A stretch of DNA of 45,135 bases. It comes from Desulfatiglandales bacterium. GTDB lineage: Bacteria > Desulfobacterota > DSM-4660 > Desulfatiglandales > HGW-15. Location of the stretch: assembly GCA_030145585.1 (NCBI GenBank), contig JAQYVK010000604.1, positions 1 to 45,135 on the forward strand, read 5' to 3'. Made by a program: the position numbers and the translations under genes. How positions within the stretch are numbered: position 1 is the first letter of the stretch; each line of letters begins with the position of its first letter. Positions 1 through 45,135 of this stretch are shown piece after piece. Below the pieces are notes generated by a model. That model saw only the letters and a list, made by a program, of their open reading frames with translations. It ran no database searches and was not told where the DNA came from.

Positions 1-248
1 GAATTCGACAGTCAGTTGGATATCCTAAGAATAAGACCTGTTTTTCTGTGGAATACAGTTTTTTTAAAAGAGGTGAGACTATCGTGTGGGAAACAAATAT
101 TAGCAGATAAATAAGGCACTTAAAAATTAGGGTCATCTCCAAAAGAGTTGTTCGATATTCGATATTCGGTTTTACATTCCCTGGACCCCTTTCTCCCAAC
201 TAATTGGGAGAAGAACAAAAAAATTAAAGAGGATCCGTTAACCTCCCT

Positions 249-1442
249 TCAACGCTCTTTAATGGGGGCTAGGGTGAACAAGGCTACGGCGGCGAGGGCG
301 GCCCAAAAGATGAATGGTAAGCCGGGATTCAGGCTCGCAAAGCTGTTGCCCAGTGGAGGAGCTATCACGCCCCCGACTTGGGAAATGGTAAGCGTAATCC
401 CAAAAGCCGTCCCGAAATCTTTCGGTTCAACCCCCTCGGTTTCTATGATCATGGTGGCGGTGATCGCCATAAAGCCGTCCATAAAAATGCCTGACAATAT
501 CAACAAGATCCAGATCAAGGTGCCATCAACCACAGGCAAAAGACCTAAACAGATCAGGGGCACTATTATGGCAGTAAACAGGATCGCTTTCCTTGAACCA
601 AGTCTGTCTGATAATGAAGACAAAGGGACAACACATATGGTGCTAACCCCATAGAAAACGGCCAGCGTGCCATCTGCACTTGCAGGGCTCCAACCCTGCT
701 CACGGAGATAGAGTGGCAGGTAGCCCGTCATGCCCATGATACCACCCATGCGCAACAATAGAGTGAATCCAATGAGCCAAAGGGCCTTGATACGAATTAA
801 CCTTGAGAGTGCCTGTCGAAACGGCTCTGCAATGGATTCGCCGGCAGTCGAGTCAGCTTCGTGTGGTTCCCTTCCAAATAAAAACCAGAGGATACCTATA
901 ATAATGGCGATCGCACCATAGAGGTACATGACCCCTCTCCAGCCACCTAATAAGGGCGACAATATCGTGGCGCTGATCATCGGTCCCAACATAAGTCCAA
1001 GACCCATGCCCATAGCGGATATACCCATCGCCAAACCCAGATTTCGATCAATAAACCACAAACCGATTGTCTTGGTCGCGCTGATCGGTACTATCAATCT
1101 TACGATACCAAGAAGGAAGACAGTGAACGAGAGTGTTAGGAAGCTGTTGGATAGACCTCTTGACGCACCGGTTATTCCGACTAAGAGGCACGTTACGCTC
1201 AAAAGGAATTTCACCCGGAACCGGTCGCTCAGGATTCCGCCGATCAGGCTGACAAAAATACCCGCCAGACTGGCGGCTCCCCAGACGGTGCCTATCTGTA
1301 CGAGGTTTAAGTCTAAATCCTCTGATATCTCTTTAAAGAGGACAGGCAAGCAGGAAAGCGGTATCGTGGTGACAAAAGCGCCTGTTGCTACTGCAAGCCC
1401 TAAAAGATACCATCGATAGTTTGATTGAAGATTATCTGTCAT
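249..1442 (-). CDS. MFS transporter
   Basis: 397 aa ORF with about 12 hydrophobic segments and an MFS-like GGILSDRFRVK loop motif. Confidence 0.85.
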   Translation of the reverse strand: MTDNLQSNYRWYLLGLAVATGAFVTTIPLSCLPVLFKEISEDLDLNLVQIGTVWGAASLAGIFVSLIGGILSDRFRVKFLLSVTCLLVGITGASRGLSNSFLTLSFTVFLLGIVRLIVPISATKTIGLWFIDRNLGLAMGISAMGMGLGLMLGPMISATILSPLLGGWRGVMYLYGAIAIIIGILWFLFGREPHEADSTAGESIAEPFRQALSRLIRIKALWLIGFTLLLRMGGIMGMTGYLPLYLREQGWSPASADGTLAVFYGVSTICVVPLSSLSDRLGSRKAILFTAIIVPLICLGLLPVVDGTLIWILLILSGIFMDGFMAITATMIIETEGVEPKDFGTAFGITLTISQVGGVIAPPLGNSFASLNPGLPFIFWAALAAVALFTLAPIKER

Positions 1443-1519
1443 TAGAATTCGTTTTATTTATACCCTAATGGAGCGAAAGTCGAGGATGCCCCAGATCCAA
1501 GGCGTCCAAGGGCGAAGCC

Positions 1520-1674
1520 GTAGTAAACTACTGCGAGCTTTGGCATGCGCTTGTTCACAAGCGCCGGAGATTGGGTGTATCCTGCTGTTCGTAAGAACAG
1601 CCGCTTTCCTCAAAGGTGGAGAATCCCGACCATCGGTCGTGATTCTCCTAAAGAAAAAGCCTGCTGGCTTTTTC
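1520..1674. repeat. Chain of five consecutive short-loop hairpins with different stems
   Basis: GTAGTaaACTAC; GCGCTTGTtcACAAGCGC; GCTGTTCgtaaGAACAGC; GGAGAATCcCGACCatcGGTCGtGATTCTCC; GAAAAAGCCtgctGGCTTTTTC. Confidence 0.8.
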
Positions 1675-1926
1675 GCGTAAACCAAAATGGAGTGTATTTT
1701 TCCGATCCCATATTTCACTGATAGAAGAGTTATAATAAATCAAAAAATTTCATGAACGCCCCTGTGTTTAAGGTTTTTTATTATAGTTCTCCCTTTTGTT
1801 TACGCTCAATTAGGGTTATATATTCTGATCCCTATAGGGACAATATCGAGCCACTATTTATTAACGCCACCCCTAAAATGGGCCAAGCCTTTAAGGGATT
1901 TCAGATGTTTAATAGTGGATGTTGAG

Positions 1927-3210
1927 TTAAAAGGGTGGAGATGGGATGCTCAATGAATCGGGGACATCGGCCAGGAATTGTGCTATTTCCTGATCCGAGG
2001 GAACGCGGGTAAGGGGGCCGAAGTGTTCTTCCCAATTCAGTTTCCTAATCATCGCCTTCCTCAGCCTCCCGGCACTCTCAAAGCCGTTGATCAGGTTTGC
2101 TCCCACCAGGACGCCTTTGTCGAAGGCCATCAAACGGTAAGGGCCTTCCGACAGGTCGCGATTCGAGAGGATCGTCACATCGTTCCCTTGATGCATGGGA
2201 TTCCCCAGATGGACGAGGGTCAAGCCAAAGAGAGTGCTGATGTGGTCCGGAACAGCGCCGGGATAGGAAGTCTTCTGACCCGCCATGTTCAGTCCAGCCG
2301 TTCGACCCTGATAGCAAGCATTTCCCCAAAGTCCAATAACCTCTTCTTTCCCTGTGAGGAGGTTCCGTCCCTGGCTGACATCGCCCGCCGCGTAAAGGCC
2401 CTCGACGCTGGTGCGCATCCGGTGGTTTACTATAATCCCCTGATCAATTTCAACGCCTGAACCGTTGAGGAAATCCAAGTTAGGCCGCACCCCGGTGCTC
2501 ACCAGACATAGATCTGCTTTGATGGTCTTGTTGCCTTGAAAGTGAAAAACGGCCTCACTGCCATGATCCTCAACCCGTTCCAGGTTCGAGGACAGATGAA
2601 GCTCCACACCCTTTGTGGCAAAATGTGCCTCAAGAATTCCCGCGCACTCGGGATGGGCCGCATGAGGAAGAACCTGCCCCGCTATATCCACGATGGTCAC
2701 CTTGATTCCCCGTTGAACAAGAATTTCCGCCACCTTGACCCCTACCAGTGACGCGCCCAGGATGAGGGCACTCTGGGTTTCGGACAGGGCATCATGGAGT
2801 AGGATGGTATCTTCGGCGGTTCGAAGAGTAAATAGGTGGTTTGAAGTGCGGAGACCAGGTACCGGCGGAAGGAGAGGGCTTGCACCCGTGGCAACAAGGC
2901 ATCGATCGTAGGGAAGCTTTTCACCCCCTTTTAGGATGACCTCCTTGTTGGCAGAGTCTAATGTTTCCACAGGGGATCCAAGATGGCACGTTATGTCAAA
3001 TTTTTTGTAAAAGCCTTCTCCAAAAGGAAAACAATCATCAAAAAGGATCTTCCCTGCCAGATAATAGGGTGACAACATAGGGTTAAAGGCCCTGCCCTGC
3101 ATATCGGATACCAGGTGAAGGGGCCCTGAGTGGCCGGAGGCCCGCGCCGCTTGAAGGGCGTGTATGGCGGCGCCGCCGTTGCCGATGACAAGAAGATTAG
3201 GTTCTGGCAT
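1927..3210 (-). CDS. FAD/NAD(P)-dependent oxidoreductase (pyridine nucleotide-disulfide family)
   Basis: LLVIGNGGAAIHALQAA N-terminal dinucleotide fold, second nucleotide fold ALILGASLVGVKVAE, and GLYAAGDVSQ. Confidence 0.85.
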   Translation of the reverse strand: MPEPNLLVIGNGGAAIHALQAARASGHSGPLHLVSDMQGRAFNPMLSPYYLAGKILFDDCFPFGEGFYKKFDITCHLGSPVETLDSANKEVILKGGEKLPYDRCLVATGASPLLPPVPGLRTSNHLFTLRTAEDTILLHDALSETQSALILGASLVGVKVAEILVQRGIKVTIVDIAGQVLPHAAHPECAGILEAHFATKGVELHLSSNLERVEDHGSEAVFHFQGNKTIKADLCLVSTGVRPNLDFLNGSGVEIDQGIIVNHRMRTSVEGLYAAGDVSQGRNLLTGKEEVIGLWGNACYQGRTAGLNMAGQKTSYPGAVPDHISTLFGLTLVHLGNPMHQGNDVTILSNRDLSEGPYRLMAFDKGVLVGANLINGFESAGRLRKAMIRKLNWEEHFGPLTRVPSDQEIAQFLADVPDSLSIPSPPF

Positions 3211-3211
3211 T

Positions 3212-3727
3212 TTAAGGCCCTGAGACTTTCATTAAGGGTTCAAGTAAAAACATGGAGGCCTTTTCAGCCTTTTGCCTGGAAAGACTGTCCATGGATCCAA
3301 AGCCCAGGGCCTTTGTCGGGCAGACCCGCACACATGCGGGCTCCCTGCCGTCTTCTACCCGGGCAACACAGAAATGACATTTGCTCATCTTCCCATTCTC
3401 AAGGTATCGGGGTGCACCAAAGGGGCAGGCGAGAGCACAACTGTGACAGCCTACACAAATCTCCTGGTGGACATCCACGATACCATCTTTGTCTCTTTTA
3501 TAGATAGCACCGGTGGGACAGACCATCATGCAAGGGGCGTCTCCGCAATGCTGGCAGGCAAGGGAGAGAAAAGACATGCTTACGGCAGGGAACTGCCCTT
3601 TTTCCAACCGCGTCACATGCCTGAAATTCAAACCGTCGCCATGGAGATCGTTTTCATCCTGGCACGCCACGACACAGGCCATACAACCGCTGCAGCGTGA
3701 GACATTGAAGGAAAATCCGATTTGCAT
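3212..3727 (-). CDS. 4Fe-4S ferredoxin-type electron transfer subunit (DmsB/HybA-like)
   Basis: Multiple Cys clusters: CSGCMACVVAC, CQHCGDAPCMMVCP, CVGCHSCALACP, CHFC...CVRVCP. Confidence 0.9.
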   Translation of the reverse strand: MQIGFSFNVSRCSGCMACVVACQDENDLHGDGLNFRHVTRLEKGQFPAVSMSFLSLACQHCGDAPCMMVCPTGAIYKRDKDGIVDVHQEICVGCHSCALACPFGAPRYLENGKMSKCHFCVARVEDGREPACVRVCPTKALGFGSMDSLSRQKAEKASMFLLEPLMKVSGP

Positions 3728-3911
3728 ATTCTATAAACCCCGAAAGACTAATCACGAAAACACGAAAGTTTGAAAACACGAAAAAACTAATAGGCTTTTA
3801 ATGGGTATCGCTTTGCCCGCCAAACTTCCGGCGGGTAAGCTCTACCCATCCCCCATTCTCTTCACGGTTCACTGTTAACGTATCCATATCGGTATCGCTT
3901 TGCGCTATGCT

Positions 3912-6062
3912 CTATGCGCTCTGCGTTTTTTTTACTTCACAGAGGAGGGCCTTAAATCCTGGATAACAGGAAATGGGGTCCACGTAATCGGGCTCAATCA
4001 ATAGATTCACATCCGCTTCCGAATAGGCATGGTACATGTTGACGACGCCGGGCGCTATGATTTCCGTCAAATTAGCCTTCACCTGAATAGCCCCCCGTTT
4101 TGTGGACAGGGTCACCGAATCACCCTGTTTGATTCCTCGATCATCCGCATCTTTTGGATTGATGTCCACCATAGGATCCGGCCTGAGGCCTCTGGTCCAG
4201 GACAACCGGAAGGTCCTGGAATGGATAAACATGGGAAGACGCGCACCGGTCGTCAGGATTAGAGGATAATCTTTTGCTACATCCGGTGTGGAGAAGGGGC
4301 TGAGTCTCGGTTCCTCGTATTTGGGAAGGGGATCAAACCCCGCCTCTTTCAAGACGCCGGATGTAAATTCCATTTTCCCGGAGGGCGTAGAGAAGCCGTT
4401 CTTCTCATACTTCTGATAAGGCGGTAAGGCCACATCCTTGAGGCGGTATCCGGCCGGATACTCCTTTAATGCCTCCACCTTGAGATGGGCCGGTTCCAGA
4501 ATCCAATCTACAGAGGCCTCGTAGCCCTTCTGCATGAGGTCGTCATCAGGGGCGAGCTTGGTACCCAAATCAAAGATGATGTCGGTGTCAGGTCTGGATT
4601 CCTCCAAGGGAGGAATGACCGGACGGGTCCATATCACGTACTTTTGGGTATAAAACTTGATTTCGCTCCTTTCAAAAGATGTACAGGCGGGCAGCACCAG
4701 GTCCGCAAGCCTGGCAGTATCGGTCATGAATAGGTCCACATCCACAAAAAAATCCAGCATGTTTAGGCTGTCCTTCATGAAATCGGATCCTGGCCACATG
4801 CGATAATTCATTCCAAAGGCGAGTAGAGCACGGATGGGATAGGGTTTCTTGCTTCGTATCTGAAAGGGGAGGTGTATGGCTTGACCCTCGGAGACCATTT
4901 TGCACCATACTGGATATTGATCTTGGCCCACTCGGGGGGGCATTTCTTCCCAGGGACGAGATTGCATAAATGGACCCTGTCGGGTGGTTACCCCATTGGG
5001 CACATAGAGGTAGGCGGGCGGAACCACATGGTTTCCCCCCTCCCGGTCAAAGTTGCCTGTGAGCCCGATCAGGGCCGTAAGGGCGCGGTGGTTTTGGATC
5101 CCGTTCGTATGGTGAACCGTGGCATTGGGACCGGTCATAAGAGCAGCCGGTTTCGTGGTAGCATAGAGCCTTGCGGCCTTGGTAATCAAATCCCCGGAAA
5201 CACCCGTGATGCCTTCAGTGATCGAAGGAGTATATTTCCGGACGTAGTCTCGGTATTCCTCAAAACCAAGGGTCCAGTTTTCGACGAAATCATGATCATA
5301 GAGGCCTTCTTCAATGATGACATGCGCCATTCCCAGGGCCAGAGCGCCGGAGGTGCCGGGCCTTATCCGGAGATGGAAATCCGTGTGGGCCGTCAATGGC
5401 GTGATCAATGGTCCCACCTCGATGATCTTCAGTCCTCTTTCCCTGGCATCCAATAATTTCCTCACGGCAGAGGTGTTGGAATAAAAGGGGTTACTGCTCC
5501 AGACCAGAAGACATTTGCTCTTTCCGGTTTCGGGGCCTCCCATAGTGCCGTAATTGAGACCTGCCGCCAGCCCGGCAGCGGCTGAACAGACGCTCGATTC
5601 AGTACAATAATTTGGGGATCCGAAACTGTGGGCGAGACGTTTCAGGAAAGGCCGCATCCACTTGGAATAGCCGGCATAAAAGACAACCCCTTCGGGACCG
5701 GTCTCATCTTTTATCTTGAGAAGTCGGGTGGTGATGGTATCCAGGGCTTCATCCCAGGAAATGGGTTCAAACTGTCCGGAGCCTTTGTCCCCCTTCCTGA
5801 TAAGAGGGGTACGAATGCGATCCTCGTGATAAATATACTGTCTGCTGGCGGCACCTTTGGAGCAGAGGGTCCCCGCGTTGTTGGGGTTTTCTTTCGTCCC
5901 TTCCACCTTGATGACAACCCCATCCTTGACGTAGGCATCGATACCGCAATGGGATCTGGGGCTGCAGATGGAACAGATCGTATGCCGGATCTCGATCCCT
6001 GTCTCTTCTCCCGGCAACTTGCTATCGGGCCCCTCAAAATTCAATCCCGAATTCATACCCAT
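3912..6062 (-). CDS. Molybdopterin-dependent oxidoreductase catalytic subunit (DMSO reductase superfamily)
   Basis: N-terminal CSICSPRSHC-x27-C cluster motif; ISWDEALDTI; GSPNYCTESSVCSAAAGL; C-terminal molydopterin-binding region; no Tat signal seen. Confidence 0.9.
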   Translation of the reverse strand: MGMNSGLNFEGPDSKLPGEETGIEIRHTICSICSPRSHCGIDAYVKDGVVIKVEGTKENPNNAGTLCSKGAASRQYIYHEDRIRTPLIRKGDKGSGQFEPISWDEALDTITTRLLKIKDETGPEGVVFYAGYSKWMRPFLKRLAHSFGSPNYCTESSVCSAAAGLAAGLNYGTMGGPETGKSKCLLVWSSNPFYSNTSAVRKLLDARERGLKIIEVGPLITPLTAHTDFHLRIRPGTSGALALGMAHVIIEEGLYDHDFVENWTLGFEEYRDYVRKYTPSITEGITGVSGDLITKAARLYATTKPAALMTGPNATVHHTNGIQNHRALTALIGLTGNFDREGGNHVVPPAYLYVPNGVTTRQGPFMQSRPWEEMPPRVGQDQYPVWCKMVSEGQAIHLPFQIRSKKPYPIRALLAFGMNYRMWPGSDFMKDSLNMLDFFVDVDLFMTDTARLADLVLPACTSFERSEIKFYTQKYVIWTRPVIPPLEESRPDTDIIFDLGTKLAPDDDLMQKGYEASVDWILEPAHLKVEALKEYPAGYRLKDVALPPYQKYEKNGFSTPSGKMEFTSGVLKEAGFDPLPKYEEPRLSPFSTPDVAKDYPLILTTGARLPMFIHSRTFRLSWTRGLRPDPMVDINPKDADDRGIKQGDSVTLSTKRGAIQVKANLTEIIAPGVVNMYHAYSEADVNLLIEPDYVDPISCYPGFKALLCEVKKTQSA

Positions 6063-6201
6063 GGTATCCGTAATCCCTCCTCATTTATAGAAGCCGTCTC
6101 AAAAATGCCAAATAGCCCGATCTCCGCGTCCGGCTTGAATCGTATTAATAAAAGGATTCAAGGATTCAAGGGGTCGAGGATTCGAGTGAATTAAAAAAAA
6201 G

Positions 6202-6380
6202 AATATCGAAAAAGGAATGTCGAATGACGGAGTTTTCGATTCAGCCACCCGTTCCCCATCGAATTCTCATAGGGTCTCTCGACCCACACCAGCCGTCGCT
6301 GAAGCTATGGCGCGGCAAGCAGACATTTAGCCGGACGACTTGTCCGGCTAAAAAATGCTTCCCGCATTAGCGGGAAATGA
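6202..6380. repeat. Composite hairpin repeat, copy A
   Basis: Shares CCACCCGTTCCCCATCGA...GGGTCTCTCGACCCACAC...CAGACATTT.GCCGGACGACTTGTCCGGC...GCGGGAAATGAAAAA with 8507-8700. Confidence 0.75.
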
Positions 6381-6641
6381 AAAAGAAACGCTTTGCGATG
6401 ATTAGGCCAATATCTAAACCATCCAATCTTAAAAGCTAGATATTTTCTAGTCCTTCGAAATTCATTATTCCTTGTTCGATATTCTGCGGTTCGATTTTGT
6501 TTGTCCTTGACCTCGGGCTATTTTCCTATTTTTGAGATAGCTTCTAATTGAATATCTCCGCCTTTCCGTTCAAGTAATAGGATAGCAACGAGGAATGAGT
6601 CTGTCCATGGCTTTCTGTTCCGTTGATTCCTTCCAATCGGA

Positions 6642-7337
6642 TCAGAAATCATACTCCTGAAGTTGGGCTTTGGCTTGGGCTATAAAGGGCGAGGATTCGA
6701 ATTTTTCCACGAATTCTTTCAGAATTGCTTGGGACTTTTCGGGCTGGCTAGAAAGCCTGTAAATCCTTGCCAGGCCTAACATGGCCTGCTCCTCGAAAAA
6801 GAGATCGGGATTTGACTTGATCTGTGTTAAGACCTCGATGGCTTCCTTGAAATCTCCTTTTTCCTCATAGCAGGCGGCGAGTGCCAATAAGGTCATGGCT
6901 TCATAGGGATTATTATCGCGGACTTCGGCCAAAAATTCTTTGTAAAGGGAGATGGCCTCATCATACTTCTTTTCGCGAAATTTAAGATAAGCCAACTCAT
7001 TAAGGGCCAAACGGCTTGCTTTTGACAGACCGTATTTTTTTGTCACCTTCTCAAATAATTCAACCGGTTGTTTCAAGTCCTCTTTCGCGGCATCTGAATT
7101 CTGGTTTTGCGCGAGGGCATAATAGGCCTCGTTGTAAGCGGTTTGGCCTTTTTTGTTGACATACTTCATATAGGTATTGATCCCCAGGTAAATACATATG
7201 AGGACAACGATACCTACTCCAAGGTATGAAAATTGGGTTGAATGATCTTTAAAGAAAATGACCGCCCTAGAGGAAATGGTCAGGAATTCATCCGGTCCTT
7301 TTAAGAGTTCTTTTCGAGATATTTTTTTTGCTGCCAT
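6642..7337 (-). CDS. Membrane-anchored tetratricopeptide repeat protein (YfgM-like)
   Basis: N-terminal TM segment (YLGVGIVVLICIYLGINTYM) followed by TPR-like repeats. Confidence 0.7.
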   Translation of the reverse strand: MAAKKISRKELLKGPDEFLTISSRAVIFFKDHSTQFSYLGVGIVVLICIYLGINTYMKYVNKKGQTAYNEAYYALAQNQNSDAAKEDLKQPVELFEKVTKKYGLSKASRLALNELAYLKFREKKYDEAISLYKEFLAEVRDNNPYEAMTLLALAACYEEKGDFKEAIEVLTQIKSNPDLFFEEQAMLGLARIYRLSSQPEKSQAILKEFVEKFESSPFIAQAKAQLQEYDF

Positions 7338-7774
7338 TTAATCCTATCCTGGTTTTGTTGGGTGGTTCATTCGTTAACAAAAGCATGCACCTGAGTCAAG
7401 GCAAAAGATCCCCCTGATCACCAAATGAATGAGAGGTTCAAGGTCCAAGGTGTAAGGTATACGGCGGATGGTCCACGGAATAACTGGCTTGTAAGGTTTT
7501 TAGACCTTAGACCTTATGCCGTACACCTTTTTCACGCCTCAGTCGTCGCTCCTCGGCGCCTTGCATCTAATACCTTGCTGCCGATCAGGGATACTCTATA
7601 GACTGCCAGTTACTCGTGATGGCTAAAATAGGCTGTGGATTGGGATCTTATCTTTTTTTCCCTTTGATAGCGTCAAATAATTGAGTATAAAGAGCAACAA
7701 GCCGATATGTAAAGAGAATAAGCGTTGAATCATGCCCAAGCTGACGATCCGGTCGCTGGGAATTTAGGCTGAAG

Positions 7775-8395
7775 ATGACTTATACTGAAAGATTCTTAAA
7801 TTGGCTCGAAACCCTTCCTGATTTCCTTGTCTACCTGTTTCTCGGGTTGAGCGCTTTTGTTGAAAATCTTTTCCCTCCTATCCCGGGCGATACCATAACC
7901 GCCTTTGGGGCCTTGCTCGTGGGAATTGGGGGATTGAATTTCTTCGGGGTCTATTTTTCAACCACTTTGGGAAGTTTGCTGGGATTTTTATGCCTGTTCC
8001 GGATCGGAGGTTATTTGGGGCGGCATTTTTTTATTAAAAAAAATTATAGGTTTTTTAAACGGGAGGATATCCTCAAGGCGGAGGAATGGTTCGGAAAATA
8101 TGGTTATTTTCTCATTGCCTTCAACCGGTTCCTCCCAGGTATCCGTTCAGCCATTGCAGTGGTCGGAGGCATCCTACACCTCAAAGGGATAAGGGTGACC
8201 CTCCTGGCGCTCCTCAGTTGTGCGGTCTGGAATCTTATCTGGATCCTCTTGGGTTTTGGGCTCGGAAGTAACTGGGAGATCATCGAGGCACGCCTTTCCG
8301 CGTTGAGAACGACCTATTACGTAACCTTGCTGATTGTATTCGGCCTCTTTTTGGTATTTTTCATTGTCTGGAAATGGACCCGGAAACGAAAATGA
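7775..8395 (+). CDS. DedA family membrane protein
   Basis: FVENLFPPIPGDTITAFGALL and FNRFLPGIRSAIAVVGG signatures. Confidence 0.85.
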   Translation: MTYTERFLNWLETLPDFLVYLFLGLSAFVENLFPPIPGDTITAFGALLVGIGGLNFFGVYFSTTLGSLLGFLCLFRIGGYLGRHFFIKKNYRFFKREDILKAEEWFGKYGYFLIAFNRFLPGIRSAIAVVGGILHLKGIRVTLLALLSCAVWNLIWILLGFGLGSNWEIIEARLSALRTTYYVTLLIVFGLFLVFFIVWKWTRKRK

Positions 8396-8506
8396 GTCAT
8401 CTCCTCCCATAAGATGGTCCACCCCTCTAATATTTAATCGCACACAGGTGACCGCGGTTTTGCACGAGGTCAAAGAAGAAACCCGCCACCTCAATGGTGT
8501 GTAAAT

Positions 8507-8700
8507 ATCGAATATCGAACAAGGAATTTCGAATGTCGAAGTTTTTTATATTTAACCACCCGTTCCCCATCGATGCCGGTTGTGAAAATTAGCCTTTACA
8601 ACCGGCTACTCAGGGTCTCTCGACCCACACAGACATTTTGCCGGACGACTTGTCCGGCAAAAAATAAGCTTCCAGCATAAGCGGGAAATGAAAAATAAAC
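8507..8700. repeat. Composite hairpin repeat, copy B, containing a nested GCCGGTTGT hairpin
   Basis: Alignable to 6202-6380; extra hairpin GCCGGTTGTGAAAATTAGCCTTTACAACCGGC at 8575-8606. Confidence 0.75.
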
Positions 8701-8922
8701 GCCCCGCGCCCTGCACCTTGCACCTTGCACCATTAAGTATTAACATTGGGATTCGAATACACCCAAAGAGTGAATGAACGAAAGGTCCAACACACCGAAG
8801 GAATTGATTTTCCCGAAATTGGATATTATATTAATCAAGTAGCCTATGAACATCCTGATCTGACGGATTTGGATTAGAGATGGAGAACGCTTCAAAGGAG
8901 GCGATATAGAGGTAAGGTATTT

Positions 8923-9918
8923 ATGGTTATTGAACAATCACTAGAGAAGCTTCATCGGCGCATTAATTATTTGCGTCTTTCTGTAACGGATCGTTGTAAT
9001 CTGAGGTGTATGTACTGCATGCCTGAGGAAGGCATCCCATTCCTCCCCCATGGGGACATTCTCACCTATGAGGAAATGCTCCGTTTGGTCAAGATTTCGA
9101 CCCGTTGCGGCATCAGAAAAGTCAGGTTGACCGGCGGGGAACCTTTGGCCCGCAAGGGGTTCATTCATTTCCTTGAAAGACTGAGTGATATCAATGTGTT
9201 GGATGAAATCACGCTGACGACCAATGCCGTTTTGCTTAAGGAGTATGCGGCCGATATCATGGACTGCGGTATCTGCCGGATCAACATCAGCCTGGACTCC
9301 CTCAATCCGGAGCGGTTTTTCCAGATAACGGGACGAGATCAATTTGATAGGGTCTGGGATGGTATTCAAGAGGCGGAGCGCATGGGTTTCAATCCGATCA
9401 AGATTAATGTTGTTGCAATAAAAGGTGTCAATGACGATGAAATTCTGGATTTTGCGCGTCTTACCAGGGAAAAGCCCTATCATGTTCGTTTTATCGAACT
9501 CATGCCTGTGGGGAAGGAAAATATATGGAGTGTTGACAAATTTATATCCACTGAAGAAATTTTCAAACGGATCCAGACCCTGGGAGCCCTGAAGCCAATT
9601 GTATCCAGCCCCTTGGACGGGCCTGCCGACAGATTTGTTCTCGATGGGGGGAAAGGGGAGATCGGATTCATAGGCGCGTTAAGTCAACACTTCTGCGATA
9701 GTTGTAACAGACTGCGGCTGACAGCAGAGGGCCAATTAAGGAGCTGTCTTTTTTCGGATCAGGAGATCGACATGAAGACTCCATTGAGGGAAGGGAGGGA
9801 GGACGACTATCTCGTCAATTTGATCGGGTACGCTATCGAAAACAAACCGGAAGAACATGGGCTCATTAAATCAGGTCCCCGAAAATGCATTAGACAGATG
9901 TCTACCATAGGGGGGTAG
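8923..9918 (+). CDS. moaA: GTP 3',8-cyclase MoaA (molybdenum cofactor biosynthesis)
   Basis: Radical SAM CNLRCMYC, VRLTGGEPL, C-terminal CDSCNRLRLTAEGQLRSCLF. Confidence 0.95.
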   Translation: MVIEQSLEKLHRRINYLRLSVTDRCNLRCMYCMPEEGIPFLPHGDILTYEEMLRLVKISTRCGIRKVRLTGGEPLARKGFIHFLERLSDINVLDEITLTTNAVLLKEYAADIMDCGICRINISLDSLNPERFFQITGRDQFDRVWDGIQEAERMGFNPIKINVVAIKGVNDDEILDFARLTREKPYHVRFIELMPVGKENIWSVDKFISTEEIFKRIQTLGALKPIVSSPLDGPADRFVLDGGKGEIGFIGALSQHFCDSCNRLRLTAEGQLRSCLFSDQEIDMKTPLREGREDDYLVNLIGYAIENKPEEHGLIKSGPRKCIRQMSTIGG

Positions 9919-10002
9919 ATAAAAGAAGGGTGCAAGGCGTACGGCAAAAGGTTTTTGCCTCAAACCTCCAACCTCTAGCAAAGCGATCCCTATTCCTGGG
10001 AA

Positions 10003-10338
10003 TCACGCCTTCTCAATCAGGACGGTCCAGTATTCCCCCACCTTCTCCTGGTTCAAAACTTTATTTCCTTCTAATTTGGTCGAACGAGGGACATTATCGG
10101 CCGGCTCGCCGTCGTCGAGCCACACCTCCAGAATTTCGCCGGATTTCATGGCGGCCATTGCGATCTTGGTCTTTACAAAATTAATCGGACACTTGGTCCC
10201 GCGTAGGTCTATGAATTTATCCGCCCCATTATTGCGATTCATTTCATCGCCACCCTTCGATTCATCGATAGGCATCTTCTCCTCCATGTTGATCTTATGA
10301 TTGTGCTCTCCCGAGATTTTTTTCGTAGGCTCAGACAA
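10003..10338 (-). CDS. TusA/SirA-like sulfurtransferase family protein with N-terminal extension
   Basis: DLRGTKCPINFVKTKIAMAAMKSGEILEVWLDDGEP; CPIN in place of the usual CPxP. Confidence 0.8.
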   Translation of the reverse strand: MSEPTKKISGEHNHKINMEEKMPIDESKGGDEMNRNNGADKFIDLRGTKCPINFVKTKIAMAAMKSGEILEVWLDDGEPADNVPRSTKLEGNKVLNQEKVGEYWTVLIEKA

Positions 10339-10723
10339 TATCCAGGGGCTCAGGTGTTACCATCCCATTTTTAATTGTAAACGCACCGCAGGTCCTCTTC
10401 TCATTTTCCAAGGAGACGATCACATAAATGATTGAGGAATCATGCGCCAAGCGAATATCTTCCTCCGAGGGCCGGGCCGGAGAGGCAGGATGGCTGTGGT
10501 ACACGGCGATCAAGTCTGATCCATCGGCTCGGACGCTTTTCGCGACCTGAAACTGTTCCTTGGGATCCAAGGAAAAATGAGTTTCACTCTTGTCTACGTT
10601 GGTCATTTTATAGTGGGATGTGATGACGTCCTCTTTCCCTGCAAGATATCCACACGCCTCCAAAGGGGCTTCGGCTTCCGCCTGTTCATAGATCATTTCT
10701 AAAATGCCCTTTGATATTTTCAT
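10331..10723 (-). CDS. JAMM/MPN+ (M67) metallopeptidase, HcyD/Mec+/QbsD-like
   Basis: JAMM motif EACGYL...HSHPASPARPSEED (HxH-x10-D); start overlaps the stop of the upstream E1-like gene. Confidence 0.9.
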   Translation of the reverse strand: MKISKGILEMIYEQAEAEAPLEACGYLAGKEDVITSHYKMTNVDKSETHFSLDPKEQFQVAKSVRADGSDLIAVYHSHPASPARPSEEDIRLAHDSSIIYVIVSLENEKRTCGAFTIKNGMVTPEPLDIV

Positions 10724-11541
10724 AGCTTCAAATCACAGACTGTTTGTTCATAATCAATCAGCGAGGTTATCTGCGGGCTTTCACCGCAGACTGGACATTC
10801 CACCCTCTTTTTAATCTTCAAGTTCCTGAATTCCATTTTGAGTGCGTCGAACGTCTGGAGGCGATTGGCCAGCAGGTCTCCCTTCCCGAGAATATATTTT
10901 AATGTCTCTGTGGCCTGAAGGGTTCCGAGCACACCGGCCAGCACACCGAGCACGCCCGCCTGGCTGCAGGTCGGAACGGCGTCGGGCGGCGGGGGTTCCG
11001 GAAATATACACCGCAGGCAGGCCGACTCTCCCGGGAGAACCGTCATGGTTTGCCCATTGAAACGGAGTATCCCGGCATGAGAATAGGGCTTTTTAGTGAT
11101 GATGCAGGCATCATTGATCAGATATTTGGCCGCAAAGTTGTCTGTCCCATCGACGATGAAATCGTAACCCGAAATGATTTCCAAAGCATTATCGGCCTCC
11201 ACGCGCTCTTCGCGGATATGTACCTGTACATCGGGATTCAAAAGATTAATTTTTTCCTTGGCGGATTGAACTTTGGTTCGATCAATATCAGAAGTAAAAT
11301 GGACGATCTGCCGTTGTAGGTTCGTCATGTCAACCACGTCCCCGTCGACGATTCCAATGGTTCCGACGCCTGCCGCGGCGAGGTAATACAGGATGGGTGA
11401 ACCCAGCCCACCGGCGCCGATCACCAATACTTTTGCCTCCAATATTTTTTGTTGGCCTTCAATGCCCACATCAGCCAAGATCAGATGTCTGCTATACCTG
11501 TGGATTTGTTCTTCATTCAGTTCCATTTTGATAGTCCTCAA
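10720..11541 (-). CDS. E1-like HesA/MoeB/ThiF family adenylyltransferase (HcyF-like by context)
   Basis: VLVIGAGGLGSP, DGTDNFAAKYLIND, two Cys pairs CLRC and CPVC. Confidence 0.9.
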   Translation of the reverse strand: MRTIKMELNEEQIHRYSRHLILADVGIEGQQKILEAKVLVIGAGGLGSPILYYLAAAGVGTIGIVDGDVVDMTNLQRQIVHFTSDIDRTKVQSAKEKINLLNPDVQVHIREERVEADNALEIISGYDFIVDGTDNFAAKYLINDACIITKKPYSHAGILRFNGQTMTVLPGESACLRCIFPEPPPPDAVPTCSQAGVLGVLAGVLGTLQATETLKYILGKGDLLANRLQTFDALKMEFRNLKIKKRVECPVCGESPQITSLIDYEQTVCDLKL

Positions 11542-12791
11542 ATTTTATGAAGTGCTTGTTCAATGTCCTCCATGAGGTCCTCAACGTCCTCGATGCCGAC
11601 AGAAAGCCGAATCAGGCCTTCACTGACATCCATGGTTTCCTTTTCTTCCATGGTGTACTCCTGGAAAAGTGTGGAAGCGGGGTGAATGATCAAGGTCGTG
11701 TTATCTCCCAAATTGGAGGCCCGCCGGATGATTTTCAAATGATTTAGAAAAGTAAAACTGGTCTGCTTATCGGGTAGTTCAAAGGTCAGCACCCCACCAA
11801 AACGGTTGTTAAATTGCTTTTTAGCCAGGGCATGGAAAGGGGAATCCGGTAATCCAGGGTAATTGACCCGGATTACTTTATCATGCCGGGCTAAATAACC
11901 GGCCAGCTCCAGTGTGTTTTTACAGGCTTTTTCAACCCTGAGAGAGAGGGTTTCCAATCCGAGACTTTGCAAAAAGGCGATTTGTGGGGCCATGCAGGCG
12001 CCCAGGTCCCGGTAGACTTCCTTTCGTAAACGGGCCAAAAAAGACAATTCCCCCAGTTTCTTATAATCTTCCAAGCTTGGAAAACCGGACCATTCGCAGT
12101 TGCCCAGATCGACAATGACACCGCCAATACTGGTGGCACCTCCGGAAATCAATTTGGTAGATGAATGAACAACAAGGTCGACACCAAATTCCTTTCCCTT
12201 AAACAGGTAAGGGGTCGTTACTGTGCCATCTACAATGACCGCGATTCCATGGTCCCGGGCCATTCTTTTCTCACGGGCGATTTCCACAATCTTTGTGATA
12301 TCCGGGACATTCATCTTGGGATTGGAAATGGTCTCTAAAAAGAGCGCACGGGTTTTTCCATTGATGGCTTCGCGAACCTGATCCAGGTCGTCTATGTCCA
12401 CAAATCGGGTCTCGATTCCGAAATTTTTTAGGGTTTTTTTAAAAAAGGAATAGGTGTTTCCAAATAATGAATTTGCAGAAACGATGTTTTCTCCTTGCTT
12501 CAATAAATTGAAAAAAACATTGGAAATGGCCGCCATTCCTGAGGCCGTTGCGACCGCTGCCCTGCCATCTTCAAGCCCGTTCATTTTCCGTTCAAACGCT
12601 TCCACCGTGGGGTTGGTGACCCGGCTGTAGGCATGGGCCGGTTTTCTAAAGGCAAAGGCGTCTTCAATATCCTCCGCGGACTCAAAATGAAACGCAACAC
12701 CTGCGTATATCGGGTATCGAATGGCCTTATGGATGTCCTCTTTCAGGACATCTCCGTGAACGGCTTTTGTATCAAAACCAAGTTTTCCCAT
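11538..12791 (-). CDS. metY: O-acetylhomoserine (thiol)-lyase family PLP enzyme (MetY)
   Basis: Cys/Met metabolism PLP family; SRVTNPTVEAFE, PLP-Lys context VVHSSTKLISGGATSIGG. Confidence 0.88.
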   Translation of the reverse strand: MGKLGFDTKAVHGDVLKEDIHKAIRYPIYAGVAFHFESAEDIEDAFAFRKPAHAYSRVTNPTVEAFERKMNGLEDGRAAVATASGMAAISNVFFNLLKQGENIVSANSLFGNTYSFFKKTLKNFGIETRFVDIDDLDQVREAINGKTRALFLETISNPKMNVPDITKIVEIAREKRMARDHGIAVIVDGTVTTPYLFKGKEFGVDLVVHSSTKLISGGATSIGGVIVDLGNCEWSGFPSLEDYKKLGELSFLARLRKEVYRDLGACMAPQIAFLQSLGLETLSLRVEKACKNTLELAGYLARHDKVIRVNYPGLPDSPFHALAKKQFNNRFGGVLTFELPDKQTSFTFLNHLKIIRRASNLGDNTTLIIHPASTLFQEYTMEEKETMDVSEGLIRLSVGIEDVEDLMEDIEQALHKI

Positions 12792-12796
12792 AATTA

Positions 12797-13012
12797 TTAC
12801 CCTCTGGTCTGCCCACCCCCCATGAAAAAAAGAAACTCGATCTGGTCATTTTCCTTGAGTTGGGTGGTTTCAAAATCGACTCGATTCAGAATTTCACTAT
12901 TGAGCTCAACTGAGACCATCTCCGGCGTTTCAATGCCTCTTATCTTTAACAAATCGGCAATGTTTACGACATCAGATACCGTCTCCTCTTTCCCGTTTAT
13001 GGTCAATCGCAT
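12797..13012 (-). CDS. ThiS/MoaD-like sulfur carrier protein (HcyS-like by context)
   Basis: 71 aa beta-grasp-like ORF ending FFMGGGQTRG*; C-terminus confirmed by reading the codons at 12797-12823. Confidence 0.85.
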   Translation of the reverse strand: MRLTINGKEETVSDVVNIADLLKIRGIETPEMVSVELNSEILNRVDFETTQLKENDQIEFLFFMGGGQTRG

Positions 13013-13380
13013 CTCGTACTCCTTTCCGACTTTAAGTGTACTTATGAGGCTGTTGGAAAACGCCCATCTGCTGCGTTACCCTCATCCCTCGTCACTGCGG
13101 CGTACAAATAACAAAACGGTTCACGGCACACGGCGCAGGGTGTATGGCCTAAAATCACAACGAATTGAGAAAAATTCACACTTTGACATGGACCCTATAC
13201 CGTGGACCATGTACCTTTCTTTTATTACGCCTCATTCCCAGGGATTTCGTCCCGCAGAAGAGCCTGCGGGATGGACATTTTCCATCAGCCTCACAAAACC
13301 CAGTTTTTCGAAAGTCTCTATTGAATATGTTCCATGAGGCTTGTCACTTGAATCTTGTTTTTTCCAACCCATTGAAACCT

Positions 13381-13842
13381 TTAAATATTATAAGTAATGG
13401 CGCCATTCTCCTTGGACAGGACGTCGGTTTCCCTCTGTTGGATGTCCGAAAAGTCTATCTTGTCGATGACGGATGAAATGGCCTCCTCAACCTCCTCCAA
13501 AACCCCGAAAAAGCCGTTCCGGGTCGCCCCATCATTACCAGGCAAGCCATTATCTGGATCAGGGGTGGAAAAAAGCGAAGGTTCCATGACTCGAATAATT
13601 CCCCCCACAGTGATGCTTTTCGGAGGCCGGCACAAAGAATACCCGCCACTCGGTCCTTTCTTGCTCTGGATGAATCCCCCTTTTTTTAATTGAGTCAGGA
13701 CCTGTTCAATGTATTTCGGAGGTATGTTTTGTCTTTCAGCCAGATCGATGATGTGCACCAGGTTATTTTGGAAGTGATTCGATAAATCAAGGATCACTTT
13801 CAGTGCATAGTGACATCTGAGAGAAATTTTCATATTTCCCAA
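13381..13842 (-). CDS. Rrf2 family transcriptional regulator lacking the Fe-S Cys triad
   Basis: MKISLRCHYALKVILDL, IPPKYIEQVLTQLKKGGFIQSKKGPSGGYSL; no Cys after the wing. Likely start is the internal Met at 13833. Confidence 0.88.
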   Translation of the reverse strand: MGNMKISLRCHYALKVILDLSNHFQNNLVHIIDLAERQNIPPKYIEQVLTQLKKGGFIQSKKGPSGGYSLCRPPKSITVGGIIRVMEPSLFSTPDPDNGLPGNDGATRNGFFGVLEEVEEAISSVIDKIDFSDIQQRETDVLSKENGAITYNI

Positions 13843-13913
13843 CTCACAGAACTTTTAGGGGTTTATCGGATTCCATTCAAAGCTTCTTTGTTTGCTCATT
13901 TAGAATACTGTAC

Positions 13914-14026
13914 ATATAGACTATAATTTATCTCTTGTCAAGCATTTATTTGCCTGAAAATATAAATAAATTTATTATTTTTAAAAAATTTTTAAATTTA
14001 GTCTACTTAAAATATAGACTAAATTT
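13914..14026. promoter_or_regulatory. Putative operator region of the Rrf2-led sulfur operon
   Basis: ATATAGACTA at 13914-13923 and 14012-14021; perfect 12-bp inverted repeat AAATTTAGTCTA (13994-14005) / TAGACTAAATTT (14015-14026). Confidence 0.6.
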
Positions 14027-14034
14027 GAGATAAT

Positions 14035-14268
14035 TATAGCTGATGTAATAAATATGGTCTGATTGGGAGGCGTGTGTGACAATACAAAATCCCCCCCCTG
14101 GCCCCCCTTTTTGAAAAGGGGGGGGCACGCTTACACTCCGACATGGCTCATTGCGGCCATAGGAGTGCTGATACGACTTCAGGCCTTCATAAGTTCCCCC
14201 TTTGACAAAGGGGGACAGGGGGATTTTATAAAAAGGCCAATCGGAACATATTTCTGACAATGACTGTA
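14035..14268 (-). mobile_element. MITE-like element, family 1, copy 1
   Basis: Terminal inverted repeats TGTAATAAATATGGTCTGATTGG / CCAATCGGAACATATTTCTGACA; internal G-run/C-run hairpins; homologous to 40909-41136 in opposite orientation. Confidence 0.75.
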
Positions 14269-14314
14269 GGCTTTTTCATTAGGGGGGCTTTGATAAGGAT
14301 TTCCTGGAAAAACC

Positions 14315-15103
14315 TCACCCACCTTGGTTGAGGTGCAGGGTTTCGAAGGCGGGGGGTTTATCCTGGATAAAGATCTGCTCCGGAATGGATTTGTTGAAGA
14401 CCATTTTCATGTTTTTAAGGACCAATCTCCTCTTTTCTCCCTTGTGGGACACACCCACTTCACGGGCATAATAGATGCCTTCATTTTCCTGAAAATCAGA
14501 ATATGACAATGTAATCTGTTTGTCTGGAAACTGGACTGATCTGGGCAACTGGCTTTCAGGATGGAGATCAATCACTTCCACTTCCTCACCATCCCCGTGG
14601 AACAGGCTGATTTGATCTTTCTTCAAAGATTTAACACGATCATGACGGACAAGATTGGGATATCCTCTCAGGGTCCCCCAGACGAGTTCAGGGTCAATAT
14701 TTCCTGGGAAAAATTTTGAGAGGGATTCCGGTGTGAATGGTGCATAGTATAGTGTTTTATCCTTGAAGGAGAGTACCTCTAGTCTCTTCTGATCAATCAG
14801 GATATGAAGAATGGGTTGTCCCCAGGTTTGGGTGATTTCGATCTTCATCCTAAAGGGACTTTTTTTCCCCACCACGAGGATATTGGCTTCTGATTGACCA
14901 TACCAGGCGCTGGATGCTATGCGGCCATGGGCATAAAAAGAATGGACCTTATTCTCCTGTTCCCGAATTACCGAAATGATCCGTTTCGTTGTTTGATCGC
15001 TGAGGGGCTCTTGAATCGGAGGTTTTGAAACAGTCGCACAATTAGGGATAAGGAATAGAAGGAAAAAAATTATCAGGTAGTAACGCAGGGGCTTCGAACC
15101 CAA
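14315..15103 (-). CDS. Outer-membrane lipoprotein, LolB/DUF4292-like
   Basis: Lipobox-like LIPNCATV signal; beta-rich body (ANILVVGKKSPFRMKIEITQTWGQPILHI). Confidence 0.6.
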   Translation of the reverse strand: MGSKPLRYYLIIFFLLFLIPNCATVSKPPIQEPLSDQTTKRIISVIREQENKVHSFYAHGRIASSAWYGQSEANILVVGKKSPFRMKIEITQTWGQPILHILIDQKRLEVLSFKDKTLYYAPFTPESLSKFFPGNIDPELVWGTLRGYPNLVRHDRVKSLKKDQISLFHGDGEEVEVIDLHPESQLPRSVQFPDKQITLSYSDFQENEGIYYAREVGVSHKGEKRRLVLKNMKMVFNKSIPEQIFIQDKPPAFETLHLNQGG

Positions 15104-15197
15104 TTATTGGAACTCCTTTCGGGCTGTCAGGCCGAAAAGACTTTCGGCAAGACAGCAGAAAAAACCCAATCTGAGATCGGGTTTCATCGCCCACTCC

Positions 15198-16985
15198 TTA
15201 TTCTAATACCGCCTTTACCTTTTCAATCTTTTCTTTGATCATCTCTTCATTTGGATGGTTCAAGGAGAGGGCTTTTTGATACATCTCAAGAGATTTTTTA
15301 TACTTTTTCGTTTTAAAATAGACATCCCCTAAATGCTCACTAACAGTGGGATCATCAGGTATCAGAGTAAAAGCTTTTTCAAGAGATTGGATGGCCTCAT
15401 CATACAACCCTTTCTTGTAATAGACCCAACCAAGACTATCTATAATATAGCCACTTTCCGGTTTTATTTTTAGGGCTGACTGAACCAATTCCATAGCTTC
15501 ATTCAACCTTATACCCTGTTCGGCATAGGTATAACCTATGTAATTGAGCGCATCGGCGTGCTTCGGATCAATCTCAAGGACGCTTCTCATTTGTTCGATA
15601 GATTTTTCCTTTTGTCCCATTTTATCGAACACAACACCGAGTCGAAAGATCAGTTCGACGCTTCTATCATCCTGCTTCAGGCCCTCTTCTATCACTTCAA
15701 TAGCTCTGCCAAACTCCTTTTTCTTTTCGAGAAGTGTGGCTTGCATTAAATAGAGTTCAATTTTTCCTTTCTCTTTTTGGATCGCCACCTGAAGGAGGTT
15801 GAATGCTTCATCATACTTTTCCTGGTTATCAAGGATATAGGCCATGTGTAATTGTGCGCTAACAAAATACCTTGAACCTTTATCTATCATCCGGAAATGA
15901 TCAAGGGCCTTTTCAGGCTCCCCCTTCTCTTCATAGGCCAAAGCAAGAAAATATCGAGTTTCATGATCCGAAGGCCAAGCGGAAACGATCAGATTAAGTT
16001 CCTCAATCGATTCATCCAACTTCCCATGACGAAGATAGATACGCCCCAGGATTTGACGGTCCCGATCTCCAGGCTTTGAATGCGCCTTAAGCTCTTCCAT
16101 CTTCTGCTTCGCCTGATCCTCCCGACCGAGTTCATAATATACATTTATGAGCCTTTCTCGGGCGACCGAATTGGCGGGATAATAACCCAGCAATTTTTCA
16201 TAAGTGACCATCGCTTTTTCGTAGTCTTTTGACATCTGATACAGAACGCCTAGATCGAAAAGGGTATGCTCCATCCTGGGGTTTATTCTCAGGGCGTCCT
16301 GATAGGCTTTTTCCGCCGCCCGGTAATTACGCAATTCCAAATGGATCCTACCCCGGTAGTAGTAGGCGATCATCAAATTGGGATCTTCTTGGAGAAGCGT
16401 GTCTAAATGCCCCAGAGCAGCCGTAAACTGGCTTTTTTTAATGAAGATCGTTGTCAAGATGAGTCTTACTCTTGAGTTACTGGGATCCATATCGAGTATT
16501 TTTTGATACTCACTTATTGCGGATTTATCATCTCCTGAAAGCGAATAAATGTCGGCCAATTGCAGACGTTTCTCAATATTATTGGGATCGGTCTTTAAAC
16601 CTCTTTGTGCATATTCTAGCGCTCCCTCATAATCTTTCATTTTTTTAAGATAGATGACCATCTTTTGGTTGAGGTAAAAGGAATCGGGATCATTTTCAAG
16701 CGCCTTTAGCAAGTAATCCCTTGCTTGCTTAAAATCGCCATACTCATCATTGAGAGAGGCCATGAGAAAATTTGTATAAGCCGCCTGAAGCTTATCTCCT
16801 TCAATGCCTAGCATGCCTTGTGCAGGGGAAACTCTACGAGATTCTGGAATTTTCGACAATGATTCAAACCCTGTGCAGGCCCCGCCTATACTGAGAAAAA
16901 AAAGGAGGCCGATACAATAGAATAATTTACTCTCGTTTTTATAGTGTCGTTTTATGGAACCCATTGAAATCACAATCCTGTTCAT
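15198..16985 (-). CDS. Tetratricopeptide repeat protein (many TPRs)
   Basis: Repeated TPR units such as AALEYAQRGLKTDPNNIEKRLQLADIYSLSGD; probable lipoprotein Cys GGACTG. Confidence 0.9.
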   Translation of the reverse strand: MNRIVISMGSIKRHYKNESKLFYCIGLLFFLSIGGACTGFESLSKIPESRRVSPAQGMLGIEGDKLQAAYTNFLMASLNDEYGDFKQARDYLLKALENDPDSFYLNQKMVIYLKKMKDYEGALEYAQRGLKTDPNNIEKRLQLADIYSLSGDDKSAISEYQKILDMDPSNSRVRLILTTIFIKKSQFTAALGHLDTLLQEDPNLMIAYYYRGRIHLELRNYRAAEKAYQDALRINPRMEHTLFDLGVLYQMSKDYEKAMVTYEKLLGYYPANSVARERLINVYYELGREDQAKQKMEELKAHSKPGDRDRQILGRIYLRHGKLDESIEELNLIVSAWPSDHETRYFLALAYEEKGEPEKALDHFRMIDKGSRYFVSAQLHMAYILDNQEKYDEAFNLLQVAIQKEKGKIELYLMQATLLEKKKEFGRAIEVIEEGLKQDDRSVELIFRLGVVFDKMGQKEKSIEQMRSVLEIDPKHADALNYIGYTYAEQGIRLNEAMELVQSALKIKPESGYIIDSLGWVYYKKGLYDEAIQSLEKAFTLIPDDPTVSEHLGDVYFKTKKYKKSLEMYQKALSLNHPNEEMIKEKIEKVKAVLE

Positions 16986-17005
16986 GTCTAAGTCGTCAGT
17001 TGATT

Positions 17006-17986
17006 TTATTTAATAAAATCTGAGAAATTCTCCTCAAAGTTGGGAATTTCTTCCATGAGCCACTTTCTTATACCCTTGATGATTCTTTCCTGGATCTGGC
17101 GAATCCTTTCACGAGAGATATGGTATCGATCCCCCAGTTCTTGAAGGGTCAAAGGACTCTCTGCCATGATCCGATTATCAAAGATATCCAATTCCTTCCC
17201 GGCGAGCCCTTCCCTGTATTCTTTCAATTTTTCTAAAAGGAGTTCCCGGTTCTGTTTCTCGGAGAGCGCCTCATCGATTGCCATGCCCGGGTCCGGTACA
17301 AAAGACCCGTAAACCTCTTTTCCATCCATTCCTACAGGGGCATTGAGGGAGATTTCCCCGCTTCCCAGGCGCTGGCTCATCTCCTCAACCTCTTTTTCTT
17401 TGACATCAAGGCGCTCAGCCAGGAGCCTCGTTTCAGGTTCATAGCCCTGTGATATCAGTTTATCCCTTTCCTTGGCCAAGTTAAAGAACAATTTCCGCTG
17501 AGTCTGTGTTGTGCCGATTTTTACCATCTTCCAATTTTCCATGATAAATTTAAGCATGTAGGCCTTGATCCAAAATGAGGCGTAGTAGGAAAATTTAATC
17601 CCCCGGTATGGATCAAATTTCTGGACGGCCTGCAAGAGACCAACATTGCCCTCTTGAATGAGATCCAGAAGACTCTTGGTCCAATAACGATGAAAATCCA
17701 TAGCAATCTTGACCACCAACCTAAGGTTGGAGGTCACCAGCCGGTACGCGGCCTTCTGATCGTTTTTTTCCCTAACGAGTTTGCCCAATTCCACCTCTTC
17801 TTCTCTCGTTAGCAATGTATAATGCTTGATCTCCATCAGGTACATCTGAAGAGGATCGTAAGGGACGAGGGATCGCCCTCCAGTTTGGACGACCGGACTG
17901 AGCACAGGGGTACCCTTGGGCTTGGTCTTCTTGTCCTTACTTTTCGATCTTTTTTTGACAGGAGTCTTTTTTTCTTTTTTTTTCAT
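17006..17986 (-). CDS. RpoH-like sigma-70 family factor (start re-assigned to internal ATG)
   Basis: SNLRLVVKIAMDFHRYWTKSLLDLIQEGNVGLLQAVQKFDPYRGIKFSYYASFWIKAYM; region 4 LGDRYHISRERIRQIQ; ORF track start is 18088. Confidence 0.85.
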   Translation of the reverse strand: MKKKEKKTPVKKRSKSKDKKTKPKGTPVLSPVVQTGGRSLVPYDPLQMYLMEIKHYTLLTREEEVELGKLVREKNDQKAAYRLVTSNLRLVVKIAMDFHRYWTKSLLDLIQEGNVGLLQAVQKFDPYRGIKFSYYASFWIKAYMLKFIMENWKMVKIGTTQTQRKLFFNLAKERDKLISQGYEPETRLLAERLDVKEKEVEEMSQRLGSGEISLNAPVGMDGKEVYGSFVPDPGMAIDEALSEKQNRELLLEKLKEYREGLAGKELDIFDNRIMAESPLTLQELGDRYHISRERIRQIQERIIKGIRKWLMEEIPNFEENFSDFIK

Positions 17987-18125
17987 GTTGAGCGGTATAT
18001 TTGCCTGATTTTTGAGATATGTTACGCCGATTTCAATGTGAGAGGCTGGATGGACAACAGTATTTGTCACAAGGCGAGGAGATCCCATGCAGGCAAGGTG
18101 CCTTTAATAGATTATTCTCTCTCCA

Positions 18126-19382
18126 TTATTGAAGGATAATTCTGAGATATCTTTTTTTCCCTCCTCTTAGCAAGATAGAATCATTCATCATATCCTTCGT
18201 ATCGATAATTTGGTCAAAGGTCTCAATTCTGTGATCGTTAATATATCCTCCCCCTTGTTTGATAAGGCGGCGTGCTTCCCCCCTGCTCTTACAGAGTCCC
18301 ATTTTTTCAAAGAGAATATAGGCAGGGACCCCCGGTTCGAGTTCATCAGCACCCAAAGGATGTTTAGGCACCGATTCTGACAGCTCCTCTGCATCCGTTC
18401 CGAATAGCTGATGGGCGGCAAGCTTTGCCTTTTCAGCTTCAGCCTTTCCGTGGCACAGTTTGGTGGCTTCATACGCCAGGACCTCTTTGGCATGTCGAAT
18501 GTCCGCCCCCTGGAGAGCTCCCAGTTTCTTGACCTCATTCATGGGAAGAAAGGTGAAGATGGCCAAAAAACGCTCGATGTCCTTGTCATCCTGGTTTATC
18601 CAGTACTGGTAATAATCAAAAGGGGAGGTCTTTTCCGAATCGAGCCAAACGCTTCCTTTATGGGTTTTCCCCATTTTAATTCCAGACGAAGTTGTGAAGA
18701 GTGGGAAAGTGATGCAGTGAATGGCTTCCCCTTCCAGGCGTCTGGTCAGATCTACGCCCGCCAAAATATTTCCCCACTGATCGTTTCCGCCCATCTGAAG
18801 GCGACAGTCGTAATGCTTGAAGAGATGCCAGAAATCATAGGCTTGAAGCAGCATATAATTAAACTCAATGAAATTAAGGCCGGTCTTAAACCTTTCCTTG
18901 TAACTCTCCGCAGACAACATTCTGTTTACGCTAAAAAATCTGCCGAAATCGCGCAAGAATTCTATGTAGTTCAGTTTTGTCAGCCAATCCGCATTGTTGG
19001 CCATGATTGCCTTGCCGTTCTCAAAGTCAAGAAAACGAGACAGTTGCTCCCTCAGCCCCTGGGCATTTTTGTCTATCTCCTCCCTTTTCATAATGGGACG
19101 GAGTTCCGTCTTTCCGCTGGGATCCCCTACGAGTGTGGTGCCTCCACCCACCAATGCGATCGGTCTGTGTCCGGCTCTTTGCATATGAGCCAAGGACATA
19201 ATGGGGACGAGACTCCCCAGATGGAAACTGCTGGCAGTCGGATCAAATCCGATATAGCATGTGGTCGGCTCTTCAAGAAGATCACGGACCCCCGTCTCAT
19301 CGGTGACCTGCTCGACGAATCCCCTTTCTTTAAAAATATCGAAAACGCTTTCCAAATTATTCCTCACACTTTGAACCTTCAA
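18126..19382 (-). CDS. tyrS: Tyrosyl-tRNA synthetase
   Basis: CYIGFDPTASSFHLGSL and KMGKTHKGSVWLD (KMSKS-like); C-terminal S4 domain. Confidence 0.95.
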   Translation of the reverse strand: MKVQSVRNNLESVFDIFKERGFVEQVTDETGVRDLLEEPTTCYIGFDPTASSFHLGSLVPIMSLAHMQRAGHRPIALVGGGTTLVGDPSGKTELRPIMKREEIDKNAQGLREQLSRFLDFENGKAIMANNADWLTKLNYIEFLRDFGRFFSVNRMLSAESYKERFKTGLNFIEFNYMLLQAYDFWHLFKHYDCRLQMGGNDQWGNILAGVDLTRRLEGEAIHCITFPLFTTSSGIKMGKTHKGSVWLDSEKTSPFDYYQYWINQDDKDIERFLAIFTFLPMNEVKKLGALQGADIRHAKEVLAYEATKLCHGKAEAEKAKLAAHQLFGTDAEELSESVPKHPLGADELEPGVPAYILFEKMGLCKSRGEARRLIKQGGGYINDHRIETFDQIIDTKDMMNDSILLRGGKKRYLRIILQ

Positions 19383-20325
19383 AATTTTCAGGGAGCTTCA
19401 ACCTGACCACCCGCCCCAGGTCGCCCAGGTTTTCAAGCCTCTTTTCGTTGAAATCGAATTCAACACCGGCGGCATTTCCGATCAGCACATTAAAGCCGTC
19501 CATGCCTTTCCACTGAGGCCTGCTGCCCGGTTGGAATATGTATTCTTTTGGTTCCTGCTGGTCCACACAGATTCTTATCCAAGTTCTGGCATTCACATGA
19601 CCGGTAAGGACAAAGCGTGCTTCGCCCTCTTCAGCCTCAGATGCCGGCTCAGTGGTTTTGGGAGCGATCACCATTGGTTCTGCCGGTGTCTCGACCTCCA
19701 ACGAAGCCACCTCCGAAGCTTGTTCTTTTTGATCGGTCTGGTCCGGTTCCACTTTGGCTTCCTCTGTAATCTCCGCTATCTTGGTCTCAACCTCCGGTTC
19801 TTTCGGTTTGGGGACTTCGGTTTCCATGGCGGTTGAGGGCTCTTGCCGTGGCTCCGGGGGAGGCGTTATTTCAGGTTGAAGAGGGGTATATATGGAAAAG
19901 GGATATAATATCCACAGGATCAAGGCAGCAACCCCAATCAGTAAAAATGCCAGAAAAAAGAAAGGACCAATTTTGGCCTTGGGACGTTTTACAAGGGGCC
20001 TGGGGGCCAACGACTTTGCGGGCATGCTTTTTTCATATAACTCAAGGGCCCTTTTCTCATCCACCCCAACGACCTGGGCGTATGAGGTTATAAAACCCCT
20101 GACGAATACCCCGGAAGGCAGATTTTCCCAATCCTCATTTTCCAAAGCCTCTACAAAGTGTTTTCTGAGACGGGTGACCTCAACGACTTGCTCCCGGCTG
20201 AGGCCCATTTTTTCCCGCTCTCGTTTGAACAGCTCTCCCAGACCGATCGCTTTTTGGGATTCTGCTTCAGCCTTTATAGCTTCTTTCTTTGGGCTCTCTT
20301 CTTGCTCTTTTTTTGTCATAAACAA
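19357..20325 (-). CDS. RodZ-like helix-turn-helix protein with TM and C-terminal DUF4115-like domain
   Basis: FKREREKMGLSREQVVEVTRLRKHFVEALENEDWENLPSGVFVRGFI then TM and acidic linker. Confidence 0.8.
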   Translation of the reverse strand: MFMTKKEQEESPKKEAIKAEAESQKAIGLGELFKREREKMGLSREQVVEVTRLRKHFVEALENEDWENLPSGVFVRGFITSYAQVVGVDEKRALELYEKSMPAKSLAPRPLVKRPKAKIGPFFFLAFLLIGVAALILWILYPFSIYTPLQPEITPPPEPRQEPSTAMETEVPKPKEPEVETKIAEITEEAKVEPDQTDQKEQASEVASLEVETPAEPMVIAPKTTEPASEAEEGEARFVLTGHVNARTWIRICVDQQEPKEYIFQPGSRPQWKGMDGFNVLIGNAAGVEFDFNEKRLENLGDLGRVVRLKLPENFEGSKCEE

Positions 20326-20474
20326 CCTGGGTATTTCTTGAATCTGAACTTTGTTTCGTTTAACAAACGGAAAGGTTCCTCACCACGGGCTGGGAGCGGA
20401 GCTGAAGAACCGAGGCCGAATGATTCAGGTCCGGCTAGAGAAGATGAGGACCATAGAATCAAAAGACTTACCGG

Positions 20475-21449
20475 TTAAAAGATGATTTTCGTATATGAAC
20501 GCTCCCTGAGCTCTTGGATCCAGGCATTGTACCTTTTGTCAATTTCCTCCTGATATAAAATCCCGTAGATGGCATCTTGGACATCCTCAAAGGACTTTGC
20601 CTTTCCGCCCTCTTTTTTGACCACCATGATGATCTGAACACCTTTTGGCATGATGATGAGATCAGTGAAGCCACCTTCCGGAATCACCTCGAGGATCTTC
20701 TTCAATCCGGGATTCAGCTCATCCAATTGAAAAACACCCAGGTACCCCCCATCCTCTGCACCGGGGCCTTGAGAAAATTTTCTTGCCAAATCCTTGAAAT
20801 CCTCCCCGCCTTTCAATCTGGCCAGAATATCCCCGCCCTTTTTTTCGATTTCAAGAGATTCCTTTTTATCCTCCGGATTCTTAGGAAGCAGAAAAATACT
20901 GGCGAGGTGAACCTTCACCTCGCCACTGAAACTATTCTTGTGCTCCTCGTAATACTGGGTCATCGTCTCTTCCCTGATGAGAATCCTTGATCTGACCTCA
21001 TAGTTGATTAACTCGATGCGCTCGAGCTCTTCCCTCATGTTCTCTTTGTACTTTTCGAGAGATAAGCCCTCCTTTTGAATTCTGGATACAAGGTCCTCCT
21101 GGGTCCACTTATTATCACTTTTTATCTTTTCAATGGCATCGTCGATTTTTTTCTGACTGACCTCAATGCCCATTTCCAGAACCTTTGCTTGCTTAATCTT
21201 GTCATCGATCAGGAGTTCCAATATCTTGCCCCTGACCTCATAGTACTGATCTTCATTCTGGCTCCTCAGTTCAACGGGTGTACGACCGGTTAATTCTTTG
21301 ATTTTCTTGTTCAATTCATAAAGCGTGACAAGGTCGTCATTGACAATAGCGACGACCCGGTTGAGGGTCTCTCCGCTGGCATGGTGAAAACCGGGCAGGG
21401 CCAGCATGGCCAAAAAGAGGAGGATCCTCATTGATCTTGGGCAATTCAT
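20475..21449 (-). CDS. SurA-like periplasmic peptidyl-prolyl isomerase (parvulin)
   Basis: Signal peptide; NRVVAIVNDDLVTLYEL; rotamase ARKFSQGPGAEDGGYLGVFQLDELNPG. Confidence 0.85.
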   Translation of the reverse strand: MNCPRSMRILLFLAMLALPGFHHASGETLNRVVAIVNDDLVTLYELNKKIKELTGRTPVELRSQNEDQYYEVRGKILELLIDDKIKQAKVLEMGIEVSQKKIDDAIEKIKSDNKWTQEDLVSRIQKEGLSLEKYKENMREELERIELINYEVRSRILIREETMTQYYEEHKNSFSGEVKVHLASIFLLPKNPEDKKESLEIEKKGGDILARLKGGEDFKDLARKFSQGPGAEDGGYLGVFQLDELNPGLKKILEVIPEGGFTDLIIMPKGVQIIMVVKKEGGKAKSFEDVQDAIYGILYQEEIDKRYNAWIQELRERSYTKIIF

Positions 21450-22390
21450 TATCCCAACTCCAGGGTTTTCAGAAGGTCTGCATTGATTTCTACAGGAATG
21501 GTGTCTTTCAGCTCACTAAGCCACTTTTTGTAGAATTGCGCCTCCTTCTGATAAAAAAGTTTTGATTCAATTTCCGTGATTGCCTCGGGAAGGCTTTGAA
21601 TTCCTGCAGGACGCTTGGAAATGACCTTGAAGATATGGAATCCATGAACCGTCTTTACCACGGGACTTATTTTCCCGATGGGTAAAGTAAAAATCACTTT
21701 ACTCATAGAGGCCTCCAGGTGTTCCTCAGCAACCCAACCTACCTCGCCCCCATGGTCCGCTTCAGGAGTGATAGAGTATTTTCCGGCGAGCTGACCCATA
21801 TCTTCTCCCTGCTTCAATCTCCTCCAAATTTTTTCCGCTTCCGTCTTATCTCCTATCACGATCTGCAGAAATTTTACCATGATGGGGCGCCTAAATTCAT
21901 CAGGGTGTGAATTGAAATACAACTTGATTTCCTGATGGGATACCGGCGGGATACTCTCCGAAGCTTTGGCCACAATCTTTTTGACAAGGAGATGCTCTTT
22001 TAAGCCCACTTTCCAATCTTCATAATCGATATATCCATGGAGGAGTATTTTCCGAAGGTCCTGTTCAGAGTAGTCTCTCTCCATTTTCCTCACCGCGGCG
22101 TCAAGGTCCTCCTCAGAAATAAAGATTCCCCTCTCACGGCCGTATTCAAGAATAAGGTAGTGATCTACGATTCTGTTGACCAGCGGTTCGAGTATTTGTT
22201 CCACACTCTGATCCGTGATTCCCATTTCAGAGGTGAAGCGTTTGATATCCTGGTTCAATTCACCTATGGATATTTCCCTTTTCCCCACGGTGATGACCGT
22301 TTTCTCTTCAGGTCTTTCAAAGAGATCACCACATCCGGTAAAAGAGAAAAGAAACGCGATGAGACAATAATAAAGCCTTTTCAAAACCAT
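21449..22390 (-). CDS. PpiC/PrsA-like peptidyl-prolyl isomerase lipoprotein
   Basis: Lipobox LFSFTGCGD; parvulin core AGKYSITPEADHGGEVGWV. Confidence 0.85.
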   Translation of the reverse strand: MVLKRLYYCLIAFLFSFTGCGDLFERPEEKTVITVGKREISIGELNQDIKRFTSEMGITDQSVEQILEPLVNRIVDHYLILEYGRERGIFISEEDLDAAVRKMERDYSEQDLRKILLHGYIDYEDWKVGLKEHLLVKKIVAKASESIPPVSHQEIKLYFNSHPDEFRRPIMVKFLQIVIGDKTEAEKIWRRLKQGEDMGQLAGKYSITPEADHGGEVGWVAEEHLEASMSKVIFTLPIGKISPVVKTVHGFHIFKVISKRPAGIQSLPEAITEIESKLFYQKEAQFYKKWLSELKDTIPVEINADLLKTLELG

Positions 22391-22730
22391 GAATAATGTC
22401 CGAGGTCAGATATTCTTTTGGGTTGGGACGCCCTTGAACCTCATCCTAAAGGGGAACAATGTTATAAATAATCTGACCTAATGATAAATAAGTTAGAATA
22501 ACATTTATTAAAGATATTGCAAGTATTATCTTACATCCCGGCCAATCTACAATCAATGGAAATTACTGGCGAAGCTCCGCCCCAAGCCTATGAATTGACA
22601 GCTAAAAAGTCCTCATCGCGCCCGCCCTATAATTGCTTTGGGCGGGTAAGCGAAGTGATGTTGGAAATAAAGGGCATAGGGCCTAGGGCGCACGGCTCAA
22701 GGTATTTGAAAATTATTTCGCCTTTGTGAT

Positions 22731-22762
22731 GCCGGTTGTGAAAATTGATCTTTACAACCGGC
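22731..22762. repeat. GCCGGTTGT hairpin repeat, second locus
   Basis: GCCGGTTGTGAAAATTGATCTTTACAACCGGC; same hairpin as 8575-8606, differing only in the loop. Confidence 0.75.
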
Positions 22763-22901
22763 AGCCTTATGCCTTGAGCCACTTTACATCATGCGTGATA
22801 CAAAAATTGAACCTAAAAGTTCAGATCTGGGTGTGAAAAAACACACAGTAACAAAAGGCAGAAAACCCCGCCTGAAACTGGTGGTGAAGTGATCATAGAA
22901 C

Positions 22902-25900
22902 TTATAATGTGGAGGTGAATGCTTCGAGCACCTTTTTCCCTTTTATAATGGCATCCAGCGACTTTTCGGTACCGGTTTCCACTCTCAACTTTTTATCAGA
23001 TAAAAACTGAAACCTCTCAGGTCTTTTTTCAAACCACTGGATCACCTTTTCGGGCGCTATCTTCGTATCCGGTGAAAAGGTCAATATCAGCCCATCATGT
23101 CTCACGTCAAGCTTGCTGATGTCCATTTTTTTCAACAGGAGTTTGACGGACATGACCTCGATCAAACCGGATACCTCCGGTGGTGATAAACCAAAACGAT
23201 CTTGCATTTCTTCCACCATGGCCTTCAATTCCGATTCCTCGCGAATAAAGGATAAACGACGATATAGGTTCAACCTCACATCCGTATCAGAGATGTAATC
23301 GGCGGGGAGAAAAGCCGGTATATTAATATTAATTTCAGGGTCTATCTCTTCATGCCATTCCTCCCCTTTCAATTCCGCAATACTTTGTTCAATCAATCGC
23401 ATGTAGAGTTCATACCCGATGGCCGAGATGTGACCTGATTGTGAAAAACCAAGGATGTTCCCTCCGCCCCTAATCTTCAGATCATGCATGGCCAGGTGAA
23501 TACCCGCACCCAAATGAGAAAAATCCATCAGAGCCCGCAGTCTCTTTTCCGCATTCCGTGTCAGGTCGGAAGTCTTGGAGAGGAGGAGGTAGGCATGGGC
23601 GCCCTCACCCGCCCGCCCGACCCGGCCACGGAGTTGGTATATTTGGGATAGTCCGAATCGGTCTACATCATGAATGATAATGGTGTTGGCCGAAGGAATA
23701 TCCAGCCCCGACTCGATAATGGTGGTACATACCAATATATCAATCTCTCTCTGAAGAAAGCGGAACATGGTATCTTCCAAATCCCTCTCCTTCATTTGAC
23801 CGTGGGCGATGCCGAACCTCCCTTTCGGGAGCAATTGCTTCAATCTCTCAGCCATATTGGCTATGGTCCGAACCCGATTGTGGACGAAAAACACCTGTCC
23901 GCCCCGTTCCAATTCAGATTCAATGGCATGAACAATGGTCGCTTCATCATAGTGGGAGAGATGGGTCTGAATGGCAAGCCGGTCCTCGGGAGGCGTCTCG
24001 ATGATACTGAGGTCCCTGATACCCATCAATGACAAATGAAAGGTCCTGGGAATCGGGGTAGCAGTCAGTGCCAGGACATCAACCAGAGTCCGATACTTTT
24101 TTAGTTTTTCTTTTTGTTTGACGCCGAATCGCTGTTCTTCATCGATAATCAACAGGCCCAGCTCTTTGAAGCTGATATCTTTTTGCAATAAACGGTGGGT
24201 CCCTATCAGGACATCGACCTTCCCGGACCGGCCCCTTGCAATCGTTTCTTTTTGCATCGCTTTGGTCTTAAAGCGGCTGAGTACGCCAACTTCAATCTGA
24301 TAGGGTTTCATCCGCTTTTTGAAGGTCTCATAGTGCTGTTCGGCCAGGATGGTTGTGGGCACAAGGAGGGCGACCTGTTTTCCATCCATGACCGCTTTGA
24401 AGGCGGCCCTGATTGCGACCTCGGTCTTTCCAAAACCCACATCCCCGCATATCAGGCGGTCCATGGGACGCTCGGATTCCATATCCGAGAGGACATCATC
24501 GATGGCCTTGATTTGATCGGGGGTCTCCTCATGTTCAAAGGTCGCTTCAAACTCTCTATATTCGTTGTCCGGGCGGGAAAAAGCATACCCTTTCAGGTGT
24601 TTCCGAATGGCATATATTTCGACAAGTTGTTTGGCGATCTCCCTGATAGATTTTTTGGCCTTTTGCTTAACCAAATCCCATGAACGTCCACCCAACCTGT
24701 CAAGTTTGGGATTTTTTTCATCGGCCGCAATATACTTTTGGAGGATGTTGATATGATCGGCCGGGATGTAGAGACGATCATTGTATGCGTAGTCAATAAT
24801 GACGAAGTCATTGATTTTTTGTTCGATCTCCATCTTGGAGAGGCCCCCGTATCGGCCTATGCCATGGTCCTGATGGACGACAAGATCGCCCTCCTTGAGC
24901 TGGCTAAACGAGGTCCATCCAAGTCTTTTATCTCCCGCCTTTCTTTTTGCCACAGACCGCTTGGGACCAAAGATTTCATCCTCGCTAACCACATTGATTC
25001 CTAGGTCCGGCCAGGAAAAGCCCTTGGAGAGACGTCCCAAACAAATACTCAGGCCCTTGCCGTCGGAGACCACACCCCAGTGGCTTACCACTTCATCTAC
25101 CGGAACCTCGTAGTTGCGAAGAATCTCTTCCAGTCGATGTGCCTGCTGTTCTGTTCTACAGATAAGCACGACCCTGGACCCAAGATTCAGCCAATCAGCG
25201 ATTTTTTCTGCGAGGGGTGCCAGGGAGCGGCGACCTCTACCGGCGAGTTTGAGCTCAAGGTCTTCCTCTATATTAAAGGCTGCTGTAATGTGGAGAGCTC
25301 GGGTCGGGCCCTCTTTTTTTTCGATGGCCAACTCACTGAACCCGACACGCTGGTAGCGAACAAAGCATTGTTCAATGGTTTCGCGAGAGGCAAGAATACC
25401 TTCGATCTCGGGAAAAAGACCTTCCCGTTCTCTTGCCTCTATGCGGTATCTCTCTGTATCCTTATTAAACTTCTCAACAAATTTGCCTGCCTGATCTTCA
25501 AGACGATCAGGGTCCATTAATAACAGAAGACCGTTTTCAGGGAAGTAATCGAAAAGGGTATCAAGGTGGGAATAAAAATGATTCAACCAGGCTTCTTGAC
25601 CTGCAAAAGAGCCTGCCCCATGGGTCTCCCGAGGAAGCCGACCCATGGACCTGGCCCTGTTGACATTCTCCTTCCCCATGATGATTTCATTGGCAGGAAG
25701 GAGCACCATTTCATTCAGATGGTTCGTGGACCTCTGGTTCAAAGGATCAAAATGGCGGATGGATTCGATCCGATCGCCCCAGAATTCCAGGCGCAAGGGC
25801 TGGACATACAAGGGGGGGAATATATCGATAACACCGCCCCTTACTGAATAATCCCCCCTCTCTTCTACGAGGGAGGTGTGGAGGTATCCCTTTGACTCGA

Positions 25901-26378
25901 GCCCATGCAAAAGATCTTCCCTCTGGACCTCCTCCTGCACTTCTAAATATTCGATGGCCTTTATCATCGACTCTTTTGGTAAAATTCTTAAGAAGATCGT
26001 TTCAATCGATGTGACCACGATAGGGTTTTTCTCTGCGGTCAGGCGGTAGAGGGACTCGAGACGGCGACTGATCACATCCCCATGGGGACTCAGTCCGGTC
26101 AGGGGAGATATGTCGTATATGGGGAAATCGAATAACCGCCTTTCACCCTCGTCGGATGCGCCGTTCGATTCAGAAAGAAATAGGCCCAGCTCCCTGTAAA
26201 GACGGGTTGCATCTTTTGCCTGGGGTAGAATGATAAGGCTGGGCCTTTCAATATCCTTCAATAAGCCGGCTAAAAAATACGCCCTCACAGCACCTGTCAG
26301 CCCGGTTACGTGGAGGTCCGTGATCCCCTCTCCGATCCATTTTTTCAACGCGGCAAGATTTTTATTTGGTTGTGTCAT
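22902..26378 (-). CDS. mfd: Transcription-repair coupling factor Mfd
   Basis: 1158 aa; DLVVHQDHGIGRYGG, RLICGDVGFGKTEVAIRAAF, LLIIDEEQRFGVKQKEKLK, ALTATPIPRT. Confidence 0.97.
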   Translation of the reverse strand: MTQPNKNLAALKKWIGEGITDLHVTGLTGAVRAYFLAGLLKDIERPSLIILPQAKDATRLYRELGLFLSESNGASDEGERRLFDFPIYDISPLTGLSPHGDVISRRLESLYRLTAEKNPIVVTSIETIFLRILPKESMIKAIEYLEVQEEVQREDLLHGLESKGYLHTSLVEERGDYSVRGGVIDIFPPLYVQPLRLEFWGDRIESIRHFDPLNQRSTNHLNEMVLLPANEIIMGKENVNRARSMGRLPRETHGAGSFAGQEAWLNHFYSHLDTLFDYFPENGLLLLMDPDRLEDQAGKFVEKFNKDTERYRIEAREREGLFPEIEGILASRETIEQCFVRYQRVGFSELAIEKKEGPTRALHITAAFNIEEDLELKLAGRGRRSLAPLAEKIADWLNLGSRVVLICRTEQQAHRLEEILRNYEVPVDEVVSHWGVVSDGKGLSICLGRLSKGFSWPDLGINVVSEDEIFGPKRSVAKRKAGDKRLGWTSFSQLKEGDLVVHQDHGIGRYGGLSKMEIEQKINDFVIIDYAYNDRLYIPADHINILQKYIAADEKNPKLDRLGGRSWDLVKQKAKKSIREIAKQLVEIYAIRKHLKGYAFSRPDNEYREFEATFEHEETPDQIKAIDDVLSDMESERPMDRLICGDVGFGKTEVAIRAAFKAVMDGKQVALLVPTTILAEQHYETFKKRMKPYQIEVGVLSRFKTKAMQKETIARGRSGKVDVLIGTHRLLQKDISFKELGLLIIDEEQRFGVKQKEKLKKYRTLVDVLALTATPIPRTFHLSLMGIRDLSIIETPPEDRLAIQTHLSHYDEATIVHAIESELERGGQVFFVHNRVRTIANMAERLKQLLPKGRFGIAHGQMKERDLEDTMFRFLQREIDILVCTTIIESGLDIPSANTIIIHDVDRFGLSQIYQLRGRVGRAGEGAHAYLLLSKTSDLTRNAEKRLRALMDFSHLGAGIHLAMHDLKIRGGGNILGFSQSGHISAIGYELYMRLIEQSIAELKGEEWHEEIDPEININIPAFLPADYISDTDVRLNLYRRLSFIREESELKAMVEEMQDRFGLSPPEVSGLIEVMSVKLLLKKMDISKLDVRHDGLILTFSPDTKIAPEKVIQWFEKRPERFQFLSDKKLRVETGTEKSLDAIIKGKKVLEAFTSTL

Positions 26379-26585
26379 AACTCTATCAGGTCATCCATCC
26401 TCTCATATGCCACACCCTCTCACTATCACGGGCCGGCTTCAGTTCTTGTTATCATAAATGCAAAAGAGAAAAATCACCAAATAGAAAAACCATGGTGTGA
26501 AAGAAAGGGATCCTGATGCAGGGGTGGCGCATGACGGGGAGAGGGAAGGTTCCTTTGGATCTTCAGCCCCTTAGGAGGCGGTATT

Positions 26586-26709
26586 GTAACTTCTCAATAA
26601 GTTCGGGTGAATGCAAAATGTGAAAAAACATTTTCCCCCTCCCTCAGTCCCTCCCGCCAGGGGAGGGAAGATAGGGGAAGGTAGCGCCCCGGACTTATTG
26701 AGAAGTTAC
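26586..26709. mobile_element. MITE, family 2: 124 bp with perfect 17-bp TIRs and 8-bp TSD
   Basis: GTAACTTCTCAATAAGT (26586-26602) / ACTTATTGAGAAGTTAC (26693-26709); flanking GCGGTATT at 26578-26585 and 26710-26717. Confidence 0.9.
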
Positions 26710-27173
26710 GCGGTATTGGGATCGGCTGATTTAATGAATTGGGTATTAATCAGATATTCATTTCCTTCTACTTCCAAACAAAAGAATCTTCGGCTATTGT
26801 TTAGGAAATCAGATAGCCGGGATTTGCTTTGAGGCAGATCGCTATACACTTTTCCCCCGATAGTCTGGCCCGAAAGGAAGGTGATCCGGGTTTCCATTTT
26901 TCTCTGATAGGAAACACCTTTAAGGTATTCACATCCCTCCGACTTGACCATGACAATAGATCCCTTTTGAAGGAGCAGGACTTTCCCCCCATCTATCTCG
27001 AAAGGCAAATAGGACCTCTCGTCAAGGAGCAAGTCCAATAGACACTCACCCCCAACACGGCCTTGTGCGTGCAGGAGGACGAAAAAGTAACCGGAAAGAC
27101 TGTTTCCGTCGGAAAAAACTATTTCCGCCTTCTTTTTTGACATTTCAATATTGAGTTTCATTTCCAGCTCCAC
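26706..27173 (-). CDS. Hypothetical protein; C-terminus set by MITE insertion
   Basis: 155 aa ORF between PilT and Mfd; stop codon lies in the MITE TIR. Confidence 0.65.
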   Translation of the reverse strand: MELEMKLNIEMSKKKAEIVFSDGNSLSGYFFVLLHAQGRVGGECLLDLLLDERSYLPFEIDGGKVLLLQKGSIVMVKSEGCEYLKGVSYQRKMETRITFLSGQTIGGKVYSDLPQSKSRLSDFLNNSRRFFCLEVEGNEYLINTQFIKSADPNTA

Positions 27174-27253
27174 GGGGAAGGGTATTTGCTATTGACAATT
27201 ATGTGATAAAGCCAAAATGGCTTTTTGGCTGTCCTCATGGACAGCAACTTTCC

Positions 27254-28342
27254 CTACTTGGGCTTGTCTATCTCATTTTCTTTTAAATGGAGCCCCGCCT
27301 CTTCCCTACTCACAAGTCCCTGTTTCACTATTCCATTGATTTGGGCTTCCATGGTCTGCATGCCCTCATCCAGGCTTGCCTGAATCACATAAAAAATCTG
27401 GTAAGTTTTCTCCTCGTTTATGAGGTTTTGGATGGCCGGGTTCATGACCATCACTTCCACAGCAGCCACACGTCCCTGTCCATCGGATCTTCTCAAGAGT
27501 CGTTGAGAAATAACGCTCCGAAGCGACCCACTGACCATGGCCCTAATTGGGGCCTGTTGATATATGGGAAAAACATCAATCAGTCGATCAATCGTATCGG
27601 TAGCACTGGATGTGTGCAGGGTGCCGAGCACCAATAGGTTGCTCTCTGCAGCTGAGAGTGCGAGGTGAATTGTTTCCGGATCACTCATATCCCCCACGAC
27701 GATGACATCCGGATCTTCCCTCAATGCGGCTCTCAGACCAGAAGGAACACTCTTCACATGGTGGCCTAATTGCCTTTGATGGATGAGGCATTTACCCTTT
27801 GAATGGATAAACTCTATAGGGTCTTCCAGGGTAATAATGTGATAGTTTTTCTCCTTATTGATCAAATCGACGATGGCGGCGAGGGTGGTTGATTTACCTG
27901 ACCCTGTTGGCCCTGTGACCATTACGAGTCCACTTTGGGTACGCGCAAGATCCTGAATTGATTCAGGGAGCCCCAGCTCTTCCAAGGTCTTGACTTCCGG
28001 CGGAATGATTCGAAAGGCGGCCCCATAGCCTTTTCGTTCTGAAAAGACATTTGCGCGGTATCGGGCCACACCCTCCAGCTCGTATGAAAAATTGACGTCC
28101 TTTCGCTCTTTGAAGATCGCAAGATGCTCATCTTCCAGGATTTCCAAAAGCAGCATTTCAACCTCTCGGGCGGAAAGATCCTGAGATTTTGTTCTCTGTA
28201 ACTGCCCGTTGATTCTTAAGACTGGAGGACCGCCGGCCGAAATGTGGAGGTCGGAAGCGTCATGTTGGGTCATCATCTTTAGAAGTGTATCAATCTTTGC
28301 CACGAGATCCCTCCGGAATGATTGGTTCACTTTCGCTATCAT
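27254..28342 (-). CDS. PilT/PilU-like type IV pilus retraction ATPase
   Basis: Walker A VTGPTGSGKSTTLAAIVD; HHVKSVPSGLRAALREDPDVIVVGDMSDPETI; GTLHTSSATDTIDRLID. Confidence 0.92.
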   Translation of the reverse strand: MIAKVNQSFRRDLVAKIDTLLKMMTQHDASDLHISAGGPPVLRINGQLQRTKSQDLSAREVEMLLLEILEDEHLAIFKERKDVNFSYELEGVARYRANVFSERKGYGAAFRIIPPEVKTLEELGLPESIQDLARTQSGLVMVTGPTGSGKSTTLAAIVDLINKEKNYHIITLEDPIEFIHSKGKCLIHQRQLGHHVKSVPSGLRAALREDPDVIVVGDMSDPETIHLALSAAESNLLVLGTLHTSSATDTIDRLIDVFPIYQQAPIRAMVSGSLRSVISQRLLRRSDGQGRVAAVEVMVMNPAIQNLINEEKTYQIFYVIQASLDEGMQTMEAQINGIVKQGLVSREEAGLHLKENEIDKPK

Positions 28343-29029
28343 GCAAGAAAGTGGCCATATATAGGTATTATTTAAGGTTCTTATATATAGTTCTTCTCCA
28401 AATTAGTTGGAGAAGAGGATTCGAGGATCCAAGGATTCAAGGGTTCAAGTGTCTGTTTTGCAACGATCTCATCAATTCTTTAAACATCTATCATCCTTAA
28501 CCGTAATACTATAATATATTGAATTTGTTGTCTGAATTTTCCGGTTATCCTGTAAATAGCCAAGCAGGGTTTATGAAATCACTTCAAATCTTTTAACTAC
28601 CTGTATTTCTATGGTTTTTCACTAGAACCCTTGACCCCTCGGCTCTTGCCCGCCGTGTTTGTGGCGGGCCGAATCCTTCTAATCTGAGCAACCTCTTTGA
28701 AAATGAACTCTACAGTTTTCCTTCAACTAAATCGGAGATGATCCTTATATATAAAACACCTCAGCATTACACTCGCCTCTGTCCGGCTGAAACCCTGTTT
28801 CAGCAAGAAAGACACTTTCAGCCGGACAACCATCCTACAGAGCAAACTTATCCTTCTGGTCACGATATCAATGATGCGGAGGCTTCGGCAGAAAGTGAAG
28901 ACCTCTGTGCACAGCACGTCCTGGCTCTTACACGAATTTGGTTAGGTAATCTTTAAGATGTTTAATGGTCATAACATATCATATCATTAAGAAAAATGAT
29001 ATCAATTTAGTTCAATAAAGGTGGTATGA

Positions 29030-29161
29030 GACCCGGTCAACCTGGCACCAAGAATTCAGGACCTGACAAAGGCCTTGGATTGCGATATATTCATTAGTAA
29101 AGAAAAGGTCAACATGCTCGAAGGTCCTTTTCCTTTTCAACGGGGAGGGTACCAGTCGTAA
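29030..29161 (+). pseudogene. C-terminal remnant resembling a class III adenylate/guanylate cyclase
   Basis: In-frame DPVNLAPRIQDLTKALDCDIFISKEKVNMLEGPFPFQRGGYQS*; no upstream domain remains. Confidence 0.5.
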
Positions 29162-29336
29162 AAAGTCATTCAAAGCCATGAGCTTAGGGGGCACGGCTAC
29201 AGGGGAACACGGTGTGGGGATAGGCAAAAGGCAGTTCATGGAGGCGGAACATGGGAACAGCCTCGATTGGATGAAAAAGATCAAAGGCCTGTTCGACCCC
29301 CATGGAATCCTCGACCCAGGTAAAATCTTTCCCTGA
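29160..29336 (+). pseudogene. C-terminal remnant of an FAD-linked (GlcD-type) oxidase
   Basis: In-frame KKSFKAMSLGGTATGEHGVGIGKRQFMEAEHGNSLDWMKKIKGLFDPHGILDPGKIFP*. Confidence 0.8.
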
Positions 29337-29390
29337 TAGGGTGCGAAAGGGCCCAATCTAAAACCTGACCCGGATAAACCGGAAATAATA

Positions 29391-29463
29391 GCCACAAAGG
29401 CACCAAGACACAAACAATAAATGTTTTTTATAATTAAATTTCGTGTCTTGGTGTCTTGGTGGC
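29391..29463. repeat. Large imperfect palindrome of the CACCAAGACAC type
   Basis: GCCAC...CACCAAGACAC (29401-29411) / GTGTCTTGGTG (29443-29453)...GTGGC. Confidence 0.7.
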
Positions 29464-29536
29464 GAGAATATTTTGTTAGATAAATCCTTCGCAAACATGA
29501 TGTGATTTCAATAAATAGGTACTAAATGAATGGATA

Positions 29537-29776
29537 TTGGAATTTATGGAAGACTATATAAAAGTCGTGACTTTAGACAATGAGATCGAAGCCGGATTGC
29601 TGGAGTCTATCTTGAGCGAAAGGGGTATACCCCATCGCATGAGGTCCTATCACGACACCGCATACGACGGCCTTTTCCAGACCCAAAAAGGTTGGGGGTG
29701 CATCAATGCCCCGGAATCATACCAGGAAGAGATCAAGGAGATCCTTTCTGATGTGAGGAAAGAGGCTTTAGAGTGA
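29537..29776 (+). CDS. Small DUF2007-like protein
   Basis: YIKVVTLDNEIEAGLLESILSERGIPHRM resembles DUF2007 signal-transduction-like proteins. Confidence 0.6.
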   Translation: MEFMEDYIKVVTLDNEIEAGLLESILSERGIPHRMRSYHDTAYDGLFQTQKGWGCINAPESYQEEIKEILSDVRKEALE

Positions 29777-29832
29777 TTCTGTTTGGCCCATTTGTCACTC
29801 GAAATATGGGCCGACGGATGCAGGAGTTTTAG

Positions 29833-31038
29833 ATGAGAATTATCCTTTTTGCTGGAAAGGGAGGTGTCGGAAAAACGAGCATAGCGGCCGCCACAGGCAT
29901 AAAAGCGGCCGAAATGGGGAAGAAGACCGTCATCATGTCCCTGGATATTGCGCACAGCCTTTCCGACATTTTCGACCTGGAAAGGGGTTTGTTGGATAAA
30001 AACAAAGGGCGGCCGATCAAAATCAGCGAGAACCTGTGGATACAGGAACTGGATGTTCAAGAAGAGATAGAAAAAAACTGGGGCGGTATCCATAAATATA
30101 TTTCTACGCTACTCAATACCACGGGTCTGGATGAAATCCTGGCGGAAGAACTGGCCATTTTGCCCGGCATGGAAGAGGTCAGCCTGCTGCTCTATATTAA
30201 CCGTTACGTCCAGCAAAAAAAGTTTGATGTGATGATCCTCGACTGTGCACCCACGGGTGAATCCCTAAGGTTTATCAGTATTCCGACCACGCTCGAATGG
30301 TACATTTCGAAAGTCTTTAAAATGGAAAGGGCCCTTGCCAAATATGTTGGACCCGTGGCGAAGAGGCTGTATGACGTTCCGATTCCGGGTGATGACTATT
30401 TTGAGGCCATTTCAATTTTGTTTGAACGGTTGAAAGGGGTGGATCAAATCTTGGCGGATCCCGACATTACCACAGTTCGTCTTGTCACCAATCCGGAAAA
30501 GATTGTCTTAAAAGAGACCCAAAGGGCCCTGATGTATTTCTGTCTCTACAAGATGAACATAGATGGCATCATTATCAATCGTATTCTTCCGGAGGACATA
30601 AAGGACAACTATTTCAAAGGCTGGAGGGAAAGCCAAAAACATTACCTGGAGAAGGCAGAAGAATACTTTCGCCCCATCCCCATTTTTTACGTGAAACTCT
30701 TTCAAAACGAAATCCTGGGTTATGGCTCCCTTCAAAAATTGGCCGAACAAATCTATGAGGGCAAAGACCCCCTTGAACGGTTTTTTAAAGGGGAGCCCTA
30801 TCAACTGATCAAAGAGAATGGGGAGTACCGACTGATCATGAAACTTCCCTTCCTCGCGAAGGGGGATGTGGAACTCAATAAACTCTCAGACGAATTGATT
30901 ATTCGAATAGGTGGTTTTAAGAGGAGCGTGTTACTACCAAGACATGTGGCGTCCTCTAAATCGGTAAAAGCCAAATTGGAGGGTCAACATTTATCGATTT
31001 ATTTTAAAGGAGATGATCATGCCCAGAAAAATGAATGA
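29833..31038 (+). CDS. ArsA/Get3-like ATPase with C-terminal alpha-crystallin (ArsA_HSP20)-like domain
   Basis: FAGKGGVGKTSIAAATGIKAAEMGKKTVIMSLDIAHSLSD; C-terminal GEYRLIMKLPFLAKGDVELNKLSDELIIRIGGFKRSVLLP. Confidence 0.88.
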   Translation: MRIILFAGKGGVGKTSIAAATGIKAAEMGKKTVIMSLDIAHSLSDIFDLERGLLDKNKGRPIKISENLWIQELDVQEEIEKNWGGIHKYISTLLNTTGLDEILAEELAILPGMEEVSLLLYINRYVQQKKFDVMILDCAPTGESLRFISIPTTLEWYISKVFKMERALAKYVGPVAKRLYDVPIPGDDYFEAISILFERLKGVDQILADPDITTVRLVTNPEKIVLKETQRALMYFCLYKMNIDGIIINRILPEDIKDNYFKGWRESQKHYLEKAEEYFRPIPIFYVKLFQNEILGYGSLQKLAEQIYEGKDPLERFFKGEPYQLIKENGEYRLIMKLPFLAKGDVELNKLSDELIIRIGGFKRSVLLPRHVASSKSVKAKLEGQHLSIYFKGDDHAQKNE

Positions 31039-31249
31039 AGAGGAAGGCTTTTCCTGCCCCGTGGGTAGCTTTTTTGCGGATATGGAAAAAGTATTCGGGA
31101 AAAAATCAAAGTTTTTTGAGCATATGGGCCGCTCGCAGGCTGAATTTCTCAAGGCCGTCAGATCCCTCATCGATGAAAAAATTGAGGGTCTTGAAAAAAA
31201 AGGTAAAGCCGGAGCGGGAAGGAAGAGGACCAAAATCAAGGTGGAATAG
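31013..31249 (+). CDS. Small hypothetical protein overlapping the ArsA-like gene
   Basis: 78 aa ORF overlapping the ArsA stop; basic C-terminus. Confidence 0.6.
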   Translation: MIMPRKMNEEEGFSCPVGSFFADMEKVFGKKSKFFEHMGRSQAEFLKAVRSLIDEKIEGLEKKGKAGAGRKRTKIKVE

Positions 31250-31384
31250 ACAGAAGTGTCATGGATGGCGAGGAGATCGGTTCGCTTTAATGTGCGGCGT
31301 TGGAGAAACGTCTGAATACAGTTGACGAGATAGGGCGGCATCTGTTAGAAGACCCTGACATTGACGGGATGGAGAAGGTCTTTT

Positions 31385-32641
31385 TTGGAATTTGCATCAA
31401 TAAAAGGTTTTAAAGACATTCTGCCGGGTGAGACCGAGACCTGGCAGCGATTGGAAGCCGCAGCGCGACGGGTCTTCCGACCCTACGGTTTCAAGGAGAT
31501 CAAACCCCCAATCCTTGAAAGAACAGAGCTTTTCAGTCGGGGTATCGGCCTGGATACGGATATCGTTGCCAAAGAGATGTATTCATTCCCCGACAGCAAG
31601 GGAAACGGCATGACCCTCAGGCCGGAAGCGACAGCCTCGGTAGTCAGGGCCTACATTCAGCACAAGCTCTATAAATTGGACCCGGTTCAGAAACTCTATA
31701 CGATCGGCCCCATGTTCAGGCATGAACGGCCGCAGAAGGGTCGATTCAGACAGTTCCACCAGATAAACGCGGAAATCCTGGGTGATCCGGGCCCGAAATC
31801 AGATGCTGATCTTATCGTCATGGTCATGGGTCTGCTCAGTACCCTTGGATTGAAAGGGCTATCCCTTCAACTGAACTCCCTTGGATGCCCGCAGTGCAGG
31901 GTTCAATTCAAAAAGACGCTGAATCGTTATCTTGCTCAAAAGACCGATGCCCTCTGCTCCGACTGCCGAAGAAGGGCCGAGACCAATCCCCTTAGGGTCT
32001 TTGATTGCAAAGTAGAGGCATGCAAAGAGGTGGTCTCAGAAGCCCCCTCCATACTCGAGTTCCTCGACGAGGATTGCCGGCATCATTTTAGATCCCTACA
32101 GGAGTATCTTGAAGACTACAAAGTTCCTTTTATTCTGAATCACAGGCTTGTGCGGGGCCTCGATTATTACAATCGGACGACCTTTGAAATACAGACTGAA
32201 AGGTTGGGTTCTCAAAATGCGGTTACAGGGGGCGGTCGATATGACGGCCTTGTGAAGATTCTTGGCGGGCCGGATCAACCTGCCATTGGTTTTGCTATGG
32301 GGATTGAGAGGTTGGTCGAGCTTATGGAAGAAGATCAGGAACAGGAGTCGGAGACCCCCGACCTCTTTGTGGCCGGGTTGGGAGCAAAGTCTGAAAGAAA
32401 GGTCTTCAATTGGGTCAATGAATTAAGGCAAAGCGGTATCTGGGTCGACATGGTATATGCCCCAAAAGGGCTGAAGGCTCAGATGAAACAGGCCGACCGG
32501 TCTGGGGCGAAAAAGGTGCTCATCATCGGCGACAATGAACTTGAGGCTGGAAAAGGGGTCCTGCGAGATATGACAACGAAGGAGCAGAAAGATGTGCCCC
32601 TCGATAATCTGCTGGAGACGTTGAAAAAAGAGATCGGATAA
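31385..32641 (+). CDS. hisS: Histidyl-tRNA synthetase (probable TTG start)
   Basis: IKGFKDILPGE, TLRPEATASVVRAYI, RGLDYYNRTTFEI; AGAAGG SD precedes TTG at 31385; ORF track starts at 31361. Confidence 0.93.
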   Translation: MEFASIKGFKDILPGETETWQRLEAAARRVFRPYGFKEIKPPILERTELFSRGIGLDTDIVAKEMYSFPDSKGNGMTLRPEATASVVRAYIQHKLYKLDPVQKLYTIGPMFRHERPQKGRFRQFHQINAEILGDPGPKSDADLIVMVMGLLSTLGLKGLSLQLNSLGCPQCRVQFKKTLNRYLAQKTDALCSDCRRRAETNPLRVFDCKVEACKEVVSEAPSILEFLDEDCRHHFRSLQEYLEDYKVPFILNHRLVRGLDYYNRTTFEIQTERLGSQNAVTGGGRYDGLVKILGGPDQPAIGFAMGIERLVELMEEDQEQESETPDLFVAGLGAKSERKVFNWVNELRQSGIWVDMVYAPKGLKAQMKQADRSGAKKVLIIGDNELEAGKGVLRDMTTKEQKDVPLDNLLETLKKEIG

Positions 32642-32656
32642 TTCACGATTATTACC

Positions 32657-34462
32657 ATGGATGAAATAGAGAACATACAAATTGATTCACTGGGAGACTG
32701 GAAGAGGACCCATGACTGTGGCAGTCTGAGGGCCGAAGACGTGGGCCAAGAAGCCTTGTTGATGGGTTGGGTAAACAGTCGGAGGGACCTGGGCAATCTG
32801 ATTTTCATCGATCTTCGGAACAGGGGAGGCATCACCCAGATTGTATTTGATCCCCAGTTGGAGGAGGAAAGCCACAACAGGGCCCATATTTTGAGAAATG
32901 AGTGGGTCCTCGCCGTCAAGGGCAAGGTGACGCCGAGGCTTGAGGGTCAGGAAAATCAAGACCTGCCGACCGGAGCTATTGAGTTAAAGGTCACCCAACT
33001 CAAAATACTGAACAGGACCGAGGTCCCCCCCTTTCAAGTGGATGGGATGGTGGATGCATCGGAGACGCTGAGGCTCAAGTATCGATATCTGGAACTGAGA
33101 AGGCAGAAGATCTTCAAGAACTTTCAAAAGAGACATCATATCACCTCTTGTATCAGGGAATATCTAAACGAAAAGGGTTTTATAGAAGTGGAAACGCCTT
33201 TTCTGACCAAGAGCACGCCGGAAGGGGCTCGCGATTACCTGGTCCCGAGCAGGGTCAACAAGGGTCAGTTTTACGCACTGCCCCAGTCGCCCCAACTCTT
33301 TAAACAGCTCCTCATGATCGGCGGATTCGAACGGTATTACCAGGTGGTCCGATGCTTTCGAGATGAGGATCTCAGGGCAGACCGTCAACCGGAATTCACC
33401 CAGGTGGACATGGAACTGGCCTTTACGAATGAGGAAGAGGTGATGGAAATCTGTGAAGGCATGATGGCAACACTCTTCAGTAAGGTCATGGGGCGGGCAT
33501 TGTCCGAACCCATCCCGCGTCTGCCCTATCAGGAGGTGATGGACCGTTTCGGCACGGATAGACCGGACCTTCGATTCGGGATGGAACTGAAAGAGATTAC
33601 CGAGTTCCTCAAAGAGTCGGAATTTAAGAGCTTTCGCCGGGTCGTGGAAGAGGGCGGGGTCGTCAAGGCCATCAACGTGGATAAGGGCGCCACCAGCTTC
33701 TCAAGAAAGGGGCTGGATGAATTGACCCGTTTGGTGATTGATTGGGGAGGTAAGGGCCTTGCCTGGATCAAAGTAACTGAGGATGGGTGGCAGTCGTCCT
33801 TAAGTAAATTTTTCAGTGACGAAGAAAAGGAAGCCATCAATAAGCAACTAGATGGATCCCCGGGAGATTTGTATCTCATCGTGGCGGATCAGTCGCCGGT
33901 TGCCAATGAGGCCCTTGGAATGCTCAGGGGCGAGGTCGCCAGGAGATTGAACCGGATTAAGGAAGGGGATTTTGCCTTCGTTTGGGTCAACCGGTTCCCG
34001 CTGCTGGCCTATAACGAGACGGAGGGAAGATTGGAGGCCGTTCATCACCCTTTTACGGCCCCACTTGAAGAAGACCTTTCCCTGCTACAGGATCAACCGG
34101 AGAAGGTTCGGGCAAGGTCCTATGATCTTGTGTTGAACGGCACGGAGATCGGTGGGGGAAGCGTGAGGATCCATCAAATTTCCATGCAGCAAGAAATGTT
34201 TAAAATTTTAGGGATTCCCCAGAAAGAAGCGGAGCGAAAATTCGGTTTTTTGTTGGAAGCCTTAAAATATGGCGCTCCCCCACATGGGGGGATCGCTTTC
34301 GGCCTGGATCGTCTTGTGGCGATCCTGACAGGGGTCGATTCCATTAGAGAAATCATAGCCTTCCCGAAGACCCAGCGAGCGACCTGCCCCCTCACAGATG
34401 CCCCCTCTGGGGTGGGTGAGGATCAACTCGAAGAGCTCGGCCTCCGAACCCGTCAGGAATAG
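32657..34462 (+). CDS. aspS: Aspartyl-tRNA synthetase
   Basis: GWVNSRRDLGNLIFIDLRNRGGITQIV; FRDEDLRADRQPEFTQVDMELAF; GIAFGLDRLVAILTG. Confidence 0.96.
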   Translation: MDEIENIQIDSLGDWKRTHDCGSLRAEDVGQEALLMGWVNSRRDLGNLIFIDLRNRGGITQIVFDPQLEEESHNRAHILRNEWVLAVKGKVTPRLEGQENQDLPTGAIELKVTQLKILNRTEVPPFQVDGMVDASETLRLKYRYLELRRQKIFKNFQKRHHITSCIREYLNEKGFIEVETPFLTKSTPEGARDYLVPSRVNKGQFYALPQSPQLFKQLLMIGGFERYYQVVRCFRDEDLRADRQPEFTQVDMELAFTNEEEVMEICEGMMATLFSKVMGRALSEPIPRLPYQEVMDRFGTDRPDLRFGMELKEITEFLKESEFKSFRRVVEEGGVVKAINVDKGATSFSRKGLDELTRLVIDWGGKGLAWIKVTEDGWQSSLSKFFSDEEKEAINKQLDGSPGDLYLIVADQSPVANEALGMLRGEVARRLNRIKEGDFAFVWVNRFPLLAYNETEGRLEAVHHPFTAPLEEDLSLLQDQPEKVRARSYDLVLNGTEIGGGSVRIHQISMQQEMFKILGIPQKEAERKFGFLLEALKYGAPPHGGIAFGLDRLVAILTGVDSIREIIAFPKTQRATCPLTDAPSGVGEDQLEELGLRTRQE

Positions 34463-34574
34463 AAGCTTTTTTCAAGCACCAGAGCCAATTGGGGCGCCCT
34501 CCAAAAAGGATGAACCTACTTTTACTCTCCATTGCCTAAATGCATCTACTATCCCCCTCCCTTGTAGTGAAAGT

Positions 34575-34933
34575 AAAAGGGGGTCAAATCTTTAAACTTC
34601 AGAAATATATTGATTAGTTTAATTTGGCTATATGGCTAGACCCCTAAGAATTCAATATCCTGGAGCTTATTACCACGTTATATGCAGAGGTAATGAGCAA
34701 AAGAAGATCTTCTGTTTGGATAAGGATTCATCCAGAAGAGAGCAACCAGCCCTGAAAGAATTAAGCAAAGTATTTGAACCGAAAGAATTGATTGAGCAAT
34801 TTATTCAAATAACAGGAGAAAGAAGGGAAGATATCTGTCGGCGCGGCAAAAACTCAACAGAGAGGGCTATGTTGATGGATTTGGCAAGATAATTAAGAAG
34901 TTGAATCATTTGTCAAGTTTAAAGACCCCTTTT
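34575..34933 (+). mobile_element. RAYT (REP-associated tyrosine transposase) relic with flanking inverted repeats
   Basis: AAAAGGGGGTCAAATCTTTAAACTTCAGAA (34575-34604) versus TTGTCAAGTTTAAAGACCCCTTTT (34910-34933) around the truncated ORF. Confidence 0.65.
34632..34892 (+). pseudogene. Internally deleted RAYT/Y1-type transposase ORF
   Basis: N-terminal MARPLRIQYPGAYYHVICRGNEQKKIF joined directly to a C-terminal segment; HUH and catalytic Tyr regions absent. Confidence 0.8.
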
Positions 34934-34987
34934 CACAAAATTTTTGCGTATTCGGATTTTGAATTTGTTTCGGATTTCCGGACTTGG

Positions 34988-36487
34988 TTAGGTATAATTG
35001 ACAACCGCCGATTTTTTCTGCCCTTCTACCTCGACTGTTATCGACAATCTCTGTGCCATATCTATTGAGAACATTACCTCAATATCGACTTCACCAGCAC
35101 GTTTCGGAGCCAGATTATTGATGGGTATTTTTCCAATAAGAGAATGAGTCTTTTTTGAAATTTTTTTACCTGATCCCTGATAGACTCCTATGTCCAGTTT
35201 TTTAACATTATCCTTGGCAGTGGTGAACACTTGTTTGGCAGTGCAAGGCGCTTGGCGATTTGCAGGAATAAGCTCTTTGAAACGGTTCCCTGATGTTTTG
35301 AGTCCCAGGGCATGACAAGTTCGGGTTCGAATAACAATTTTTTTGTCAAAAAAATCGGTATTGTCGAGATAGGCGGCATACATTGCCGCACCTTCGGCGA
35401 TACTTGTGGATGGGTTAATATTACTCCATGTTTTTTCAGCGCCCAGGATATCATCCAGCAGGTTTTTTATGCATGGTATATGGCTTGAGCCACCAACTCG
35501 AATAACGCGATCAATATCAGAAGGGTTTAATTTGGAACTGGCCCAAAGACTATCTATAATTTTTGAAATCTTATCGAAATAGTCTTTTATGGATTTTTCG
35601 AATTCTTCACGGCTAATCGAAACTTCAATATGTTTATCAGGGAGTATAAACGGAACAGCAACATAGTAATCATTAGAGGCACTCAATGCGATCTTAGCCA
35701 ATGTTGACTGTTCTAGCAGGTTCTTTTGCGCCTTATTGAACAGTTTTGGTTCAATACCATCTAAGGAAACACCACTTTTTTCCAAAATAACATCCGCAAG
35801 ACATCTATCGAAGTCCATTCCACCCAGCCTGTCATCACCACTGCTGGCGAGGACCTCGAAAAATATTGTATCGCTTGTATGCTTAAGTTGAAACAATGTA
35901 AGATCAAAGGTGCCGCCCCCAAGATCAAAGACGAGAATTTTCTGGCTAAACTCTTTGTCAAAATGGTCCTCGCAAATTTGCAAGGCATAGGAAAGAGAAG
36001 CGGCAATTGGCTCTTGAATAATTCCAATACAATTAATATCTGTCATTTCAGCTGCCTTGCGTGTATTGTCCATCTGGTGCGCTTTGAAATAGCATGGAAC
36101 AGTGACAACACTGCCACGGCTGCTGAAAGTACCCGTCGGATATTTCATCTTGGCATCTTCATATATCTTTTCCAAAATCAAAGAAGAGAGTGTAATAGGA
36201 GTAAATTCTTTACCTCCAAGCATGACTTTCTGATTGCCATCATCCATAAGCCGTTTGACACCGACTATCATATTTTCCGGTATCATAAGTCCTTTGGTAT
36301 ATGCTATATGACCAACCAGAATTTCATCATTTTCCGGGTTGTAATAGACAACCGATTGAGTTATATCTTGACCCGCCCTGTTTTGAATGATTTGAGGTCC
36401 TTTCCTGTCCACCCATCTAGCTAATGCACTGAAGGTTGTACCTAAATCAAAGCCTAATACTGGATTAGTTTCGTTATCAATAGCCAT
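34988..36487 (-). CDS. Divergent Hsp70 family protein (Hsp70-A), no C-terminal lid
   Basis: VLGFDLGTTFSALARW, LVFDLGGGTFDLTLFQ, RVIRVGGSSHIPCIKNLL; ends after a beta-SBD-like region. Confidence 0.9.
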   Translation of the reverse strand: MAIDNETNPVLGFDLGTTFSALARWVDRKGPQIIQNRAGQDITQSVVYYNPENDEILVGHIAYTKGLMIPENMIVGVKRLMDDGNQKVMLGGKEFTPITLSSLILEKIYEDAKMKYPTGTFSSRGSVVTVPCYFKAHQMDNTRKAAEMTDINCIGIIQEPIAASLSYALQICEDHFDKEFSQKILVFDLGGGTFDLTLFQLKHTSDTIFFEVLASSGDDRLGGMDFDRCLADVILEKSGVSLDGIEPKLFNKAQKNLLEQSTLAKIALSASNDYYVAVPFILPDKHIEVSISREEFEKSIKDYFDKISKIIDSLWASSKLNPSDIDRVIRVGGSSHIPCIKNLLDDILGAEKTWSNINPSTSIAEGAAMYAAYLDNTDFFDKKIVIRTRTCHALGLKTSGNRFKELIPANRQAPCTAKQVFTTAKDNVKKLDIGVYQGSGKKISKKTHSLIGKIPINNLAPKRAGEVDIEVMFSIDMAQRLSITVEVEGQKKSAVVNYT

Positions 36488-36588
36488 CTAAAATCTCCTA
36501 ACGAGAAAATCAACGCAATTATATGCGCTTTGATTCTTTTTTTCTTCAAACCCATTATTCCGTTACCACGGAAGGCGTTACTTCACTA

Positions 36589-37770
36589 TTAATCATTATT
36601 CTTAATAACAACCACACGTGCAACGCGAAGCGTCTGCCGGTTTCCATTGTGAGCAACGTACTCATACCCATCCCTGCTGATCTCTTTAATTTGTTCGTTC
36701 TCCATCACAGGATCAGCCTCAACTGAAGAAGGTTCATGACGCTCAAAATCGATCATCATACCAGGCTCTATGTCCATCCGGTAAACACCTAGATCATTCA
36801 GCATGGTTAAAATGGTGCTGCTAAGTGTGAAATAGGTATTAAACCACTCACTTAATTTTGATTCTGATTCCTGATATTGCTCCATTAATTCATCTATCAG
36901 AATCGAAGTGGGATTCTTTCCATCGATAATACCATCAAGAATAGGGAGAACCTGTTTTCCAATGAAATCAAGCCATGTCTTTTGCCGTTTTTCAGCGAGG
37001 TCACCAGCTTTGGACACAAGTTTGTAGTTTGACCTTCTAATAATGTCCAGATTCTTGTTTATCTTTTTTTGTGCTGAATTCTCATTCATTTCACCTTCCA
37101 TAAGTTTCATCCACTCATCTTCCTCAAGCTCCTTTAAATTGTCAGCTAATTCGATTTCCTCTACCAGGCTTTTCAGTCGATCATCCTGATTAACCAAGCG
37201 TTGTAGCATCCGACCAATAATGTTGAGTCCCTGCTGGCTGCTTTCCAGCGCTTTTTTAAGTTCCTTTGACAGACTTTCCAGGATCTCATTGCTGTTTGCT
37301 ATAACGTCATCAGTAGCGTCTGCTGCCTCTTTGATCATGAGTTTCAGTCTTTTCCCACGCTCAAGCCAAAACTCGGCATTCTTTAGACACAGCTTAATAC
37401 TCTTTTCGTCATCTTTAATACTTTCCTGTTCTTCAGCCTTTGCCTGAGCGATCAAACCCTGGATATCTAAGACAGGTTCTTTTGAGACTATCTCTTTATC
37501 GGCCTTCACCGGAGAGGGTTGTGATTCTATCTGTTTCAGGTGCGAGCAAATTTCATCAAATTTTGCTTCAAGCTCCTTAAACCGTTCTTCAAGTTTATTA
37601 ATCCTGTCATCCCGATTTTCCAATTCTGCCTTAAGGCCTTCGATCTTTAAAGAAACCTTTTGCAATGGCTCCATTACAAAAGCTTGAAAGGCCTTGGTTA
37701 CTTCTTCGGCTTTCTCATCGTCAGGGAGGCTCTGATTATCTTCGGAAATATTGTTTTTTGTGGCGCTCAT
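36589..37770 (-). CDS. Coiled-coil protein with GrpE-like C-terminal domain
   Basis: Long N-terminal heptads; C-terminal QVLPILDGI...LGVYRMDIEPGMMIDFERHEPS...GYEYVAHNGNRQTLRVARVVVIKN parallels the GrpE head region. Confidence 0.7.
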   Translation of the reverse strand: MSATKNNISEDNQSLPDDEKAEEVTKAFQAFVMEPLQKVSLKIEGLKAELENRDDRINKLEERFKELEAKFDEICSHLKQIESQPSPVKADKEIVSKEPVLDIQGLIAQAKAEEQESIKDDEKSIKLCLKNAEFWLERGKRLKLMIKEAADATDDVIANSNEILESLSKELKKALESSQQGLNIIGRMLQRLVNQDDRLKSLVEEIELADNLKELEEDEWMKLMEGEMNENSAQKKINKNLDIIRRSNYKLVSKAGDLAEKRQKTWLDFIGKQVLPILDGIIDGKNPTSILIDELMEQYQESESKLSEWFNTYFTLSSTILTMLNDLGVYRMDIEPGMMIDFERHEPSSVEADPVMENEQIKEISRDGYEYVAHNGNRQTLRVARVVVIKNND

Positions 37771-38045
37771 AGCAGTTAATGTCCCCTTGATTGTGAAACA
37801 AATTTATTGGGACCATTTTGTATGGTTTTGAATTTCAATATTAATTAAACATCTCGGAAATTGTACAATCAAGAGCGCAAAGCTTCACTTCGTGTCCAGT
37901 ATTCCAACATTCTAAAGTTGGGATCCCGCCCCGGAGGGGCGGGAGGCTGAGCGGAGCAAAGCGAGCGCGAAGAATTGTGAGCGAAGCGAACGGTGTTCAA
38001 CAAATCCTGTTTTGCCGTAAGATTCCGTTATTCTTCGCGAACCGG

Positions 38046-39668
38046 TTACCGGCTTTTGTTATCTGGTGTAATCCTCTGTTGTCTATCAATGATGTTGGAC
38101 TCGCGGATTTCAAGCTCATCTGATGAACTGGAACTGCTTGCCTTTACTTTCAATAGATTTTGGCTGTCGATCTCAAATTCAACATCAATATTCTCTTCAC
38201 CACGTGGTTTTGGCGGGATCCCCTTAAGAAAGAATTCACCTATGCACTTAGCGCTATCAGATGATACATATTCAACATCTTCAGAGGACTGAAACACTAT
38301 AATAGCCAACTCTGTGATATTGTCTTCCGGCGTTGTATACTCTTTACTGACGGTAACGGGGCCCTCCGCCGGTATCTCCGTATCCTTAGGTATCAGACAG
38401 TTAAATTTGCCTCCAACAACTTCGATACCCAGGTTGTGAGTGACAATATTATCGATGTCGATCACAAATTCAGGAGTGTCTTCTTCAGGACGTTCCAATT
38501 CAGGATCCGGCAACATCATAGTAGCCCCGAGTATGGCGGCGCCTCGAGCTATTGCAGTATCCGGATCTGTATCAGAATAAGGTTCTTTTCCGAACATTTC
38601 ATGCAACATTTCTTTTACCAATGGGATCTTACTGGAACCGCCGACAAGGATGATCCTATCAATATCTTCAATCTCAAATTTTGCAGCACTTAAAGCCTTT
38701 TCAACTGAATCCTTGGTTTGAAGTATCAGGTCATGGATTTCTTCATTGAATTGTTCCCGGGTGATCTCAAAATTATCTATATGGTGAGGCTGCCCGGTCT
38801 CGTCATGGATGAAGTTAGGGATATCGATTGAGGTCGTGGTTGCTTCGGAGAGTTCATGTTTTGCAGCAATTACTGCTTCAAGCAGTTTTTGTTGAGCTTC
38901 TCTGGCTTCTTTAGTGATTCCCTGGTCCTTATCTGGATCATAAATATCGATATTGGATGCCTTGGCAAACTCGCCGGCCACTCTTTTCATAATCCTTTGG
39001 TCAAAATCATCTCCGCCCAGCTTTTGAATGCCTTCCTTTGCAAGAACTTTAAACTGTTTGTTGGCATTTCCTGTGGAGTCGACTTCAAGGATAGAAACAT
39101 CAAATGTACCGCCACCAAGATCATAGACAAGAACTGTCTGAACCCGCTCTTTTTCGAGAGCGTATGCATACGCAGCAGCTATAGGCTCTTCTAACAGGGT
39201 TAACATCTCAAGATTAGCAAGTTCTCCAGCCATTTGAGTTGCTTTCTTTTGTGCATCATTGAAATTAGCGGGTACACAAATAACAGCATACTTCGGGGTG
39301 CCGCCGAGATCGACCGTTTCATTTTGTAGAATACCGTCGATCAATTTCGAAAGAATTTCAGCGGAAACCTCCACTGGTGTAAAGACCTTCCCTGGAATCT
39401 CTTCAAACTCCTTTTCCCAGTCTGTCGCCATATGCCGCTTTATCGACGAGACTGTGCTTTCTGGCGCAATTAAATTGCGAGACTTTGCCTGGCTGCCAAC
39501 GAGAATTTCGCCGTCTTTTAGGACAGACATGACAGACGGCATAGTCTTGGTGCCATTAATATTAATGATTTCAGGCTCTCCCGTTTTATAGATCCCGGCT
39601 GCACAATTGGTTGTCCCAAGATCGATTCCTAAAACATAGCTGCTGGATTTTTCAACTAATGCGGTCAT
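38046..39668 (-). CDS. DnaK-like Hsp70 family protein (Hsp70-B), no C-terminal lid
   Basis: VLGIDLGTTNCAAGIY, VYDLGGGTFDVSILE, RIILVGGSSKIPLVKEML; Ser-rich tail after beta-SBD. Confidence 0.92.
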   Translation of the reverse strand: MTALVEKSSSYVLGIDLGTTNCAAGIYKTGEPEIININGTKTMPSVMSVLKDGEILVGSQAKSRNLIAPESTVSSIKRHMATDWEKEFEEIPGKVFTPVEVSAEILSKLIDGILQNETVDLGGTPKYAVICVPANFNDAQKKATQMAGELANLEMLTLLEEPIAAAYAYALEKERVQTVLVYDLGGGTFDVSILEVDSTGNANKQFKVLAKEGIQKLGGDDFDQRIMKRVAGEFAKASNIDIYDPDKDQGITKEAREAQQKLLEAVIAAKHELSEATTTSIDIPNFIHDETGQPHHIDNFEITREQFNEEIHDLILQTKDSVEKALSAAKFEIEDIDRIILVGGSSKIPLVKEMLHEMFGKEPYSDTDPDTAIARGAAILGATMMLPDPELERPEEDTPEFVIDIDNIVTHNLGIEVVGGKFNCLIPKDTEIPAEGPVTVSKEYTTPEDNITELAIIVFQSSEDVEYVSSDSAKCIGEFFLKGIPPKPRGEENIDVEFEIDSQNLLKVKASSSSSSDELEIRESNIIDRQQRITPDNKSR

Positions 39669-40233
39669 TTTGTTCCTCCGTTTAATTCGTTCATTATATT
39701 TTGATTTCCCTTTAAAAATTCTTAAGTGTGCTTTTTATTTGTCTGCGAACATCGTGCCAAACTGTTAGCATCTGGAAATTGCATTAGATATCAAATAGAT
39801 ATGAAGATGACTCCAAATTTCCGGTCTGAAACGTGTTTATAAATTGACAATTCAATCAAAAAAGTGGCCAGGCAGACACATATTGACCATTGGGAGCGTA
39901 TCTGCTCACTTACGCATTGACAAAAATGGTCCGGACGTTCGTGCAGAACATGCATATATGAAAAGATAAGAAGTGGCTATTTCAAAGCGGATGAATCGAG
40001 AATGGTGACTTGTGTATCGGTTTCAACTGCAGCACAACATATTGAAGTGCCCATTAATGCAAACAATAATTATCCGAACAACCAAGCAGGTTTTGTTGTT
40101 AAGATTAATTTTTTTACGCCGGGGAACTTACGTCCTTAGGCAATTAAATAACTCAGCCAGAAGAGATAATTGTAAAATAGAAGCCTGTTCAAATGATAGA
40201 ATAGTTTGTGAATTACTAAAGGATTGTCCCCCA

Positions 40234-40420
40234 TTTCACTAATCCGAAGATAATCAGAACCCCCTTCTCACAAGCCCATGTGATGCGCCCAGACGGTGGC
40301 TTGACGCCACAGGGCTTCGCACCCTTCAGGAATAGCAGCTCTTTTCCCGACCCAAAGCCAACTTGGACACGCTCCTTAAAAACGGATGAACCTCCAATTA
40401 CTCTCCGTTGCCAGAATGCG
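40234..40420 (+). repeat. Diverged duplicate of the aspS 3' end and downstream sequence
   Basis: In-frame NPLLTSPCDAPRRWLDATGLRTLQE* versus AspS CPLTDAPSGVGEDQLEELGLRTRQE*; downstream GGATGAACCT...TTACTCTCC.TTGCC..AATGC shared with 34381-34545. Confidence 0.75.
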
Positions 40421-40481
40421 CCACATATTTTTCTTGACAGGTGATTCTATTTGAGAGATAAATTAGGGTTCTTAATTTTCA

Positions 40482-40784
40482 ATGGACAGAAAGGATGTGA
40501 TACCCATGGTTTGTACCAGTGTAAAGGAAGGGACGGAATGTTCCTTCATGGGCAGCAAAGGCTGTCAATTTAATGGGGGCAACTGCCACCCCATAACTGA
40601 GAAATGTGAAGGCTGCCAAAAGGTTGTTAAAAGACCCTCCGGCGATTACTGCCTGGCTTTTCCGGACCCGACCATCAAATGGCGATTCGGAAACTGCAGT
40701 ATGGCTACCCATATGAAGGCCAAGGACGAGAAGAAAAACGGGAAAGTCAATCCCCTCAAGGCCTCGAAGCGGCGAGCCCACTAA
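40482..40784 (+). CDS. PxxKW-family cysteine-rich protein
   Basis: Cys-rich; PTIKWRFGNCSMATH matches the PxxKW signature. Confidence 0.75.
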   Translation: MDRKDVIPMVCTSVKEGTECSFMGSKGCQFNGGNCHPITEKCEGCQKVVKRPSGDYCLAFPDPTIKWRFGNCSMATHMKAKDEKKNGKVNPLKASKRRAH

Positions 40785-40908
40785 GACCTTAGGTCCAACA
40801 AACTCCCGAAAACAAATCAATTAAAATTCAGAACCGGATTCGACGGCTGATTTTTAATAAGGCAGTGGTGTGTCCAGAATTCGAACTTGAGGATCAACGA
40901 ATCGGGCC

Positions 40909-41136
40909 TATAGTAATTGTCAGAAATATGGTCCGATTGGCCTTTTTATTAAATCCCCCTGGCCCCCTTTGTCAAAGGGGGAACTTATGAAGGCCTGAAG
41001 CCATGTCAGCACAACTATGGCCGCAATGAGCAATGCCGGAGTGTAAGCATTCCCCCCTTTCAAAAAGGGGGGCAGGGGGGATTTTGTATTGTCGCACACG
41101 CCTTCCAATCGGAAAATATTTATGACATCAGCTATA
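40909..41136 (+). mobile_element. MITE-like element, family 1, copy 2
   Basis: TIRs TGTCAGAAATATGGTCCGATTGG / CCAATCGGAAAATATTTATGACA; same internal architecture as 14035-14268, inverted. Confidence 0.75.
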
Positions 41137-41141
41137 AAAGA

Positions 41142-41831
41142 CTATCTTTTCAGATAAACGAAGAACTCCCGATTTCCTTTTGGGCCGAGGAGCGGGGAGG
41201 GCATTTTTCCCGAAACAGTCCACCCCAACCCTTCAAAGAATCGGCTTAGTCCCTCCACGACCTCCTCATGAAGGGAAGGATCCCGGACAACACCCCCCTT
41301 TCCCACTTTGCCCTTTCCCACCTCGAATTGGGGTTTGATGAGGGCTATAATATAAGCCTCTTTTGGAAGGAGATCCGAGACGGGGGGGACCACTATTCTC
41401 AGGGAGATAAATGAGGCATCGATAACGGCGCCGTCGATCGCCGTTTCCAAATCATCAGATTTCAGATATCGGATATTCGTTCTTTCCAGGAGCATCACGC
41501 GGGGGTCCTGGCGAAGTTTCCAATCCAGTTGGCCGTAACCCACGTCCACCGCAATGATCCTTTTTGCCCCCTTCTGAAGTAAACAATCCGTAAAACCGCC
41601 CGTAGACACCCCAACATCCAGAAGGGTGTCGCCCCTTACATCGACTGAGAATTGTTCGAGGGCCGCTTCGAGTTTTAAGCCCCCGCGGCTGACATAGGGA
41701 GATGGTGGGGTTTTTAGGGATATGTGGGATGAGATGGGGGTAAGATGCCCAGGTTTGTCTGCCAGGGCCTTGTCGACCTCCACTTGACCGGCCATGATCA
41801 TTCTTTTCGCCGTTTCACGGCTCTCGGCCAA
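41142..41831 (-). CDS. tlyA: TlyA family S4-domain rRNA methyltransferase (hemolysin A-like)
   Basis: YVSRGGLKLEAALEQF, LLDVGVSTGGFTDCLLQKGAKRIIAVDVGYGQL. Confidence 0.9.
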   Translation of the reverse strand: MAESRETAKRMIMAGQVEVDKALADKPGHLTPISSHISLKTPPSPYVSRGGLKLEAALEQFSVDVRGDTLLDVGVSTGGFTDCLLQKGAKRIIAVDVGYGQLDWKLRQDPRVMLLERTNIRYLKSDDLETAIDGAVIDASFISLRIVVPPVSDLLPKEAYIIALIKPQFEVGKGKVGKGGVVRDPSLHEEVVEGLSRFFEGLGWTVSGKMPSPLLGPKGNREFFVYLKR

Positions 41832-41875
41832 ACCCTGTTGAACCAGAAGGAGATCGAGTCTGATTTTTTTATCTG

Positions 41876-43807
41876 TTATTTGTTTAACTCCTTGGAATTT
41901 TCGGGACGTCTGATGCTGCGACAGAGTTCTCTTGCCTCGTTCATGATCCCTGATTTATCCAAGCCATACTTTTCCCTGAGTATGGCTGTAGGGCCGTGTT
42001 CAACAAAACGGTCCGGAAGGCCCAGCCTTTTTATCCGGACATCCCGAACATCCAGGTCGCTGAATAATTCCAGGACGGCGCCACCCAACCCGCCTTGCCT
42101 GATATTCTCTTCCACGATGAGTACCCTGCCTGTGGATCCGGCATACGCCGCAAGCTTTTCATCCAAGGGCTTTACAAAACGACAATTGATGACACCCACG
42201 GAGAGGCCCTCCTCTTCTAGGAGCTGGGAAGCTTCCATGGAAGGAGAAACCATACTCCCCAGGGCTATGATCAGGAGATCTTTGCCTTCTTTGAGCAACT
42301 CCGATTGCCCCAGAGGGAGGGTTTGATAATCCTTGTCAAAGGTCACACCGAGGCCATTCCCCCTCGGGTATCGTATAGCCACGGGCCCGGGCTGTTTTAG
42401 GGCCGTGTAGATCATGTGTCTCAATTCATTTTCATCTTTGGGCGCCATGACCGTCATATTGGGCAGGCTCCTGAGGTAGGTGATATCGAAGTGGCCGTGG
42501 TGTGTTGGACCGTCTGCACCGACCAATCCGCCTCGATCCAGGCAAAAGACGACCGGCAGATTCGGAAGACATACATCATGGATAATTTGATCAAAAGCCC
42601 TCTGAAGGAAGGTGGAATAAATGGCGACCACCGGTCGAAAACCCTCTGTGGCGAGGCCTGCGGCAAAGGTGACGGCGTGCTGCTCAGCAATACCCACATC
42701 CAGAAATCGATCCGGGAAAGTTTTAGCGAAGTTGTTAAGACCGGTGCCCTCAGGCATGGCAGCGGTTATTGCGAAGAGATTCTTATCCCGTTTTCCCAAG
42801 TCGACCATGGTGTCCCCGAAGACCCGGGTATAGGATGGGGGTGAGCTCTCTGAGGTCTTTGGAGGGGTCCCTGTGGCGATTTCAAAGGCCCCGACACCGT
42901 GATAAAAGGCGGGATCTTTTTCGGCAGGTTCGTATCCTTTTCCCTTTTTCGTCAGAACGTGGACCAGGACCGGTCCTTCCAGATGTAACGTATTGTTGAA
43001 GGTATCGATGAGGTGGTCGAGACGATGTCCCTGAATGGGGCCTATATATCTGAATTTAAAGGCCTCAAAAAGCATACCGGGTGTAAAAAAGGTGATAAAA
43101 GAGTCTTCGCTCTTTCGGGCGAGGTTCAGGATATTTTCTCCGACCCCGGGTAGCGATTTCAGGAAATTATGCAGTTCTTTCCGGAAAAAAGTTAATCGGC
43201 GTCCCGTAATCTTCCGGCTGACGAACGATGAAAAGGCGCCAACATTCGGTGCGATGGACATGGCATTGTCATTCAGGACCACGATGAGATTTTTCTCTGT
43301 ATGGCCGGCCTGGTTGAGCCCCTCAAAAGCCATACCGGCGGTGGTGGAGCCATCGCCGATCACAGAGATGACCCGGCTTTTTTCTCCCTTCAGACCTTTT
43401 GCCGTGGATATGCCGAGACCGGCCGAGATGGAAGTACTGCTGTGCCCCGTATTAAATGTATCGTAGGGACTTTCCTCTCGCTTGGGAAAACCACTGATCC
43501 CACCATAGGTCCTTAAAGTATGGAATGTATCTCTGCGGTTGGTCAAAAGCTTGTGGGCGTATGCCTGATGGCCCACATCCCATATGATCTTATCCTTAGG
43601 GGCATCAAACACATAATGCAGCGCAAGGGTAAGTTCCACGACACCCAGGCTGGGGGCCAAGTGCCCTCCGGTTTTTGAAACAGTCTCGATGATTTTGTCC
43701 CTGATTTCTTGGGCCAATAGGGTCAGGTCTTCCGGAGAGAGGGTCTTAAGATCCGCCGGACTGTTGATTCGCTCAAGGAGACTTTGCTGGTTCTTTTCAT
43801 TCATCAT
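41876..43807 (-). CDS. dxs: 1-deoxy-D-xylulose-5-phosphate synthase
   Basis: [49 protein letters not shown]. Confidence 0.96.
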
Positions 43808-44694
43808 TTTTTTCTTTCAATTATGTAATGGGCGATATCCCTCAACGGATCTGCGCGGTGATCAAACGATCCTAATGACTCAACAGCCCCCTTGATCATC
43901 GCCCTTTGGATCTCTTTTGATTTGTCCAGGCCAAGGACGGAGGGATAAGTGATTTTCCCCTTCCGTTCATCATTCCCAACGCCCTTTCCAAGGGTCCGGA
44001 TATCCCCCTCGATGTCAAGAATATCATCCGCAATCTGGAAGGCCAATCCGATCTTTTGGCCATAGGATTGAATCGACTCTATCTGGCCTGCGGATCCGCC
44101 GCCGATTAAAGCACCCGAAACGACCGAGGCTGTAATCAAGGCCCCAGTCTTATGGGTATGGATAAACTCTACAACTGACGCCTCGACCTCTTTGCCTTCC
44201 GATTGGATATCCACGACCTGACCACCCACCATGCCCTGGTACCCGGAGGCAGAAGCAATCATGGGGATGACTTTGAGAAGGGCGGGGGATGACACGGGTC
44301 TTGATAAATCTTTCCTGCCCATGAGATGAAAAGCTTCCGTCAAAAGGCCGTCTCCGGCGAGGATTGCTACGGCTTCACCGAAGGCCTTGTGGCACGTCGG
44401 TTTTCCCCGTCTCATATCATCATCATCCATGGCGGGCAGGTCATCATGGATAAGAGAATAGGAGTGGATCAACTCCAGTGCGCACGCGACCGGAAGGACA
44501 TCCCGCTCATCACCTCCCACTGATGCGGTCCCAGCTATGCACAGGATCGGCCTCAGTCTTTTTCCTCCGGCGAAAAGGCTGTAACGCATCGCCTCGATAA
44601 CGTCTGAGGCAGGGCCCTCCGGTCTTGGGAAAAACCGATCCAAAGCCTCCTCAACAATCGCCCTTTTTTTTTCCAGGTAGACCTTTAATTCCAT
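43804..44694 (-). CDS. ispA: Polyprenyl (farnesyl/geranyl) diphosphate synthase
   Basis: [22 protein letters not shown] and FQIADDILD. Confidence 0.93.
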
Positions 44695-44696
44695 AT

Positions 44697-44936
44697 TCAG
44701 GATTCTTCATCTTCTCCTATTTTAATGGGCTGCTGTGCAAGGTTGCCTTCGCTCCCTTGAACGAGCGTGGTCACCTTTTGTTCCGCCTCTTCCAGCTTTT
44801 CGGAGCAGAATTTGATCAGCTTCATGCCTTCTTCAAAGGTTGCCAGGGATTCCTCCAAAGTCAATTCCCCTTCTTCCAGGCCTTGAACGATATTTTCAAG
44901 TTGCTCCATCGCATCCTCAAATTTTAATTGAGCCAT
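44697..44936 (-). CDS. xseB: Exodeoxyribonuclease VII small subunit
   Basis: FEDAMEQLENIVQGLEEGELTLEESLATFEEGMKLIKFC. Confidence 0.92.
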   Translation of the reverse strand: MAQLKFEDAMEQLENIVQGLEEGELTLEESLATFEEGMKLIKFCSEKLEEAEQKVTTLVQGSEGNLAQQPIKIGEDEES

Positions 44937-45014
44937 GTTTCCTCCCTTGAAATGACTGTTTACAATCCCAAAAGCATGAACGGATATGGTAAGGAAAAAA
45001 GGTGATCGAGGGTC

Positions 45015-45135
45015 CTATTCCCCCAATTGTTCGCTTATTTTCGTTAATCCCAGGGGATCTACCCGTGCACCGTTGACCCGGACACCCAAATGGAGATGGG
45101 GCCCGGTGACACGCCCCGTAGACCCTACAAGCCCT
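45015..45135 (-). CDS. M23 family peptidase, C-terminal part (truncated by window end)
   Basis: Reverse translation GLVGSTGRVTGPHLHLGVRVNGARVDPLGLTKISEQLGE*. Confidence 0.85.
   Translation of the reverse strand, partial: GLVGSTGRVTGPHLHLGVRVNGARVDPLGLTKISEQLGE

Follow-up and report, generated by a model that had tools for sequence, protein, structure and literature searches.

The question raised by this locus is what kind of chaperone system is encoded by three adjacent minus-strand genes, two of which specify Hsp70s without a lid, while the third, lying between them, specifies a coiled-coil protein. In the window, i.e., the whole stretch of 45,135 nt analyzed here, the positions and the order of these genes given by the first-pass annotation (Hsp70, coiled-coil protein, Hsp70) were reproduced exactly: the first gene of the trio encodes Hsp70-A (38046..39668, minus strand, 540 aa), the second the middle protein, M (36589..37770, minus strand, 393 aa), and the third Hsp70-B (34988..36487, minus strand, 499 aa). 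The two Hsp70s, the middle protein and the missing lids as they were first described are thus confirmed. The explanation that we favor, with moderate confidence, is that the trio constitutes a horizontally acquired, dedicated, J-independent Hsp70 pair organized by an elongated GrpE-like protein. The unit gives the impression of a chaperone system in its own right, not of spare copies of the standard one.

Both Hsp70s consist of a nucleotide-binding domain (NBD) followed by the beta part of the substrate-binding domain (SBD-beta). The Pfam HSP70 profile matches Hsp70-A with an E value of 3.8e-111 over profile positions 1-497 of 599, and Hsp70-B with an E value of 2.7e-87, the match ending at position 491 of 599. 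In the alignment with E. coli DnaK, 18 residues of Hsp70-A and 2 of Hsp70-B extend past DnaK position 502, as compared with 137 in DnaK itself, and in the test for membership of the DnaK type, SBD-beta was found to be present and the alpha-helical lid absent in both proteins. The extent of the Pfam matches and the DnaK alignment therefore agree with the earlier statement that both proteins end after the beta substrate-binding region. The same holds true in a second genome (L014, described below), where the C-terminal 348 aa of Hsp70-A are conserved, Hsp70-B is 89.8% identical, and both proteins have the same lidless C-termini. Since both C-termini recur in this second genome, neither a frameshift nor an assembly artefact accounts for the missing lid. 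The Ser-rich tail previously assigned to "Hsp70-B" does exist, in the form of the Ser-rich acidic tail KASSSSSSDELEIRES, and its owner is the 540-aa protein (38046-39668) named Hsp70-A here, the earlier A/B labels having been ambiguous.

The nucleotide-binding motifs reported in both Hsp70s are accompanied by the full catalytic set: the ATPase residues D8, T11, T12, K70, E171, D194, G198, T199, and D201 are present in Hsp70-A and Hsp70-B alike. The residues used for contacts with partner proteins present a different picture. J-proteins are considered to be obligate partners for Hsp70s (PMC7289447). D35 in the HPD motif of DnaJ bonds R167 and Q378 of DnaK (PMC8215388), and changing R167 or its partners makes stimulation by the J-protein (DnaJ) ineffective (PMC7289447). 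In the DnaK alignment, R167, N170, and Q378 are replaced by T, E, and L in Hsp70-A and by G, Q, and Y in Hsp70-B. All three residues are kept in E. coli DnaK, HscA, and HscC, in the host genome's own DnaK, and in six lid-bearing Hsp70s encoded next to a GrpE gene (L050, L051, L054, L055, L057, and L066). The J-domain contact set (R167 and Q378, along with N170 and the linker residue D393) is therefore lost in both proteins of the trio, except possibly for D393 in Hsp70-A, the retention of which depends on the placement of an alignment gap. These losses agree with the missing J-domain gene in the window. DnaK D481 was also considered as a J-contact marker and was rejected because it varies in the housekeeping DnaKs of the same group as well.

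The cross-cleft salt bridges of DnaK, K55-E267 and R56-E264, are both missing in Hsp70-A and Hsp70-B. HscA, which is without cleft salt bridges, shows fast ADP release and works without GrpE (PMC8215388), and fast intrinsic nucleotide release is therefore predicted in the case of Hsp70-A and Hsp70-B. The GrpE-signature loop (approximately DnaK 290-295) is full length in Hsp70-A only and is shortened in Hsp70-B, which lends some support to the asymmetry of the two Hsp70s proposed in the first-pass annotation.

The middle protein consists of a coiled coil (residues ~25-99), a helical middle part and a GrpE-like C-terminal part (~270-392). It is 85% identical to its counterpart in L014, the identity between the two genomes amounting to 91-93% in the C-terminal half and 79-82% in the N-terminal half. 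The long coiled coil first read from the sequence stands: the heptad pattern at residues ~25-99 is strong, with a score of 0.95 versus a maximum of 0.85 in 300 shuffles, and a second, weaker heptad pattern occurs at ~146-209. The parallel drawn between the C-terminus of M and the GrpE beta-domain is probable in the light of the HMM, shuffling, and hhalign results, although it lies below the Pfam cut-off: the Pfam GrpE profile (positions 29-165) matches residues 236-390 of M with an E value of 3.3e-4 and a score of 20.8 bits, versus 25.8 bits required by the curated cut-off of PF01025. Comparisons between M and 22 GrpEs using hhalign gave probabilities of 77-85% and pairwise E values of 2e-5 to 6e-6. 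An HMM built from 32 canonical GrpEs alone found no match in M, and an HMM including divergent Hsp70-linked GrpEs aligned the C-terminus of M with a score of 10.2 bits, as compared with 5.9 bits at most when the C-terminal segment was shuffled 2000 times. The GrpE beta-domain signature (FDP..HEA and GY...LRPA.V.V) is present in a diverged form (DFERHEP and GYEY...LRVARVVV). The AlphaFold models, which had pLDDT values of 45 in the case of M alone and 41 when its last 169 residues were modeled together with one homologue, were too poor for the GrpE fold (a dimeric helical stalk, a four-helix bundle and beta heads) to be judged, and a phmmer search of M against the PDB sequences gave chance-level matches only. 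Based on these comparisons, M is probably derived from GrpE, the match being weak and sub-threshold but reproducible.

M might alternatively be a coiled-coil adaptor that only attaches both Hsp70s to a client or a site, without being an exchange factor at all, in which case the GrpE-like strand pattern would have decayed or arisen by chance. The sub-threshold Pfam score is in line with this possibility, as are the long N-terminal extension, which is atypical of GrpE, and the shortened GrpE-signature loop of Hsp70-B; moreover, Hsp70-A and Hsp70-B have no cleft salt bridges, so that help with exchange may be unneeded. We nevertheless consider an adaptor of this kind unlikely, since the GrpE profile and hhalign matches reach the very C-terminus of M, where the pattern GY...LRxAxVxV is found, the M gene is located between two Hsp70 genes, and Hsp70-A keeps the GrpE loop.

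If the trio is, as we favor, a dedicated Hsp70 pair organized by a GrpE-like protein, M would dimerize via its own coiled coil, and its C-terminal beta part would engage Hsp70-A in the manner of GrpE binding to DnaK. The long helices at the N-terminus of M would reach the substrate domains, partly substituting for the missing lids, and would also keep Hsp70-B nearby. GrpE helices have been found to contact the SBD of DnaK in the M. tuberculosis complex, and the tails of E. coli GrpE to bind the SBD groove (PMC10803776, PMC12915176). Since the lid, the J-trigger and the cleft salt bridges are all missing, Hsp70-A and Hsp70-B would be expected to cycle quickly, with their substrates in fast exchange. 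Instead of performing general refolding, the module would therefore be expected to hold, or to remodel, just a few clients, which M would recruit. The exchange-factor step would be the least certain part of this mechanism, since Hsp70-A and Hsp70-B may not need an exchange factor; the lack of the cleft salt bridges, which slow ADP release in DnaK, likewise cuts against a pure exchange-factor role for M. A bolder version of the mechanism, which we put forward only tentatively and think rather improbable, is that of a J-protein-independent, asymmetric Hsp70 heteropair carried as mobile cargo, in which a single extended GrpE-like protein would serve as the exchange factor, the scaffold and a trans-acting lid. 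If this were true, the heteropair would represent a third type of Hsp70 cycle, the other two being the one that uses a J-protein and an NEF and the NEF-free one of the HscA type.

The trio was apparently acquired horizontally. It is carried by an inserted segment of ~6 kb (34544..40311) located between two direct repeats having the same orientation: the left repeat (34439..34543, plus strand) comprises the last 24 bp of aspS and 81 bp downstream, and the right one (40312..40419, plus strand) is a displaced aspS-like tail located ahead of the next housekeeping-type gene and reading GLRTLQE-stop, as compared with GLRTRQE-stop in aspS. The repeats are 108 bp long and imperfect (82/108 identical positions, E 3e-18, blastn). 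The GC content of the insert is 41.1%, versus 47.8% in the rest of the window. In seven relatives belonging to the same family, the distance from aspS to the next gene is 97-408 bp and the site is empty, i.e., free of the trio, whereas this distance is 6019 bp in the window. The gene order after aspS in these relatives is a small Cys-rich gene followed by tlyA and dxs, and the same Cys-rich gene is found beyond the trio in the window. The repeat structure is compatible with integration at the 3' end of the gene with duplication of the tail, a route that we infer, since no integrase was recognized. The insert contains only the trio and remnants, and the flanks read as housekeeping genes. An 86-aa frame at 34632-34892, which has no Pfam match, resembles, by eye, a REP-associated transposase with an internal deletion (MARPLRIQYPGAYYHVICRGNEQKKIF...).

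A horizontally inserted unit with a very patchy distribution might also be the cargo of a mobile defense or conflict island, in which the trio would sense phages or other invaders or set the threshold of the response to them, as proposed for the GAP1-N2 conflict systems. Neighborhoods of the latter kind contain HSP70, GrpE, and a second, shortened HSP70 (Kaur et al., 2020, PMC7159879), and the trio resembles them in that two unlike Hsp70s and a GrpE occur in one neighborhood. The second Hsp70 of the GAP1-N2 systems is without the whole peptide-binding domain, and GTPases and FNIII/DnaJ or TPR proteins are present (PMC7159879), whereas the trio keeps SBD-beta in both of its Hsp70s and has no GAP1-N2 or GTPase-type genes nearby. 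Reading the ORF list brought up no GTPase, nuclease, or effector gene and no conflict gene of any other kind in or beside the insert. PADLOC gave only weak Hsp70-domain matches to PDC-M61B (27-35 bits), and M had no match in the plasmid and phage collections (tblastn), all of which makes a role in defense doubtful. Searches with Hsp70-A and Hsp70-B against plasmids and with Hsp70-B against phages (tblastn) yielded ordinary DnaK-like matches only, with ~40% identity or less.

The host assembly (4.72 Mb, 84% complete) contains a full-length housekeeping DnaK (920 bits), which is encoded on another contig, as well as a canonical GrpE encoded elsewhere (156 bits) and J-domain genes distributed over five other contigs. 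As originally stated, there is no J-domain gene within the window, the J-domain matches of the genome being all located on other contigs. The presence of these DnaK, GrpE, and J-domain genes elsewhere upholds the previous conclusion that the trio is not the housekeeping dnaK-grpE-dnaJ set, and the trio does not include the only DnaK and GrpE of the genome. Hsp70-A and Hsp70-B might still be additional DnaKs supplementing the stress machinery and using the cell's DnaJ and GrpE, given that Hsp70-A is 36-40% identical to DnaKs (tblastn) and that J-domain proteins are available in the cell. This is very improbable, however, in view of the loss of the J-contact residues in both Hsp70s. In addition, no CIRCE-like heat-shock element was found upstream of the trio, and the single sigma32-like site present there is weak (10/12 bases), with no chance estimate behind the match.

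Scanning the GTDB genomes with M yielded one relative, L014, which is a 4.1-kb contig of a Desulfobacterales MAG showing the same gene order as the window: Hsp70-A (partial), M, and Hsp70-B. The identity between the two loci is 84% in the case of Hsp70-A, 85% in that of M and ~90% in that of Hsp70-B, and the corresponding dN/dS values are 0.36, 0.41, and 0.26, with dS values of 0.17-0.25 (about 0.2), which indicates that all three genes are under purifying selection. M was present in no further genome among 396 belonging to the phylum and 86 belonging to the order, and the same was true of Hsp70-B at stringent E-values. The three genes are thus conserved as a unit in the same order, but just one other genome carrying them was found, so that the generality of the trio is thin. 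That the trio represents what is left of a decaying inserted element is scarcely credible, for although a transposase-like remnant and an intergenic insert are present within the island, the frames are intact in two genomes, the dN/dS values are all below 0.5 and the ATPase residues are intact. The spacer between the Hsp70-A and M genes (37771-38045) is 275 bp long in the window, whereas its length in L014 is about 80 bp; the additional ~190 bp, which include a GC-rich inverted repeat, are an apparent later insertion. A lipoprotein-like reading frame is present right after Hsp70-B in L014 (3939-4148), where it is cut by the end of the contig, and was not found in the window.

The trio resembles the DnaK-GrpE systems of E. 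coli and M. tuberculosis in its intact catalytic NBD, the GrpE-like beta-domain signature at the C-terminus of M and the elongated helical N-terminus of the latter. It differs from them in having two Hsp70 genes, the products of which are both without the lid, the J-contact residues and the cleft salt bridges, and M is about twice as long as E. coli GrpE (393 vs. 197 aa), with a score that lies below the cut-off for GrpE. Paralogous Hsp70s adjoining a divergent GrpE of their own have been described in Myxococcus, where MXAN_6672 (GrpE) and MxDnaK2 form a bicistronic operon (PMC11019930), and pairs composed of a divergent GrpE and a single Hsp70 are common in Desulfobacterota (L050, L051, L054-L059, and L066). 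A second GrpE-profile match, which was weak in many cases, was detected in 43 of 247 Desulfobacterota genomes, and of the 20 regions retrieved around matches of this kind, 11 contained an Hsp70. These pairs are like the trio as regards the association between a paralogous Hsp70 and its own GrpE; unlike the trio, they have a single Hsp70, and most of them keep the lid and R167/N170/Q378. In the NBD tree, Hsp70-A and Hsp70-B join none of the Hsp70s of the GrpE-Hsp70 pairs, nor any of the paralogue families sampled.

HscA and HscC are likewise specialized Hsp70s without the cleft salt bridges of DnaK, and their GrpE-signature region is shortened, as in Hsp70-B; unlike Hsp70-A and Hsp70-B, they keep lid residues, R167 and N170, and they have dedicated J-proteins. 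Hsp70-A, Hsp70-B, HscA, and HscC emerge in the NBD tree from an unresolved fork with long branches, and the NCBIfam HscA scores of Hsp70-A and Hsp70-B are far below the cut-off. An origin of the two proteins by direct duplication finds no support in the tree, which does not join Hsp70-A with Hsp70-B. Adjacent pairs of unlike Hsp70s (~604-638 aa and ~930-985 aa; L086, L087, and others) are common in the same order, and the positions of R167 and N170 are likewise occupied by T and E in them; descent from these pairs finds no support in the tree either, which places them on a separate long branch of their own.

GrpE-Hsp70 pairs are therefore already known, and what is new is that an extended GrpE-like protein is flanked by two Hsp70s that are both lidless and J-blind. 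No description of a unit of this kind was found in a keyword search of open-access full texts, an absence that is not proof. Two Hsp70s without J-contacts and lid, in which the ATPase residues and a GrpE-like partner have been kept, make it possible to test cleanly what the Hsp70 cycle can and cannot do without, and also whether a GrpE-type stalk can replace a lid. With the trio, the cargo known to travel on horizontally moving segments comes to include a chaperone unit as well.

Some other unusual chaperone loci were observed in the course of this analysis. In three other Desulfobacterota genomes (L056, L058, and L059), a recurrent unit consists of a divergent GrpE, a lid-poor Hsp70 and a protein of ~780-920 aa. 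R167 is replaced by Q in the Hsp70, and the N-terminus of the ~780-920-aa protein looks J-like by eye, with NHPTKG in place of HPD, Pfam giving Lcl_C only; a paired change of the D35-R167 contact is possible in these genomes. A different Hsp70 operon (L060 1726-7666, G026) encodes a 771-aa Hsp70, a LysM protein, a TPR protein, and a 151-aa GrpE-like protein, and this Hsp70 has a changed C-terminus and keeps only R167 among R167, N170, and Q378. Lastly, an ArsA/Get3-like ATPase is encoded at 29833-31038 in the window, the C-terminal stretch of which looks alpha-crystallin/HSP20-like by eye.
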